Positions 1-64,000 of a DNA stretch of 64,000 bases are shown piece after piece. Below the pieces are notes generated by a model. It worked only from the letters and a program-made list of their open reading frames with translations, ran no database searches and was not told where the DNA came from. The DNA lies in assembly GCA_040877935.1 (NCBI GenBank), contig JBBDNB010000039.1, positions 1 through 64,000 of the forward strand. Direction: 5' to 3'. How positions within the stretch are numbered: position 1 is the first letter of the stretch; every line of letters starts with the position of its first letter. The position numbers and the translations under genes were made by a program. The stretch comes from Chitinophagales bacterium. Its GTDB lineage: Bacteria > Bacteroidota > Bacteroidia > Chitinophagales > CAIOSU01.

Positions 1-43
1 AAATTAGCAGCAGCTTTTGTTTCTCTCATTTTTTAACCCTTGA

Positions 44-1214
44 TTCGCATTAATAGTAAAATTTGACACTTTAGGTGAAGTTTTATGGAGCGGTACATAT
101 GGGCCTGCTAATGGATATAGTGAGGCAAGTCAAATAATAGAAACAAAAGATGGTGGATATGCCTTAATTGGACATACAAAAAAAAATGATCCTCAGGGAG
201 ATTACTATCTAATAAAAACCGATAGTTTGGGGAGTTTACAGTGGGAAAAGACATATGGAGGAAGTGGAAGAGAGGTTGGTTTATCATTGGATGTAAATAG
301 TGAGAACGAGTTTTTACTATGCGGTGCAAGCCAGAGTTTTAATTCTGATCAAAGTGGTTACTACCTTAAAGTTGATAGCTTAGGTAATATAATTTATGAT
401 AAAACCTATGGTACTCAAGGCCTTGATGCAGCAGCAAATTTAACAAAATTAAAGAATGATGGATTTTTACTATGGGGGGCTGGACACACTCATAAACAAT
501 ACAGAATGGCAATGGGCAGAATTCATCGCTAAATTTGATACATCCGGAAATATTATATGGCGTACTTTTTTAAGCAAAAGACAAAGACATAATATTTGGC
601 AAGTAAGGGAGATGCCCGATGGCAGCATTGTTTTTATAGGCGAGGCTGTCTATCAGGGCGTAAATGAAGATGCAGGCTGGATAGGCAAGCTGGATGCCAA
701 TGGAAACCTGCTTTGGGAAAGGTTCCATATATATAAGGAAAGGGACTTTTTTCGAAGACGGGCAATATTCAGAGGTGACTTCCAGCAAACCGAGGATGGA
801 GGCTATATAGTAGCAGGAATAGTCTGGCGTCAGGAAGATACTACCCAATCAACTGCCTATAATACCATGACATGGTTAGTAAAATTAGACAGCATGGGCT
901 GCCTCAATGGGGATTGTGGCATTCCTGTAGGGGTGAATGAGGTTCCTGCTCCAGGGAAAAATGATGTTGAGATTCTGGTGTATCCCAATCCTGTAAATGA
1001 TATTTTGTATATAGAAACAACATCCCAAAACCCAAACAAGTCTGCTTACAATAGGCAAGTCCAAAATATCCAAATCATTGACCTCAACGGAAGAAATGTA
1101 ATCCATACCAAACAAAGCCCCATCAACACCAGCGAGCTTTCACAGGGCATTTATTTCTACCAGGTGGAGATGATTGGCGGTGAAGTGGTGCGGGGGAAGT
1201 TTGTGAAAAAATAA
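44..1214 (+). pseudogene. T9SS-sorted surface protein, frameshifted and lacking a start
   Basis: The protein can be read from about position 44 to a G6 run at 474-479, then continues one frame over to the stop at 1214. Repeated phrases of the kind D-S-L-G-x-x-x-W and D-G-G-Y-x-x-x-G suggest a beta-propeller-like secreted protein. The last ~85 residues are a type A T9SS sorting domain (YPNPVNDILYIET near residue 300, ending RGKFVKK), so the intact protein would be exported across the outer membrane and anchored or released. Upstream of 44 there is an in-frame TGA at 41-43 and no start codon, although reading looks coding right up to it (IVKFDTLGEVLW). I infer a broken gene; a single extra G in the run would explain the internal shift. 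A sequencing error in the G run is the alternative. Confidence 0.7.
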
Positions 1215-1228
1215 TATTATTTCTTAAA

Positions 1229-1275
1229 TTGTCAGAATCGCAGATTGGTCGGATTATGGGATTGCGCGGATTGTT
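1229..1275. repeat. Left arm of imperfect inverted repeat around the GxxExxY gene
   Basis: About 47 bases just before the GxxExxY start codon match the reverse complement of 1661-1707 at about two thirds of positions by eye, including blocks GAATC, CGGATT, GATT, CGC and GATT. The arms bracket the gene tightly: its ATG is four bases inside this arm and its stop lies within the other. Confidence 0.65.
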
Positions 1276-1278
1276 ATT

Positions 1279-1680
1279 ATGGATAAGGAATTGAAATACA
1301 AAGACATTACCGAAAAAATAATTGGTGCTTCATTTGAGGTACATAAGTTTCTGGGCAATGGATTTCAAGAAGTGATTTATCAGAGGGCGTTGGCCTATGA
1401 AATGTCCCAAAAGGGATTGGAATTCGCTAGGGAAATAGAACAGCAAATTTTTTATAAGGACCTACAGGAACCAATAGGGACAAGACGTGCTGATTTTGTT
1501 GTGGAAGGAAAAGTACTGGTTGAGTTAAAAGCCTTAATTCAACTGGAAGATGTTCATTTGGCCCAGGCATTAAACTATCTAAAGGCATACAGGCTCGAAG
1601 TCGGGCTATTGATAAATTTTGGTTCAAAAAGCATGACATTCAAGCGTTTAATATTAAGCCCAAAATCTGCGAAATCATGA
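1279..1680 (+). CDS. GxxExxY family protein (PD-(D/E)XK-like)
   Basis: 133 residues. The signature G-x-x-E-x-x-Y is seen as GFQEVIY near residues 28-34, after a helix with E-V-H-K. A later R-A-D-F-V-V followed by V-E-L-K-A matches the D...ExK active-site layout of the PDDEXK_3 / GxxExxY family. Length equals the family norm. Function in this family is not established; a nuclease fold is inferred from the family. The gene stands alone on the plus strand between decayed T9SS genes and is framed by inverted-repeat arms at 1229-1275 and 1661-1707, the second encoding its last codons. That framing suggests it travels as a unit. Confidence 0.85.
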   Translation: MDKELKYKDITEKIIGASFEVHKFLGNGFQEVIYQRALAYEMSQKGLEFAREIEQQIFYKDLQEPIGTRRADFVVEGKVLVELKALIQLEDVHLAQALNYLKAYRLEVGLLINFGSKSMTFKRLILSPKSAKS

Positions 1681-1707
1681 AATCCGTAAAATTAGTGATT
1701 CAGACAA
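1661..1707. repeat. Right arm of inverted repeat around the GxxExxY gene
   Basis: Reverse complement resembles 1229-1275. The arm contains the stop codon of the GxxExxY gene. A second copy of this arm, without the gene, occurs at about 3932-3986, followed in both places by the same decayed coding fragment. Confidence 0.65.
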
Positions 1708-1715
1708 TGGACAGT

Positions 1716-2080
1716 AACCAAACCTGATGTACGATATAGCCAATAGAAGCAGCCAAAAAATAAAGGCACACTGGGGCTAAGCACAATACCTGGGCTTAAA
1801 CTTGCGCCAGCTATGAGTGTTTAAGTGAAAAATCCTTAACTTATCAGATCATTCCCAATATATACAGGGGGGGGGACAAAACCGGTTATGTGGAATTGAG
1901 CAGCGATGAAACAGGATATGTAGAGATATATTCTCCTACAGGGGTATTACTCAATACCGATAAATTATTTGGTGGTGTGAACTCAATTAATCTAGGGGGC
2001 TTACAAAAGGTGTATTTATTTATAAAATTATTGTGGACAATGAAGTCAAGACCAATAACAAATTGGTTGTGCTGGAGTAA
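1716..2080 (+). pseudogene. Fossil C-terminus of a T9SS-sorted protein
   Basis: Reading across frames gives YDIANRSSQKIKA, then after damage IIPNIYRGG, GYVEIYSPTGVLLNTDK, INLGGLQKG, VFIYKIIVDNEVK and NKLVVLE followed by TAA at 2078-2080. This is the end of a type A T9SS sorting domain (P-N-x-x-x-G, Y-x-x-x-G, G-x-F-x-Y-K). At least two frameshifts are needed, one beside a G9 run at 1867-1875. The first part is repeated at 4000-4075. No intact gene remains. The reading frame of the next gene begins inside this fossil. Confidence 0.7.
1867..1875 (+). repeat. G9 homopolymer tract
   Basis: Nine consecutive G lie inside the fossil sorting domain, at the point where the frame is lost. Long G tracts are slippage-prone. 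A shorter G6 at 474-479 marks the frameshift of the neighbouring gene. Confidence 0.8.
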
Positions 2081-3791
2081 GTTTATTGTGCTTTTAGTTT
2101 TAATACTATTACAAACCTCAACTCATGTATATTCTCAAAAAGAAGATAGAAATTGGTGCTTTGGATATAATGCTGGTATAAGCTTTACAGATATAAATAC
2201 CCCAATTTCTTTTAAGACTAAATCAAAAAATTTAACAATGTCATCTTCTGTTTCTGACGGTAATGGTGTACTTGAATTTTATGTAACTGCTACGTCTTTA
2301 CTTTCTCGTAAGTTTCTTTTAAGAGACTCAGACAATACTATAATACCTGGAAGTGATTCATTAAATTTTATTGATAATGGAGCATCGAGCCAAGCAATAT
2401 TTAAAATAAATGACAGTACTTACTACATTTTACATGTAGGTGAGTATTTAACTCAAAATTGCCCCTATATAAGATGTCTTAACTTGTACTACTCTGTAGT
2501 TATTAAAAGTTCAACATATGGTTTTTTTGTGTCAAAGAAAAATATCTCTATTGTAAATGAACCAATAGAAACTAGGTTTACATCAGTTAAACATTCAAAT
2601 GGAAATGATTGGTGGCTTTATGTACATGGTTTAAAGACTAATAACATTTCATCTACAAATCGATTTTATCGAATCTTATTAAGAAGCGATTCTATTTATA
2701 TGCCTATTTATCAAGATGTAGGAACGCAACATATTAGCATGAATAGTATTTTTTCTGAAATGACTACTTCTAAAAATGGTAATTTTTTAGCATCATGTAT
2801 AGATAATCAAAAAACTATAGATTTATTTAAAATCAATAGGTGTGATGGTCAGTTGGAGTTTTTTGATAATGTAACAGCAGATATAAATCCATATAGTTGT
2901 GAGTTTTCAAATAATGAGTCTAAATTATATATTACACAAGGAGTAGGTATATATTCAAATACCTTATTTCAGTTAGATTTAGACTCAAAAGATGATTCTC
3001 TTTCTAAGTTAAATTTATGGTCAACTACTGATAGTTTGGTTAGGATTGGACAATTACAGATAGGTCCTGATAATAAAATTTATATGTCCTCCGGTTATGG
3101 CAACAGCCTCCCCAATTTTCCATATAGTCCATACAATCAAAACCTAAGTGTTATCAATAATCCTGATTCTGCTGGCGTTGCATGTGACTTTCAACCTTTC
3201 AGCTTTTATTTAGGTGATAGCTCAAGGGCGCTCTTTGGTCTACCCAACATGCCAAACTACAACCTCGGCCCCACGAGCATCTATGCCGCAGATGCAGGAA
3301 ATGACACCGTTTTTTGTTCAAATATTTCCAGTGGTATAAAAATAGGCATTGCAAAAGTGGAAAATGTACAGTATTCCTGGTTTCCTTCAACAGGACTGAG
3401 TAATACCTCTATAGCCCAACCTATTGCAGCTCCTTCAGAAGATACCTGGTATTACTTAACCTTAACGGACACAACAATAGAATACTCCTGTCAATCCAGA
3501 ACGGATAGTGTGTTTGTGAAAGTGGAAATCTGTAGTTCAACAGAAGACTTAAACTCTTCTGAATCTAAACTGAGTATTTATCCCAACCCCACTCAAAACA
3601 TCCTCTACATCAAAAGCACATCACAAAATCACGAAGTAAGAAACATCCACATCATAGACCTCAACGGAAGAAATGTAATCTATACCAAACAAAGCCCCAT
3701 AAACACCAGTGAGCTTTCACAGGGCATTTATTTCTACCAGGTGGAAATGAGTGGTGGTGAAGTGGTGAGGGGAAAGTTTCTGAAAAATTGA
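2040..3791 (+). CDS. T9SS-sorted secreted protein of the NWxFG type
   Basis: 583 residues from the ATG at 2040. The open frame runs further upstream (to 1890), but that part is the out-of-frame fossil sorting domain. The ATG at 2040 gives a credible signal peptide: a short basic start, then IVLLVLILLQTSTHVYSQ ending near residue 33. The mature start ENRNW-like segment (EDRNWCFGYNAGISF) and later phrases such as VINNPDSAGVACDFQP and FGLPNM are typical of Bacteroidota secreted propeller-like proteins of unknown role. The C-terminal ~75 residues (LSIYPNPTQNILYIKS to RGKFLKN) are a type A T9SS sorting domain, nearly identical at DNA level to the tail of the gene ending at 1214. The product is predicted to be on the cell surface or released. 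Confidence 0.8.
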   Translation: MKSRPITNWLCWSKFIVLLVLILLQTSTHVYSQKEDRNWCFGYNAGISFTDINTPISFKTKSKNLTMSSSVSDGNGVLEFYVTATSLLSRKFLLRDSDNTIIPGSDSLNFIDNGASSQAIFKINDSTYYILHVGEYLTQNCPYIRCLNLYYSVVIKSSTYGFFVSKKNISIVNEPIETRFTSVKHSNGNDWWLYVHGLKTNNISSTNRFYRILLRSDSIYMPIYQDVGTQHISMNSIFSEMTTSKNGNFLASCIDNQKTIDLFKINRCDGQLEFFDNVTADINPYSCEFSNNESKLYITQGVGIYSNTLFQLDLDSKDDSLSKLNLWSTTDSLVRIGQLQIGPDNKIYMSSGYGNSLPNFPYSPYNQNLSVINNPDSAGVACDFQPFSFYLGDSSRALFGLPNMPNYNLGPTSIYAADAGNDTVFCSNISSGIKIGIAKVENVQYSWFPSTGLSNTSIAQPIAAPSEDTWYYLTLTDTTIEYSCQSRTDSVFVKVEICSSTEDLNSSESKLSIYPNPTQNILYIKSTSQNHEVRNIHIIDLNGRNVIYTKQSPINTSELSQGIYFYQVEMSGGEVVRGKFLKN

Positions 3792-4101
3792 AATGGAACG
3801 TACCCGCCCATATAGGGTCGGGCAGGTATAACGCTGATATTTATGATGATCAAAGATAGGTTTCAGCAAAGCTGAAACATAGAATCAGCGAAAACCAGCT
3901 CAATCTGCGTCATCAGTGTTCTACAACATGAAGCCCAAAATCAGCGAAATCAATAAATCCATAGAATCCGTGATCCAGACAATGGCAGCACCCAGAAAGC
4001 CGTGGTGTACGATATAGCCAATAGAAGCAGCCAAAATATAAAGGCACTTGGGCTAAGCGCAATGCCTGATTTTTTCTAAAAATCATTATATTGAAGAAAC
4101 T
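3792..4101. repeat. Repeat-rich spacer with second copy of arm plus fossil
   Basis: About 310 bases with no intact gene. 3931-4075 is a direct repeat of 1656-1800: the right arm of the GxxExxY element, then a coding remnant readable as STQKAVVYDIANRSSQN and IKALGLSAMP. Just before it are short phrases of the kind AATCAGCG and AATCTGCG. Near 3800-3830 a degenerate hairpin with CCCGCCC and GGTCGGGC follows the preceding stop. Confidence 0.6.
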
Positions 4102-4698
4102 ATGGCATCACTTGATCTCAAAGAATTTTCGCGCAAATTTGACTTTCTCAGTCCAGAGGATATTGGCCTGATTATGCAACATGTACATATTGAACAATTA
4201 AAAAAAGGGGATTTTTTTATTCGTGCGGGAGAAATGAGCAGGAATATAGCATTGGTGCAGGAAGGCTTGTTGCGTTGCTTTTACATTAAAGAGAACGGGG
4301 AAGAAGTCAATGCTTTTTTTCGATGGGAAGGCACTGTTATAGGAGCTTATGAATGTATTATTAAGGAAACGGTTTCTTCGCAATATATTCAGGCCATTGA
4401 AGATTGTATATTGATGAGCATGGACTTTTCCAAGCTGGAAAAACTCTATGATGAAAACAGGAATTTGGAGCGCGCTGGAAAAATGCTTTTACAAAACACT
4501 TTGTCAGAGGCTTTACAGAAAATAGCTTCATTTATTACTGATAGCCCGGAAACACGCTATATCAAACTTCTGGAAGAGTATCCCGATTTGAACCAGCGTA
4601 TTCCCAATAAATACATTGCCTCTTTCCTGGGAATTACCCCGGTTTCCCTTAGCCGCATTCGCAGCCGTATTCATAAAAGCAAGTCTGAACTTAAGTAG
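4102..4698 (+). CDS. Crp/Fnr family transcriptional regulator
   Basis: 198 residues, the usual length for Bacteroidota Crp-like regulators. Residues ~20-120 form the cyclic-nucleotide-binding-like beta roll (LKKGDFFIRAGE, NIALVQEGLLRCFY, Y-I-Q-A-I-E). Residues ~165-195 form a helix-turn-helix (IASFLGITPVSLSRIRSRI). The conserved phosphate-binding R of true cAMP receptors is not evident, so the ligand is unknown. It is a single plus-strand gene that ends 12 bases from the convergent epimerase gene. Role inferred from family: sensing an intracellular signal and binding DNA. Confidence 0.9.
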   Translation: MASLDLKEFSRKFDFLSPEDIGLIMQHVHIEQLKKGDFFIRAGEMSRNIALVQEGLLRCFYIKENGEEVNAFFRWEGTVIGAYECIIKETVSSQYIQAIEDCILMSMDFSKLEKLYDENRNLERAGKMLLQNTLSEALQKIASFITDSPETRYIKLLEEYPDLNQRIPNKYIASFLGITPVSLSRIRSRIHKSKSELK

Positions 4699-4710
4699 TA
4701 CTCCTCAATT

Positions 4711-5724
4711 TCAATTCAAATCAAGTATTGCAAAATCCTTCCCGGAATCCTGTGCTTCCAGCATTTTTTGAGAAGTTTCCTGAATAACCTTTTCCATAAG
4801 CCCAAACTCGTAATTAATAGCGTCTTTTAATTTTTCATTGCTGTAGCCGTAATTTCTTTGTGTCAGTTTTATTGTAGCCCGATTGATAACAGGTTCACTT
4901 CCGGTAAACAGGGATTTGATTCTGTCTAATCCCCAGCCGAGATAAATCATAGGGCCGTTTAGGGGAATGGTGGGTGGCTTTTTGCCCATTGCAAGTGCTA
5001 TTTGAGAAAAAACACTTCTATAGCTCAGGTTGTCGGTATTTACTATAAATCGCTGCCTGTTGATATTACTTTCCATGAGTTCTATAGCGACTTTTGCCAC
5101 ATCGCGTACATCTACATAACCATTGCTGCCTTTGGGATAAAAGGACAGCCCTTCATATACCCGTTGAAAAATTTTCACCGATGAGTCACTCCATTTTCCT
5201 GCCCCCAATACAAAAGAGGGGTTGATGATCACTGCGGAAAGCCCTTCTGCCATTCCGCGCCATACTTCCATTTCTGCCAGGTATTTGCTAAATCCATAAG
5301 GGGAGTTTGTGCCGTCTTCTTCCCATTGTTGCTCTTCTGTGAGCAACTCATCTGATTTTGCTTTGCCAATGGCTGCTACCGAGCTGACATGCAGCAATTT
5401 TTTGACGTTTTTCTCCAAGGCTGTGTTCACAACATTGGCAGTGCCTTCTACATTTACTTTGAAGAGTGCTTTTTCTTTTTGCTTGCTATATGAAACTACT
5501 GCCGCAGAATGATAGACTTTTTCAATGCCATCCATTGCTTCAGCAAGCGAGTCAACTTCAAGAATATCTCCTTCAACCCATTCTATCTCATTTTGACTTT
5601 CGCCCAAAAGCGAAAGATCACTGGTTTTTCTTTTTAAGGCCCTTACTTCAAATCCTTCTTTCAATAAATAGCGGCACAAATAGGAACCCACAAAACCGGA
5701 AGCACCGGTAACCAATACTTTCAT
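4711..5724 (-). CDS. NAD-dependent epimerase/dehydratase (extended SDR)
   Basis: 337 residues from the ATG at 5724; a TTG two codons further upstream is less likely. The N-terminus has the Rossmann motif VTGASGFVGSYLC (G-x-x-G-x-x-G). The active-site pair is seen as Y-G-F-S-K, with a serine in VSSVAAIG. Overall it resembles dihydroflavonol-4-reductase-like and 3-beta-HSD-like enzymes that act on a hydroxyl or keto group with NAD(P)H; the substrate cannot be named. It follows anmK with only two bases between stop and ATG, so the two are co-transcribed and probably translationally coupled. Confidence 0.88.
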   Translation of the reverse strand: MKVLVTGASGFVGSYLCRYLLKEGFEVRALKRKTSDLSLLGESQNEIEWVEGDILEVDSLAEAMDGIEKVYHSAAVVSYSKQKEKALFKVNVEGTANVVNTALEKNVKKLLHVSSVAAIGKAKSDELLTEEQQWEEDGTNSPYGFSKYLAEMEVWRGMAEGLSAVIINPSFVLGAGKWSDSSVKIFQRVYEGLSFYPKGSNGYVDVRDVAKVAIELMESNINRQRFIVNTDNLSYRSVFSQIALAMGKKPPTIPLNGPMIYLGWGLDRIKSLFTGSEPVINRATIKLTQRNYGYSNEKLKDAINYEFGLMEKVIQETSQKMLEAQDSGKDFAILDLN

Positions 5725-5726
5725 AC

Positions 5727-6845
5727 TCAATTAAACTTTAATTTTTTTTCTGTACCCTGGTAAATTGCTCCACCCACGCTATCGGCTTTGGCACCCGTGA
5801 CTGCACTTAGGCAATTCACCTCATTTCTTACTCTCAAAACCCCCATCAGCGCCATCAATAGTGCTTCTTTAAATTGTATGGTTTCTTCATCTGGGATTAT
5901 TACTGAAACAGGTGCTTTTTCATCTATCAATTCTATCAGATACTTATTAAGAGCCCCACCGCCTGTGGCGAGCATTTTTTCATCGGTTTTCAGTTCTACG
6001 CCTTCATTTTCAGCTATCTGCGCTATTCCCCTGGCAATTTGATGACTGATATGTTCGCTGAGCGTCCGCAGTTTGTCCGGTACAGGATTTTTGTAGCGCG
6101 CAACAAGCGGAGCCATTACTTTACTCACCCAACCTCCGCTTAGGCTTTTAGGATAAGCCTTAGCATAGTAATGAGAGAGGTTTAAATCATTGTATAATGG
6201 TTCTATAATTTGCCCCGAACGCGCAATATCACCGTCTTTATCAAAGTCAAGGTGCATTTTTCCAGCCAGTTTGTTTAATATCAAATTTACAGGTGTAATA
6301 TCAAATGCTACTTTTGGTTGTCCATTTTCCTGATAGGTAATATTGGAAATACCTCCCAAGTTAATTAAAAAACGATAGCTGTTAAAAAACAATTGGTCTG
6401 CAATAGGGGCTATGGGTGTGCCCTGACCGGTTAAAGCCACATCTATATGCCTGAAATCGGAAATAACCGGTAATCCTGTATGCACCGCAATGGCCGATGG
6501 GTCTCCTATTTGAGAGGTGAAACCATTATCGGGCTGATGAAAAATCGTTTGACCATGCGAGGCGATAAAATCAATTTGATCAAAAAGCTGATGTTTTTCA
6601 ATAAAGGATTTTACAAGTTCCCCAAAATAATGGCCCAAAAATGCATGTGTTTTAATATAAGTGACTGCATTTTGTAACACCAGTTTTTCTAAGCGCAATT
6701 TCCATTTTGGAGTAAAAGGGATGGTTTCGGCTATTTTGATTTGATATGACCATGCCCCGTTGTCGTGTACAATTTCACAATAGGCAATGTCCAATCCATC
6801 TAAAGAACTCCCCGACATTAATCCAACTACGTTATAAGTTTCCAT
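5727..6845 (-). CDS. anmK: Anhydro-N-acetylmuramic acid kinase
   Basis: 372 residues from the ATG at 6845; the frame continues to a TTG at 6863, but METYNVVGLMSGSSLDGLD is the family start. The ATP-binding signature GLMSGSSLDG and the later ASHGQTIFH, GDPSAIA, INLGGISN and LATGGGALN are all AnmK hallmarks. The enzyme phosphorylates and opens 1,6-anhydroMurNAc from peptidoglycan turnover to MurNAc-6-phosphate in the cytoplasm. It is the first gene of a two-gene minus-strand unit with the epimerase. Confidence 0.95.
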   Translation of the reverse strand: METYNVVGLMSGSSLDGLDIAYCEIVHDNGAWSYQIKIAETIPFTPKWKLRLEKLVLQNAVTYIKTHAFLGHYFGELVKSFIEKHQLFDQIDFIASHGQTIFHQPDNGFTSQIGDPSAIAVHTGLPVISDFRHIDVALTGQGTPIAPIADQLFFNSYRFLINLGGISNITYQENGQPKVAFDITPVNLILNKLAGKMHLDFDKDGDIARSGQIIEPLYNDLNLSHYYAKAYPKSLSGGWVSKVMAPLVARYKNPVPDKLRTLSEHISHQIARGIAQIAENEGVELKTDEKMLATGGGALNKYLIELIDEKAPVSVIIPDEETIQFKEALLMALMGVLRVRNEVNCLSAVTGAKADSVGGAIYQGTEKKLKFN

Positions 6846-7404
6846 GATAATGTGTTTTTGCAATAATCCACTCTTAGAAGTATCTCAATTTCAAGAATAA
6901 TAGTAAATATAGTATTATCTGCTAAACGACAAAATTCAATAGGTTTCTGAGCCTAAGTTTAAAAACATAGGTATAATAACGTATTTTGCTGCTTTCGCAA
7001 TATAGGAAAGGGTCAATCTAAATAATGTATTTATTTATTCTTGTTTCAATGTTATGTTCCTGGCTTCCATAATACATAAATTCCTTAAACCTATGTAAAC
7101 ATTGAATTTATTGAGATTAAAGCACAATTATTTTTTGAACTTTCAGTAGTACCCCAAATGTAATTTTGCATAAATTATCAGAGAATTTACAATAGAAATA
7201 TTTCAATAAAATTTTTTAAAAAATACTGAAAAGAATTGTTTTCTTATTTATATGCTTCAACGAGATTGGTGTTTTCACCTATTAATAGAATTTTTTACAC
7301 GTGATTCCAATGCAGGTAAATTTTCTGGAATTGGAATGGGTGAAAAATCAATTATCAATAGTCCGGTAAATTTTGCCTTGAAAGGATATGCCCAAGACGA
7401 TAAA

Positions 7405-7477
7405 TGTCTTGGCAGGTCAAGACGACAGTGTCTCGGAAAGCCAAAACGACAAGTGTCTCGGCAAGCCAAAACACATC
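7405..7477. repeat. 24-base tandem repeat, three units
   Basis: Units at 7405-7428, 7429-7452 and 7454-7477 share the core TGTCTYGG-AAGCCAAAACGACA, with one extra base between units 2 and 3. Just upstream CCAAGAC (7392-7398) pairs with GTCTTGG (7406-7412). No homologous repeat is seen elsewhere in the window. Confidence 0.8.
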
Positions 7478-7535
7478 CTTGTTGATATTTCGCTCTTTCA
7501 GGGTTTGTGTTGTTAGCCCTGAAAAGAAATATGAA

Positions 7536-7562
7536 AAACAAAGGGTGCACAGCCCTTTGTTT
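7536..7562 (-). terminator. Intrinsic terminator of the pepA-accC operon
   Basis: Read on the minus strand, AAACAAAGGG, a 7-base loop, CCCTTTGTTT and a run of T follow the accC stop by 15 bases. The stem is 10 perfect pairs. Confidence 0.85.
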
Positions 7563-7577
7563 ATTCTATGTAAGGGT

Positions 7578-8936
7578 TTAATCTTCCTTTTCGGGAATGG
7601 GTGACAGTACAAAACTATCCATAAACTTTGTAGTGAAATTGCCATTTCGGAAGTCTTCATTTTTCATCAACTGCTGATGGAAGGGAATCGTGGTTTTTAC
7701 TCCCTCAAGAATAAATTCACCCAAAGCTCTTTCCATTTTGGCAATGGCTTCTTCCCTTGTCTTTGCCCGGCAAATGACTTTGGCCAGCATTGAATCGTAA
7801 AAAGGCGGAATGGTATATCCGGCATATACATGCGTGTCAACTCTTACACCATGTCCTTTGGGTGTATGGAGATACGTGATTTTTCCGGGACAGGGTTGAA
7901 AGTTTTTGAAAGGATCTTCAGCATTGATTCTACATTCTATAGCGTGCATTTGAGGGTAGAAATTCTTTCCGCTTATCTTTTCTCCTGCTGCTATTAAAAT
8001 TTGCTCTTTTACAAGGTCGTAATCAATTACTTCTTCAGTTACCGGATGTTCTACCTGTATTCGGGTATTCATTTCCATAAAGTAAAATTTCTTGTGCTTA
8101 TCTACGAGAAATTCTACAGTCCCCAAACTTTCATAATTAATAGCCTTAGCTGCTTTGATTGCGGCCTGTCCCATTTTCTCCCGCAGCTTGTCGTCCATAA
8201 AGGGAGATGGGGATTCCTCTACCAGCTTTTGCATTCTGCGCTGAATAGAGCAATCTCGTTCTGAAAGATGTGCTACTGTTCCGTATTGGTCACCGGCAAT
8301 TTGAATTTCAATATGACGCGGGTCTTCCACAAATTTTTCTACATAAATACCGTCATTGCTGAATGAAGATTTGGCTTCTTTTTTGGCTTTTTCAAATTCT
8401 TCTTCAAATTCTCCTTTGCTCCAAACTACCCTAATGCCTTTTCCGCCACCTCCGGCAGTAGCTTTTATAATTACCGGGTAGCCAATGTCTTTTGCGAGCT
8501 TGAGTCCGTGTTTGGTGTTTTCTATCAATCCTTCTGAGCCCGGTACTACAGGTACACCAGCATCTATCATTGTTTGCTTGGCGGTGATTTTATCGCCCAT
8601 TTTTCGGATCATCTCAGAATTGGGGCCAATAAATTTTATCTTGTATTCGGCACAGATATCGGCAAATTCAGCATTTTCAGCTAAAAAGCCATATCCGGGA
8701 TGAATGGCATCTGCATTGGTGATTTCGGCAGCAGCCATGATATTTGGAATCTGCAAATAGGAAAGCGCACTACTTGCAGGGCCTATACAAACTGCTTCAT
8801 CTGCAAAACGAACGTGCAAACTTTCCTTATCAGCCGCAGAATAAACTGCTACGGTTTCTATACCCAGCTCTTTGCAGGTTCTGATAATGCGAAGGGCAAT
8901 TTCTCCCCTATTGGCTATCAGTATTTTTTTGAACAT
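7578..8936 (-). CDS. accC: Acetyl-CoA carboxylase, biotin carboxylase subunit
   Basis: 452 residues. It starts [20 protein letters not shown], the standard N-terminal domain. The ATP-grasp glycine loop is [10 protein letters not shown] near residues 158-167, the catalytic region includes HIEIQI, and [15 protein letters not shown] holds the metal and bicarbonate ligands. It carboxylates biotin on AccB using ATP and bicarbonate, the first half-reaction of malonyl-CoA synthesis. It is the last gene of the operon, 13 bases after accB, and is followed by a strong terminator. Confidence 0.97.
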
Positions 8937-8949
8937 AAAATATGCGGGG

Positions 8950-9471
8950 TTATAAAGGGTCGATTAAGAATAATTCCTGATCGTATTCTACTGGAGATGC
9001 ATCTTCCACCAGAATTTTCACGACTTTGCCTTCCACTTCCGATTCAATTTCATTGAACAATTTCATGGCTTCTACAATGCAGGTAACCTGGCCTTTGCTA
9101 ATAGTATCTCCTACTTTTATAAAAGGTGGCTTATCGGGCGATGCCGAGCGGTAAAATGTGCCAATCATTGGTGATTTAACGGTAATGTAGTTGCTTGAAT
9201 CAGCAGTTTTCTCGCTTTCTGTTGAAGTGTTTTCTTCTGTTTCTTTTGGAGATTCACTGCTGTTGCTTTTTCCTCCATTACTGTTTGTCTCTGCCGGAGC
9301 AGAAGCAACAGGAGTTGTTTGAACAACAGGACTTTGTTGAACTCCTAAGGTTTTGCCTATAAAGTCTTTGGTCTTAAGAGATATTTTAAAGTTGTCCTGC
9401 TCAATTTTTAATTCACCGAGATCGGATTTGCTTACAAGTTTTATCAGATCCTGAATTTGTTTGAAGGTCAT
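8950..9471 (-). CDS. accB: Acetyl-CoA carboxylase, biotin carboxyl carrier protein
   Basis: 173 residues. An N-terminal ~50-residue helical segment is followed by a Ser/Glu/Pro-rich linker (roughly 55-95) and a C-terminal biotinyl domain with the biotin-acceptor lysine in [10 protein letters not shown]. It carries carboxybiotin between AccC and the carboxyltransferase. It lies two bases after efp and 13 before accC on the minus strand; the accBC pairing is standard. Confidence 0.97.
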
Positions 9472-9473
9472 AG

Positions 9474-10040
9474 TTATTTTTTTACTCTTTCCACGTAAGA
9501 TTTTGATTTCGTATCTACTTTGATCAATTCATCCTGATTGACAAAAAGCGGAACATTAATTTCAGCACCGGTTTCTAAAGTAGCCGGTTTTGTAGTGTTA
9601 GTAGCAGTATCGCCTTTTACCCCTGGTTCTGAATAGGTGATTTGCAATTCAATAAATTGCGGCAATTCACAAGCCAAAGGAGTTTCTGTTTCTGCATGGT
9701 ATAATATCTCTACATCCTGTCCCTCTTTTAAAAACTCGGGGCTGTCAATCATGGATTCATTTAGTTGGATTTGCTCATAGTTTTCATTGTTCATAAAATG
9801 ATAGCCCATATCGTCTTTGTAAAGAAACTGAAATTTTCTGTGCTCAATTCTCGCTGTAGTAATTTTATGGCCTGCCGGAAATGTGTGTTCCAAGCCTTTT
9901 CCAGTATTAAGACTTTTGAGCCTTGTCCTTACGAAAGCATTGCCTTTTCCCGGTTTCACATGCTGAAATTCGACAACTTGCCACAAGTCATTGTTCATTT
10001 CAATACACAGGCCATTTCGGATATCAGAAGTATTTGCCAT
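9474..10040 (-). CDS. efp: Translation elongation factor P
   Basis: 188 residues, the family length. The N-terminal KOW-like domain has the loop VKPGKGNAF with the tip lysine at residue 32, the position modified in many bacteria. Two OB-like domains follow, ending SYVERVKK. EF-P relieves ribosome stalling at proline stretches. It sits between fabH and accB; efp-accB-accC is a conserved order in many bacteria. No EpmA/EpmB-like modification gene is visible in the window. Confidence 0.97.
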   Translation of the reverse strand: MANTSDIRNGLCIEMNNDLWQVVEFQHVKPGKGNAFVRTRLKSLNTGKGLEHTFPAGHKITTARIEHRKFQFLYKDDMGYHFMNNENYEQIQLNESMIDSPEFLKEGQDVEILYHAETETPLACELPQFIELQITYSEPGVKGDTATNTTKPATLETGAEINVPLFVNQDELIKVDTKSKSYVERVKK

Positions 10041-10080
10041 TAATTTTTGTTTCAGTAGTTAATGTGAATTTATTTAAAAA

Positions 10081-11082
10081 TTATTTGGAATCATAAGCCC
10101 ATTTGAGATAAATGGCTCCCCAGGTAAAACCACCGCCAAATGCAGCAAGTATGATTTTATCTCCTTTCTTAAACTTACTTTCCCATTCCCAAAGGCACAG
10201 AGGAATAGTGGCATTGGTCGTGTTGCCATAGCGTTCAATATTCACCAAAACTTTTTCATCGGGCAATTCCAGCGCATTTTTTGTAGCATCAATAATTCTT
10301 TTATTGGCCTGATGCGGTACCAGCCAGTCGATATCTTCTGATTTCAGATTGTTTCGCTCTAAGATTCTGCGGGAAGCATCGGCCATATGGGTTACGGCAA
10401 ATTTGAAAACCTGCTTGCCTTCCTGATAGACATAATGCAGTTTGTCATCTACTGTTTGATGGGTAGGGGGCATTTTAGATCCCCCTGCTTTTTGGTGTAG
10501 GTGTTCTGCTCCGGCTCCATCGGATTTTAGCCAGAAATCTTTTATTCCCAAATCTGCATCTTCAGATCTTTCCATTAAAACAGCGCCTGCGGCATCTCCA
10601 AAGATTACACAGGTTTTGCGGTCTTCATAATCTATAATGGAGGACATTTTGTCGGCACCTACTACTATAATTTTCTTATAAGTACCACACTGAATGAATT
10701 GCGAGGCTGTGGAAAGCGCATAAATAAAGCCCGAGCATGCTGCATTCAGATCGAAGCCAAAAGCTTCGCTGAGCCCTGTTTTATCTGCTATAATATTTGC
10801 TGAAGCGGGGAAAACCATATCGGGAGTAACCGTGGCACAAATAATCAGGTCGATATCCTTTGGATTGGTTTTGGTTTTTGTAAGCAATTGCCGAACGGCA
10901 GGAATGGCCATTTCGGTCATGCCTTTTTGTTTGCCTTTTAGAATTCGTCTTTCCTGGATACCCGTTCTACTCGTGATCCATTCTTCATTGGTTTCTACCA
11001 ATTCTTCTAATAGCTTGTTGCTCAGACGAAAATCTGGCACAAAACATTCTACACCCTTGATTGCTGCTGTATATTGCTGCAT
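10081..11082 (-). CDS. fabH: 3-oxoacyl-ACP synthase III
   Basis: 333 residues. The thiolase-fold catalytic triad is visible: Cys116 in NAACSGFIY, His in VPHQANKR, and Asn in RYGNTTNATIP. It condenses an acyl-CoA with malonyl-ACP to start fatty-acid synthesis. Its position between rpmF and efp-accBC ties it to malonyl-CoA supply. About 40 AT-rich bases separate it from efp. Confidence 0.96.
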   Translation of the reverse strand: MQQYTAAIKGVECFVPDFRLSNKLLEELVETNEEWITSRTGIQERRILKGKQKGMTEMAIPAVRQLLTKTKTNPKDIDLIICATVTPDMVFPASANIIADKTGLSEAFGFDLNAACSGFIYALSTASQFIQCGTYKKIIVVGADKMSSIIDYEDRKTCVIFGDAAGAVLMERSEDADLGIKDFWLKSDGAGAEHLHQKAGGSKMPPTHQTVDDKLHYVYQEGKQVFKFAVTHMADASRRILERNNLKSEDIDWLVPHQANKRIIDATKNALELPDEKVLVNIERYGNTTNATIPLCLWEWESKFKKGDKIILAAFGGGFTWGAIYLKWAYDSK

Positions 11083-11141
11083 CAGAAATTTTAAACAATT
11101 CCTGCTAAAGTAAAAAAGAAACTTGAATCACAAGACAATAC

Positions 11142-11333
11142 CTATTCTTCTACAGGAGTGTCAATAAGTAATTTGCCTTTGTAGTAGAGCTTGCCATCTA
11201 CTTCATAAGCCTGGTGTCTTTTGTGAGCAGCACCGGTGACTTTGCATGTAACTATGTGAGGCACAGCTGCCTTCACATGGGTTCTTCTTTTGTCTCTTCT
11301 TTGTTTGGATATCTTTCTCTTAGGATGTGCCAT
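11142..11333 (-). CDS. rpmF: Ribosomal protein bL32
   Basis: 63 residues starting [19 protein letters not shown], the universal bL32 start. Only one Cys is present, so this is the zinc-free form, as usual in Bacteroidota. It lies seven bases after the YceD gene, the classical yceD-rpmF-fabH order. Confidence 0.97.
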
Positions 11334-11340
11334 GATTCCT

Positions 11341-11886
11341 TTATTTTTTTATTTTTTTTAATGCTGACCATCTCGGGTCTATATCATCATTTTCATTTTG
11401 CTCCTCAGAGCCTTTGTCTTTGTGTTTGTTGATATATTTGAGCATATCCGGATTACAGTATTTTGTTTTCCCTGGATTGGGACAAACGCGCTGCAGCGGA
11501 ATACTCAGCTCTATAAATTCATAGATCAATTGCTTTAGATCAAGATGTGTTTCTTGCCTGTTTATAAAGACAACATCGGGATCTTCGCTTTCTTCATTCT
11601 CCTGATCAGTGAGTTTTACAAAGATTTTATACTCATCCAATAATTCCTGGGGATATTGTTCCAAACAGCGATCGCATGCAGTAAGCAAATAGCCCTGAAT
11701 ATTAAACTTGAGCTCGAAATGGCTGCTTTTTTTGTTGAATTCAATATCAACGGCAATATCAGCTTTTTCGACTTCTTCAATATCAACAGTTTCAAAGAAC
11801 TTTTCCGTAATCTTAAAATCAAAAGTATGAAGACCTTCCTTTAGTCCTACATAGGGGATGCGGTAAATATTATGATCCCTGCTCAT
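11341..11886 (-). CDS. YceD/DUF177 family protein
   Basis: 181 residues. The N-terminal half is a beta-rich DUF177 domain with the C-x-R-C motif (CDRCLEQY) near residue 79, and the C-terminal half has [14 protein letters not shown] and a further Cys. YceD proteins are linked to rRNA processing or precursor handling in other bacteria and are nearly always encoded just before rpmF, as here. Its exact activity is unknown. Confidence 0.9.
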
Positions 11887-11943
11887 GAATTGATTTTATA
11901 TCAAACGGTCGGCAAAGTTACTAAAACTTAATTTTAATCAAAA

Positions 11944-13011
11944 CTATTTTTCCGCTGTTTTCCTCAAAGGATTGGCAATGCTTTCTTCATAAGCTTTTCT
12001 ATTCAATACAATATCTCTTGCCAGCAAAATTGCAGCGCGCATAGAATCAGGTGAAGCTTCTCCTTTTCCCGCAATGTCAAATGCTGTTCCATGATCGGGA
12101 GAAGTGCGTACGAAAGGCAATCCGGCAGTATAATTCACCCCCTGTCCAAATTCAAGTGTTTTAAAAGCCACAAGTCCCTGATCGTGATACATGGCCAGTA
12201 CGGCATCAAATTTATTGAAACTCCCTGCGCCCATAAAGCCATCGGCAGGGTAGGGGCCGAATGCCAAAATTCCAGCTTCTTTTGCTTTTTCTATTGCTGG
12301 AATGATCTGCTCTTTTTCTTCTTTGCCCAAAAGACCGCCATCTCCTGCATGTGGATTGAGGCCGAAAACAGCAATTTTCGGTTTATGGATGGCGAAATCG
12401 CGCTCCAGGGATTTGTTCAGCAGTTCCAGTTTTTTAAGAATTTTCCCTGTGTTGATACTTGCGGCAACTTCTTCGAGAGGGAGATGGTTGCTTTGAAGGC
12501 CTATTTTTATTCTGTCGCCAACAAGCAACATCAGAGATTCGCTGACACTAAAATAGTCACTGATATATTCGGTATGTCCGCTGAATTTTTTGTCTTTCAG
12601 CTCAATGCTGCTTTTATCAATTGGTGCAGTAACCATTGCATCAATCTGCCCATCTTTCAAATCATTGAGGCAGGCATCTATTGCTTTCAGGGCATTGGCT
12701 CCGGCTTGTTTTGAGCTTTGCCCGATATTGACAATAATATTTTCGTCAAACACATCCAGCACATTGATCATTTTTTCCTTTAGTGATTTCTTTTGTTCAT
12801 CATTTAAAACCTGATGATTGATATGTTCGAGTTGCAAGGCTTTTTTGTGATAACTCATCACTTTGGCAGAGGAATAGAGCAGTGGAGTAACAAATTGATA
12901 GATTCTGTTGTCCTGAAAACTTTTTAGGGTTACTTCCGGTGCAATGCTGTTAAAATCACCACCGCTAATCCCGATTTTTACTTTTTTAAAATCATGTTCT
13001 TTTCCCTTCAT
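11944..13011 (-). CDS. pdxA: 4-hydroxythreonine-4-phosphate dehydrogenase
   Basis: 355 residues. Family blocks in order: GISGGDFNSIAPE, AMVTAPIDK, GHTEYIS, FGLNPHAGDGG, AMYHDQGLVAFK, and GLPFVRTSPDHGTAFDIAG. The three metal-binding His are present in the GHTE, YHDQG and PDHGT blocks. It oxidises 4-phosphohydroxy-threonine with NAD in vitamin B6 synthesis. The first block differs from the enterobacterial GDPAGIGPE, a deviation I believe is common in this phylum. It starts two bases after pepA. Confidence 0.94.
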   Translation of the reverse strand: MKGKEHDFKKVKIGISGGDFNSIAPEVTLKSFQDNRIYQFVTPLLYSSAKVMSYHKKALQLEHINHQVLNDEQKKSLKEKMINVLDVFDENIIVNIGQSSKQAGANALKAIDACLNDLKDGQIDAMVTAPIDKSSIELKDKKFSGHTEYISDYFSVSESLMLLVGDRIKIGLQSNHLPLEEVAASINTGKILKKLELLNKSLERDFAIHKPKIAVFGLNPHAGDGGLLGKEEKEQIIPAIEKAKEAGILAFGPYPADGFMGAGSFNKFDAVLAMYHDQGLVAFKTLEFGQGVNYTAGLPFVRTSPDHGTAFDIAGKGEASPDSMRAAILLARDIVLNRKAYEESIANPLRKTAEK

Positions 13012-13013
13012 TC

Positions 13014-14432
13014 CTAATTTGTTCTTTTTGATAAATAGTCAAACAACAACCTTGTTCCCACGCCTGTACCGTTTTTTAATCTGTAGGCATCAGGGCTGTC
13101 GAAAAAGGCCATGCTTGCAATGTCAATGTGCATCCAGGGATACTCCGTAAAATACTGAAGAAAAATCCCTGCTGTTATGGCGCCTGCAGATGCTCCACCA
13201 ACATTTTTTATATCGGCAATATCAGATTGAATCATCTTTTTGTATTCTTCCCAAAGTGGTAATTCTACCAATCGTTCGTGCACATGATTGCCCGATTCCT
13301 GCAGTTTTTCTTTCTCTGGTTTAGAACTATTGCCCATAAAAACCACTCCTTCTTTGCCTACAGCACGAGCAGCAGATCCGGTTAATGTGGCAAGGTCAAT
13401 AACCATTTCAGGGTCATATCTTTTGGCATAGCTCAGTGCATCTGCCAGTAGCATGCGGCCTTCTGCATCTGTATTGAGTACTTCTACACTCATTCCATTA
13501 TGCATTTTTATTACATCGCCCGGCACGTAGGCATTTAGTCCGGGGCGGTTGTCTGTGGCCGGGATCAGCGCAATCACCCAAAGATCGAGCTTGGCTTTTG
13601 CTACACTGTACATTGCTCCTGCAACTGCTGCTGCTCCGCCCATATCACTTTTCATAAAGTCCATGGAATTGGGTGTAGGTTTTAGGCTTAGTCCTCCCGT
13701 ATCGTAAACTACTCCTTTTCCAACCAGTACAATTGGTTTTTTGTTGAGAGGTTTTTTTGGTTTCCATTCCATTATATTGAAAGTAGGTGGATCTACAGAA
13801 CCTTTGTTCACTGCCAGCAAACCGCCCATTTTTTCTTTTTCAATGGCGGGCTTGGTCATCACTGTGATTTTGATTTTAAGCGTTTTACCCTTTTCCTTCA
13901 GCTCTTTGCTTAAATTTTCAGCGGTGAGATAAGAGAGTGGTTCATTGACTAAATCACGTGCCCAATAGGTGCCCTCTACTATACTTTGAAGTTTAAGCAA
14001 GTCATCATCGCTAAAGCAGCTTTTCTCAACAGTAAATGAACTTAGAGAATTGGGTTTTGAAAATGATTTGCCCTGGTATTTTAAAAACTTGTAATTGGCA
14101 AGCGCTGCACCCTCTATTGCGTAGAAAACTTCTTGTGAAAGCTTTTTTTCTGCAGAAAAATGCAGGTTTTTTAATTGTTTGGCATTTGCCTGAGCACAAA
14201 TTTCAGCCCCCGCTCTGCGGATTTTTTCCGGTGTACAGTTTTTATCAATATAAATAAAGAAGTGACAAGCGCCTTTTACTTCACTTAATAAAGTGCTTTT
14301 TTCTTTTAATGTTTTGGTATTAAACCAATCTGTTTGTGGGTATTGCTCCAGTAGCTGTATATTGGCCGCATTCAGTAGAATCACCTGATGCGTAGCAGAA
14401 CTGCCTTCTTTCTTTTTTAACTTAAAATCCAT
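13014..14432 (-). CDS. pepA: M17 leucyl aminopeptidase
   Basis: 472 residues. The C-terminal catalytic domain carries the M17 signatures VYDTGGLSLKP, MKSDMGGAA and NTDAEGRMLLADAL, which bind two metals and bicarbonate; the N-terminal ~160 residues are the macro-like domain. It removes N-terminal residues from peptides in the cytoplasm. It is the first gene of the minus-strand operon running to accC. The 277 bases upstream (to rsmA) hold divergent promoters but no gene. Confidence 0.93.
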   Translation of the reverse strand: MDFKLKKKEGSSATHQVILLNAANIQLLEQYPQTDWFNTKTLKEKSTLLSEVKGACHFFIYIDKNCTPEKIRRAGAEICAQANAKQLKNLHFSAEKKLSQEVFYAIEGAALANYKFLKYQGKSFSKPNSLSSFTVEKSCFSDDDLLKLQSIVEGTYWARDLVNEPLSYLTAENLSKELKEKGKTLKIKITVMTKPAIEKEKMGGLLAVNKGSVDPPTFNIMEWKPKKPLNKKPIVLVGKGVVYDTGGLSLKPTPNSMDFMKSDMGGAAAVAGAMYSVAKAKLDLWVIALIPATDNRPGLNAYVPGDVIKMHNGMSVEVLNTDAEGRMLLADALSYAKRYDPEMVIDLATLTGSAARAVGKEGVVFMGNSSKPEKEKLQESGNHVHERLVELPLWEEYKKMIQSDIADIKNVGGASAGAITAGIFLQYFTEYPWMHIDIASMAFFDSPDAYRLKNGTGVGTRLLFDYLSKRTN

Positions 14433-14709
14433 AATATTTTCATTAAGCAGGTAAAGTTAACCCGACTTAAGCGAAACAAACAATTATTGATTGTTTATTA
14501 TGAACCTGAGTTTGCAAATTCTTTAATGCTCGGTAAATATTGTTTAGAAGCATCGGGTATAATGGTTTAGTGAACTGATTGTTGATTGAAGCTAAAGGTA
14601 GGATTACAAAAAAAGATTGATAAACTTTGTGTTTGAGCCATCTGACCAATGTCATCACATAAAATACAATCGAGGTTAAAGATTACATCAGGTATAATAA
14701 ACTGGACAA

Positions 14710-15480
14710 TTGAGCAAAAGAGCAAAGAAAATATTCGGCCAACATTTTTTAAAAAACAAGGCTATTGTTGAGCAAATTCTTGAGGCTTTTGATCCGGGAG
14801 AACTTCCGGTACTTGAAATTGGCCCGGGTATGGGTGTGCTTAGTTTTGATCTGTATGAAAAATACGGAGAGCGATACAAAGCCGTGGAAGTGGATCGCGA
14901 CATGATTGATTACCTGAAAGGGGAAAACCCTTTCATTGAGAAACATTTGATTCACAAAGACTTTTTGAAGTTGAATTTGCAGGAGATCAGTTCTCAACCT
15001 TTCGCAGTAATTGGCAATTTTCCTTATAATATCTCCTCGCAAATCATTTTTAAAATTATAGAATCGGATGTTGAAGTGCCGCTAATTGTAGGAATGTTTC
15101 AAAAAGAAATGGCACAGCGGCTTATATCAGGCGAAGGATCTAAAATTTACGGGGTAACCAGTGTTTTAACGGCTTTGTTTTACGAAGGGGAATACCTTTT
15201 TGATATTGGCCCTAAAAACTTTGCGCCACCCCCAAAAATCATGTCGGGAGTAATTCGTCTGAAGCGCAAAAATATACTCGGCCCGGGAATGCCTTCCTAC
15301 AAACAAATTAAAACGGTAGTGAAAATGGCCTTTGGTCAGCGGAGGAAAACCTTGAGGAATAGCTTAAAACCTTTATTGATAGAAAAGTCAGTTGATAGTG
15401 ATGATGCAGTATTTAATTTAAGGCCGGAGCAGCTTTCGGTTCGCGATTTTATAGCTTTGACTGAAAAATTATACGCATGA
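14710..15480 (+). CDS. rsmA: 16S rRNA dimethyladenosine transferase
   Basis: 256 residues from a TTG start; MSKRAKKIFGQHFL is the expected N-terminus and no in-frame ATG precedes it. SAM-binding motif I is LEIGPGMGVLSFDLY, the acidic motif VEVDRDM, and the catalytic motif IV reads NFPYN instead of the more usual NLPYN. It dimethylates the two adjacent adenines of the 16S helix 45 loop during 30S maturation. It overlaps the next gene by four bases (ATGA). Confidence 0.96.
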   Translation: MSKRAKKIFGQHFLKNKAIVEQILEAFDPGELPVLEIGPGMGVLSFDLYEKYGERYKAVEVDRDMIDYLKGENPFIEKHLIHKDFLKLNLQEISSQPFAVIGNFPYNISSQIIFKIIESDVEVPLIVGMFQKEMAQRLISGEGSKIYGVTSVLTALFYEGEYLFDIGPKNFAPPPKIMSGVIRLKRKNILGPGMPSYKQIKTVVKMAFGQRRKTLRNSLKPLLIEKSVDSDDAVFNLRPEQLSVRDFIALTEKLYA

Positions 15481-16406
15481 TCAAAAGGGTGTTGGTGGTA
15501 GATAAGGTACATGAATCTCTTTTCGAGGAATTGAAAGGTTTGCCTGTTGAAATGGATTATTTGCCAAATATTACCGCAAAAGAAGCAGAAACAATTATTG
15601 GCAAATATCACGGGCTGGTTACCAATAGCAAATTAAAGGTTAACCCTGCATTTCTTGAAAGAGCCACTGTGCTGGAGTTTGCAATTAGGGCTGGTTCAGG
15701 AATGGATATTTTTGATTTGGAAGCTGCTGAAAAGAAAGGGGTAAAGTGTTTCAATACACCAGAGGGCAATAAAGATGCTGTAGCAGAACATGCCCTGGGT
15801 TTTTTGCTTGTTTTGGTCAACAATATCTGCAAAGCCAATACTGAGGTGCGCAATGGAATATGGAAAAGAGAAGAAAATCGAGGAAGGGAATTGAGTGAAA
15901 TGACTGCCGGAATTATTGGCTATGGCAACAACGGCAGTGCATTTGCTCAAAGGTTAAGGGCAATGGGGTGCAGGGTCTTGGCCTATGACAAATACAAATC
16001 GGGATATGCAGAAACGGGGATAGAAGAAGTTGGTTTAGAAGAGATTTATGAGCAGGCGGATATCCTCAGTTTACATATTCCGCTTACAGAAGAAACAAAA
16101 TTTTTAGTTAATTTGGCTTTTATTGAACGATTTAAGCGGAAAATTTACTTAATTAATTGTTCAAGGGGAAAAATAGTGTCCATATCAGCCTTAAAGAAAG
16201 CTTTTGAAAAGGGATTGCTTTCAGGTGCAGCATTAGATGTTTTGGAAAATGAAAAAATGGATCAGCTCACTGCTCAGCAGGCAAGTGATTTAAAAAGTTT
16301 ATTTTCTGAAAACACCATTTTTACACCGCATATAGCAGGTTGGACGCATGAGTCAAAAAGGAAGATTTCGGAATTAATAGCAGCAAGGATAAAGAGGCTA
16401 CTTTAA
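15477..16406 (+). CDS. D-isomer-specific 2-hydroxyacid dehydrogenase (SerA-like)
   Basis: 309 residues. The NAD fold has GIIGYGNNGSAFAQ (G-x-G-x-x-G) near residue 145. The catalytic Arg is in INCSRGKIV, the Glu in LDVLENE, and the His in TPHIAGWTHES. It is closest in style to phosphoglycerate dehydrogenases without the C-terminal ACT domain, as is common in Bacteroidota, but 2-hydroxyacid specificity cannot be told from motifs. Four-base overlap with rsmA implies translational coupling. Confidence 0.88.
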   Translation: MIKRVLVVDKVHESLFEELKGLPVEMDYLPNITAKEAETIIGKYHGLVTNSKLKVNPAFLERATVLEFAIRAGSGMDIFDLEAAEKKGVKCFNTPEGNKDAVAEHALGFLLVLVNNICKANTEVRNGIWKREENRGRELSEMTAGIIGYGNNGSAFAQRLRAMGCRVLAYDKYKSGYAETGIEEVGLEEIYEQADILSLHIPLTEETKFLVNLAFIERFKRKIYLINCSRGKIVSISALKKAFEKGLLSGAALDVLENEKMDQLTAQQASDLKSLFSENTIFTPHIAGWTHESKRKISELIAARIKRLL

Positions 16407-16502
16407 GCAGGGCTTAAGAAAATATGTTTTTAAGCCTATTTTTTTCTGAGCATTACTTATCTTTGGCCGCTAACGAAAAGGATTTAAAACAAACAATAGG
16501 TT

Positions 16503-19500
16503 ATGAAAAGGATTTTTACGTCCCTTCTGTTGGCTGTTATAAGCATATCTGCTTATGCACAGTCCGGTGAGATATACGGTCAGGTTTTGGATGAAAACAA
16601 TGAAGGAATTCCTTTTGCGAATGTTCGTGTGGAGCAAAGTGGCGATCTAATCACAGGAGGAAGTACAGATTTTGAAGGGTTTTTTACAATCAAACCTTTG
16701 AACCCCGGAAAGTACGATGTGCGAATAACGTATATAGGTTACGCAACCTATCTTAATGAGGGTGTGGTGGTTCAGTCTGATAAAGTAACTGAACTAAATT
16801 TAAAAATGAAACCTCAGGAAACTCAGCTCGGTGAAGTTGAAGTTGTAGAATATCGAGTGCCGCTTATTGACAAAGATGACAATTCTACTAAGAATACAAT
16901 TTCTTCTGAGGAAATCGCCTCTTTACCTACGCGTAATGTTTCTTCTATTGCCTCTACAAGTGCCGGTGTCTATCAGGAAGATGAAAATCAAGGTTTAAAT
17001 ATAAAAGGGGCAAGGACTTCCGGTACTGAGACATATATAGATGGTATCAGGGTGCGTGGCGGTTCTAATATTCCTGCTAATGCTATTGAACAATTAACAG
17101 TAATTACAGGTGGTGTTCCTGCTAAATATGGTAATGCTACCGGTGGTGTAATCAATATTACAACCAAAGGGCCATCAAGAAATTTAAATGGAGGTGGTGA
17201 GGTTCTCACTTCCCAGTTTTTAGATGGCTATGGTTATAATTTGGGGAACCTGAATCTTACTGGTCCGATATGGAAGAAAAACAGAGGAACTGATGATGAA
17301 AAAACAATTGCAGGTTTCTTCCTTGCCGGTGAATTTTTAAGACAAAAAGACCGCGACCCTTCCGTAGTAGGAGTTGATGTTTTGAAAGAAGATGTGCTTG
17401 AAGATGTTAAAAACGCACCGCTTACTCGATCTCCAAACAATGATGGTTTTATATTGAAAGCAGAAACATTAACGGATGAGCATATTGAAAATGTGCATGT
17501 AAAGCCCAATTCAGTTAGAGACAATTATCGCCTTAGTGGTAAATTGGATTTTAAAGCTTCCGACAATGTGAATTTGACTTTTGGCGGAACAATGGATTAT
17601 ACCCGTTACAATCAATGGATCAATCGATTTACAATGATGAATTACGACAATAACCCTTTGTACAAGCAAATGTCATGGAGGGTTTTTGGCCGGTTGACAC
17701 AAAAATTCTCAAGAGATACTGAAGAAAGTGAAGAAAGAGCATTGATTCAAAATGCTTACTACACCCTTCAATTTGATTATTCAAAAGACTATTACACTGT
17801 AGAAAGTGAAAGGTTAGGGCAGAACCCTTTCGATTATGGTTATGTAGGAGAATTTGAAATTGATAGAGCTCCTGTTTATGAGTATGGAGAAGATCCTGTC
17901 TCTGGTTTAAACGGGTATCGCTTCAGTGGTTTACAGGATACAATGGTGCGATTTACTCCCGGCACAAGAAATCCCGGAGCTACCAGCTACACTGAAACTT
18001 TTTATGAATTGGCCGGGGATGATGCAGATTTCTACAGAAACCTGGATCAGATTGCAGGAAATAACGGGCTTAGAAATGGTGACCAACCCAGGATTCCACA
18101 TGGTATCTGGTATGGAACAGGTTATCAGTTTGATAATTATGGAACCTTACGGGACAATGATCAATATCGTTTTTCACTGAATGGTTCTTTTGATGTTGTA
18201 CCAGGTAAATCCAGTGACAGAAATAAGCACTCTATAGAATTTGGTTTTGAATTTGAGCAGCGAATAGATCGCAGGTATATTGTAAGCCCAACAAGAATAT
18301 GGGAAAGAATGCGTCAGCAGACCAATGCACATTTAAGCAATTTAGACACGGTACCAATTTTAATTATAGAAGGACAGGAATATGCCTATGATGATCCTAA
18401 CCGACCTGTATTTGGCATATATGACACTATGCGATACAACAGGTTGTATGATGCCAGTAGCCAGACTTATTTTGACAAGCAATTGAGAGAAAAGCTGGGG
18501 GTGCCTGTTAATAGCACTGAGCTGATAAATGTAGATGCTGTTGATCCAAGTATTTTGTCTTTGGATATGCTTACGGCTGATGACCTCTATAATGCCGGTA
18601 ACAGGAACCTCAATGCATATGGCTATGATCACAAAGGAAATAAATTTAAAGAGCAACCTTCTTTTGAAGATTTCTTTACGCAAAGAGATGAAGATGGCAA
18701 TTACACCAGAGCAATAGGAGCTTTCCGGCCAATATACACAGCAGCTTATCTTCAGGATAAATTCAACTTTAAAGACATCCTGTTTAATATAGGTGTTCGT
18801 ATTGACCGTTATGATGCCAATCAAAAAGTTTTAAAAGATAAGTACTCATTGTATGATGCACTAACACTGGAAGAAGCAAGAGACAGAATAGACCCGAGTG
18901 TAGAAGTGCCGGGAAATATTGGCGATGATTATGTGGTATATGTTCAAAGTGTAGATGATCTGGAAAACTTTGTTCCTGTAGGCTACAGAAGTGGAGATGA
19001 CTGGTATAATGTAGATGGAGAATTTGTTCAGGATCCGAGGGTTATTGCGCAGTCAATAGGAAGCTCAAGAGTATTGCCTGCACTATCTTCAGAAAGATAT
19101 ACAAATCCACAGCATATCCAGGACGAAGATTATGATCCAAATTCTTCTTTTGAAGATTACAAACCGCAAATTACTGTTCAGCCGCGTGTTGCATTTTCCT
19201 TTAACCTGACTGATGAAGCATCCTTTTTTGCACACTATGATATTTTGACACAGCGTCCTTCAGGTAGATTGATACAAACACCTGACACCTGGTACTACTT
19301 CAATGACCTGCCTTCAAATACGGTGATCAATAATCCGAATTTAAAGGCAGAGCGTACTGTTGATTATCAACTTGGATTTCGACAGTTGGTGACAAAAAAC
19401 TCTGCATTGACCATTTCTGCTTTTTATAGGGAAATGCGGGATATGATACAGGTTAGGGCTATCAATTTTGCTTACCCCAATACTTATGTCACTTACGACA

Positions 19501-20252
19501 ATATTGATTATGGTACAGTAAAAGGCTTGTCTTTGAGTTATGACTTGCGAAAAACAAGAACCAGCAATATTTCCATGAAATTGAACTATACCCTTCAATT
19601 TGCAGAAGGTACCGGTTCTGATGACCGTTCTCAGTTGAATCTTGTAAATGCTGGACAACCCAACCTGAGAACCATTGTGCCTTTGAATTACGACTCCAGA
19701 CACTTAATTAATGTAACACTGGATTACAGTTTTTCATCTGGCAGAGATTACAATGGTCCTAAATGGGGTGGCAAAGATGTGTTTTCCAATTCAGGAATTA
19801 ATATTATAGCAAGAGCCCGTTCTGGAGAGCCCTATACTTCACAGGCCAATCCAACAGCAGAAGCGCTGTTTACACAACCTGCCCGACCTGTATTGGAGGG
19901 TTCCATTAACGGTGCGCGGTTGCCCTGGAATTTCAGGCTTGATTTCAGGGTTTTCAAAACTTTCAATTTTGAAACAAGGAAGAAAGATGAAAATCGCAGT
20001 GGGCGTCCGGTTAACCTGAATATTTATTTGTTGATTCAGAACTTGCTCAATACCAAGAATGTTATCAATGTTTATCCCTATACCGGAAATGCAGATGATG
20101 ATGGTTACCTGACTTCAAATCAAGGTCAGCAACAATTGGAAAATCAAGTGAATAGTGCTTCATTTTCAAGTATGTATTATGCCTGGTTGAATAATCCGGA
20201 CAATTACAGCTTGCCGAGACAAATCAGGCTTGGAGCAATTTTATCCTTTTAA
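16503..20252 (+). CDS. TonB-dependent receptor with CarboxypepD_reg-like domain
   Basis: 1249 residues. Signal peptide MKRIFTSLLLAVISISAYAQ, then a carboxypeptidase-regulatory-like beta domain (residues ~22-105), plug (ISSEEIASLP, SAGVYQ, YIDGIRVRG, GVPAKYGNATGGVINI) and a large barrel ending in ILSF with a terminal Phe. This is an energised outer-membrane receptor of SusC/CirA type; no SusD partner follows. Instead the next two genes encode a giant secreted protein and a PorV/PorQ-like protein, with no or tiny gaps, so substrate import may not be its only job. TATCTTTG at 16458-16465 is a possible -7 box. Confidence 0.93.
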   Translation: MKRIFTSLLLAVISISAYAQSGEIYGQVLDENNEGIPFANVRVEQSGDLITGGSTDFEGFFTIKPLNPGKYDVRITYIGYATYLNEGVVVQSDKVTELNLKMKPQETQLGEVEVVEYRVPLIDKDDNSTKNTISSEEIASLPTRNVSSIASTSAGVYQEDENQGLNIKGARTSGTETYIDGIRVRGGSNIPANAIEQLTVITGGVPAKYGNATGGVINITTKGPSRNLNGGGEVLTSQFLDGYGYNLGNLNLTGPIWKKNRGTDDEKTIAGFFLAGEFLRQKDRDPSVVGVDVLKEDVLEDVKNAPLTRSPNNDGFILKAETLTDEHIENVHVKPNSVRDNYRLSGKLDFKASDNVNLTFGGTMDYTRYNQWINRFTMMNYDNNPLYKQMSWRVFGRLTQKFSRDTEESEERALIQNAYYTLQFDYSKDYYTVESERLGQNPFDYGYVGEFEIDRAPVYEYGEDPVSGLNGYRFSGLQDTMVRFTPGTRNPGATSYTETFYELAGDDADFYRNLDQIAGNNGLRNGDQPRIPHGIWYGTGYQFDNYGTLRDNDQYRFSLNGSFDVVPGKSSDRNKHSIEFGFEFEQRIDRRYIVSPTRIWERMRQQTNAHLSNLDTVPILIIEGQEYAYDDPNRPVFGIYDTMRYNRLYDASSQTYFDKQLREKLGVPVNSTELINVDAVDPSILSLDMLTADDLYNAGNRNLNAYGYDHKGNKFKEQPSFEDFFTQRDEDGNYTRAIGAFRPIYTAAYLQDKFNFKDILFNIGVRIDRYDANQKVLKDKYSLYDALTLEEARDRIDPSVEVPGNIGDDYVVYVQSVDDLENFVPVGYRSGDDWYNVDGEFVQDPRVIAQSIGSSRVLPALSSERYTNPQHIQDEDYDPNSSFEDYKPQITVQPRVAFSFNLTDEASFFAHYDILTQRPSGRLIQTPDTWYYFNDLPSNTVINNPNLKAERTVDYQLGFRQLVTKNSALTISAFYREMRDMIQVRAINFAYPNTYVTYDNIDYGTVKGLSLSYDLRKTRTSNISMKLNYTLQFAEGTGSDDRSQLNLVNAGQPNLRTIVPLNYDSRHLINVTLDYSFSSGRDYNGPKWGGKDVFSNSGINIIARARSGEPYTSQANPTAEALFTQPARPVLEGSINGARLPWNFRLDFRVFKTFNFETRKKDENRSGRPVNLNIYLLIQNLLNTKNVINVYPYTGNADDDGYLTSNQGQQQLENQVNSASFSSMYYAWLNNPDNYSLPRQIRLGAILSF

Positions 20253-20270
20253 TTGAAAAATACGCATGTC

Positions 20271-23200
20271 ATGAGCGCATATAAATCTATAATAGCCGCA
20301 TTATTAATAATCTCAATCATCCCACTGAATGCCAAGGAGAATGTCGGACAGTCGGGTAAGGCAGGGAAATTTTCAAAACTTGCTGCCACTTGTTCTCCTG
20401 CAAGTGCTCAGACAAATTTGAACATTAACAATGTACGAACTACCATGTTGAATGGAGGTGATATGTGGTGGGATTTAAATGATGCAAAATATGAAATCCC
20501 TAAAATTGATCCGCCCGGCTCAGCACCTAGTGTACATTCTTTATTTGCGGGTGCAATATGGTTGGCAGGACTTGATGCAGGCGGACAATTGAAAACAGCT
20601 GCACAAACCTATCGTCAGAATGGTAATGATTTTTGGCCGGGCCCTTTGGACAATATTGGAAATGTTACTGAACAAACATGTAACCGTTTTGACCGGCATT
20701 TTAGAGTTCTGGGTGCAGACATTGATGATCATATCGCATTTTTTGACCAAAACCCTTCAGGGCAAAGACCATTATCGGATATTCCTGCAGGTATTCAGGA
20801 ATGGCCTGCTTTAGGGAATGTGAATTCCAGGGCCGCGAATGGCAGTCCCATGCAGATCAATCAGGATTTAGCCCCGTTTTTTGACTTTAATGAAAATGGA
20901 TTTTATGACCCTGAAAATGGGGATTATCCGGTAATAGGTGTTCGAGAAACCAACAATCAATCGCCTGGTGCACAAGCAGCGACTTTGTCCACCTATGGTG
21001 ATCAAATGATCTTTTGGGTATATAATGACAAGGGAGATGTGCATGGTGAAACCGGTGGTCAGTCTATTGGTGTTGAAATTGGCGCTTTGGCATTTGCTTT
21101 CAATACTTCTGATGAGATTAACAACATGACCTTTTACAGGTATATTATTAGAAACAAAGCGACTACCCGCATAGGTGATTTTTATATGGGACAATGGGTG
21201 GATCCCGACCTGGGATGTTTTAACAATGATTTTGTAGGTTGTGATACTTCGCGGGATATGGGTATATGCTACAATGGAACACCTACCGATCCTGATTGTG
21301 CATCTCGTGGATACGGAGCCAACCCTCCATTGGTGGCTACGGTTTATTTTGAAGGGCCGCTTGCAGATATTGACCCGAATGCCGGCCCTAATGACCCGAG
21401 GGAAACGCTGGGGATGTCCACTTTTACTTACTACAACAATGATTTTTCAGTTACAGGGAATCCTGAAACTGCTGTGCATTATTACAATTATATGCGCGGT
21501 TTTTGGAAGGACAATACACCTTTTACAGAAGGTGGAAATGCTTATGGAGGGTCAGTTCCAACAACGTATATGTTCCCCGGAGATCCTTCTGAGCCCTCAG
21601 AATGGTCTGAATGTAGCGAAGGAAACACACCTGCCGATAGAAGATACCTTCAATCATCCGGTCCTTTCACCCTTGAACCAGGTGATGTGAACACTATAAC
21701 TGTAGGAGTTGTTTGGACACGTCCCACAGGTTTTGCTTGTGGCTCATTTGATGCTGCCATAGGTAATTCCGCTGATAATGCTTTGGCATTGTTTAGAAAT
21801 AATTTCCAATTAATTGACGGTCCGGATGCCCCAACATTGCAAATAAGAGAGCTCAGCAATGAACTGGTTATTTCTTTTGTAAATGAACCGGGCTCTAATA
21901 ATGTAGGGCAGTCTTATGATGAAGGGAGTACAGATGCCGTAAATTATTTTACAAATATTGACAGTACCATAACCGATACTACTTATACTTTCCAGGGTTA
22001 TATTTTATACCAGTTGAGAGACCCTTCTGTTTCTGTAGAAAACCTGGATGACCCCACCGTATCCAGAGTGGTTGCACAGGTAGATATAAGAGATGATGTG
22101 GATCAAATTGTTAATTATAGTTTAAACCAGGAACTTAGTCCTTATCCGATACCTGAATTAATGGTAGATGGAAATAATGAAGACATACGAACTACTTTTA
22201 GAATTACCCAGGATTTATTTGGTGAAGAGGGTGTAGGGCTTGTTAACCACAAGACCTATTACTATACAGCCATTGCTTATGCATACAATAACTACTTACC
22301 TTTTGACCCTGTTAATAGCCCTAAAGGTCAGCAAAAACCTTTTCTGCAAGGCCGTAGGAATGTGAGTGTTTATTCTGGCATTCCACATCAGCCAGAACCC
22401 GGTTCAGAAGGAACCCGTGTTAATTCTGCTTATGGGGATATGCTGCCTGTAACAAGAATTGAAGGTGCTGGCAATGGAGGTTTTTCGCTTAACTTAACAG
22501 ATGAATCTATTGAAGAAATACTCAATAATGGTGGATTTTACGGCCCTGTAGTTTATGAAGGTGGAAATGCACCTATAGAGGCAATGGTTTACGATCCCTT
22601 TAAAGTTAAAAATGTTGATTTTAAGCTGTCTATGAAAGATTCGTCAGTTTTACCACCATATTTAGCGACAAAAGATGATGAAATCCTTTCTGATACAGCA
22701 GTATGGGAATTGGAAATCAGTGATGGGACTGTATTGGATATAATCCCTTCTGAAAGAGATATTGCAGTTGTCAATCAACAATTGATTCAGGAATATGGCA
22801 TCAGTATCAGGATTAAACAAGTGGAACAAAATTGTGACAGCACTGACCCTTCAGGAAATATTACTGCACTCAGAAACTGGACTAATGCCAATGGATTTAT
22901 AGAAGCGAGTAAAGCCTATGCTGATCCTCAGCAAAATTGGCTGGGTGGAATTGAGGATCAAAGCACCAATTCTTATTTCAACTGGATTAGGTCAGGAAAT
23001 TACAGGGAGCAACAGCCGGATCCTCCGGCATCTCCTGAATATTTAAATGTATTTAATGATTACAATTACGAAGCTCAAGTTCCAGGTGGTGTTCAAGAAA
23101 TTGAATATGCATTTTGGGATGAAGATCAAGAATTCAGTACCATTTTAGATGGAACATGGGCACCATATGGCCTAACATCATACCAGTTTCACAATGAATT

Positions 23201-24392
23201 GGTTGGAAAAATTATCAGTTTTCCAACATCTGCTATTCCTGCCAGATCTGGTGAAACACATGGGCCAGGTTTTGTAACTAGAGCCAATGCAGGCTTTACA
23301 CAAAGTATTGAAGGTACTGAGAATACAATTAACAGACTGCAAAGTGTTGATATCGTCTTTACAGATGACAGGGACAAATGGACGCGCTGTGTTGTATTAG
23401 AAACATCCGGTGATTCACTCTTAAGTGAGGGCAATGCAATCAAAGGAAATATTAGAATGACCGAATCTCTTGGCAAAAATTTCCAACCGCTGTTTGGAGA
23501 TACAGGTCGCTCCTGGTTTCCTGGTTATGCTGTAAATGTAGAAACCGGTCAGCGCCTTAATATCATGTTTGGTGAAAGTTCCTGGTTGCAGGAAGACAAT
23601 GGTAGGGATATGATTTGGAATCCGACATCCAATCAAACCTCTCCTTTATTCAATGTTTTGTTTGGAGGCAAACACTATATCTATGTAATGGAAACCCCTT
23701 ATGATGAAGGGGAGCGTGCGCAAAGAATACTTTTAGATAATTTCAATGTTTATCCACACATAGGAGGCACAACAACACCCCGTGAAAATGTAGTCTTAAG
23801 AGACAGTATTTATAATAAGATCATGTGGACATCAATGCCCGTAGTGAATCCCGGGAATAAGCTTAAATCAGCTGAGGAAGGTTTAATACCTACTGAAACC
23901 AAAGTCAAATTAAGAGTAAACACTCCATACAGTAGACTTGCGATTACTGGTGAAAATGAAGGTTTGCCGCTCTATACATTTAGCACAGAAGGCATGGGTA
24001 TAGAACACCGAATAGCAGAAGTAGCTGAAGATGCACTGGATGAGATTCGTGTAGTACCCAATCCATACTATGCCTACTCTGAATATGAGACCAATCAGCT
24101 TGACAATAGGGTGAAAATCACTAATTTGCCCGATGAATGCACGGTATCAATATTTACGCTGGCAGGAACTTTAATTCGACAATTTGACAGGGATGTAAAC
24201 TCCAGTACATCTGTAGGAACTTCTACTGACCGAAATAATTTGGATAATTCTATAGATTGGGACTTGAGAAATGATAAACGAATTATGATTGCAAGTGGAG
24301 TTTATCTTATACATGTAGAAGTTCCTGGAGTTGGAACAAAAGTAATTAAGTGGTTTGGAGTAATGCGTCCGATTGATTTGGACACGTTCTAA
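20271..24392 (+). CDS. Giant secreted protein, middle gene of the TonB-PorV triad
   Basis: 1373 residues from the ATG at 20271; a TTG at 20253 abuts the previous stop. Signal peptide: YKSIIAALLIISIIPLNAK. The mature N-terminus has NNVRTTMLNGGDMWWD and SLFAGAIWLAGLDAGGQLK, a block I associate with large uncharacterised Bacteroidota exoproteins. The C-terminal ~120 residues look like a sorting-type fold (VVPNPYYAYS, VSIFTLAGTLIRQFD, ASGVYLIHVEV) but end GVMRPIDLDTF, 15 residues beyond the usual T9SS end. It is probably surface-exposed and exported by T9SS. It may be assembled with its two neighbours; the role is unknown. Confidence 0.8.
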   Translation: MSAYKSIIAALLIISIIPLNAKENVGQSGKAGKFSKLAATCSPASAQTNLNINNVRTTMLNGGDMWWDLNDAKYEIPKIDPPGSAPSVHSLFAGAIWLAGLDAGGQLKTAAQTYRQNGNDFWPGPLDNIGNVTEQTCNRFDRHFRVLGADIDDHIAFFDQNPSGQRPLSDIPAGIQEWPALGNVNSRAANGSPMQINQDLAPFFDFNENGFYDPENGDYPVIGVRETNNQSPGAQAATLSTYGDQMIFWVYNDKGDVHGETGGQSIGVEIGALAFAFNTSDEINNMTFYRYIIRNKATTRIGDFYMGQWVDPDLGCFNNDFVGCDTSRDMGICYNGTPTDPDCASRGYGANPPLVATVYFEGPLADIDPNAGPNDPRETLGMSTFTYYNNDFSVTGNPETAVHYYNYMRGFWKDNTPFTEGGNAYGGSVPTTYMFPGDPSEPSEWSECSEGNTPADRRYLQSSGPFTLEPGDVNTITVGVVWTRPTGFACGSFDAAIGNSADNALALFRNNFQLIDGPDAPTLQIRELSNELVISFVNEPGSNNVGQSYDEGSTDAVNYFTNIDSTITDTTYTFQGYILYQLRDPSVSVENLDDPTVSRVVAQVDIRDDVDQIVNYSLNQELSPYPIPELMVDGNNEDIRTTFRITQDLFGEEGVGLVNHKTYYYTAIAYAYNNYLPFDPVNSPKGQQKPFLQGRRNVSVYSGIPHQPEPGSEGTRVNSAYGDMLPVTRIEGAGNGGFSLNLTDESIEEILNNGGFYGPVVYEGGNAPIEAMVYDPFKVKNVDFKLSMKDSSVLPPYLATKDDEILSDTAVWELEISDGTVLDIIPSERDIAVVNQQLIQEYGISIRIKQVEQNCDSTDPSGNITALRNWTNANGFIEASKAYADPQQNWLGGIEDQSTNSYFNWIRSGNYREQQPDPPASPEYLNVFNDYNYEAQVPGGVQEIEYAFWDEDQEFSTILDGTWAPYGLTSYQFHNELVGKIISFPTSAIPARSGETHGPGFVTRANAGFTQSIEGTENTINRLQSVDIVFTDDRDKWTRCVVLETSGDSLLSEGNAIKGNIRMTESLGKNFQPLFGDTGRSWFPGYAVNVETGQRLNIMFGESSWLQEDNGRDMIWNPTSNQTSPLFNVLFGGKHYIYVMETPYDEGERAQRILLDNFNVYPHIGGTTTPRENVVLRDSIYNKIMWTSMPVVNPGNKLKSAEEGLIPTETKVKLRVNTPYSRLAITGENEGLPLYTFSTEGMGIEHRIAEVAEDALDEIRVVPNPYYAYSEYETNQLDNRVKITNLPDECTVSIFTLAGTLIRQFDRDVNSSTSVGTSTDRNNLDNSIDWDLRNDKRIMIASGVYLIHVEVPGVGTKVIKWFGVMRPIDLDTF

Positions 24393-24410
24393 AAATTATA
24401 TACACAAGAA

Positions 24411-25556
24411 ATGAAAAGGATGTTTAATAGGCTATTTATTTTTTCTGTTTGCTTAGTACTAAGCACAAACTCCCTTTTAGCGGGAAATGAAGACAGAGCC
24501 GGTGAAGCTGGTGGTTATGAATTGTTGATGAACGGTTGGGCTAGAAGTTCAGGCATGTATGGCATGAATTCTTCAAGAGTTGAAGGTCTTGAAGCTATGC
24601 GAATAAATGTTGCAGGTCTGGCACATGCACCAAACACTGAAGTTGTATTTTCCCATTCCAGATGGCTTTTCGATTCGCAGGTAAGTATTAATGCTGCCGG
24701 TATTGCTCAGGCAATTGGAAAGGAGAAAACTAATTTTATAGGGTTGAATATCAATTCTGTAAGTTTTGGGGATATTGAAATCACTACTACCAATTCTCCA
24801 GAAGGTGGTCTGGGCACATATAGTCCGAATTTTTTAAATATAGGTCTGGCTTTTTCAAGAGCATTTTCTGAGAGTATATATGGAGGTGTAGTTGTACGCT
24901 TTCTTAATCAACGCGTACCTGATTTGAGTGCTTCAGGTGTGGCTTTAGATGCTGGAATTCAATATGTAACAGGTAAACTTGACCAAATCCGTTTTGGTGT
25001 TTCTCTTAGAAATGTTGGTACACCAATGAAGTTTGGTGGAGAAGGGCTAACTTTTAGGGGGGATGCTCCATCGGGTTCTTATAATCTGACTGTAAGCAGT
25101 AGAACTCAAAAGTTTGAGCTTCCATCACTTCTGCATATTGGTGCTTCTTATGATCTTTATGCAGATAATTTGAAAAACAACCCTGATTTAGCTGCCGATC
25201 ACAGAATTACAATAGCTTTTAATTTTACCTCCAATTCATTTGGCAAAGATCATGTAGGTGGAGGTCTTGAATATTCCTATCGAGAAATGTTCCAGGTAAG
25301 AGCAGGTTACCGCTATGAAAAAGGGTTGACCGATGCAGAAACCAGAACGACTGATTTTGTGGGGATTGCTGCCGGAGCTTCTGTAATGGTGCCTTTTAAA
25401 GAAGAAGGTCCTGCAATGGGAATTGATTATTCTTATCGCCCATCTCAGGTTTTTGGTGGAACACATTCTATTGGCCTCCGTTTTAACTTAGGCACAAAAG
25501 TACCTCCGTTTAAAAAGAAAAAATCTAAAGAAGAGGTCTTTCAGGAAGAAGGCTAA
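24411..25556 (+). CDS. PorV/PorQ family outer-membrane protein
   Basis: 381 residues. Signal peptide to about residue 24 (LVLSTNSLLAG), then a FadL-like barrel with the PorV/PorQ layout: a start rich in G-A-x-x-M (SSGMYGMNSSRVEGLEAM), NVAGLAH, SHSRWLFD, and many short amphipathic strands ending IGLRFNLGTKV. The last ~20 residues are Lys/Glu-rich. PorV collects T9SS substrates at the outer membrane and hands them to the attachment complex. This one lies 18 bases after the giant exoprotein and is probably its dedicated partner. Confidence 0.85.
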   Translation: MKRMFNRLFIFSVCLVLSTNSLLAGNEDRAGEAGGYELLMNGWARSSGMYGMNSSRVEGLEAMRINVAGLAHAPNTEVVFSHSRWLFDSQVSINAAGIAQAIGKEKTNFIGLNINSVSFGDIEITTTNSPEGGLGTYSPNFLNIGLAFSRAFSESIYGGVVVRFLNQRVPDLSASGVALDAGIQYVTGKLDQIRFGVSLRNVGTPMKFGGEGLTFRGDAPSGSYNLTVSSRTQKFELPSLLHIGASYDLYADNLKNNPDLAADHRITIAFNFTSNSFGKDHVGGGLEYSYREMFQVRAGYRYEKGLTDAETRTTDFVGIAAGASVMVPFKEEGPAMGIDYSYRPSQVFGGTHSIGLRFNLGTKVPPFKKKKSKEEVFQEEG

Positions 25557-25576
25557 AATTTAATTACAATAATTGA

Positions 25577-25618
25577 AAAAAAACGTTTCAATTCGCTTTG
25601 AAGCGTTTTCTTTTTATA
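25577..25618 (+). terminator. Intrinsic terminator before greA
   Basis: AAAACGTTTCAA (25580-25591), a five-base loop, TTTGAAGCGTTTT and a T-rich tail form a near-perfect stem 20 bases after the PorV-like stop. It closes the triad operon; greA starts just after it, so attenuation of read-through is possible. Confidence 0.75.
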
Positions 25619-25632
25619 TAAAACACAGGCTT

Positions 25633-26106
25633 ATGTCTAAGATTAGTTACTATACCAAAGAAGGTTACGAAAAGTTGAAGCAAGAATTGAATCATCTTAA
25701 AACAAAAGAACGTGCTGAAATATCACAGCAAATTGCTGAAGCACGTGAAAAGGGTGATCTTTCAGAAAATGCCGAATACGATGCCGCAAAAGAAGCACAA
25801 GGCATGCTGGAGCTTAAAATCACCAAGATGGAAGAAACGCTGGCCAATGCACGTATTCTTGACGATAGTGATCTTGATACTTCTAAAGCACTTGTGCTTT
25901 CTACTGTGGAAATCAAAAACCTGAAAAATGGTGCTGTGCTGAAATATACCCTTGTTGCTGAATCAGAAGCAAATTTGAAAGAAAAGAAAATTTCGGTAAC
26001 TTCTCCTATTGGAAAAGGACTGTTGGGTAAAAAGAAAGGTGATATAGCCAAAGTAGAAACCCCAACAGGTATTGTTGAATTTGAATTGTTATCAATTTCG
26101 AGGTAA
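25633..26106 (+). CDS. greA: Transcription elongation factor GreA
   Basis: 157 residues from the ATG at 25633. The frame runs 20 codons further up to a TTG at 25573, but that part is the terminator hairpin. The N-terminal coiled coil (YTKEGYEKLKQEL to LANARIL) carries the tip acidic pair in GDLSENAEYDAA, which stimulates transcript cleavage by RNA polymerase; the C-terminal FKBP-like domain has SPIGKGLLGKKKGD. It is two bases from the HIT gene, so the two form an operon. Confidence 0.95.
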   Translation: MSKISYYTKEGYEKLKQELNHLKTKERAEISQQIAEAREKGDLSENAEYDAAKEAQGMLELKITKMEETLANARILDDSDLDTSKALVLSTVEIKNLKNGAVLKYTLVAESEANLKEKKISVTSPIGKGLLGKKKGDIAKVETPTGIVEFELLSISR

Positions 26107-26108
26107 TT

Positions 26109-26504
26109 ATGGCATCAGTTTTTACCAAAATAATAAATGGAGAAATCCCTTCCTATAAGATAGCGGAAGATGAAAACTACTATGCCTTTTTAGACATCAA
26201 TCCACTGGCAAAAGGGCATACGCTTGTAGTTCCAAAAAAGGAAGTAGATTATATTTTTGACCTGGATGATGAAACCCTCAAAGGTTTATTTGCCTTTTCT
26301 AAAAGAGTAGCAAAAGCTATTGAAAAAGTGGTGGAATGTGAGCGTGTTGGAATTGCTGTATTAGGGCTGGAAGTTCCGCATGCTCATGTGCACCTTAGTC
26401 CAATCAATGGTATTCACGACCTGGATTTTTCCAAGCCCAAAGTGGAACTGAGTGAAGCTGAGTTTCAGGAAATTTCTGGGCAAATAGCAAAAGCTTTTGA
26501 ATAA
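26109..26504 (+). CDS. HIT family nucleotide hydrolase (HinT-like)
   Basis: 131 residues. It begins SVFTKIINGEIPSYKIAED, and the histidine triad is HAHVHL near residues 95-100. HinT-like enzymes hydrolyse purine nucleoside phosphoramidates in the cytoplasm. The gene follows greA at two bases and converges on ruvC, with a 50-base perfect palindrome between the two. Confidence 0.93.
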   Translation: MASVFTKIINGEIPSYKIAEDENYYAFLDINPLAKGHTLVVPKKEVDYIFDLDDETLKGLFAFSKRVAKAIEKVVECERVGIAVLGLEVPHAHVHLSPINGIHDLDFSKPKVELSEAEFQEISGQIAKAFE

Positions 26505-26523
26505 GGGATGGTTATAACATAAC

Positions 26524-26573
26524 TATTTCAAAATGTAGGGGCTCACGGCCGTGAGCCCCTACATTTTGAAATA
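26524..26573. repeat. 50-base perfect palindrome between convergent genes
   Basis: Every position from 26524 to 26573 pairs with its mirror about the centre at 26548/26549, with no loop. The inner part contains TGTAGGGGCTCACGGCCGTG and its complement, a GC-rich core in AT-rich DNA, flanked by ATTTCAAAA/TTTTGAAAT. It can serve as a two-way terminator but is far longer and more regular than one needs to be. The core resembles REP-type elements I know from other phyla. Confidence 0.9.
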
Positions 26574-26598
26574 ATTCATAGGCATCTTTGACGGCAAA

Positions 26599-27174
26599 TC
26601 ATTTCTTCAATCGCTGCGGATTTTCCGCTAAAAAGGCTTTCCAGCTTGCCTTGTTTTTCCCCTTGCTTTTGCTTCCTACACCTTTAAATTGAAAGTGATG
26701 ACAAACGGCTGCTGCCAAAGCATCTGTAGCATCCAAGAATTTTGGGCTTTGCTCGAATTTCACAAGTTTTTGCAATAAAGCTGAAACCTGCTCTTTCGAG
26801 GCGTTACCATTTCCGGTTATAGACTGTTTGATCTTTCTGGGCGAATACTCTTCAATTGGTACGCCACGGTTTAAAACAGCAGCCATTGCCACGCCCTGTG
26901 CTCTCCCAAGTTTGAGCATGCTTTGTACGTTTTTACCAAAAAACGGAGCTTCAATTGCACATTCGTCCGGTAAATATTCCTTTACAAGCCAGGTCACACG
27001 TTCAAATATTTTTTTGAGTTTCAGCTGATGGTTTTCAAGTTTCGACATATCAATAATTCCCATGCTGAGCAATATCATTTGTTGCCCTTTAATTTGAAGC
27101 ACGCCATAGCCCATTACATTGGTTCCCGGATCAATTCCGAGGATTATCTGCTCTTTTTGTAAGCTGTCGCTCAA
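26599..27174 (-). CDS. ruvC: Holliday junction resolvase RuvC
   Basis: 191 residues from a TTG; no in-frame ATG lies between it and the upstream stop, and the N-terminus ILGIDPGTNVMGYGV is intact. The four catalytic acids are placed as usual: D in GIDPG, E in AIEAPFF, and two D in LDATDALAAAVCHH. It cuts four-way junctions in the cytoplasm with RuvAB. It is a single minus-strand gene divergent from the flippase-like gene. Confidence 0.94.
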   Translation of the reverse strand: MSDSLQKEQIILGIDPGTNVMGYGVLQIKGQQMILLSMGIIDMSKLENHQLKLKKIFERVTWLVKEYLPDECAIEAPFFGKNVQSMLKLGRAQGVAMAAVLNRGVPIEEYSPRKIKQSITGNGNASKEQVSALLQKLVKFEQSPKFLDATDALAAAVCHHFQFKGVGSKSKGKNKASWKAFLAENPQRLKK

Positions 27175-27210
27175 TTTCTGAGTATTTTAGGCGGAAAATG
27201 AAAAATATTG

Positions 27211-28176
27211 ATGCCGATAAATAGAAAACGTATTTTTTTCATTACCCTAAAAGTAGCGGTATTTATACTCTTGGCCATTGCACTTTACCAACAAATTTTT
27301 CTGGAAAGGGATTTTGAAGCCTTTTTAGTACAACTAAAAGAGCGCTGGACAGAGGGAAATGTTTTGTTCTTGCTTGGAGCATTGTTTTTGATGCCTGTTA
27401 ACTGGATTTTGGAATCACTCAAGTGGAAAATGCTGATGCAGCGTATTGAGCCACTTACTTTTACCAATAGCTTTCGTTCTGTGCTTTCCGGTGTGACATT
27501 CACTATGTTCACGCCCAACAGAATAGGAGAATATGCCGGACGTTTCCTTTTCCTTAAAAAGCCCTGGAATCCCAATGCATGGCTGGCGAATTTTGCAGGA
27601 AGCTATGCGCAGATCATTGTTACACTTGCTTTGGGTTGTGGTGGCGCATATTTTTTGCTTGATTTTTTACTCGAACTCACCGGTAAAGATATGTTGGTGC
27701 TAACCGTACTCAATGCATTGGCCGCAACAAGTGTTTTTCTCGTGCTGGCTTATTTCAATTCGGGCTGGATAATTGCTCAGCTCAATAAATATTTGTTTAA
27801 GTATTTTTTTAAAAAGTACAGGCTCCTTAAAACCGGATTGCCATTTTTTTTGCTTGTGAAAGTTCTGCTACTTTCTGTTTTGCGTTACAATGTTTATGTG
27901 TTGCAATATTTATTGCTCTTTTGGTTTTTTGCAATTCCATTAGGCTTTGTTGAGGGTTTGCAATTTGTGGCATTGATTTTTTTAGTGCAAACATTGATCC
28001 CATCTCTTGCCTTGCTTGAATTGGGCATTCGCGGCAATATTGCGCTGTTTTTCCTTTCAGCTTATTCGGGTATGGAGCCGGAAATTCTAAGCGCTGCAAG
28101 TTTGATTTGGCTTATTAATTTATTGATACCGGCTTTTGTTGGATATGGTTTTATTTTGGTTTTGAGAAAGAAGTAA
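27211..28176 (+). CDS. Lysylphosphatidylglycerol synthase TM-domain-like (UPF0104) protein
   Basis: 321 residues from the ATG at 27211 (a TTG precedes it directly). About eight hydrophobic segments are seen: FFITLKVAVFILLAIAL, VLFLLGALFLMPVNWIL, a conserved ESLKWKML, FTPNRIGEYAGRFLFL, then five more to the C-terminus. This is the flippase-like membrane domain shared with MprF and AglD, without the aminoacyl-transferase domain. Lipid handling in the inner membrane is inferred from family; the substrate is unknown. Confidence 0.8.
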   Translation: MPINRKRIFFITLKVAVFILLAIALYQQIFLERDFEAFLVQLKERWTEGNVLFLLGALFLMPVNWILESLKWKMLMQRIEPLTFTNSFRSVLSGVTFTMFTPNRIGEYAGRFLFLKKPWNPNAWLANFAGSYAQIIVTLALGCGGAYFLLDFLLELTGKDMLVLTVLNALAATSVFLVLAYFNSGWIIAQLNKYLFKYFFKKYRLLKTGLPFFLLVKVLLLSVLRYNVYVLQYLLLFWFFAIPLGFVEGLQFVALIFLVQTLIPSLALLELGIRGNIALFFLSAYSGMEPEILSAASLIWLINLLIPAFVGYGFILVLRKK

Positions 28177-28180
28177 ATAA

Positions 28181-30604
28181 TCAAAACCTCACCCTAATTC
28201 CCCCCAACAAGTTAATTCCGGCTTGTGGGTAGTAGTAATTATAATCAGCTCGTTCTGTTGTTTGTCCATCAATACTGCTGAAGGTATAGCCATTGGACTC
28301 GTACTCGGTATTGAAAATATTATTGAGCAACAGGTTAAAATCAACACTTTCTATAAATTTTCCGATTTTCCAATGGTAATTCAGACCCACATGTGTCAAA
28401 AAATAAGGGTCAATGCTGCGATCTATATTTGAGCTGTTGTCCAAATATTGCCTTCCTACGTATTTGTTGATCAATGAAATTTTTAAGCCTTCAACCGGTA
28501 TATAGCTGAATTGAGAAGCAGATATAATTGAAGGGGAGAATGAGATATCTGTGTTTTTGTGCTGAATGGTATCAAAACCACTGTATCCAAAATCTACAGG
28601 CACATATTCTTCAAAGGAGCGGATTTTATTGGCACTGTAGGTAAAGTTAAAATCCCATTCCAGTTGGTCTATTATTTTGAGTTTACTTTGTAGTTCAATG
28701 CCTGTTCTGTAACTCTCATCCACATTTGTGCGAATGCTGCCCCCCACATCATTTACATCTCCGGTGAGTACAAGTTGGTCTTTATAGCCCATCCAGTAGT
28801 AATTCAATGACAAGCGCCATTTGCTCAGGCTGAATTCATAACCAAGTTCTAAATTTCTCAATTGCTCTGCTTTGGGTGTTTTATTTGCAGGAGCATCTAC
28901 AATATCCCTGCGTACCGGTTCTCGATTGGCAATGGCAAATGAGGCATTGAATCTGTTGCGTTCATTCACTGCATAGCTGATTCCTGCTTTGGGATTGAAA
29001 AAGTGGAAAATACGCTCTTCTGAAATGGGGCTCAGGTCTCGGTTAATACCTCCTGTTGCATAGCCCACATGCCGATATTGCAAATCAACAAATGCGGAGA
29101 GCCCTCTTAAAATCCTATAATGCCCTTTCGCATAAACATTGAAATCGGTTTTTATTCCTGCATTTTCATAATAGCGATGTCCTTTTTCACCATTGGATGC
29201 AAATTCTGCCCAGATCACTTCCCCGTAATGATCCCCGTCATTTTGGTTCCAGGCTCCGCCAAGTGTAATGTTTGATTTGTTATTGGGCTCATAGATCAAT
29301 GAGAAAGTGCTGCCGTAAAAGCGGTTGTTATAGTGCCTTCTCCTAATTAATGATGTTCTTTCTATTGTATCACTACCAATGATAACATTGTCTAGTCCAT
29401 AGCTGCTAAATCGCTGTTTAGAGTTGAAACCATCATCATTGTTGTATTCGGGCCCTTTGTATTCTTCAAAATACCCTTTGCCTCGCGTATAATGCAGCGC
29501 TACATTTAAGAGAAATTTTTCGTGCAATTCCTGTGAAATATGCAATTGGTAGTGATTTTGCTGATAATTGTCTACCTGATTGTCGTAATTGTAATAATTG
29601 TATTGCCTGTTGGTGGAAAGGGAATCTTCCGGTACACCCCACCAGCTTTGATAGGTAATTTCCTTTCCGGTGAAAATATTGGCTTTGATTATGGTTTTTT
29701 CTCCGAAATAGCCGCCCGATAAAAAGCCGGAAGTCAGGTTGGAACTGGCCCTGTCCACAAATCCATCAGATTTTATTTTTGAAAAACGTCCTTCAAAGGC
29801 AAATTTGTCTTTGATCAAGCCGGTACCGAGTTTAGCAGTTGTTTTCCAGGTATTAAAGCTGCCGTAGGAGCCTGCCAATTCCCCATAAGGTTTTTCTTTT
29901 TGCAATTCTGAGGTTTGGATATTGATGGAACCACCAAATGCCCCAGCACCATTAGTGCTTGTGCCCACACCACGTTGTACCTGTATGTTTTCTACAGAAG
30001 AAGCAAAATCGGGAAGATTGACCCAAAACACCCCCTGCGATTCGGGATCATTGTAGGGAATACCATTGATGGTGACATTTACCCGGGTTTGATCTGATCC
30101 GCGAATTCTAAGACCGGTATATCCCACGCCAGCTCCGGCATCTGAAGTGCTCACTACACTCGGACTCAACTCAAGCAAGACAGGGATGTCCTGCCCCAGA
30201 TTACGCTCCTCAAAATCTTCCTTTTCAATGGTTTCAGCAGTAGTGGAAATATTGCGATTGGCACGTGTGGACGATACAATCACTTCTTCAGATAAAATGG
30301 TTTTGGGGGATAAACTGATTGTCAAATTTGTTTTTTGCTTAGAAACAATAAGCTGTTTTTTCTGAAAGCTGATATGGGAAATATTGAGCGTAAAACTATC
30401 GCTGGAAACGCGTTTGGTACTCAGTTCGAAGTTCCCATTCTCATCGGTGTAGGCAACAAGCAGATAATCTTTTGCCACTACATAAGCTCCGGTTACCGGG
30501 CTTTGGTTTTCTTCATTTAAAATTTGTCCTGTGAGTTTGTTTTCCTGGGCAGAAAGCACCTGAGAAAGAAAGTAAGTAATTAGTAAAATTTGCAGCCTTT
30601 TCAT
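28181..30604 (-). CDS. TonB-dependent receptor under a TPP riboswitch (thiamine-type OMR)
   Basis: 807 residues. Signal peptide to ~residue 19 (ITYFLSQVLSAQ), a CarboxypepD_reg-like domain (21-105), plug (SPSVVSTSDAGAGVGYTGLRI, DGIPYNDPESQG-like, VQRGVGTSTNGAGAFGGSIN) and a barrel ending GGIRVRF. The barrel alone does not reveal the ligand, but a TPP riboswitch lies ~90 bases upstream on the same strand. In Bacteroidota that arrangement marks the thiamine outer-membrane receptor (OMR1). Upstream on the same strand lie a PnuC-family transporter and a small kinase, matching the known omr-pnuT-kinase set, but an AAA ATPase separates them. Confidence 0.88.
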   Translation of the reverse strand: MKRLQILLITYFLSQVLSAQENKLTGQILNEENQSPVTGAYVVAKDYLLVAYTDENGNFELSTKRVSSDSFTLNISHISFQKKQLIVSKQKTNLTISLSPKTILSEEVIVSSTRANRNISTTAETIEKEDFEERNLGQDIPVLLELSPSVVSTSDAGAGVGYTGLRIRGSDQTRVNVTINGIPYNDPESQGVFWVNLPDFASSVENIQVQRGVGTSTNGAGAFGGSINIQTSELQKEKPYGELAGSYGSFNTWKTTAKLGTGLIKDKFAFEGRFSKIKSDGFVDRASSNLTSGFLSGGYFGEKTIIKANIFTGKEITYQSWWGVPEDSLSTNRQYNYYNYDNQVDNYQQNHYQLHISQELHEKFLLNVALHYTRGKGYFEEYKGPEYNNDDGFNSKQRFSSYGLDNVIIGSDTIERTSLIRRRHYNNRFYGSTFSLIYEPNNKSNITLGGAWNQNDGDHYGEVIWAEFASNGEKGHRYYENAGIKTDFNVYAKGHYRILRGLSAFVDLQYRHVGYATGGINRDLSPISEERIFHFFNPKAGISYAVNERNRFNASFAIANREPVRRDIVDAPANKTPKAEQLRNLELGYEFSLSKWRLSLNYYWMGYKDQLVLTGDVNDVGGSIRTNVDESYRTGIELQSKLKIIDQLEWDFNFTYSANKIRSFEEYVPVDFGYSGFDTIQHKNTDISFSPSIISASQFSYIPVEGLKISLINKYVGRQYLDNSSNIDRSIDPYFLTHVGLNYHWKIGKFIESVDFNLLLNNIFNTEYESNGYTFSSIDGQTTERADYNYYYPQAGINLLGGIRVRF

Positions 30605-30691
30605 AATTATTGTTTTTAATAATTACGGGCCGGGATAAAGGTATGAGACAACAAATGAAAAGAACACAGCGCAAAGCAATATGCCTTTTTC

Positions 30692-30771
30692 ACCTATATT
30701 CCCTTCGCCAGCATTATCTGGATCAGGTATTGAGGGTAAATTCTCAGCCCTTTATCGAGCACCCCTAATAG
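30692..30771 (-). promoter_or_regulatory. TPP (thi-box) riboswitch
   Basis: On the minus strand the order is TTAGGGGTGCTC, GGGCTGAGA, TTTACCC, ACCTGATC, CAGATAATGCTG, GCGAAGGGAA. These are the conserved thi-box blocks: CTGAGA, ACCTGATC and the ATAATGC/GCGAAGGGA pair. It precedes the TonB receptor by ~90 bases and probably represses it when thiamine pyrophosphate is abundant; whether by terminator or by hiding the ribosome site I could not resolve. Confidence 0.93.
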
Positions 30772-30853
30772 ATTATGCTGCAAAGCTAAGGGAAAATTAT
30801 TTGAAAGTTGAAATGAAGTTTTCTAAACAAACTGATTTTTGAAAAAAACGAAG

Positions 30854-30909
30854 TGTACTGAAGAAATTAACATGAATTCATTGAATGAACTGAAGGAATT
30901 CACGTTAAT
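30854..30909. repeat. Direct-repeat hairpin, downstream side of the AAA_14 gene
   Basis: TTAACATGAATTC (30867-30879) pairs with GAATTCACGTTAA (30896-30908), 12 of 13, around a 16-base loop. The 55-base unit recurs at 32103-32157 with about 48 identical positions. Confidence 0.85.
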
Positions 30910-30917
30910 ACTTTCAG

Positions 30918-32072
30918 TTAGCAGATAAAGGATAAGTAATTATCGGGATGAATAATTTCAAATGAAGCATTTGGATAATTTTTCCTCCATGCTCCTGGGG
31001 CTTTTGGGGTCTTGTTTTTATTCCATTTAAATTCAAAAGCTCTCAATGCTCCAGCTTCTTCTTCTACAAGATCCAGTTCTTGTTGATCGTAGGTTCTCCA
31101 AAAATAATAGTTGACCCGTTTTTTAGAATAGGAATTGAATTTTATTCTTTCGCTCATTAGGTAATTTTCCCAAAGATCACCTTTATCCATTCTTAATTTT
31201 AATGGATTAAAATTGCGCAAAACTGCATTTTTAATACCATTGTCATAAAAATACCAGTGTGATGATTTGCTGATTTCCTTTCTCAGGTTTCTGCTAAATC
31301 CATTTACTTTATAAATAATAAATACCTTCGAAAGTAAATCCAGATAAATTTCTACGGTATTTCTACTGATGCCCTTTAGATTGTTGGCAAGCTCATCTAT
31401 GCTCACTTCTTTACCCACCTGAAAAGCGATTAGCCTTAGTAAATCCATTATTTTATCTGCTTTTTTAATACCCTGATATTCGAGTATGTCTTTTAGCAAA
31501 TATGCATTTACGATACTTTCCAGATAATCTCCCTTTTCATCCCAGCTTTCATATTTTTCTAGTTCGGGATAGGCTCCAAAAATCAGCCTCTCTTCAAGCT
31601 TGGATTTTGTATCAAGATAATTTTCAAGATTGTTGAGCTCCATTTGGGAAAGTGGGTATAACAGCAATGTGTTTTCCCTTCCTACCAAAGGTTCTCCAAG
31701 TTTGTTGCTTAGGTCAAACATGGAAGAACCTGTAGCAATTACTCGGATGTTTTTTATTTCATCTACGATTAATTTCAGCTTGACTCCTATATCCTCAATT
31801 TTTTGTGCTTCATCAATTACCAAATATTCTTGATTTCCTATAATGCGCTTAAAATTATCTATTGAGCGATCTTCAAATGCATCAATTGTTTTCTGGTCTT
31901 CACCGTTGAGCAAAAGATATTTATTTTTAGGAATTTCTTCTAGAAATCTATGTATCAAAGCTGTTTTCCCAACTCTTCTCGCTCCAAGTAAAATCAATAC
32001 TTTTTGCGGTTTTACTTTTTGTTTGAATACTTGGAAAATTGCCCTTTGGATATGGTTTTTATCTGTATGCAT
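30918..32072 (-). CDS. AAA_14/DUF4143 family ATPase
   Basis: 384 residues. Walker A GARRVGKT at 30-37, Walker B YLVIDEAQ near 83-90, sensor-like ATGSSMFDLS, then the DUF4143 region with LYPLSQMEL, a winged-helix (SIDELANNLKGISRNTVEIYLDLL) and a PD-(D/E)XK-like end (QELDLVEEE, AFEFKWNK). The family is abundant and sporadic, and its cellular role is not established. The gene sits between the riboswitch-controlled receptor and the PnuC-kinase pair, with matching ~55-base repeats on both sides, so it looks inserted. A paralogue lies at 58745-59881. Confidence 0.92.
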   Translation of the reverse strand: MHTDKNHIQRAIFQVFKQKVKPQKVLILLGARRVGKTALIHRFLEEIPKNKYLLLNGEDQKTIDAFEDRSIDNFKRIIGNQEYLVIDEAQKIEDIGVKLKLIVDEIKNIRVIATGSSMFDLSNKLGEPLVGRENTLLLYPLSQMELNNLENYLDTKSKLEERLIFGAYPELEKYESWDEKGDYLESIVNAYLLKDILEYQGIKKADKIMDLLRLIAFQVGKEVSIDELANNLKGISRNTVEIYLDLLSKVFIIYKVNGFSRNLRKEISKSSHWYFYDNGIKNAVLRNFNPLKLRMDKGDLWENYLMSERIKFNSYSKKRVNYYFWRTYDQQELDLVEEEAGALRAFEFKWNKNKTPKAPGAWRKNYPNASFEIIHPDNYLSFIC

Positions 32073-32102
32073 TTTTTAAAGTTACAAAAATAAGTCAAAA
32101 TA

Positions 32103-32157
32103 TACTGAAGAAATTAATGTAAATTCATTGAATGAGCTGAAGGAATTAATGTTAATT
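32103..32157. repeat. Direct-repeat hairpin, upstream side of the AAA_14 gene
   Basis: Same orientation as 30854-30909 and nearly 90 percent identical by eye (shared blocks TACTGAAGAAATTAA, AATTCATTGAATGA, CTGAAGGAATT). It begins ~30 bases upstream of the ATPase start. The inner stem is weaker than in the other copy. Confidence 0.85.
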
Positions 32158-32192
32158 TCTTCAATAGAAATCTAATTGCAAAGAAAAAATAG

Positions 32193-32699
32193 CTATTGAA
32201 ACTGGCTCAGCCATTTTAGACTGTTTGTTAAACGCTGCTTTTCGTTACCTTCAACTTCAGTAAATTGCGCACCTGACTTTTTTAATAAATCAAAGTAAAT
32301 TTCGTACAGCTCATCCCGGTTGTGTGGATTTTCGCGCAAAGGATCTGACACCCAAGGCATATCTGGCTTGCTGAGGATGTACAAAGTTTCCTGTTTTAAT
32401 TTTTGATCTATCCATTTGGGATAATCATTGTACTTGTACTGCATCCAGACTTTAATCACCAGTAGGTTGGTATCACAGACTATCCACTGATTTTGGGCTA
32501 CTTCTTCAGCACTTTTTTCCAGCTCATATTGATGTTTTGCAATATTTTCAACATCTGCTTTCTTATAGTCAAGCCCATTTGCTTCGAGATAGATTCGGGC
32601 ATATTCTGGTATCCAAAGTCCTTCCAGTTCATCTGCAAGCATTTTGCTCAATGTGCTTTTGCCGGTTGATTCCGGTCCTACTACTGCAATTTTTTTCAT
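32193..32699 (-). CDS. NadR-like P-loop kinase (possible thiamine kinase)
   Basis: 168 residues. Walker A GPESTGKS at 8-15, then WIPEYARIYLE and VCDTNLLVIKVW, the layout of the ribosylnicotinamide kinase domain of NadR, without its adenylyltransferase half. Family default is nicotinamide riboside phosphorylation. Here it is translationally coupled (ATGA) to a PnuC-family transporter upstream of a riboswitch-controlled thiamine-type receptor, so phosphorylating imported thiamine to trap it is an attractive alternative. The choice between the two is inference. Confidence 0.8.
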   Translation of the reverse strand: MKKIAVVGPESTGKSTLSKMLADELEGLWIPEYARIYLEANGLDYKKADVENIAKHQYELEKSAEEVAQNQWIVCDTNLLVIKVWMQYKYNDYPKWIDQKLKQETLYILSKPDMPWVSDPLRENPHNRDELYEIYFDLLKKSGAQFTEVEGNEKQRLTNSLKWLSQFQ

Positions 32700-33256
32700 A
32701 GCCAGTTGATCAGTCCGTTAATAGCCAAACCAATATACGCCAGGTATAAAAGTGCTGAAAGATAAAGCCCCCTTTTGCTGTATAGATAAATAGATAAAGC
32801 ATCTATTACAATCCAGTAAATCCAGTTTTCCAGCACCATTCCGACCATCATAAAAGTAGCAATTATACTGAAAATGGTAGTGAATGCATCTAAATAGGGT
32901 AGTGCAGCCTTTGAATGTCTTTTTAGAAGATGACCACTTATAATGGAAAGTCCTCCGGCAGCGATAATAATTATGAAATTATATTCCCAGCCCAGACTAA
33001 TTGGAGCAAAGCCACCTTCGGCAGTATCCCATGAATAGAACCCGTAAAACCCCATAGCCAGATAAAAAGTGTGCAGACCGGTTTCGGCCAGTAATCTTTT
33101 GCTAAAGCAGAGATAAATAAATGCAATAGAACTGATAATGGCAAACAACCAGCACCAAAGACTACCGTAGCTGATCAAGATGGTATAAGCCGCACCACTG
33201 AGTACGGCAATAATTTCGAGGATTAGGTTTTTGTTGGCTTGTAAAAGGTTTTTCAA
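32696..33256 (-). CDS. PnuC/PnuT family vitamin transporter
   Basis: 186 residues from a TTG; no ATG is available before the upstream stop. Seven or so hydrophobic segments and the PnuC C-terminal signature ENWIYWIVIDALSIYLY then KRGLYLSALLYLAY. PnuC members facilitate diffusion of nicotinamide riboside, PnuT members thiamine. The nearby TPP riboswitch and receptor favour PnuT, but no thi-box is visible in the short gap upstream of this gene. It overlaps the kinase by four bases. Confidence 0.85.
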   Translation of the reverse strand: MKNLLQANKNLILEIIAVLSGAAYTILISYGSLWCWLFAIISSIAFIYLCFSKRLLAETGLHTFYLAMGFYGFYSWDTAEGGFAPISLGWEYNFIIIIAAGGLSIISGHLLKRHSKAALPYLDAFTTIFSIIATFMMVGMVLENWIYWIVIDALSIYLYSKRGLYLSALLYLAYIGLAINGLINWL

Positions 33257-33333
33257 AATCTGATGAATTGTAAGGTGATGATACTGAGAAAAATTTGATT
33301 ATAATATCTATCTTATCACAAAATAAGCTTGAT

Positions 33334-34455
33334 ATGAAATTGTCTTTTCAAAAGCTGTTTTATGTATTTGCGACTCTATTTGCACTATTCGCAACCATGC
33401 ATTATGGCAAGGTCATACTTATACCACTAAGTTTTGCATTGATGTTGTCCTTTATTCTTTACCCTATGGTAAAAAAACTGGAATCATTGGGCATGAATGA
33501 AATGTTTGCCGCCTTTCTTTCTATGCTTGGCGTTTTTCTATCCTTTGCGGGAGCCACAATTCTCTTATCTACCCAAATAATCGAACTCTCTGAAGAATTT
33601 TCACAGTTTCGCGATAAAATCCTGAGTGTATTTGCCGATGTTACATTATTTGTAAACAACAATGTGAATTTTGTTCCCAATGTTGAATCAGGCGATATTA
33701 CCGATGAAATTAAAAATTGGCTGAACAACTCTGCGGGTACTTTGGTTAAAGAAACATTTAGCGGCACTGCCGGAATCCTTAGCGGAGTTGTTTCTACAGT
33801 TGTATTTTTATTTTTAATATTGATTTACAAAAAGGGATTGGTCAATGCCCTGGTTGAATTTTACCCCAAAGAAAAGCAAGAAAAGGCAAGGCATCTTTTT
33901 CGTAAAATACAGCAAGTCGGTCAAAAGTATTTGTTTGGAGTCATTTTAATTATTCTAATCCTTGGCATGATCAATAGTATTGGTTTGTTGATTATTGGAT
34001 TGGACAGCCCATTTCTATTTGGATATTTGGCCGCTGTTCTAGCAATTGTGCCCTATGTAGGAACACTTGTGGGTGCCGCCATTCCTGTGCTTTACGCATT
34101 TATTTCTTACGATTCCCTTTTGATGCCTTTAGCTGTAGCGCTTTTATTTTGGGCAGTTCAAGTTATAGAAAGTAATTTTTTAAGCCCGAAAATCGTGGGG
34201 GGAAGTTTGAAAATAAATGCTTTGGCATCTATTATGAGCATTATCATAGGAGCATCCGTTTGGGGCGTGGCAGGTATGATATTGTTTTTGCCTTTTACTG
34301 CAATTTTAAAAGTAATATGCGAAGAATACACTGACCTAAAACCAGTTGCACTATTAATTGGAGAAGAAAATTACAAGAAAGATAGCAATAGCGATTCTCT
34401 GATTGTCAAATGGGGCAGCAATATCAAATCCTGGTTTTCAAACAAAAATAAGTGA
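33334..34455 (+). CDS. AI-2E family transporter (PerM-like)
   Basis: 373 residues from the ATG at 33334; the frame extends to a TTG at 33295. Eight hydrophobic segments flank a soluble middle (residues ~70-150), and the conserved C-terminal part has FGYLAAVLAIVPYVGTLVGAA and NFLSPKIVGGSLKINAL. Members export varied small molecules or ions; the AI-2 link is historical. It diverges from the PnuC gene. Confidence 0.88.
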   Translation: MKLSFQKLFYVFATLFALFATMHYGKVILIPLSFALMLSFILYPMVKKLESLGMNEMFAAFLSMLGVFLSFAGATILLSTQIIELSEEFSQFRDKILSVFADVTLFVNNNVNFVPNVESGDITDEIKNWLNNSAGTLVKETFSGTAGILSGVVSTVVFLFLILIYKKGLVNALVEFYPKEKQEKARHLFRKIQQVGQKYLFGVILIILILGMINSIGLLIIGLDSPFLFGYLAAVLAIVPYVGTLVGAAIPVLYAFISYDSLLMPLAVALLFWAVQVIESNFLSPKIVGGSLKINALASIMSIIIGASVWGVAGMILFLPFTAILKVICEEYTDLKPVALLIGEENYKKDSNSDSLIVKWGSNIKSWFSNKNK

Positions 34456-34579
34456 AGCCGAATTCCTTCCAGGGATTTATTGCCATCAAATTCCCTCATT
34501 TTCAGAATGCTTTGTGGATAATTGAAAACAAAGAGCAAAGACAATTCGCTAATTTTACACTTTTATTAAAAATTAAGAA

Positions 34580-36592
34580 ATGAAAATTGGCCAAATAAAT
34601 TTCTTCATTATCACCTTGTTATTATTCCTTCCTCTTTTAATAACAGCACAAAACAGAGGCATTCAATTAAAAAAGACCAGCATTGAAGACTACATTAAAG
34701 AGTATGCCCCTTTGTGTCAGCAGGAAATGAAAAGAACTGGAATTCCGGCAAGTATCAAATTGGCACAGGGAATATTGGAGTCCAATTATGGCAATAGTAA
34801 ATTGGCACAGGAAGCCAAAAACCATTTTGGGATAAAATGCCATTCGGGCTGGACAGGCAAGGGTTATTATATGGATGATGATGCCAAAGATGAATGCTTT
34901 AGGGTTTATAAAGATCCCCATGAATCATACATGGACCACTCCAATTTTTTGATGACACGGTCGCGTTATGCTTTTCTATTTGAAGTGGATTCTAAAGATT
35001 ACCAGAGTTGGGCAAAAGGATTAAAAAGAGCCGGATACGCCACCAACCCACAATATGCCAACTTGTTAATCAGGGTTATTGAAGAACGCAAATTGTACCG
35101 ATTTGATAAAATGGAAGACGAGCAATCTACTGAAAAGACCAAGGAAGAGCTCCTGGCTGATTTGAACAACAAAATCTATGTTTTCAATGGCATAAAAACA
35201 GTTGTAAGCCAGCCTGGCGAAACGGCTGAATTGATTGCTGAAAAATACCAGTTGACCCTCAGGCAATTGCTCAAGTACAATGATTTTGAATCGGGAGATG
35301 AAGTGAGAACTGGTAGCAAAGTCTATTTGCAACCTAAAAAGAGAAGAGGACAGCAAAAATACCATACTGTAAAGGAGGGCGAAACAATGGCCAGTATTTC
35401 TCAGACAGAGGGCATAAAATTGCGCTCGCTTTATAAGAAAAACAGAATGGACCCCGGAGAAGAGCCCATGACAGGTGAGCGCCTCTGCCTTAAAAGAAAA
35501 TGTAAGGATAAGCCCAGGCTGAAAACTGAAGATCAGATCAGGAGGGAATACGAAGAAAGATTGGAGCGAAAAATAAAGGAAATCAAAGATGCTGCTAAGA
35601 AAAAGAAAACCGAAGAACTTAAAGCCGAGCAAAGAGAAAAAGCCGCTGAATTAGAAGCCCTTCAGGAAGAAGAAGCTGAAACAAAAGACACACTTGCCTC
35701 TGAACGTAAAGCATCAGTTGAGGAAATTGCTATGGTTATTGAAGTGGATAAGCCGGATGAAGAAAGAGAAGAAAAGTCCGTGGATGCTGATCAAGTGGCT
35801 ACAGATACAAGGGAAAATTATCAGTCAAGACCGATTTACCACATTGTAGAACCCAAGCAAACCCTTTATGCCATAAGCAGATTGTACACTGTTCAAATAG
35901 ATGAACTCCTGAGCTGGAATCAATTGTCTAATCCCATATTGGAAATAGACCAGGAACTGATCGTAGGCTTTGAAAATGTTCCTTTTAGCGGAAGTACAGG
36001 ACGAGCAGCTGTTTCAAGTGAAAAAATAAAGGCTGATTTAAAGCCCAACTCGCTTTATCCATTGTATCACAAGGTTTTGAAAGGAGAAACGCTTTACCGC
36101 ATTGCGGTAAATAACAATATTACCGTTGGTCAATTGCTCGAATGGAATACCGGTGTTGAAACCAATAATTTGTCAATCGGAGATATGTTGATTATAGGTT
36201 TTGACAGAAAGGAAGAACAAAGTGAAAGCGAAAATTCAGAGGGAAGAGAGACGGATGAAGTTATTCATACATTGCAAGCAGGAGAAACGCTTTACAGCTT
36301 GTCCAAAAAATACAATGTAACAGTAGATGAATTGATTTTATGGAATAAAAACATCAATATCAATGACATGAGAATAGGAGACAAAATTATAGTTGGAAAG
36401 ACACCAGAATCTCCTGTTGAGGAAGAAGTGGAAGAAACTAAAAAAAGCATTTATCACACAGTTGCTAAAGGTGAAACCCTCTACGCAATTTCAAAAAAAT
36501 ACGATGTTTCCGTTCAGCAGCTAATAGAATGGAATAAATTCAAGAGCAATGAACTGTCGGTCGGTCAGAAAATTATTGTAGGATACGAATAA
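34580..36592 (+). CDS. Secreted glucosaminidase with six LysM domains
   Basis: 670 residues. Signal peptide MKIGQINFFIITLLLFLPLLITAQ is reduced to residues 1-23. A GH73-type glucosaminidase domain covers ~33-175 (IPASIKLAQGILESNYGNS with the catalytic Glu, HFGIKCHSGW, YATNPQYA). Six LysM repeats follow, at roughly 205-250, 263-310, 420-470, 492-540, 555-600 and 625-670; the last four share Y-H-x-V-x-x-G-E-T-L-Y-x-I-S and LxxWN. A charged Lys/Glu coiled segment (~315-410) separates the second and third. It cleaves peptidoglycan in the periplasm, probably in division or turnover. It lies just ahead of hpt-adk-obgE. Confidence 0.92.
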   Translation: MKIGQINFFIITLLLFLPLLITAQNRGIQLKKTSIEDYIKEYAPLCQQEMKRTGIPASIKLAQGILESNYGNSKLAQEAKNHFGIKCHSGWTGKGYYMDDDAKDECFRVYKDPHESYMDHSNFLMTRSRYAFLFEVDSKDYQSWAKGLKRAGYATNPQYANLLIRVIEERKLYRFDKMEDEQSTEKTKEELLADLNNKIYVFNGIKTVVSQPGETAELIAEKYQLTLRQLLKYNDFESGDEVRTGSKVYLQPKKRRGQQKYHTVKEGETMASISQTEGIKLRSLYKKNRMDPGEEPMTGERLCLKRKCKDKPRLKTEDQIRREYEERLERKIKEIKDAAKKKKTEELKAEQREKAAELEALQEEEAETKDTLASERKASVEEIAMVIEVDKPDEEREEKSVDADQVATDTRENYQSRPIYHIVEPKQTLYAISRLYTVQIDELLSWNQLSNPILEIDQELIVGFENVPFSGSTGRAAVSSEKIKADLKPNSLYPLYHKVLKGETLYRIAVNNNITVGQLLEWNTGVETNNLSIGDMLIIGFDRKEEQSESENSEGRETDEVIHTLQAGETLYSLSKKYNVTVDELILWNKNININDMRIGDKIIVGKTPESPVEEEVEETKKSIYHTVAKGETLYAISKKYDVSVQQLIEWNKFKSNELSVGQKIIVGYE

Positions 36593-36598
36593 AATGTT

Positions 36599-37144
36599 TT
36601 GCCACAACTCAAAAACAAATTTTTTAAGCCCCTTATAGCGCAAGAGCAAATTCTAAAGCGAACTGCTGAAATTGCTATGCAGATCAATACGGATTATAAA
36701 GACCAGAATCCCTTAATTATAGGCGTGCTCAATGGAGCTTATCGTTTTTTAGGCGAGCTGAGCAATCATATTGATATTCCCTGCGAAGTGAGTTTTGTGA
36801 GGCTTAAAAGTTACCGGGGAATGAAAAGCGGCAATAAAGTAAATGAGTTGTTGTCATTGCCCGAAAATATAAATGGCAGAAAAATAATCGTAGTTGAAGA
36901 TATTGTTGACAGCGGAAAAACACTGCAATATTTTTTACCTCAACTTAAAAATGCAGGAGCCGATTCTGTTGAAATATGTACGCTATTGCTCAAACCTAAA
37001 GCCTTTCAGTTTGATTATAGGATAAAATACACCGGCTTTGAAATAGAGAATGATTTTGTTGTAGGTTATGGTTTGGACTATGACGGTGCCGGCAGATGCT
37101 GGAATGATATCTGCAAACTCGAAAGCAATCCCAAAAAAGTGTAA
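36599..37144 (+). CDS. hpt: Hypoxanthine phosphoribosyltransferase
   Basis: 181 residues from a TTG six bases after the LysM gene; the nearest ATG (36594) is out of frame. The PRPP-binding loop is VVEDIVDSGKT near residue 101, and VSFVRLKSYRGM supplies the phosphate loop. It converts hypoxanthine or guanine with PRPP to IMP or GMP in purine salvage. It is followed 28 bases later by adk. Confidence 0.93.
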   Translation: MPQLKNKFFKPLIAQEQILKRTAEIAMQINTDYKDQNPLIIGVLNGAYRFLGELSNHIDIPCEVSFVRLKSYRGMKSGNKVNELLSLPENINGRKIIVVEDIVDSGKTLQYFLPQLKNAGADSVEICTLLLKPKAFQFDYRIKYTGFEIENDFVVGYGLDYDGAGRCWNDICKLESNPKKV

Positions 37145-37172
37145 TTTTGCAAATCAAACCCATAAATAAATC

Positions 37173-37748
37173 ATGTTAAACATTATTCTTTTTGGCCCTC
37201 CGGGAAGTGGAAAGGGAACCCAGGCACAAACTCTTGTAGAGCGTTATGAACTGATTCACATTTCTACAGGCGACCTTCTCCGGCAAGAAATTAAAGCCGA
37301 AACACCGCTTGGACTCGAGGCCAAAAGCTTTATGGACAAAGGACTTTTAGTGCCCGATGAAGTAGTTATTGGAATGATCAGTTCTAAATTGGAAAACAAC
37401 CTCGATGCCAAAGGCTTTATTTTTGATGGATTCCCGCGTACGGTAGCTCAGGCTGAAGCACTCGACAGGTTATTGTCTTTCAAAGAAACACAAATAGATC
37501 AATTGCTTTTTCTGGAAGTCGATGAAGAAGAGCTGGTAAAACGCTTGCTCAAAAGAGGTGAAGACTCGGGACGAGCTGATGACCGGGACGAGAAAGTGAT
37601 CAGAAATCGAATTTCGGTTTATAAGAAAGAAACCCTTCAGGTGGCCAATTATTACAAAGAACAAGGTAAACTTACTTATGTAGAAGGTGTTGGTTCTATC
37701 AGTCAGATATCCAACCTTTTGATACACCACATAGATAAATTGCGCTAA
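37173..37748 (+). CDS. adk: Adenylate kinase
   Basis: 191 residues. Walker [12 protein letters not shown] at 8-18, STGDLLRQE, the DGFPRT nucleotide-binding loop, and a short LID ([12 protein letters not shown]), i.e. the short bacterial form. It interconverts ATP plus AMP with two ADP. It lies between hpt and obgE, an order common in Bacteroidota. Confidence 0.96.
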
Positions 37749-37759
37749 GCAAACCCGTC

Positions 37760-38755
37760 TTGGAAAAAGGAAATTTTGTTGATTATGTAAAAATCCATTG
37801 CCGATCGGGCAGCGGAGGTAGCGGTTCGTCCCATTTTCGCAGGGAGAAATACATCCCCAAAGGTGGCCCCGATGGCGGTGATGGCGGAAGGGGTGGGCAT
37901 ATTATTGTGCGCGGAAATAAACAAATGTGGACTTTGCTTCCGCTGAAATACCGCAAGCATATAAAAGCAGGACATGGAGTAGCCGGTGGCCCCAACAGAA
38001 GAACAGGTGCGTTTGGTGAGGATATTGTACTTGAGGTGCCGCTTGGCACACAAGCTAAAGACTTTGAAACTGGTGAAATCCATTTTGAAATTACGGAAGA
38101 TGGGCAAGAAGCGTTTTTGCTAAAAGGCGGAAGAGGCGGTTTGGGCAATACCCATTTTAAATCTTCTACCAATCAATCCCCACACTATGCCCAACCGGGC
38201 GAAGGAGGGCAGGAATCCTGGAAAATCCTCGAACTGAAAATTCTGGCGGATGTAGGCCTGGTGGGTTTTCCAAATGCAGGAAAATCCAGTTTGCTTTCTG
38301 TCTTGAGTGCGGCTAAACCCGAAATTGCCGATTATCCCTTTACAACACTTACGCCCAATTTGGGGATAGTGGCTTATCGCGATTTCAAGTCTTTTGTAAT
38401 GGCCGATATTCCCGGAATTATAGAAGGGGCTTCTGAAGGAAAAGGCCTGGGACATCGGTTTTTAAGACATATCGAGCGGAATTCGGTTTTGCTATTTATG
38501 GTACCGGCAGATTCTGAAGACATCAAAAAGCAATACACTACTTTGTTGGACGAGCTGGAAAAGTACAACCCGCATCTATTGGTAAAGAAACGCCTGCTGG
38601 CCATCAGCAAAAGTGATTTACTGGATGCGGAACTCATGGAAATGCTGCGCCCCGAACTACCCGATGTAGATACTGTTTTTATATCCTCCTTTACGCGCAC
38701 AGGACTGGACGAATTGAAAGACAAATTGTGGAAGCTACTCAATGAAGAGATTTAA
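37760..38755 (+). CDS. obgE: Obg family GTPase
   Basis: 331 residues from a TTG ([14 protein letters not shown]). The glycine-rich Obg fold is residues ~1-158 ([28 protein letters not shown]), followed by the G domain with G1 GFPNAGKSS, switch [11 protein letters not shown] and G4-like SKSD. It acts in late 50S assembly and stress control. There is no C-terminal OCT extension. The end overlaps the EamA start by 14 bases. Confidence 0.95.
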
Positions 38756-39659
38756 TTCACTTGAAGCACATTGGCAGCATTTTGTACTCCTTGTACTGAT
38801 ATCGGTAATCTGGGGCAGTTCTTTTATTCTGATCAAACTGGCACTGAAAGCATTCACCCCCGTTGAGGTTGGTACCGTGAGGATTTTTCTGTCATTTGTG
38901 GTGCTCTTGCCCGTTTTGCTGTTCAGGCCCAAAACCATGCAATTGTTAAAAAAGCGCTTTTGGCCCTTATTGGGTGTAGCGATATTTGGCAGCGGTGTAC
39001 CGCCTTTTCTTTTTGCCATTGCACAAACCAAAATAGACAGCTCCATGGCCGGAATGCTGAATGCACTGGTGCCTATTTTTACTCTTTTACTGGGGATTTT
39101 ATTCTTTGGTGTAAAAAGTACTGCAAAGAAAATCATTGGTGTACTTATTGGTTTTGCAGGTTCATTGGGGATTATTTTGCAGGGCAGTTCATTTTCTGCT
39201 TTTGATTCTGAAAATTTGGCTTACGGGCTTTTTGTAGTGCTTGCTACGATTTGTTATGGTCTGGGTGGAAATATCCTGAAAAATTATTTATCGACCTATC
39301 CGGCTGTGCAGGTTACAGCACTGGTATTTATTATTATTGGCCCTTTGAGTGGCTTGTATTTACTCAGTACGGATATATTGCATCAGGTGCAGCACGACAA
39401 CGGTGCATTGACAGCACTGGGCTATCTTTTTATACTTTCATTTATGGGTACGGCATTGGCACTGGTGATGTTCAATAAATTGATTCAAAGTACAAGTGCT
39501 TTGTTTGCATCCACCGTTACTTATTTGATTCCGGGCGTAGCTGCATTCTGGGGTTTGCTGGATGGTGAGATGATCGGTTTTATGCAAATAGCAGGGCTGC
39601 TGCTGATTTTCCTTGGCATTTATTTGACGGGAAGGACGGGGAAGAAGAAAGTTGAATGA
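38742..39659 (+). CDS. EamA/DMT superfamily transporter
   Basis: 305 residues, about ten hydrophobic helices in two EamA halves ([19 protein letters not shown] near the N-terminus; [19 protein letters not shown] starting the second). DMT proteins export amino acids or metabolites through the inner membrane; the substrate is unknown. Translational coupling with obgE. About 50 bases of its 3' end have a decayed copy at 42717-42800, on the far side of the hip genes. Confidence 0.88.
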
Positions 39660-39742
39660 TGGGTTTATTAGGCTGTATTCCTTTGTTGCAAAGCATTGAT
39701 ATTTACCTACTTTATTAGCACCCGTTTTTCTTTTCTATCTAT

Positions 39743-39810
39743 TATAATCCGCGGAAAATACTTTTTAAAGATAGATTCCGCGGATTATGAAAATATAATC
39801 CGCTGAAAAT
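39743..39810. repeat. ATAATCCGCGGAA boxes upstream of an ATPase remnant
   Basis: TATAATCCGCGGAAAATA (39743-39760), its inverted form TTCCGCGGATTAT (39776-39788), and a third direct copy ATAATCCGCTGAAAAT (39795-39810). They end 20 bases before the remnant ATG and look like operator sites. Confidence 0.85.
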
Positions 39811-39830
39811 GTGTAATAAATATTTGTGAA

Positions 39831-40031
39831 ATGAAATTTCACGCAAATGAATTTACGATTACAGCAGAATACGCCAAGAATTTTAGAACAAAGAAAGAAG
39901 GTTTAAAACAAGTAACAGGAACTAAAAAAATGGATCATATAACTTTCATTACAACGTATGGAGTTGCTGAGAATAAACATAAAATAGATTTGGTGAATAA
40001 GGATTTTACAATTGAAATATTCTTCGATTAA
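39831..40031 (+). pseudogene. C-terminal remnant of an AAA ATP-binding protein
   Basis: 66 residues. The text KFHANEFTITAEYAKNF, GTKKM and FITTYGVAENKHKIDLV matches the conserved end of COG1672-type ATP-binding proteins: the nuclease-like (E)-x-K-F segment followed by ITTYGV. The ATPase core is missing, yet the repeat boxes expected in front of such genes remain, so an internal deletion probably joined promoter to tail. Whether the stub is translated is unknown. Confidence 0.65.
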
Positions 40032-40231
40032 TGTACGATTTTGGCTATCGCTTTAAAAAGCATCTTGACCCTTTTGCCGGCTCTGCACTTAAAATTTACA
40101 ACAGCAAATATCAAAACCCTGAAAACAATCAGATTGGCTTGGACATTGCCTGGAATCCACTTTACAGAGAAGTATCCAATGGCTTGCTCACTGAGACCCG
40201 GGTGGGTGTTTGGGGTGGGCTGAGGTTTTGA
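40031..40231 (+). pseudogene. Fragment of an outer-membrane beta-barrel protein
   Basis: 66 residues starting where the previous stop ends (TAATG). It reads like the last strands of a barrel: FAGSALKIYNSKYQNPE, IGLDIAWNPLYREVSNG, VGVWGGLRF with terminal Phe. There is no signal peptide or N-terminus. A small hairpin (ATTTCCAA/TTGGAAAT, 40249-40269) follows. Confidence 0.45.
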
Positions 40232-40355
40232 GTTTAAATATCCCCGTCATTTCCAACTTGATTGGAAATCTCCATCAACAAAGAAGTAACTTGTATTGAC
40301 CAAAAATTGGAACTTGTAGCACAATTCGTTTATTTTAGAAAGTAAATCGATAAAA

Positions 40356-40559
40356 ATGTCAGCATTAGAACTAAAAGAGGAATTGAGATTGCTAATTGAA
40401 TCTGAAGAGGATGTTGAGGTTTTAGAGGCTTTGTTCACTTTGCTCAAGAAAAGTAAAGCGTCTGTTTTAAAGCGAAAATTAAGCGATAGGGCAAAACGCT
40501 CCAATCAACAGATTAAAAATGGAGCATTTCTTTCTCGAGAGGATATGGAAGAAATTTAA
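40356..40559 (+). CDS. Antitoxin-like small protein (orphaned)
   Basis: 67 residues, acidic and helical (LELKEELRLLIESEEDVEVLEAL-type start) with the ending QQIKNGAFLSREDMEEI, typical of Bacteroidota antitoxins paired with RelE/ParE toxins. The start of such a toxin lies three bases downstream but is truncated, so this antitoxin may lack a partner. Toxin neutralisation and autoregulation are inferred from the pairing. Confidence 0.65.
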   Translation: MSALELKEELRLLIESEEDVEVLEALFTLLKKSKASVLKRKLSDRAKRSNQQIKNGAFLSREDMEEI

Positions 40560-40562
40560 TTA

Positions 40563-40742
40563 ATGCAAAGGCAGCTCGTATATACTCCACAGGCAAAAGC
40601 AGGTCTCAAAGAGTGTCTTTCCTTATTGGAAGATGATGTGAGTGAAGAAAAGCTGAATGAAATCAAAAATGCAATTTTAGATAAGGCTGAAATTCTTAAA
40701 AGCTATCCTTTTAGCGGCCAGGAAGAACCCCTCTCTTCGTAG
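40563..40742 (+). pseudogene. RelE/ParE-family toxin, truncated by a hairpin insertion
   Basis: 59 residues: QRQLVYTPQAKAGLKECL, then helices, then SYPFSGQEEPL, which is the normal ParE/RelE start up to the G-x-x-E-P-L turn. The stop codon TAG at 40740-40742 lies inside a 24-base hairpin (40735-40758). After the hairpin, coding-like pieces (YYRIG, then further on NRVDDYF) suggest the displaced second half to about 40960. The toxin is very likely inactive. Confidence 0.65.
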
Positions 40743-40758
40743 CACCCTTGCTACGAAG
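40735..40758. repeat. REP-like hairpin, copy 1
   Basis: CTTCGTAGCA, loop CCCT, TGCTACGAAG: ten perfect pairs. Its reverse complement has the core CGTAGCAAGGGTGCTACG, matching the hairpin at 53691-53710 (CGTAGCGAGGGCGCTACG) except for one compensated pair. Confidence 0.85.
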
Positions 40759-41007
40759 TCCCCTTAAGCTCGAACAAGTATTATCGAATCGGTACTTGTG
40801 CTTTTATACCCAAAGAATAAGTCATAAATAAAAATACTTTTGGAACTGCCCAGCTACCTCAAAATAGTAATCGGGTGGATGATTATTTTATGTTGCATCT
40901 CTTTATCTATCAGTTTTTCGTTCAACGTCCAGTTTACTGGATGTTTTTTGACAATTGTTTCTGGGATTAAATTATTGTCATAGTTTAACCATTTTATTGA
41001 TTAATAA

Positions 41008-41063
41008 TTGACATTCTTGAGCTAAAACTGTATATTTGACAACTAATAACCAGTTTAGTAGTT
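41008..41063 (+). promoter_or_regulatory. Bacteroidota promoter and operator of the hip operon
   Basis: TTG (41008-41010), 20 bases, TATATTTG (41031-41038) fits the -33/-7 consensus of the phylum. Directly after it AACTAATAA and TTTAGTAGTT (41041-41063) form an imperfect palindrome reaching the ATG, the expected site for HipB autorepression. Confidence 0.75.
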
Positions 41064-41273
41064 ATGAAATCTAAGGAACTAGGAAAAATAATAAGGGACA
41101 GAAGAAAGGTATTAAAGCTAACAATTGGTGAATTGTCTGAATATACAGGTTTTTCAAGAACAACAATTTCGGATTTAGAGCATGGGAAAACAAACCCAAG
41201 CCTGGAGGTAATAAACGAGATTTTAAAATTCCTGAATATGGAAATTAAAATTGAAGTAAAATCGATTAAATGA
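41064..41273 (+). CDS. hipB: HipB-like XRE antitoxin/repressor
   Basis: 69 residues, almost all helix-turn-helix: LGKIIRDRRKVLKLTIGELS, then GFSRTTISDLEHGKTNPSLE and a short C-terminal tail. It is the first gene of a three-gene unit overlapping the next by four bases (ATGA). In HipBST systems HipB binds DNA and the complex but is not itself the main inhibitor. Confidence 0.85.
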   Translation: MKSKELGKIIRDRRKVLKLTIGELSEYTGFSRTTISDLEHGKTNPSLEVINEILKFLNMEIKIEVKSIK

Positions 41274-41593
41274 AGTTAGAAGTTATATACAAAGGAAAGA
41301 AAAAGGCAGGAAAGCTTTGGAGAGATGATAGCGGATATCACTTTGTGTATGATGACGATTTCTTAGAAGATGAAACAACTCGACCTATCTCTGTGAACAT
41401 GCCAAAGTCTCAAAAAGCGTATCATTCAGATGAATTGTTCCATTATTTCCAGTCAATTTTAAGTGAGGGAGAAAATAGGAAGAAAATTTGTAATGCCCTG
41501 GGAATAGATATTTCCGATGATTGGGAGTTATTGGCACATACCTGTGGGGAAGATACTATTGGCGCAATAACTGTTAAAAAAATCGAAGAATAA
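41270..41593 (+). CDS. hipS: HipS-like HipA N-terminal domain protein
   Basis: 107 residues corresponding to the separate N-terminal subdomain of HipA: YKGKKKAGKLWRDDSGYHF, a P-I-S-V-N-M-P strand (SVNMPKSQKAYHSDELFHYF), and LLAHTCGEDTIGAI near the end, equal to the L-A-x-x-x-G-x-D-x-x-G-A block of HipA. In HipBST this free subdomain acts as the antitoxin. One-base overlap with hipT. Confidence 0.85.
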   Translation: MKLEVIYKGKKKAGKLWRDDSGYHFVYDDDFLEDETTRPISVNMPKSQKAYHSDELFHYFQSILSEGENRKKICNALGIDISDDWELLAHTCGEDTIGAITVKKIEE

Positions 41594-42558
41594 TGGGACA
41601 GTGTTTTGGTTGCCTAAAGGATAATGTTGAAGGCTTTTGTTCATCATGCGAGAGAAAATTATTTGACAGGTCAAAAGTAAACCATCATCTCAATTTTAAT
41701 TGGGAAGATATTTCCAAAGTGATTGATGGGTATCCTGCGGGATTCAGTATATCAGGTGTTCAAACTAAAGGTTTTATAGGGAAGGCAACAGGTACAGAAT
41801 TATCTCCGAATTTGAAAGAAGGTGAAAACTCAATATACATTATTAAGCCTCTATTGTCGCGATTCAATTTAAAATCAGACTCGCCAGCTAATGAACATGT
41901 TACAATGCAAATGGCTAAGCAGTTGTTCAAAATAAGAACTGCTGAATGTTGTTTCATGAAATTCGAAAATGGTATGCCAGCATATGTTACAAGAAGATTT
42001 GATTATAATGAAAAGGAGGAAAAGCTAAGTCAGGAGGATTTTGCATCTGTCCTTAAAGCAAAAAAGGATAGTGAGGGTCGATACAAATATACCTCAAAGA
42101 CTTATGAAGATTTCGGTAATATACTATCTCCGCTAAATAAAATTGAGCTGATAAGAATTTTGATTTTTAATTATTTAACTGGAAATGGAGATGCACATTT
42201 GAAAAACTTCTCATTACTGGAAACTGCTGATGGGGATATGCAGCTATCTCCTTCATATGACCTTATGAATACAAAAATCCATGTACAGGATGCCCCAATT
42301 GCGCTCAATCTTTTCAAAGAGATGGAGCGGACAAGTTTACCACGGGGCGAAAGCTATTATTACACGATAGAAGACTTTTTGGAGCTTGGTAAGCGATTTG
42401 AAATAAGCGATAGGCTGCTTAAAAAAATAGAAAAGGAATTCAAAGAAATGAAAGATAGCATGGGGGAAATTATAAACAAGAGTTTTCTTTCGGATAAAGC
42501 AAAAAGAAAATATCTTGAGACCTTAGATAGAACTTTTCCCGAATTGTTTGGGAGTTGA
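41593..42558 (+). CDS. hipT: HipT-like serine/threonine kinase toxin
   Basis: 321 residues, shorter than a full HipA because the first domain is the separate hipS. N-terminal zinc-ribbon-like C-x-x-C pairs (4/7 and 16/19). The glycine-rich loop has FSISGVQTK with S52-I-S54, matching the autophosphorylated S-x-S of HipT. IYIIKP supplies the ATP lysine, NEHVTM the Glu, GNGDAHLKN (about 197-205) the catalytic loop and SYDLMN the Mg-binding Asp. All active residues are present, so the toxin is probably functional. The target, probably an aminoacyl-tRNA synthetase by analogy, is unknown. Confidence 0.88.
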   Translation: MGQCFGCLKDNVEGFCSSCERKLFDRSKVNHHLNFNWEDISKVIDGYPAGFSISGVQTKGFIGKATGTELSPNLKEGENSIYIIKPLLSRFNLKSDSPANEHVTMQMAKQLFKIRTAECCFMKFENGMPAYVTRRFDYNEKEEKLSQEDFASVLKAKKDSEGRYKYTSKTYEDFGNILSPLNKIELIRILIFNYLTGNGDAHLKNFSLLETADGDMQLSPSYDLMNTKIHVQDAPIALNLFKEMERTSLPRGESYYYTIEDFLELGKRFEISDRLLKKIEKEFKEMKDSMGEIINKSFLSDKAKRKYLETLDRTFPELFGS

Positions 42559-42716
42559 GAATGTAAGAACCGATCCATTATAATCCTTTTTTGAATGCAT
42601 TTGTAGCTAAAGCATAAGGTCGTGTGTTTTTTTGCTGCATTCCTTTGAACCCGGAATATGCATTATTCAATATTTCCAAAAAATCCCAATCCCACATAGG
42701 GGTAAAATAAAAGTGA
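42559..42716. other. Spacer after hipT
   Basis: No gene, repeat or terminator recognised; together with the fossil that follows it fills the 356 bases before the desaturase gene. Confidence 0.5.
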
Positions 42717-42800
42717 GGAGGGGTTGCTGCGGCTGATTTTTCTTTGCATTTATTTGACGGGGAGAAATGGGAGGAAGAATACTCCCGAAACCGATATCTG
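42717..42800 (+). pseudogene. Decayed copy of the EamA transporter 3' end
   Basis: GGCTGATTTTTCTTTGCATT then TATTTGACGGGGAGAAATGG closely match 39601-39640 of the EamA gene; translated, LIFLCIYLTGRNGRK against [15 protein letters not shown]. Only the tail is left, so the hip operon and remnants lie between two copies. Confidence 0.75.
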
Positions 42801-42914
42801 ATTATTATTTTTTAGAGTTCGTTTGATTGAACTTTTCTTAAAAAAGAAACTTTTAACTTTGTCCTGAAAATTACCGAGCTAAAATTTTTATTTAGCTTTA
42901 AATAAATCTGAAAT

Positions 42915-43808
42915 ATGGATTTCACCAGTGGAAAACTGTTATTCAAGGAGATGTTGTTTCAGTATGAGAGCGCTCCCAATTTGCTTTTGTATGCCAGTCC
43001 TTTAATGCTGTTTTTTGTATTGCTGGAATACATGATCAGCAAAAGAAGAAAGCTCAATCTTTACGAGAAAAAAGACCTGAAAGCTTCCGTAGGTGTTGGT
43101 GCTGCATATCTTGCAGTTACTGCCGTTATCGGAATTGGTACAATCTATACGGTATGGGCGGTTTACTACTACCTAACTCCGCCTGCATTTGTTATGGGTT
43201 TTACCTGGTGGTCTTTTATTTTATGTGCGGTCATCTATGATTTTATGCGCTACTGGGCACATCGACTTGCACACGAGCAAAGGTTTTGGTGGGCATCGCA
43301 CATTACACACCACTCATCTGAAAAATACAATCTTACCGTTTCATTCCGCCTTTGCTGGGTCGATCAAGTGAAAATCGTATTCTTTATTCCCGTTATTATG
43401 ATGGGCTTTAATCCTATTTTGTTTTTTATTGTGCACCAAATTGGGGTTTTGTACCAGTTTTGGCAGCATACGGAATTGATTCGCCCTATGCCTAAATGGT
43501 TTGAGTACATATTTGTTACCCCTACCAATCATAGGGTGCATCACGGAAAAAACACGGCCTTTATCGACAAAAATTACGGTTCTATGTTTATCATTTGGGA
43601 CCGTATTTTCGGCACCTATGTAGAACCCGGTGAAAAACCCGTGTACGGTGTTACCCAACCCATTAATTCGCAAAACCCGGCTTACCTGGTTTTTCACGAA
43701 TACATCGACATTGCCCGCGACCTGTGGCATTCCAAAACCTGGAAAGACCGCAGGAAAATCCTCTTTGGCCGCCCCGGTGAGTATGACAGTGGATTGGATA
43801 AGTTTTAG
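42915..43808 (+). CDS. Sterol desaturase / fatty acid hydroxylase family protein
   Basis: 297 residues. Four or more membrane segments and the histidine clusters of the di-iron family: HRLAH (H-x3-H), HITHH (H-x2-H-H), and NHRVHHG (H-x2-H-H) near residue 206. The enzyme would hydroxylate or desaturate a lipid in the membrane with O2; the substrate is unknown. A TAACTTTG at 42854-42861 is a plausible -7 box, though the nearest TTG is 24 bases upstream. The unknown gene follows by 18 bases. Confidence 0.88.
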   Translation: MDFTSGKLLFKEMLFQYESAPNLLLYASPLMLFFVLLEYMISKRRKLNLYEKKDLKASVGVGAAYLAVTAVIGIGTIYTVWAVYYYLTPPAFVMGFTWWSFILCAVIYDFMRYWAHRLAHEQRFWWASHITHHSSEKYNLTVSFRLCWVDQVKIVFFIPVIMMGFNPILFFIVHQIGVLYQFWQHTELIRPMPKWFEYIFVTPTNHRVHHGKNTAFIDKNYGSMFIIWDRIFGTYVEPGEKPVYGVTQPINSQNPAYLVFHEYIDIARDLWHSKTWKDRRKILFGRPGEYDSGLDKF

Positions 43809-43826
43809 GATATTAACCTTTAAATC

Positions 43827-44513
43827 ATGACTGAAATCCACAATCCACCAGAAGAAAATTCAGATGATAAATTACACAGAATTGCAAAGGGTTTAACTGG
43901 GTTGTTGCCATCTGGAGGTGGTTTAGTTGAATTATTTGATCTTCTTATAAAACAACCAGTATCAGAAAGGCTTCATGAATGGAGAGTGGAAGTTGCTGGA
44001 GAATTACTTGATCTACAAGATAAAGTTGAAGGCTTTCAAGTGGAGAATTTGAAAAGTAATGAAGAATTTACCTCATTTTTACTAGAAGCATCGCAAATAG
44101 CTTTTAAAACTCACCAAAAAGAGAAGCTATTTTATTTGAAAAATAGCATTGGTAATTACTTTAATATGAATACTGAATATGATAAAAAATCATCTTTTTT
44201 AAGTATTGTAGATGATCTTACAACTACTCATATTGATTGCTTATTATTTATCGTTGAAAAGGAAGATCTCATTGTTGAAGAGGTAAAAGGGTTTGAGGTT
44301 TTCCATGAAATCTACTCTAAAGAAAACCCTACTATTGACAAGTATTTTTTTAGAAAATGTGTAAGGGACTTAGAAAATATTTCTTTGATTAGAATAAGTG
44401 GAGACTTTCGAGATTTCCATAGCCAAGGTGGGTATGTTGAATCAGACGGAGGAGCACCTTCAATTAAGTTACTTGATTACGGTAAAGAGTTTATTGAATT
44501 TGTAGCTGAATAA
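43827..44513 (+). CDS. Protein of unknown function, 228 residues
   Basis: I do not recognise the family. N-terminal ~30 residues contain a Gly-rich helix-like segment (KGLTGLLPSGGGLVELFDLL). The middle is helical and charged (RLHEWRVEVAGELLDLQDK, QIAFKTHQKEKLFYLKNSI), and the C-terminal half is mixed and ends LLDYGKEFIEFVAE, like a winged-helix tail. No signal peptide. The K-T-H-Q-K-E-K-L phrase recalls helical modules near NTPase-type conflict proteins, which is only an impression. It is more AT-rich than the desaturase gene before it and sits next to gene remnants, so recent acquisition is plausible. Confidence 0.6.
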   Translation: MTEIHNPPEENSDDKLHRIAKGLTGLLPSGGGLVELFDLLIKQPVSERLHEWRVEVAGELLDLQDKVEGFQVENLKSNEEFTSFLLEASQIAFKTHQKEKLFYLKNSIGNYFNMNTEYDKKSSFLSIVDDLTTTHIDCLLFIVEKEDLIVEEVKGFEVFHEIYSKENPTIDKYFFRKCVRDLENISLIRISGDFRDFHSQGGYVESDGGAPSIKLLDYGKEFIEFVAE

Positions 44514-44534
44514 TTTGTCTATTTAAGATTGCTT

Positions 44535-44690
44535 TCAAGCCACATTATTCTTCCACTTTTCAATTTGATCAAATTCCTTCTGTTTGTTGTTTTGTTCTTC
44601 TTCAAGGTCGTAATCATATTGAAGGCCGAGCCAAAACTTAGCGGAGTTACCAAAAAGTTTATGCGCTTTCCCTAGTAGATACCCATTCCT
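44535..44690 (-). pseudogene. HigA antitoxin C-terminal remnant
   Basis: On the minus strand: LLGKAHKLFGNSAKFWLGLQ then YDYDLEEE and a stop at 44535. This is the conserved end of HigA-type XRE antidotes (F-W-L-x-L-Q-x-x-Y-D-L). The helix-turn-helix half is missing. The upstream DNA switches within a few codons to a yaaA remnant in another frame. Confidence 0.7.
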
Positions 44691-44943
44691 TGCCTTTACT
44701 CAATGGGTCATTGTAGCTATACCCTTCTATGTCGAAAGCTTTAATTTCCTCGGGATTTTCTATTCTGTTTTGAATTAAATATCTGCACATCATGCCCCTT
44801 GCTTTTTTAGCAAAAAAGGAAATGATTTTGTACTTGTCGCCTTTCCTTTGGTTTAAATTCGTCCCAAATTTAGCAATTATTTGGGACGAAATAACCGCTT
44901 TGAAACATTTCCTTATTTGATAATTTTTGGTGTTGCGTTGCAA
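44659..44943 (-). pseudogene. YaaA (peroxide stress) C-terminal remnant
   Basis: 94-residue frame. KGDKYKIISFFAKKARGMM, RYLIQNRIENPEEIKAFD and GYSYNDPLSKGKEWV form the YaaA/DUF328 C-terminus, which limits free iron damage under peroxide stress in other bacteria. The first ~150 residues are absent. A 33-base hairpin (44858-44890) sits in frame inside it. Confidence 0.7.
44858..44890. repeat. Hairpin inside the yaaA remnant
   Basis: TTCGTCCCAAAT and ATTTGGGACGAA pair perfectly (12 base pairs) around a nine-base loop. It adds residues ISSQIIAKFGTN without breaking the frame. Confidence 0.85.
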
Positions 44944-44984
44944 CCACTACCCACAACGGTCAATCGGCTTGGCATAGTACCAGC

Positions 44985-46031
44985 CTATCCCTCCTTCGCA
45001 ATTTGCTTCGCTTTTTTCTCCTCCTCCATATCAATCAGCCATTGTTTTACCTGTACCTCTGCTTTTACCACCTCCAATGAGGCATGCACCATTTTCTTAA
45101 TGGTTTTGTCCAGTTCCTCGTCCTTCTCCTGGGTCATAATCGCATCGAGCGTAAGGTCGGCAATGTCTTCAATCACGGCTTTGTTCTCCCCGGTCGAGAG
45201 GTCTTTGATAATCCCATTGATCACATTAAAAGTGACATCGCTTACGGCTGTGCCCAGGGTTTTCGCCACTGCACCACCTACTACCGGAATTCTTTCCAGG
45301 TTTTTCACTTCCGGATTGTTGTAAAGCGCAAGTTGCACTTTGCTGTCGATGTAATTTTTCAGGTCCTGTTCCAGGTGCACGTGTGTTTTGGCAGTAGCAT
45401 GTTGTATGCGGTGCGAAAGCCAATCGACTAAAAAAGGCTTTTGCGGCAGTATCACTTCGTTCAAAATCTTGTCTGCGGTAACTCCCCCGGATTTTACTTC
45501 ATCCTGAATGCCACTGATTACATTCACCACTACCCGATCGCTGATCTCTTCGGCCAGGATATTGGAGTATTTTACAAAAACGGTATAGATGTACCATTCC
45601 CTCACATTGATCACTTTGAGCTTGTGCAGCCGCACAATAATGGAAATAATACGCAAAATACGCAGCGCCCTGAAAGCTCCAAGCGGAATACATCCCAGCA
45701 CATCGTACCAATGTACAAAGGGGTAGAAAAACCATTTGGCATAGGTATCTCTTTTAATGGCCAAGCCCCAGCGAATAAAGAGTTCTGCCAAGAATATACT
45801 GACAAAAATAGTATCGTAATAAAGGAAATTTTTGTGCAAATGAACATCGTACCAGGTATGGAATTTGGGAAGGTATTCGTACAGCAATCCATTTATGACT
45901 TCTGTTTCAAAATTGAATTCCACAATGATATAGGCCATATTGACCAGTACCAATACGACCATAAACAAATCCAAAAAGATCATTTTAAAATCCCTTTGAT
46001 TGCGCAGTTCTTTAAAGTTTATAAGAGCCAT
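44985..46031 (-). CDS. Ion-channel-like membrane protein
   Basis: 348 residues from the ATG at 46031 (MALINFKELRNQRDF); the frame extends upstream into the Fic repeat region. Hydrophobic segments: FLDLFMVVLVLVNMAYIIV, YDTIFVSIFLAELFIRW, HWYDVLGCIPLG, followed by an S4-like amphipathic stretch FRALRILRIISIIVRLHKLK with Arg every three to four residues. No K-channel selectivity filter is visible. The C-terminal half is soluble and helical with Lys/Glu-rich end. Membrane sensing or conduction is inferred. It is divergent from the Fic gene. Confidence 0.7.
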   Translation of the reverse strand: MALINFKELRNQRDFKMIFLDLFMVVLVLVNMAYIIVEFNFETEVINGLLYEYLPKFHTWYDVHLHKNFLYYDTIFVSIFLAELFIRWGLAIKRDTYAKWFFYPFVHWYDVLGCIPLGAFRALRILRIISIIVRLHKLKVINVREWYIYTVFVKYSNILAEEISDRVVVNVISGIQDEVKSGGVTADKILNEVILPQKPFLVDWLSHRIQHATAKTHVHLEQDLKNYIDSKVQLALYNNPEVKNLERIPVVGGAVAKTLGTAVSDVTFNVINGIIKDLSTGENKAVIEDIADLTLDAIMTQEKDEELDKTIKKMVHASLEVVKAEVQVKQWLIDMEEEKKAKQIAKEG

Positions 46032-46078
46032 TTTATTTTTGTTTTTTGCAAAGGTAGGGTAAACGGGAATTATAAGTT

Positions 46079-46265
46079 TAATGTCTGTTTCGGTAGTAAA
46101 CATTAAAAAATGCAAATTTTAAGGTCTGTTGGCTTTTTGTTTTGTTTTTTGATGTCTGTTTCGGTAGTAAACATTAAAAAATGGAAATTTTAAGGTTTGC
46201 TATGCTTTTATTTAGTATTTTAAGGTCTGTTTTGATAGCAAACATTAAAATCATTAAAAATTAAG
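46079..46265. repeat. Repeated boxes upstream of the Fic gene
   Basis: A 32-base unit ATGTCTGTTTCGGTAGTAAA plus CATTAAAAAATG occurs at 46081-46112 and 46152-46183 (71 bases apart), and a variant GTCTGTTTTGATAGCAAACA at 46225-46244. Within each unit AATGT and ACATT are inverted. AAGGTCTGT also recurs up to the GTG start. Likely operators of the Fic gene. Confidence 0.85.
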
Positions 46266-46269
46266 GTCT

Positions 46270-47394
46270 GTGAGCAAATATCAAATTAACCCCGATAGGA
46301 ACATCCCCTGGAATGATTTACCTGATTTGCCAATAGATAAGCAATACTATCAAACGGTAGAGGTGCTTGAAAAATTAGGTGATGCAAAGGCTGCTTTGGC
46401 CAGGCTTCATGGTAGAAGTGCAGTATTGCCAAATCAAGGAATATTGATCAATACCATAAGTCTTCAGGAAGCCAAATTTTCGAGTGAAATAGAAAATGTT
46501 TTTACAACCGATGACGAACTTTATAAAGCGTATAGTGACGACAAAGAAGATGCTACCGGAGCATCTAAGGAAGTACTCAGATATAGGGAAGCGCTTTGGT
46601 CTGGGTATGAATATTTAGAGCAGAACAATTGCTTTGACCTGGAATATTTCAATAGAATCTACAGAGAGATTAAAATGGTTAATGATTCGATCAGACCACC
46701 CTTTTCCAATACAAGGATCAAACAAAGAGGCACGGGGCCTAATGCCGGCAGCACGGTATATACGCCACCTAAAGGAGTTGAAATTATAAAAGCAAAACTT
46801 GAGCGTTTAATAAAATTTGTCAATGATGATGAAAAATACAATATTGACCATTTGCTTAAAATGGCAATGGCACATTATCAATTTGAGGCCATACATCCAT
46901 ACAGAGATGGCAATGGCAGAACAGGAAGGATTTTTAATATTCATTACCTGACACTCAAAAAATTATTGGATTTACCCATTCTTTTTCACAGCAGATATAT
47001 TTTAGAAAATAAAGAAGACTACTATCATTACCTACAAGGAGTTTCCCAAAGAGGGGATTGGGAAAATTGGTTGCTATTTATGCTGCGGGCAATTGAATCC
47101 ACTTCAAATATTACATTCCATAAAATCAATGATATTGTGGAGGCCAAAGAGAATATTGGAGATTACTTAAACAGCGAAAAGTTTAAGTTTAATAAGTTGG
47201 AAAAATTACTGGAAATGATTTTTATTCAGCCATACACCAAAGTAAAACATTTGGTGGAAGCCAAATTATATTCTGAAAATACCGCTAGGGAATACCTTAA
47301 TCAACTTTGTGAATTACAGGTGCTTGAAAAGAAAACAATACAAGGACATCATTATTATCTGAATTTGGAATTGCATAAAATCTTATCGGAATAG
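46270..47394 (+). CDS. Fic family protein (class II AMPylase-like)
   Basis: 374 residues from a GTG. The Fic core HPYRDGNGRTGRI is near residues 208-220. The N-terminal inhibitory helix S-x-x-x-E-N is seen as SSEIEN near residue 71, making this an auto-inhibited class II enzyme. The C-terminal ~80 residues form a winged helix (HLVEAKLYSENTAREYLNQL). Fic enzymes transfer AMP to target proteins; the winged helix suggests it also binds DNA, possibly the repeats just upstream. Confidence 0.92.
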   Translation: MSKYQINPDRNIPWNDLPDLPIDKQYYQTVEVLEKLGDAKAALARLHGRSAVLPNQGILINTISLQEAKFSSEIENVFTTDDELYKAYSDDKEDATGASKEVLRYREALWSGYEYLEQNNCFDLEYFNRIYREIKMVNDSIRPPFSNTRIKQRGTGPNAGSTVYTPPKGVEIIKAKLERLIKFVNDDEKYNIDHLLKMAMAHYQFEAIHPYRDGNGRTGRIFNIHYLTLKKLLDLPILFHSRYILENKEDYYHYLQGVSQRGDWENWLLFMLRAIESTSNITFHKINDIVEAKENIGDYLNSEKFKFNKLEKLLEMIFIQPYTKVKHLVEAKLYSENTAREYLNQLCELQVLEKKTIQGHHYYLNLELHKILSE

Positions 47395-47682
47395 GGAAGT
47401 CTTTTTTCTTGCGGGATTAGGGGTTGTTTTGGGCATGGCTAATTTTGAACCTTGAAAAGACACTGGAGACAGTAAAGCTCTTATTCAGAAGTCAGATAAG
47501 CCCTGCAACGCAGCTCTTTCGGATTTCCGAATCCGAAAGCAATATTCATGGATTTGTAATCCATTTCAAATGCCCTGGTGAAATAACTGAATTGAAAATT
47601 GTCTTACATCCAGTTTCAATTCCAAATTCATATTCTCTATGAGTTTTCTTATTTTTAAAAAATATTTACCATACTGAAAACC
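47395..47682. other. Spacer with a perfect hairpin
   Basis: 288 bases without a supported gene. CTTTCGGATT (47516-47525), loop TCCG, AATCCGAAAG (47530-47539) is a ten-pair perfect hairpin with no T-run, another short palindrome of unknown role. Confidence 0.6.
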
Positions 47683-50600
47683 ATGCTATTCGTGAATTAT
47701 ATGTCTTTTCCCTATCTATTTTTGATTGCTTTCTTTTCGGGATTTTTGTTAATGCCTACCGCATTAAGCGCCCAGCACAACCATGAACAATGCGGCACCA
47801 TGCATGCTGATAGTGTGTTGCGTCAAAAACACAATCTGCCGAGCTTAAAGGATTTCGAACAATGGCTGGCCCCCAAAATTGCCAACAGGCAGAACCAAAG
47901 AAACAGCCTGGGGCGTTTTTCAGGACCGGATGTTTATACTTTGCCGGTGATTGTGCATGTGGTGCACAATGGCGATCCGGTAGGAAGCAATGAAAACATC
48001 AGCGCAGCACAGGTCTATTCACAGATTGATGTTTTGAATGAAGATTTCAGAAGGCTAAATCCCGATACCGGGAATGCTCCTGCCAATTTCCAGGCTGTGG
48101 CCTCAGATGTGGGAATTGAATTTTGCCTGGCACAGATCGACCCCAGTGGTAATGTACTGTCAGAGCCTGGAATCAACAGGTACAATGGAGGGCAGGCAAC
48201 CTGGGGCAGCACCAATGATATTGACAACAATTTGAAACCGGCTACCATCTGGAATCCCGATCAGTATTTTAATATCTGGGTGGTGGATTTTGGCAATACC
48301 GGATTGCTGGGCTATGCGCAATTTCCCTCACTTTCAGGTTTAGGAGGAATGCCCGGAAATGGCGGACCTGCCAATTCTGACGGGATTGTTTGCCTGTACC
48401 GCGCATTTGGCACCACCGGAAATGTAAGTGCCCCGAGCAATGGCGGAAGAACAGCCACGCACGAAGCCGGGCACTGGTTGGGATTAAGGCATATCTGGGG
48501 AGATGGTGGATGTGGAACTGACGATTTCTGTGCAGATACGCCTGAATCTGATGATTCAAACCGGGGATGCCCCACTACCGTTAACTGTGGCACCCAGGAT
48601 ATGGTGCAGAATTATATGGACTACACCAATGATGCCTGCATGAATATTTTTACCGAAGACCAGGTAGCCCGTATGCGAACGGTAATGCTGAACAGCCCGA
48701 GGAGAGGCATTTTGGCCAATTCCATGGTTTGCCAGGCGCTTGATCAGTACACATTGAGCGGGCAGGTGCGCGATGCAAGTACATTGAACGGCATTGCCAA
48801 TGCCGAAGTGTTGATCGATGGTTCCTTTGATTACAATGTAACTGCCGATGCGCTGGGCAATTTCAGCATTGATGTTTTTGAAGGTACTTATGATATCTAT
48901 GCCGGAAAATGGAGTTATGTGACCAATGTAAACACCGGTATTAGTGTTTTGGCAAATACGGGGCCTGTCTATATTGATTTGGAAACTGGTTGGTACGATG
49001 ATTTTCTCTTTGATTTCAACTGGACAGAAAGCGGTAATGCTACAACAGGAAACTGGGAAAGAGGCGCACCAATCGGCACTGATTTTAATGGAGAACCCTG
49101 TAATTCAGGAAGTGATGTGGCCAATGATTATGGAGACCAGGCTTTTGTTACCGGCAATGGCGGGGGCAATGCAGGAACAGATGATGTGGATGATGGCACA
49201 ACCACCCTTACTTCCCCTGTATTTGACCTGAGCAGCTATTCCGAACCGTTTATCAGCTATTACCGATGGTTCTACAATTCAGGGGGAACCGGAACACCCA
49301 ACGACAGCCTGATTGTAAGGTTGACCAATGGCGTAAATACTGAAGTGATTGATCTGCTGGATGTCAATTCACCCAACAGCAACCAGTGGAATTTCAACGA
49401 AATCAAAGTCAGTGATTACATGGCTCCTACGGCCAATATGCAGCTTATCGTTGAAGCTTTTGACAAACCCTCGGTGGGACACCTGGTAGAAGCCGGTTTG
49501 GATTTGTTCAAGGTGGTAGATTCCGTGATCAATCAGAATGCACCTCCTGTGACTAATTTCGGTGCAGCACCCCGGACCATTTGTGCCGGTGATACCGTGC
49601 AGTTTACAGATCTTTCAAGCAATACACCCACTGCCTGGAACTGGACTTTCCAGGGAGGCAATCCTGCTTCAAGTTCAGCGGAAAACCCTGCGGTGATCTA
49701 TAATTCCCCGGGTGTTTATGAGGTCTCGCTTACTGCATCCAATACCTATGGCCAGGACACAAAAACCGAATCGGCCTATATTACGGTTGAAGGAGTGTCT
49801 GCAGATTTTACGGCCAATATTACCGATGGTTGCCCTGGTATTACGGTTCAATTTTCTGATCTATCCACTTGCGATGTTATTTCCTACAACTGGAATTTTC
49901 CCGGTGGAACACCCGTTACTTCAACCGACCCGAATCCTGTGGTTACCTATAATTCTGTAGGCGATTTCGATGTATCGCTCACGGTGAATGGCCCCAACAG
50001 TTTTGATACACATACTGAATTTGATTTTATCTCAATTGGCACCGGAATGGTAAATGTCTTTTTTGAAGACTTTGAATCAGAAAGTTTTGCCACCAATAAC
50101 TGGACCATTGACAATCCGGACAATGCCATCACATGGGACATATATTCCGTTGACGGTACCCAAAGTGGCACTTTTGCTGCCGGCATTAATTTTTACTCCT
50201 ACAACAATGCCATTGGAGCTGAAGACGGTCTGATTACTCCTGTGCTGAATCTTGGCAATATTATCAATACGGAGTTGAATTTCGATCATGCATTTAGAAG
50301 GTATTCACAAAACCAACAGGATTCATTGAAAATTTTGGTTTCTACCGATGGAGGGAATACCTACCCGAATATTGTCTTTGCCCGTGCAGAGGACGGAACA
50401 GGCAGCTTTGCAACCAATGCTACTACCACAGCAGATTTTTATCCCTCTGCCACTGATGATTGGTGTTTTGGGGGAACCATAGGTGCAAGCTGCTTTACCG
50501 TTGATCTCAGTGCTTTTGATCAAATGAACAATGTGCGTCTGAAGTTTTTGTCTGTAAATGATTATGGCAATAACCTTTACCTCGACAATATTGATGTTAG

Positions 50601-53600
50601 CGGGGAATGTACCGCTATTGATTTATCGCCCATTGCTGATTTCACTTCAAATGTAACGGAAGTTTGTGAAGGTGGAACAGTTGATTTTACCGATATTTCA
50701 CAAAAAAACCCGGATACCTGGAACTGGAGTTTTCCCGGTGGAACACCAAACTCTTCATCAAGCCAAAATCCAAGCGTAAGCTACAATACGCCCGGAAATT
50801 ACCCGGTAACACTTGCAGTCAGCAATCCCGATGGCAGTGATACCACTACGGTAAGCGGATACATTACGGTATATGAAAGCCCATCAGCAATTGTTTCAGG
50901 TGATGAGCCTTTGTGTTTTGGCAATACAAATGGAACAGTTTCCGTAAATGCAAGTGGTGGAACTGCTCCTTATACCTATGAATGGAATTCAGGAGAAACC
51001 ACTGGCACAATCACCGCTGTGGGGGCAGGTAATTTTTTAGTAACTGTTACGGATGCAAATAATTGTACGGCAAGTGACAGCTATACTTTGAGCCAGCCCG
51101 ATAGTTTAACCCTAAATATCAGTGGAAATGCTGCCTATTGTGGCAACAGCAATGGTTCCGCTTCAGTACAGGTTTCGGGTGGTACGGCTCCTTATGTCTA
51201 TTCATGGAGTACAGGCGACAATACAGCGTCCCTTGATTTTCTTTCGGGAGGTAATTATTCAGTAACCGTTACCGACAACAACAATTGCAGTAAAACCGCT
51301 ACCATAACAATCCAGGATATACAGGTCAATCTGAACCTTGATTTGCTTGTAACTCCCCTTACATGTAACAATGGAAGTGATGCTGCCCTGGATCTGAATG
51401 TTTCGGGTGGTGCTGCTCCCTATCACTACAATTGGAACACTGGCGATAGTACAGCTTCGATCAGCAACCTGGGTGCAGGCGCATTTGCGGTAACGGTAAG
51501 GGACAGCAACTTCTGTACTGCTGATACTTCGGTTAGCATATCGAATCCTGCCGGATTGAATGTTAATGCCCAAACGACAGATGCAAGTTGTGGCAATAGC
51601 GATGGAAGCATTACGGTAAATGTTTCCGGAGGAACATCCCCTTATGATTTTGACTGGAGCAATGGTGATACTTCCGCAACGATCAGCAACCTGGCTTCCG
51701 GCAATTATGAATTGACCATTACAGATGCACAATCCTGTAGCGAGATTTATTCCTATTCCATTAATAATGTAGGAGGGCCTTCTGTTCAGGCCAGTATTGA
51801 CAGTATTTCCTGCAATGGCAGTGCTGACGGAAATATCAGCCTTTCGGTTTCCGGAGGAACTGCTCCTTATTCATTTGACTGGAGTACCAATGCCACCGAT
51901 AGTTTTATCAATAATCTTTCAGCTGGAACTTATTCGGTGACTGTTAGTGATCAAAACAATTGCAATACCATCAGAACCTATCTGTTAAATAATCCTGACC
52001 CAATTCAGTTGAATGAACAAATTACTAACTCTGCTTGTGATACTGCTGATGGAGCAATCAATCTTGTTGTTCAAAATGGGACAGCACCATACCAGGCAAG
52101 CTGGAGCAATGGTGCCAATGGCCTGTCTGTCAATAATCTCCCGGCTGGAAATTATACTGTTACCGTGACAGATGCCAATACCTGTGAACAAACGGCAAGC
52201 TATTCGGTAGCTACATTAAGTGGACCATCGGTACAATTGACCCTTGTGGATGTAGATTGCAATAGTGCAGCAAGCGGAGCTGCTTCTTTAAATCCTTCAG
52301 GTAGCGGCCCCTTCCAGTATCTGTGGTCAAATGGCAATACCGACTCTATCAACAGCAATTTAAGTGAAGGGGTGTATTCCTTCACGGTTACCGATGCCAA
52401 TGGCTGTGAAAAAGCGGATACTTTCAACATATCAGAACCACAGCCTATACAGGTAAATGCTACTATTTCAGATGCTACCTGTGGCCAATCGGATGCTTCG
52501 ATTACAGTTAATGTGACCGGAGGAACATCACCCTATACTTATTTGTGGAGCACCGGCCAGGTGAGTAAAACAATCAGCAACCTTCAGTCGGGCAATTACG
52601 AATTGACTGTTACCGATGCCATGGGCTGCACAAGGTTCAGGAGCTATAATGTAAATGATGCAGGAGGTGCAAATCTGATTGCGGTTAAAACAGATGTTTC
52701 CTGTTCAGGGGCTTCAGATGGCAGTATTGATTTGAGCCTGAGCGGAGGAGTGCCACCATACAATTATAACTGGTCGAATGGCTCAAGCAGCCAAGATATC
52801 TCTGGTTTAAGCCCGGGTTCCTATTCAGTAACAGTTACAGATGCGGCAGGCTGTTCATCAGTAGCATCTTCTATTATCCGCAGTCCTGATCCACTTAGTA
52901 TAGGTTTTTCTATAAAGAATGTGCAGTGTGGCGAAAAATTGGGCGAAGTCATACCACAGGTCAGCGGTGGTTCTGGATCCTATAATTTCAACTGGTCAAC
53001 TGGTGCTGATGATTCTGTTTTTGTTGAAGTAGCAGGAACTTACGAACTCACTGTTACGGATGACAATTTGTGTACTTTGCTGGATACGCTAATGATAGAA
53101 GAATTGAACCTGGATATTGACTTGCAAATCGCTGCCGACAGTGGGCAGTCAAACGGCTCGGTGCTGGTAGATGTAAATGGTGGTACTCCTCCATACAGCT
53201 ATACCTGGCTGGATACTACATTGAGTGGTAATTCTGCAAGTGACCTGGCAGCGGGCACATATGTGTTGATCGTAAAGGATTCCCTGGCTTGCGATGCAAG
53301 GGTGGAGATTGAGATTCCGTTGTTTTCTTCCATTGGAATGCCGACAGGTCAGGCAGACATCCATTTGGATTTGTACCCAAACCCCAACTCAGGTGATTTT
53401 GTGGTGAAATTACAGCCATTGAACGAGGCATTGCAGTTTGAAATGTACAATACCCTGGGCAAACTCTTGAATGCCGGGCAAATCAATGCAGGCAGTTCTA
53501 CCTATAATTTTAATTATAGGCATGCAGCCGCTGGCATTTATTTTTTACGATTCAGAAATGCAGAAATAGATATTGTCAGGAAGGTGATTATTTCTGATTG

Positions 53601-53601
53601 A
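47683..53601 (+). CDS. Giant T9SS-secreted M43 metalloprotease with PKD and SprB-like repeats
   Basis: 1972 residues. Signal peptide ends near LMPTALSAQ (residue 30). The M43 (cytophagalysin/pappalysin) catalytic domain has HEAGHWLGLRH at 261-271, a C-G-T-D-D-F-C loop and the Met-turn NYMDYTNDACM. Then come a CarboxypepD_reg-like domain (~356-420), a jelly-roll-like region, two PKD domains (~626-790), another lectin-like region, a third PKD (~982-1065), eleven tandem SprB-like repeats (~1072-1882, each ~65-75 residues with SGGTAPY and YSVTVTD) and a type A T9SS sorting domain (LDLYPNPNSGDF to VIISD). Predicted to be a surface-bound or released protease with an adhesin-like stalk. Confidence 0.93.
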   Translation: MLFVNYMSFPYLFLIAFFSGFLLMPTALSAQHNHEQCGTMHADSVLRQKHNLPSLKDFEQWLAPKIANRQNQRNSLGRFSGPDVYTLPVIVHVVHNGDPVGSNENISAAQVYSQIDVLNEDFRRLNPDTGNAPANFQAVASDVGIEFCLAQIDPSGNVLSEPGINRYNGGQATWGSTNDIDNNLKPATIWNPDQYFNIWVVDFGNTGLLGYAQFPSLSGLGGMPGNGGPANSDGIVCLYRAFGTTGNVSAPSNGGRTATHEAGHWLGLRHIWGDGGCGTDDFCADTPESDDSNRGCPTTVNCGTQDMVQNYMDYTNDACMNIFTEDQVARMRTVMLNSPRRGILANSMVCQALDQYTLSGQVRDASTLNGIANAEVLIDGSFDYNVTADALGNFSIDVFEGTYDIYAGKWSYVTNVNTGISVLANTGPVYIDLETGWYDDFLFDFNWTESGNATTGNWERGAPIGTDFNGEPCNSGSDVANDYGDQAFVTGNGGGNAGTDDVDDGTTTLTSPVFDLSSYSEPFISYYRWFYNSGGTGTPNDSLIVRLTNGVNTEVIDLLDVNSPNSNQWNFNEIKVSDYMAPTANMQLIVEAFDKPSVGHLVEAGLDLFKVVDSVINQNAPPVTNFGAAPRTICAGDTVQFTDLSSNTPTAWNWTFQGGNPASSSAENPAVIYNSPGVYEVSLTASNTYGQDTKTESAYITVEGVSADFTANITDGCPGITVQFSDLSTCDVISYNWNFPGGTPVTSTDPNPVVTYNSVGDFDVSLTVNGPNSFDTHTEFDFISIGTGMVNVFFEDFESESFATNNWTIDNPDNAITWDIYSVDGTQSGTFAAGINFYSYNNAIGAEDGLITPVLNLGNIINTELNFDHAFRRYSQNQQDSLKILVSTDGGNTYPNIVFARAEDGTGSFATNATTTADFYPSATDDWCFGGTIGASCFTVDLSAFDQMNNVRLKFLSVNDYGNNLYLDNIDVSGECTAIDLSPIADFTSNVTEVCEGGTVDFTDISQKNPDTWNWSFPGGTPNSSSSQNPSVSYNTPGNYPVTLAVSNPDGSDTTTVSGYITVYESPSAIVSGDEPLCFGNTNGTVSVNASGGTAPYTYEWNSGETTGTITAVGAGNFLVTVTDANNCTASDSYTLSQPDSLTLNISGNAAYCGNSNGSASVQVSGGTAPYVYSWSTGDNTASLDFLSGGNYSVTVTDNNNCSKTATITIQDIQVNLNLDLLVTPLTCNNGSDAALDLNVSGGAAPYHYNWNTGDSTASISNLGAGAFAVTVRDSNFCTADTSVSISNPAGLNVNAQTTDASCGNSDGSITVNVSGGTSPYDFDWSNGDTSATISNLASGNYELTITDAQSCSEIYSYSINNVGGPSVQASIDSISCNGSADGNISLSVSGGTAPYSFDWSTNATDSFINNLSAGTYSVTVSDQNNCNTIRTYLLNNPDPIQLNEQITNSACDTADGAINLVVQNGTAPYQASWSNGANGLSVNNLPAGNYTVTVTDANTCEQTASYSVATLSGPSVQLTLVDVDCNSAASGAASLNPSGSGPFQYLWSNGNTDSINSNLSEGVYSFTVTDANGCEKADTFNISEPQPIQVNATISDATCGQSDASITVNVTGGTSPYTYLWSTGQVSKTISNLQSGNYELTVTDAMGCTRFRSYNVNDAGGANLIAVKTDVSCSGASDGSIDLSLSGGVPPYNYNWSNGSSSQDISGLSPGSYSVTVTDAAGCSSVASSIIRSPDPLSIGFSIKNVQCGEKLGEVIPQVSGGSGSYNFNWSTGADDSVFVEVAGTYELTVTDDNLCTLLDTLMIEELNLDIDLQIAADSGQSNGSVLVDVNGGTPPYSYTWLDTTLSGNSASDLAAGTYVLIVKDSLACDARVEIEIPLFSSIGMPTGQADIHLDLYPNPNSGDFVVKLQPLNEALQFEMYNTLGKLLNAGQINAGSSTYNFNYRHAAAGIYFLRFRNAEIDIVRKVIISD

Positions 53602-53646
53602 TTATAGCCGGGCAGGTATCACAAAATCCTAATTTGGGTTTATCCC

Positions 53647-53681
53647 AAGACTTCCAAAGTCTCAAAGACTTTGGAAGTCTT
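53647..53681 (+). terminator. Perfect 16-bp hairpin after the protease gene
   Basis: AAGACTTCCAAAGTCT, loop CAA, AGACTTTGGAAGTCTT then TATTATTAAA. It is 45 bases after the stop and may terminate transcription, though the T-run is short; palindromes with this text are also known as dispersed repeats in this phylum. Confidence 0.65.
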
Positions 53682-53690
53682 ATTATTAAA

Positions 53691-53710
53691 CCGTAGCGAG
53701 GGCGCTACGG
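53691..53710. repeat. REP-like hairpin, copy 2
   Basis: CCGTAGCG, loop AGGG, CGCTACGG. It shares core and loop with 40735-40758 read in reverse. Downstream to 53792 a coding-like remnant (INSSNGANLDIYTNLNGSLQ) without a start is seen. Confidence 0.8.
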
Positions 53711-53807
53711 ATAGAGTGGGGATCAATTCATCCAATGGCGCTAATTTAGATATTTATACAAACCTGAATGGATCATTACAAGTGCATCAATAGAAATAAC
53801 TTAACAA

Positions 53808-55265
53808 TTATTTGGAAATAACCAATTGCTTGTTTGTCCTTGAGGCTTCCCTAACCCAACTCACAACATAATATCCAGGCGCTAAATTGCTTATGTCAAT
53901 TAGCATCTGTTCCTTTTCACTGCTCATTTCTTTTTCAAAATGAACCTTTCCCAGTGCATCAAATATCATAATCTTCCCCGATTCGCCAGTATAGTCCTGT
54001 TCTGTTTTTACGATTACAAGTTCGCTGGCAGGATTGGGAAACAATTCAAATTTTCCAGATAAAGGAATCTCAGAAACATCAGTTGTATTGCAATCTGTTT
54101 TTTTACCGTCAAAAAAGCTTTTGGCACTGATAAAACAAAGTTGAGCACAATCGTTATGATTTAAATTGCCAAAATCCTGTTTAGTGACATCAGGAGCCCC
54201 ATTGGCTGTCCATGAGTCATAGGCCCGTTCTGAGTTGACATAAGAGACTTGGTCATCGCCTGTACAATAATAAAGTTTCACACTGCCCTGTGGTGTCCAA
54301 TTCAGCATTTCGTTTTCTTCCAATAGTACCCGTAAAGGATGATTGGGGTTGTTCGTGAAATTTGTCACTGTACTATCCATGACCATATGCTTTGGAACAG
54401 GTGTGCTTTGATTGTTGATATAGCCAATGGAATAATCTTTTGAATAGAACAATGCCGGCATTAAAGAATCATAGGGCGGCTTCAATATCTGGGAAACGCT
54501 GTCATACAATGTTCCGTATTGATCCTGGTAGGCAAGAATAATATAAGGCAGATAGCCCGGTGTGGGGTAAACACTGTCAGAAGCCATCAGATCTACCTGA
54601 GCTCCGGCCATGTCATATGCCCCTGACATTGGAGCGGCCGCAGTTACCGTATATTCATCCGGATATTCTTCTTCAATCAATCTTTGAGTGGCGGCTACTG
54701 CATAACCACCTTGCGAATAGCCAAAAAGAAATAGTTGTTCATTAAACCCTATTTCCAGTTCATTCAAAATTTCTTCTGTAGCCCTGATCATGTTTAAGGA
54801 GGTATTGCCCTGGGAAAAAGCGTGTTGATAGGGATGGATCACTACTTTAGGGTCAGCAATGCCAAGCCCGATATAATCCGGCATAGCTACGGCATATCCA
54901 GTAGCAGCAAATATAGAACCGATCTCCCACTGTCCTCCAGCTTTAGTGCTTGCCCCTTTTAATTGCTTTGCTGTAGTGCCATGTGCATAGGAAGCGATAG
55001 GCACCGGGCAATCCGTATTTCTCGGAATAGCCAGTCCTGCAGAGGCCTGCACAAGTGAATCTGGGTGTTTGTATGGTGTTAAATAAATTACCCGGTAATA
55101 ATCAACTTCATACTCAAGCTGAATGAGCCCCGAAGGTGCTTCGGCATCGGCCAGAATATCCTCCAGTTCAGAAATGGTAAATGAATCAATTTTTTCATAG
55201 GAAATAATTTGTGCTGAAAGTGCTGATGAAATCAATACAAATAATCCAAGGGTAAATTTGCGCAT
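53808..55265 (-). CDS. Secretory lipase-like alpha/beta hydrolase with T9SS tail
   Basis: 485 residues. Signal peptide to ~residue 19 (GLFVLISSALSAQ). Hydrolase core: YAHGTT, MPDYIGLG, nucleophile elbow GYSQGG, and LNHNDCAQLC supplying the His. This resembles the LIP/secretory-lipase group, which cleaves esters or acyl chains outside the cell. The C-terminal ~75 residues (FELFPNPASELVIVK to NKQLVISK) are a T9SS sorting domain. It converges on the protease gene, with palindromes between. Confidence 0.88.
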   Translation of the reverse strand: MRKFTLGLFVLISSALSAQIISYEKIDSFTISELEDILADAEAPSGLIQLEYEVDYYRVIYLTPYKHPDSLVQASAGLAIPRNTDCPVPIASYAHGTTAKQLKGASTKAGGQWEIGSIFAATGYAVAMPDYIGLGIADPKVVIHPYQHAFSQGNTSLNMIRATEEILNELEIGFNEQLFLFGYSQGGYAVAATQRLIEEEYPDEYTVTAAAPMSGAYDMAGAQVDLMASDSVYPTPGYLPYIILAYQDQYGTLYDSVSQILKPPYDSLMPALFYSKDYSIGYINNQSTPVPKHMVMDSTVTNFTNNPNHPLRVLLEENEMLNWTPQGSVKLYYCTGDDQVSYVNSERAYDSWTANGAPDVTKQDFGNLNHNDCAQLCFISAKSFFDGKKTDCNTTDVSEIPLSGKFELFPNPASELVIVKTEQDYTGESGKIMIFDALGKVHFEKEMSSEKEQMLIDISNLAPGYYVVSWVREASRTNKQLVISK

Positions 55266-55327
55266 ATTGAATGTTTTAGAGCACTAAAATACACAATCTA
55301 TACTTGAAATTCACAGATAATAAAGAG

Positions 55328-57589
55328 CTAAAAAGTAATCCCAACATTCAGACGAAAATTCCTACCCATATTGTGAATACCAAATGGACGGGTGAGCGCA
55401 ATATGGTCAAAGTATGTTTTGTTGAGCAGATTGTGAACATAGAGCTGCACATTCAGGCTGAATTTGCCCAAGGGGAAATTAGCACCGACAGAAAAGTGCA
55501 GCAGGTGATAAGCCGGAGTCCTAAGTTCGTCATCGGCAATCCGATTTTGAGCCATTACATTATTCATGCGTACTGCCAAAAAAGGTGTTTCCATAAATTT
55601 ATACCGGTCTTTCACAAGTTTTATTTCGGTGAAAAACTTATTGGCGGGTATAAGTGGTAAATCGGATTGGTCTGAAGTACGTTTTCCCCGCACATAAGAA
55701 AAAGAAGATTTCATTTTAAGAAAAGGAAGGGATTCGGGGTGTATTCTAAAACCCGATTCACCACCATACAGCATCGCATTGTCTTGTTGGAATTGCCATA
55801 CATTGAGATCATTGATCTGTTCTCCTGTAGGAGAGAAGTAGATGTAATTGCTGATATAATTGTAAAATCCTGCTACATCAAAAGAAAAATTACTTGAATT
55901 GATATGATAGCTCAAGTCCGCTTCCAAATTCTGTTCCCTTTGAAAATTTTCATTGCCTTTTTCAAAACGTGTTGTTCCCGGGTGTTCACCATTAGAAAAC
56001 AGTTCGGCCAGGTCAGGTGCTCTAAACCCACTCGATAAATTCCCTTTGAGGTACATGTTTTTGTTTGGGATAAAAGTAAGTCCGGCAGATCCGCTGAAAC
56101 CACTAAAGCTGCGGTTCATTTCTCCTTCTTTCGGATTGCCTGGAAGAATGTATCCATTCAGCTCTTTGTCATTTGCAATAACTTTGCGGTAATCATAGCG
56201 TCCTCCGGCCTGTATCTTCCATTTTCCCAAATCGTAATTGACCAGTGCAAATATGGAATTGTCATAGAGCCATGCATCGGGCATAAGAATATCCAGCGCG
56301 CCTTCATAGTTTTTATTGTTTTGTAAAAAACCCTGGAAACCGATGGTGTATTCCCCTTTAGAATGCGGAGAAAACAGGTATTTAATATCGTAAGAACTTG
56401 TTGATAGTCTTAGCCCCAGGTCAATAGTGTCAAAAGCAGTTTCTATTTCTTCTCGCAGGTTAATGTGATGTCCCAGGTTGATATAAAGCTTAGATGCCTT
56501 GAAAAATAATTTGTTTTGGAGTGTGAAAATATGGTCGTTCAGGTTTTGAAAGGGCAATTGCATTTTCCTGTCATTGCGACTTGTGGCAAGACTTTCCTGC
56601 ATTTCAGTATCGGAAATAATACCCGGTTTTTGCCCTGAATAGGTGTAAGAAAAACGAGAGGAGCCGTGATTTCTGATTATTCCAAAATCAAGGTTTATAT
56701 TCTTTGAACTAAAGCGCGAGTTGCCAATTGTTCTTCCTGTTCCGCTTTTATAATCCGCATGATTTTGAATGTTTTTGCGCAATATCCAGAAGAATCCATT
56801 TTCGCCAGTTCCTTTAATTCCCAATGAAGAATTCAGCCCAAGTGAATTGGAATAACCAGAGATGGTATAATCCCCCTCTATTTTTCCGCTAATGGCCGGT
56901 TTTTCATCAATCAAATTAATCACGCCACCCAATGCACCCGATCCGTAAATCAATGAAGCAGGGCCTTTAATAACTTCAATCCGGTCTATTCCATTGTTGT
57001 CAAGGCCAATGCCGTGATCTTCACCCCACTGTTGGTTTTCAAAGCGCATCCCCCTGTAGATCGTCATAATGCGGCTGAATGAGAGGCCGCGAATAACAGG
57101 TTTTCCAATACCACTTCCAAAACTGATCTGGTCAATACCGGGCCTTTCGCTCAAAGCATCCATCATTCCGATATTTCCACTTTCCGATATTTCTTTTTTA
57201 CTTATGCTTTCAATCTGAAAAGGGGTCTCTTCTTTGCGTGATGTACGTGCTCCTGAAACCACGATTTCATCAATAGTGACATTGCTTTTATTTAAATGAA
57301 TATTTAGGACTTCTTCCTGGGGAATATTGCTTTTAATGGTTTTTGAACTGTACCCAACTGCAGAAATCTGAACATAATAAGTACCGGCCTTAATATTTTT
57401 GAACTCAAAATATCCTTTCTCATTGCTTATGCTCCCTCGCATTAATTCAGGAATATATACTGATATTCCGCTCAGTGGATTTTCATTTTCCTGCTCATAT
57501 ACATAGCCCGATAAAGCTTGGGCAAATACTGTATTATTTAGAACAGAAAATAAAATAAGCAGTGTAAATAGAATTGTTTTTCTTTTCAT
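55328..57589 (-). CDS. TonB-dependent receptor, probably for a metal or metal complex
   Basis: 753 residues. Signal peptide to ~24 (SVLNNTVFAQ), CarboxypepD_reg-like domain (26-112), plug with SERPGIDQISFGSGIGKPVI and RGLSFSRIMTIYRGMRFENQ, then WGEDHGIGLD and VIKGPASLIYGSGALGGVIN, and a barrel ending LNVGITF. The E-D-H segment in the plug recalls ZnuD-type receptors, so metal uptake is a guess. No riboswitch is visible upstream. Confidence 0.88.
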   Translation of the reverse strand: MKRKTILFTLLILFSVLNNTVFAQALSGYVYEQENENPLSGISVYIPELMRGSISNEKGYFEFKNIKAGTYYVQISAVGYSSKTIKSNIPQEEVLNIHLNKSNVTIDEIVVSGARTSRKEETPFQIESISKKEISESGNIGMMDALSERPGIDQISFGSGIGKPVIRGLSFSRIMTIYRGMRFENQQWGEDHGIGLDNNGIDRIEVIKGPASLIYGSGALGGVINLIDEKPAISGKIEGDYTISGYSNSLGLNSSLGIKGTGENGFFWILRKNIQNHADYKSGTGRTIGNSRFSSKNINLDFGIIRNHGSSRFSYTYSGQKPGIISDTEMQESLATSRNDRKMQLPFQNLNDHIFTLQNKLFFKASKLYINLGHHINLREEIETAFDTIDLGLRLSTSSYDIKYLFSPHSKGEYTIGFQGFLQNNKNYEGALDILMPDAWLYDNSIFALVNYDLGKWKIQAGGRYDYRKVIANDKELNGYILPGNPKEGEMNRSFSGFSGSAGLTFIPNKNMYLKGNLSSGFRAPDLAELFSNGEHPGTTRFEKGNENFQREQNLEADLSYHINSSNFSFDVAGFYNYISNYIYFSPTGEQINDLNVWQFQQDNAMLYGGESGFRIHPESLPFLKMKSSFSYVRGKRTSDQSDLPLIPANKFFTEIKLVKDRYKFMETPFLAVRMNNVMAQNRIADDELRTPAYHLLHFSVGANFPLGKFSLNVQLYVHNLLNKTYFDHIALTRPFGIHNMGRNFRLNVGITF

Positions 57590-57720
57590 TTTTAAGGCAG
57601 CATTATCTTATTTTTAGACAAAGCTAAAAATATTTTATCACAAAACGAAAGTGGTAAAAAATAAATTTAGGGTATCTTTGGGCGGATACTTAGTTTATCT
57701 AATCATTTCAGATTTTCCCT

Positions 57721-58656
57721 ATGAACTGGAAAACAAAATTGGTACTGCAGTTTACCAAGCTGAAAAAGCCCATTGATGGCAGTGCTGCTATTAACATTCA
57801 CAAATTGAGGAAAAATGCGGCATCCGGAGCCAGGTTGGGCAGTCTTCTTTTTGATGAAAAAATTAAAATCAAAGGGCTGAAGGATACCGAGGCAGATGGA
57901 GTTCCCATAAGGATTTACAGAGACAGCGATGAAACGGATTTACCCGTAATGATTTACTATCACGGTGGCGGTTTTGTGGTACTTGATCTCGATTCACACG
58001 ATAGGGTGTGCAGGCGCTTGTGCAAGATGAACAATTGCATTGTGGTTTCCGTAGATTATCGCTTGGCGCCCGAGCACAGTTTTCCATTGGCCCATGATGA
58101 TGCTTTTACGGCTATCAATTGGGTTTTAAATCATATTGGCGAATACAGGGGAAATCCTGAAAAGTTGATTTTGGCCGGAGACAGTGCCGGTGGAAATTTG
58201 GCGGCATGCATGGCACATCGCTGCAAAAGGGAGCAAATTCCGGTAAAGGCCCAGATTTTGATTTATCCTTGGATAGATGGGAAAATGGACAATCCTTCCA
58301 TAGAGCGAAATGGCGAAGGCTATATGTTGACCAAAGACGCTTTGTTTTGGTATCGCGAACAATATACTCCCAATCCGGAAGATCAATGCAGGCCAGAGGT
58401 TTCACCCTGTTATGAAAAGGATTTTAAAGGACTGCCTCCAGCTTTTGTACTTACCGCTGAATTCGATCCACTATTGGACGATGGCAAAAAATATTTCGAC
58501 CAACTGAAAAGAGCGGGTAATAATGGGCTTTACAAAGAATATCCCAATATGATCCACGGCTTTTTCAATATGCCCAAAATCAGTCCCGATGCCTTGCAGG
58601 CCTATAAGGATATCCAGATATTTTTGAACCTAGCACTGGCTGAAAGTAAATCCTAA
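57721..58656 (+). CDS. Hormone-sensitive-lipase family esterase
   Basis: 311 residues, no signal peptide. Oxyanion motif HGGGF at 81-85, nucleophile Ser155 in GDSAGG, Asp in EFDPLLDDG, His in MIHGFFNM: a complete HSL/arylacetamide-deacetylase triad. It hydrolyses short-chain esters; the natural substrate is unknown. TATCTTTG at 57673-57680 may be a -7 box. A short decayed copy of its middle part (around residues 200-220) occurs downstream of the following ATPase gene. Confidence 0.92.
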   Translation: MNWKTKLVLQFTKLKKPIDGSAAINIHKLRKNAASGARLGSLLFDEKIKIKGLKDTEADGVPIRIYRDSDETDLPVMIYYHGGGFVVLDLDSHDRVCRRLCKMNNCIVVSVDYRLAPEHSFPLAHDDAFTAINWVLNHIGEYRGNPEKLILAGDSAGGNLAACMAHRCKREQIPVKAQILIYPWIDGKMDNPSIERNGEGYMLTKDALFWYREQYTPNPEDQCRPEVSPCYEKDFKGLPPAFVLTAEFDPLLDDGKKYFDQLKRAGNNGLYKEYPNMIHGFFNMPKISPDALQAYKDIQIFLNLALAESKS

Positions 58657-58676
58657 TAGAAAAATTAGTAGTAATT

Positions 58677-58726
58677 TTTCGGTTGTAATAGGAATATTTG
58701 TACAAATATTTCGGTTATAATAGGAA
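58677..58726. repeat. Repeated boxes and palindrome upstream of the AAA_14 gene
   Basis: TTTCGGTTGTAATAGGAA (58677-58694) and TTTCGGTTATAATAGGAA (58709-58726) differ at one base and are 32 bases apart. Between them AATATTTGTACAAATATT (58693-58710) is an 18-base perfect palindrome. All lie within 70 bases of the ATPase ATG, so they are likely operators. Confidence 0.88.
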
Positions 58727-58744
58727 AATTCATAGTTTTATCAA

Positions 58745-59881
58745 ATGGATACTACTAAAAGAATTGCTGAAAAAGATATACAAAATTGGTTTTTCAAGTC
58801 AAAAGTATTGGTCGTAACAGGGGCAAGGCAAGTAGGAAAAACCACCATGTTGCAAAACATACTTTCTGAAAAAGAACAAGTTTTGTGGCTGAATGCAGAT
58901 GAAACCGCTACTAGAGAAAGGCTTCAGGAGCATAATTTAAGTGCGCTGAAAGGAATAGTGGGCAATTATAAAATTATTGTAATTGATGAAATACAAAGGG
59001 TTAGAAATTCGGGCTTATTGCTAAAGTTGCTTGTCGATAATTTCAAGGACATTCAAGTTTTAGCAACAGGTTCATCTGCCTTGGATATTTCCGAAACTGT
59101 TTTTGAGCCTCTTACTGGCAGACATTTGCTTTTTCATCTTTACCCTTTTTCGCTTGCTGAAATTTATCCTTCAAAATCTTCATTCGAAATTGAACAGCAA
59201 TTGCCATTTCATTTGACTTATGGCAACTATCCTGAAATTTGCAACCAAAGAGCAGATGCAGAAAAACTTTTGAAAAATCTGTCAGCGCAATATTTGTATA
59301 AAGATGTGTTGGTATGGAAAGACATAAGAAAGCCTGAATTGCTTGATAAATTACTCAAATTGTTGTCCTATCAAGTTTGTTCAGAAGTGTCTTTACATGA
59401 ACTGAGCAATCAATTACAAGTCCGGTCTGAAACGGTGGAGACCTATATCGATTTACTTGAAAAGTCTTTTGTGATTTATCGGCTTCCTGCATATAGCACG
59501 AATGCTAGAAAAGAAGTGACCAAAATGCATAAAATACTGTTTTGGGACAATGGAATTAGAAATGCCGTGATTGATAATTTTGATGATTTACAATTGCGGA
59601 ATGATCAGGGGCAGCTTTGGGAAAACTTCATGATTGGTGAACGTATGAAAATGAATGCTTGGCTTAATTCGGACACGAAAAGTTTTTTTTGGCGCAATTA
59701 CAATCAAAGTGAAGTAGATTATTTAGAAACCAAAAAGGGTGAAATCAAAGCTTTTGAAATGAAGTGGAATTTTAATAAAAATCAGAAGGTGAGCAGGGCT
59801 TTTACAAATGCTTATCCAAATGCAGCTACAGATGTAATTCATCCGAGAAATTTTGTGGAATTTTGTCGCATAAATTCCTAA
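58745..59881 (+). CDS. AAA_14/DUF4143 family ATPase (second copy)
   Basis: 378 residues. Walker A GARQVGKT at 26-33, Walker B KIIVIDEIQRV, ATGSSALDIS, DUF4143 LYPFSLAEIYP, winged helix (SLHELSNQLQVRSETVETYIDLL) and a PD-(D/E)XK-like end (SEVDYLETKKGEI, AFEMKWNFNK). Same architecture as 30918-32072 but clearly diverged. It lies between an esterase gene and a fragment of an esterase gene. Confidence 0.92.
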   Translation: MDTTKRIAEKDIQNWFFKSKVLVVTGARQVGKTTMLQNILSEKEQVLWLNADETATRERLQEHNLSALKGIVGNYKIIVIDEIQRVRNSGLLLKLLVDNFKDIQVLATGSSALDISETVFEPLTGRHLLFHLYPFSLAEIYPSKSSFEIEQQLPFHLTYGNYPEICNQRADAEKLLKNLSAQYLYKDVLVWKDIRKPELLDKLLKLLSYQVCSEVSLHELSNQLQVRSETVETYIDLLEKSFVIYRLPAYSTNARKEVTKMHKILFWDNGIRNAVIDNFDDLQLRNDQGQLWENFMIGERMKMNAWLNSDTKSFFWRNYNQSEVDYLETKKGEIKAFEMKWNFNKNQKVSRAFTNAYPNAATDVIHPRNFVEFCRINS

Positions 59882-59900
59882 AATACCGATGGTGGCAAAA

Positions 59901-60002
59901 GAGTTGGTTTTGTATCAAAAACAATACACTCCCAACCCGGAAGATCAATACAAGCCAAAAGGATATTCATCGGTTTTTAGGAACCTTGTAAAACACGCTT
60001 AA
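59901..60002 (+). pseudogene. Fossil piece of the esterase gene
   Basis: Reads LYQKQYTPNPEDQYKP against FWYREQYTPNPEDQCRP of the esterase (DNA block ACTCCCAACCCGGAAGATCA), then loses similarity and stops at 60000-60002. It shows a partial duplication across the ATPase gene. Confidence 0.75.
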
Positions 60003-60099
60003 AAAGTTTGAAAGTAGAAATTACTTATAAGACCCCCCCTGTGTAGTTTGATTATTGATAACCCTTTGATTTCAGTAAATTAGTGGAAATTAAGTTGTT

Positions 60100-61554
60100 G
60101 TGAAAAATATAAGCCTTATTGCTTTATTGATGCTTGTGTTATTCCATGCGCACAATGCGCAGGAATGGCTACGCCCATTAGATTTTACAGCACCTGATCA
60201 ATCTAACGCCCGGCTAAGTACTACTGAAATTTTTCAAAACAGCATCAATAAAAATTTAAACTGTGAGAATTGTTTAGCAAAAAAACAAGCTGACAATGCT
60301 TATCCCTGGGATACGGTATTGTGTTTTAAGTGGAACAAGGATGATTGGTTGTACTATGATATGCGTGTTTTGACTTTTGATGACCAAGGCAATATTACCC
60401 AAAATGTATCAATTTTTTTTGATGAGTTTGGATGGAAAAAATATAAAAGATCGATTTATGAGTATAATCCTGAAGGAAATTTAACCTATGGCCTAAGTCA
60501 GAGAAAAAATGGCGGATCGTGGGAAAATGATATGCAATCAATTAATGAATATGATGCTGAGGGCAATCTAACAAATGCAGTTAGACAATCCTGGAAAAAC
60601 GACAGGTGGGAAAACAATAACAGGCAGATTTATGAATATGATAATCAAGGAAATTTAGCAAGTGGGTATTATCAAACATGGGGAAATTCCAAATGGAACA
60701 ATTATGCAAAATCAATATTCTCCTACAATAAAGACAATTTAAGGGATACAACATACAGTTACAGTTGGGATGGCAATAAATGGAAGCTTAGATCAAAATC
60801 AATTACAGAATATGATGATAATGAAAATGTGTTATACCGTCTCAGCCAAACATGGGAAGATTCTTTATGGGTGAACAACAATCGGTACATCAACACTTAT
60901 AATTCAGATAGTCAACAAACCAGATATACAAGCCAATTTTGGAATGGCGTGTTTTGGGCAAATGATGAAAGGGCAATTTACACCTACACTCCTGCAGGTA
61001 AGAGAACAAAAATTTTGTACCAGGAAGGCGATGGATTGTATTGGGATAATGACGAGCAAATTATTTACATGCATGACACGGTTCAAAATTCAGGCACTCA
61101 ATATATCAATGTGGCAATATCCCAATACTGGGAGGGAATGGCCTGGAAGAATGCATCCAGGAATATCAGCACAGTCAATTCTGAAGGAACTTTTCGGGAA
61201 TACATAACCCAATATTGGGAAAACAATACCTGGGAAAATCAGGAAAAATGTCAATATGGAAATATCGGACTCCCTGAGGGAATTGTTATACCACAACCTG
61301 AAATAGACATCAAAGTATCGGTTTATCCCAATCCATTTATTGAAAGCACCACTTTTAGCTTAGAGGGAATTTATCAAATCAGGGAGCCTGCAGAACTTAG
61401 GATTTATAATCTGCTGGGACAAGAAGTTGAAAGGGAGTCAATTACCCAAAACAGATATGTTTTTTCAAGAGAGGCCCTTTCTTCTGGTATTTATATATAC
61501 AAAATCAGGGTTGCAGGAAAATTAATTGCAAGTGGAAAGTTGGTGGCTGAATGA
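60100..61554 (+). CDS. T9SS-sorted protein with YD-like repeats
   Basis: 484 residues from a GTG (MKNISLIALLMLVLFHAHNAQ is a good signal peptide; the ATG alternatives are missing). Residues ~95-330 hold about seven repeats of 30-36 residues with the pattern W-x-N-x-x-R-x-I-Y-x-Y-D-x-x-G-N-L, similar to YD/RHS-type strands. The end (VSVYPNPFIESTTFSLEG to GKLVAE) is a T9SS sorting domain. Surface location is predicted; binding function unknown. Its stop abuts the opposing stop of the SQR gene in the sequence TGATCA. Confidence 0.85.
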   Translation: MKNISLIALLMLVLFHAHNAQEWLRPLDFTAPDQSNARLSTTEIFQNSINKNLNCENCLAKKQADNAYPWDTVLCFKWNKDDWLYYDMRVLTFDDQGNITQNVSIFFDEFGWKKYKRSIYEYNPEGNLTYGLSQRKNGGSWENDMQSINEYDAEGNLTNAVRQSWKNDRWENNNRQIYEYDNQGNLASGYYQTWGNSKWNNYAKSIFSYNKDNLRDTTYSYSWDGNKWKLRSKSITEYDDNENVLYRLSQTWEDSLWVNNNRYINTYNSDSQQTRYTSQFWNGVFWANDERAIYTYTPAGKRTKILYQEGDGLYWDNDEQIIYMHDTVQNSGTQYINVAISQYWEGMAWKNASRNISTVNSEGTFREYITQYWENNTWENQEKCQYGNIGLPEGIVIPQPEIDIKVSVYPNPFIESTTFSLEGIYQIREPAELRIYNLLGQEVERESITQNRYVFSREALSSGIYIYKIRVAGKLIASGKLVAE

Positions 61555-62814
61555 TCAGGCCATTCCTTTCAGCATAAAATTCCAGTACATAAATGGCAAC
61601 CCATACTTCTTAAGCAACCACATGCTGTATTGTTCCTTGCTGGTATCCAAAAATTTAGAGATCAATGGATCGCTGTCCCTTACATTTTCATATTTGAATT
61701 CTGCAAGCAGCATTTTTCCATATCCGGTGATGATGGGGCAAGAGGAATAGCCTTGATATATTTCATTCCCTAGTTGATTGTTTTGGATCATTTCCAAAAG
61801 ATTATTGACCACTACAGGGGCTTGCTTGCGAATGGCGGCCCCGGTTTTGGCAGTGGGCAGTGCCGCTACATCTCCCAGGGCAAAAATATTTCCAAAACGC
61901 TTGTGCTGCAAAGTGTAAATATCTACATCTACCCAGCCTTTGTTATTTCCTTCCTGCACCGCTACTTCTGATTTCTGGATAAATTCCGGTGCAGATTGAG
62001 GTGGTGCCAGATGCAGCATATCATAGGGAATGCTAACGGCACCTTCCTCGTAGTGTTCGTCTATTTTTGTCAAATTGCTTTGTGGGCTGTTTTCAAATTT
62101 TTCTTTGTCAAATTGATAAACTACTTCCTGCTTTTCAGCATCTATTTTTACAGGGCGATGGAATGGCCGGAATACCACATCTTTTTCCTTGATGATTTCT
62201 TCCAGTCTTTTGGCGAAAGGTTGAACACCAAAAATCACAGAACCAGGGGTAGCATAGATCATTTTGCTTTTATCCCTGATGCCTTGTTTGCGCAAATAAT
62301 GCTCTGAGAGATAGAGAAATTTTTGAGGAGCACCTCCACATTTAATCGGGGTGGTAGGTTGGGTAAAAAGCGCATTTCCACCCTTGAAATTTTGTAAAGT
62401 TTTCCAGGCTTTTACAGGATCTACATACACACTGCTCACAATGTCTTTTTTCATGGCTTCTGGCAGCCCCTCCAGTAATTCGGGGCGCATGACCAAGCCG
62501 GGCGCAATGACTAGGTAATCGTATGTGAAATCACCTGATGAAGCTGTAGCAACTTTGTTTTCATTGGGTAAAACATCGCTTGCCTTGTCCTTGATCCACT
62601 TTATTCCTTTGGGGATATAATCGGCTTCATTTCTAATAGTGTCCTCATAATTATAAGTGCCGGCACCTACCAATGTCCAGGCAGGTTGATACACATGCTT
62701 ATCAGAGGGCTCTATCAGACCGATTTTAAGGTTTTTGTTTTTTCTGAGTAATTGGGCAGCAACGGTAATTCCCGCTGTTCCTCCACCAATTATCAAAATT
62801 TGGTAATGGCTCAT
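61555..62814 (-). CDS. sqr: Sulfide:quinone oxidoreductase-type flavoprotein
   Basis: 419 residues. FAD-binding IIGGGTAGITVAAQL at the N-terminus, a second dinucleotide-fold region, Cys159 in PIKCGGAPQK and Cys359 in SSCPIITGYGK. These are the two redox cysteines of SQR-like enzymes, which oxidise sulfide and reduce membrane quinone. The C-terminus (YWNFMLKGMA) is amphipathic and could bind the membrane. No sulfur dioxygenase or rhodanese is adjacent. A role in sulfide detoxification or use is inferred. Confidence 0.88.
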   Translation of the reverse strand: MSHYQILIIGGGTAGITVAAQLLRKNKNLKIGLIEPSDKHVYQPAWTLVGAGTYNYEDTIRNEADYIPKGIKWIKDKASDVLPNENKVATASSGDFTYDYLVIAPGLVMRPELLEGLPEAMKKDIVSSVYVDPVKAWKTLQNFKGGNALFTQPTTPIKCGGAPQKFLYLSEHYLRKQGIRDKSKMIYATPGSVIFGVQPFAKRLEEIIKEKDVVFRPFHRPVKIDAEKQEVVYQFDKEKFENSPQSNLTKIDEHYEEGAVSIPYDMLHLAPPQSAPEFIQKSEVAVQEGNNKGWVDVDIYTLQHKRFGNIFALGDVAALPTAKTGAAIRKQAPVVVNNLLEMIQNNQLGNEIYQGYSSCPIITGYGKMLLAEFKYENVRDSDPLISKFLDTSKEQYSMWLLKKYGLPFMYWNFMLKGMA

Positions 62815-62919
62815 TTGTTATGTGTTTTAGCTACAAATAAGCACTTTGTTTTATGGAGATACTGTAACAAAAGTTACACCTCTATTTACTTGGGATACTT
62901 TCCAGAATAAATAGTGCGA

Positions 62920-63441
62920 TTACCTCAGCGACTTGTAAATCTTAATTGCGCTCATCAATATTATCACAAAACAAACCAGCCCTATCAATGCATAGAAAAG
63001 ACTGATTTCCTGTCTTACAACAACCAGTATGACTATCGCTACAAGGAAAATGGTAGCCATTTCATTCCACACGCGCAACTGAGTTGAGGAATATTTAAAA
63101 ACACCATTTATTTGTTGTTTATAAATGCCTTGTAAAGAAAAATGGTATAAAAATAAACCAGCTACAAAGCCCAGCTTTATCCAAAGCCAAAGTGGAATTA
63201 CAGGATAATACATCAGCAGCAAAAGACCAAAGACCAGCGTTAAAACAGCCGATGGCCAGGTGATGCCATAGAGCAGTCTTTTCATCATAATGCTGAATTG
63301 TGCTTGCAAAATCCTTTTTTCAGATTCCGGTTTTTCATTGGCTTCGGCATTGTATATAAACAGGCGAACCAAATAGAACAAGCCGCTGAACCAGGTTACA
63401 ACAAAAATAATATGCAGTGCTTTGATGTAGAGAAAAGCCAT
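62920..63441 (-). CDS. hemJ: Protoporphyrinogen oxidase HemJ
   Basis: 173 residues with about four membrane helices. KALHIIFVVTWFSGLFYLVRL is the family start with the conserved His near residue 10, RLLYGITWP follows, and YHFSLQG carries a second His. HemJ oxidises protoporphyrinogen IX in heme synthesis in the inner membrane. It is a lone minus-strand gene divergent from atpD. Confidence 0.88.
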   Translation of the reverse strand: MAFLYIKALHIIFVVTWFSGLFYLVRLFIYNAEANEKPESEKRILQAQFSIMMKRLLYGITWPSAVLTLVFGLLLLMYYPVIPLWLWIKLGFVAGLFLYHFSLQGIYKQQINGVFKYSSTQLRVWNEMATIFLVAIVILVVVRQEISLFYALIGLVCFVIILMSAIKIYKSLR

Positions 63442-63593
63442 TTTTTAAAATACCGTATCCGGCAAAGTTCGTATTATTATTTGATCTGTAAGCAAAATTG
63501 TAAGGCTATGGCCGATTCTGTATTTATACTTATGTTTTGGCCTGAAAATAAACGCAAAATTCAAAAAAGCTGAAAAGAATTACGCCACTTTGA

Positions 63594-63624
63594 TTGTTTT
63601 ATGCAAATACTTACTTTATTTTTG
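63594..63624 (+). promoter_or_regulatory. Promoter of atpD
   Basis: TTG (63594-63596), 20 bases, TATTTTTG (63617-63624), the same spacing as the hip promoter. The ATG follows 45 bases downstream after an AT-rich leader. Confidence 0.7.
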
Positions 63625-63669
63625 CGCTCGAATTTGAGCTTCTAAATACTAAATTTAAAGTAAAACAGA

Positions 63670-64000
63670 ATGGCGAATAAAGGTTATGTTAAGCAGGTAA
63701 TTGGTCCGGTTGTGGATGTGGCATTTGCTTCAGCAACGAGCACAGCAGAACTCCCACAGATTTTAAATGCACTTGAGATCACAAAAGAAGATGGTCAAAA
63801 AATTGTACTGGAATGTCAGCAGCACCTCGGTGAAGACAGTGTGCGGGCAATTGCAATGGATTCTACCGATGGTTTGACCCGCGGAATGGATGTAATTGAC
63901 CTCGGTGCGCCAATTAGTATGCCTGTCGGCAACCAGGTAAAAGGCCGCTTGTTTAATGTAGTGGGAGAAACCATTGACGGACTGGGCGAAATGGAAAGCA
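63670..64000 (+). CDS. atpD: F1F0 ATP synthase subunit beta (5' part)
   Basis: 110 codons, continuing beyond the window. [19 protein letters not shown] and [16 protein letters not shown] are the standard N-terminal barrel, leading into [18 protein letters not shown]. The subunit carries the catalytic sites in the F1 head on the inner-membrane complex. As elsewhere in Bacteroidota it appears to start its own transcript, with hemJ divergent upstream. Confidence 0.96.

Follow-up and report, generated by a model that had tools for sequence, protein, structure and literature searches.

Why are a TonB-dependent receptor, an exoprotein of 1373 residues and a PorV-like protein encoded side by side in a member of the Chitinophagales? 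The original prediction, made from the sequence alone, held that the three genes are one surface-assembly operon, that a dedicated PorV copy shuttles a single cargo, and that the products form a specialised export-and-capture machine. We followed up this proposal in the window (the whole 64,000-nucleotide stretch of DNA that was analysed) and in related genomes of the Bacteroidota.

Results

The three genes form one operon

The open reading frames lie on the + strand in the order TonB receptor (TBDR, 1249 aa, 16503..20252), exoprotein (EXO, 1373 aa, 20271..24392) and PorV-family outer-membrane barrel (PORV, 381 aa, 24411..25556), with intergenic gaps of 18 bases each. PORV starts at the ATG at 24411. 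EXO also has an ATG start; an alternative TTG start at 20253 would give a protein of 1379 aa. Upstream, an intrinsic terminator (16410..16437, + strand; an 11-pair stem, then a T run) separates a PGDH-like gene from the trio. It is followed by a candidate Bacteroidota-type promoter −7-like element, TATCTTTG (16458..16465, + strand), which was read from the sequence and fits TAnnTTTG, the Bacteroidota promoter −7 consensus. A second intrinsic terminator (25580..25609, + strand) lies 3' of PORV and is conserved in the order, being found directly 3' of PORV in 17 of 19 relatives. The two terminators enclose exactly TBDR, EXO and PORV. The ORFs are as predicted, namely a receptor, a 1373-residue protein and a PorV-like protein with gaps of at most about 20 bases, and the claim of a single operon is borne out by the 18-base gaps and the terminators on both sides.

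The trio is flanked by ksgA and PGDH-like genes on one side and by greA and HIT on the other. Because a terminator intervenes between PORV and greA-HIT, the latter are taken as mere neighbours and not as part of the unit. Further downstream, a perfect 48-base palindrome with 24-base arms (26525-26572) lies between the HIT and ruvC-like genes and is probably a two-way terminator.

The gene order is conserved across the phylum

The order and strand of TBDR-EXO-PORV are kept in 20/20 fetched loci of the order, mostly with ksgA, PGDH, greA and HIT around them. At the level of the class Bacteroidia, 80 loci were drawn from Chitinophagales, Flavobacteriales, Bacteroidales, Saprospiraceae and others, and 68 contain all three genes in order. 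Some of the remaining 12 loci lie at contig edges, one (L114) keeps TBDR-EXO but lacks PORV, and in about ten EXO is the only gene of the three. About ten full-length EXOs thus stand without an adjoining PORV; the genome of one of them (L061) carries a full trio elsewhere (L062). Of the loci fetched from other classes of Bacteroidota, 31 of 35 contain the trio, comprising 17 of 20 seeded with EXO and 14 of 15 seeded with PORV, the fifteenth being truncated. Some of these genomes have two complete copies, for example L288 and L289 (both in genome G323), and one locus (L292) has two neighbouring trios, the second cut by the locus end. These counts exclude chance and agree with the expectation that the same three-gene order would recur in other Bacteroidota.

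Of 100 relatives, 81 have a match to EXO. Specifically, EXO and PORV are both present in 76 genomes, EXO only in 5, PORV only in 0 and neither in 19 (Fisher p 3e-16, a value that ignores shared ancestry). PORV was scored as present at >=280 bits; the highest score in any EXO-negative genome is about 63 bits. The EXO-only genomes (G006, G012, G020, G043 and G080) are mostly incomplete, or their EXO matches are partial or at the level of paralogues.

PORV is a separate clade of the PorV family

PORV belongs to the PorV/PorQ family, with a score of 133 bits against NCBIfam NF033709 (cut-off 90), and matches PorV in the PDB (6h3i, E 2.7e-11). It scores far below the equivalog cut-offs for PorV, PorQ and PorV2; for PorV the score is 55 bits against a cut-off of 250. 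In a careful, unrooted tree a branch with support 99/98 sets all 28 trio PORVs apart, and there is a separate clade for each of PorV, PorQ and PorV2. PORV also stands apart in a larger quick tree. Most trio PORVs start with (D/N)R.G..GA.ELL after the signal peptide, a motif absent from PorV, PorQ and PorV2 of this genome. The same genome encodes PorV beside PorU, PorQ, PorV2 beside a large PorU-like protein, and PorZ, all of them elsewhere, so PORV substitutes for none of PorV, PorQ and PorV2. To judge from these sequence comparisons, PORV is an old sister subfamily within the PorV family and a distinct orthologue group. Consequently, a dedicated PorV-family protein does stand beside one cargo, but the equivalog scores and the tree rule out that it is an extra copy of PorV. 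An assignment of PORV as the PorP/SprF of a type B cargo was also rejected, since it is of the PorV family and the window protein has no match to PF11751.

Other arrangements of PorV-family genes were seen in the survey. In G000:C15 and its relatives (L262-L268, L274), a PorV2 barrel adjoins a PorU-like protein of ~1690 aa, the end of which is near the PorU CTD (hhalign 99.8%). This pair resembles the trio in that a PorV-family barrel lies beside one large CTD protein, but it differs in the barrel clade and in its sortase-like partner, and in genome G027 PorV2 is present without the trio. Three PorV-like genes stand in tandem at L205/L223 (G012:C283) and L216/L224 (G007:C248). A further PorV-family clade, outside PorV, PorQ, PorV2 and the trio group, occurs at L225, L228 and L229.

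The N-terminal half of EXO is predicted to be a beta-supersandwich

A Pfam search of EXO gave no match, and its profile found no relative by sequence in the PDB. A PADLOC search for defence systems also gave no match, by which identity with such a system was ruled out, and no viral contig matched the EXO patterns used. The structure model was more informative. The N-terminal half (residues 28-690) was modelled with a mean pLDDT of 87.5, and residues 41-514 (20391..21812, + strand) are predicted from the model and its fold match to form a galactose-mutarotase-like beta-supersandwich. The best match is 9ju0 (Z 18.7, 252 aligned, rmsd 3.2), and the model resembles the N-terminal supersandwich of GH94, GH15, GH65 and GH116 enzymes. 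In those enzymes the supersandwich is followed by a helical catalytic barrel, whereas in the EXO model it is followed by a beta-rich domain (residues ~521-673, 21831..22289, + strand), which shows strands in the model and is FN3-like by sequence appearance; no search identified its fold. The predicted sugar-enzyme-type fold suggests ligand capture. The supersandwich domain also occurs in ordinary T9SS cargo and is not proof of sugar binding.

Two other proteins of this genome share the EXO N-domain (467 and 404 bits) and end in type A CTDs. No PORV-group gene was found on the contigs of these two paralogues, indicating that PORV accompanies the tail rather than the N-domain. At G000:C21:405-1781 (L272), a paralogue of the EXO N-domain that ends in a type A tail lies ~10 kb from sprA (C21:11663).

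The C-terminal end of EXO resembles that of PorZ

The model of the EXO C-terminal half has a mean pLDDT of 79.5 and ends in the Ig-like sorting fold of T9SS CTD proteins. Residues 1248-1366 (24012..24368, + strand) are thus predicted to be a T9SS-type C-terminal sorting domain (CTD) that is PorZ-like and carries a W-hairpin motif. The best solved match of this domain is the PorZ CTD (5m11; Z 10.4, 28% identity), and PorZ ranks first in Foldseek (E 7.8e-6). The last ~100 residues also give a weak profile match to the ends of PorZ and PorU, and hhalign profile scores are 54.5 for PorZ, 53.0 for PorU, 44.3 for PorU2 and 42.0 for type A, with no sharp separation. Since the structural matches after PorZ, that to PorU among them, have scores close to those of unrelated Ig folds, it is the PorZ match and the profile comparison that carry weight.

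A W-D motif before G-x-Y is found in EXO ends of the order (20/20), of the class (78/80) and of other classes (19/19), as well as in PorU (20/20), PorZ (26/26) and PorU2 (8/8). It is found in 0/27 type A cargo ends and is absent from two EXO paralogues. Beyond the last strand, most of 80 homologues have a conserved tail, KWFG.MRP.DL..F or near it, the end of which corresponds to EXO residues 1367-1373 (24369..24389, + strand). EXO as a cleaved type A cargo was rejected by profile: it matches neither PF18962 nor an NCBIfam type A model, and the paralogues with type A tails do match. The sorting end is therefore atypical, as had been claimed, with a PorZ-like CTD, a W-hairpin and an extra conserved tail.

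The genome as a whole has 139 type A CTD matches. Within the window, 47683-53601 encodes a typical T9SS cargo, an M43 peptidase of 1972 aa that contains PKD and SprB repeats and ends in an ordinary type A tail, and the product of 1890-3791 also has a type A tail.

PORV is fused to OmpA domains in several lineages

In three families of the order (f4, f6 and f9), PORV runs on into an OmpA domain (E 6e-44, 1.3e-19 and 3.2e-20, respectively). Six further long PORVs show the domain with a model built from these families, and 13 of 76 PORVs lie in frames >500 aa. The fusions carry one or two OmpA peptidoglycan-binding domains (L050, L053, L054, L275-L280). No description of PorV-OmpA fusions was found in the literature searched, with most subscription journals and preprints outside.

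The fusions and the CTD bear on whether PORV travels. As a dedicated shuttle only, PORV would take EXO from the translocon to the usual sortase, which would cleave it. Homology with the shuttle PorV speaks for such a role, but a barrel fused to OmpA, as in three families, would be hampered in shuttling, a general PorV is present in a genome with 139 type A CTD matches, and the W-hairpin and extra tail set the EXO end apart from cleaved cargo; we consider this the least likely of the explanations weighed here. The fusions together with the PorZ-like sorting domain favour a fixed anchor over a mobile shuttle. Of the predicted cargo shuttle, the PorV-family barrel remains and the shuttling is disfavoured.

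The receptor is joined to EXO by gene order

TBDR has a signal sequence, a carboxypeptidase-regulatory domain (residues 24-114), a plug (residues 128-216) and a barrel, and exceeds the Pfam cut-offs for PF13620, PF13715, PF07715 and PF00593. No SusC/RagA model is among its NCBIfam matches. Identity with SusCD is ruled out, as there is no SusC model on the receptor and no SusD Pfam match. The only evidence for a functional link between TBDR and EXO is gene order.

Alternatively, EXO and PORV could be a cognate anchored pair in which EXO acts in structure, adhesion or the envelope, with TBDR being a separate importer or signal transducer. Consistent with this, the CTD and OmpA evidence bears on EXO and PORV only, and in most genomes of the class EXO occurs as one conserved protein, in the manner of a housekeeping component of the envelope. 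However, in all classes sampled nearly every untruncated trio begins with TBDR, and duplicates of the cassette comprise all three genes. We regard a separate receptor as possible but doubtful.

Discussion

Our best reading is that the trio is a surface capture-and-import complex, SusCD-like in logic but delivered by the T9SS, in which EXO is held by an uncleaved CTD in PORV and serves TBDR; we give this a probability of about 0.5. Specifically, we infer that EXO would be exported through Sec and the T9SS, that the PorU sortase would leave its CTD on, and that PORV would hold this CTD as PorQ holds that of PorZ and PorV that of PorU. If the CTD stays bound, PORV would be mainly a membrane anchor, which in some lineages the OmpA domain would tie to the cell wall. 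The extracellular ligand bound by the supersandwich half would probably be a glycan or a molecule that carries sugar, which EXO would pass to the co-encoded TBDR. Of the predicted export-and-capture machine, the dedicated barrel and the conserved order stand, and the supersandwich fold suggests capture; the shuttle role of PORV fits less well with the OmpA fusions and the PorZ-like CTD.

An accessory role in the T9SS itself, in sorting or LPS handling, as for PorZ-PorQ and the reported PorF, is unlikely. In its favour, the EXO CTD is nearest to PorZ, in Cytophaga PorV and a TonB receptor co-purify, and the TonB receptor PorF of P. gingivalis is required for normal secretion, the kind of T9SS role being unknown (PMC8564354); the role of PorF keeps this rival alive. 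Moreover, all EXO-positive genomes are SprA-positive (70/70; lists compared by eye) in a phylum sample of 296 genomes, 227 of them SprA-positive. However, many T9SS-positive genomes lack the trio, PorU, PorV, PorQ and PorZ are all separately present in this genome, and the double trio copies in some genomes fit substrate diversity better.

The capture complex can be compared with known systems. PorU and PorZ keep their CTDs, bound by PorV and PorQ, respectively (PMC5562754, PMC10202324), and a review proposes that cognate PorV-like barrels shield CTDs from cleavage (PMC10202324). The PorZ-like hairpin by itself is insufficient to stop cleavage, and the same source treats what sets cleaved CTDs apart from uncleaved ones as still to be determined (PMC11285876). 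The trio resembles these pairs in that a PorV-family barrel is paired with a CTD protein that would retain its CTD, the one in EXO being nearest to that of PorZ. It differs in the barrel clade and in the TonB receptor in the operon, and EXO has a predicted supersandwich in place of propellers or a sortase domain.

In type B systems, a cargo gene is likewise followed by its own 14-strand barrel, PorP/SprF, with PorE supplying an OmpA-type cell-wall link (PMC9143113, PMC12618676); such anchoring has been put forward for PorE-PorP and for type B cargo (PMC9143113). PorV recognises all type A CTDs, and type B cargo has private shuttles, according to a 2025 paper (PMC12618676). Unlike in these systems, the CTD of the trio is predicted to have the PorZ/type A Ig fold, the barrel is of the PorV family instead of PorP/SprF, some lineages have an OmpA fusion in cis, and a TonB receptor is present. 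With SusCD it shares a TonB receptor encoded next to what would be a surface-exposed binding partner, but EXO is not SusD by Pfam and apparently no lipoprotein, and the trio adds its own PorV-family barrel.

No description of the trio was found in the literature searched, with most subscription journals and preprints outside, in line with the claim that it had not yet been described. The trio combines what would be a cognate CTD-barrel pair, of the PorZ/type A fold and the PorV family, with a TonB receptor, and this combination is found phylum-wide. The trio supplies many natural CTD-barrel pairs, with ordinary-CTD paralogues as controls, for the barrel-protection idea (PMC10202324). If the import role is true, T9SS export and TonB uptake would be united in one ancient complex.
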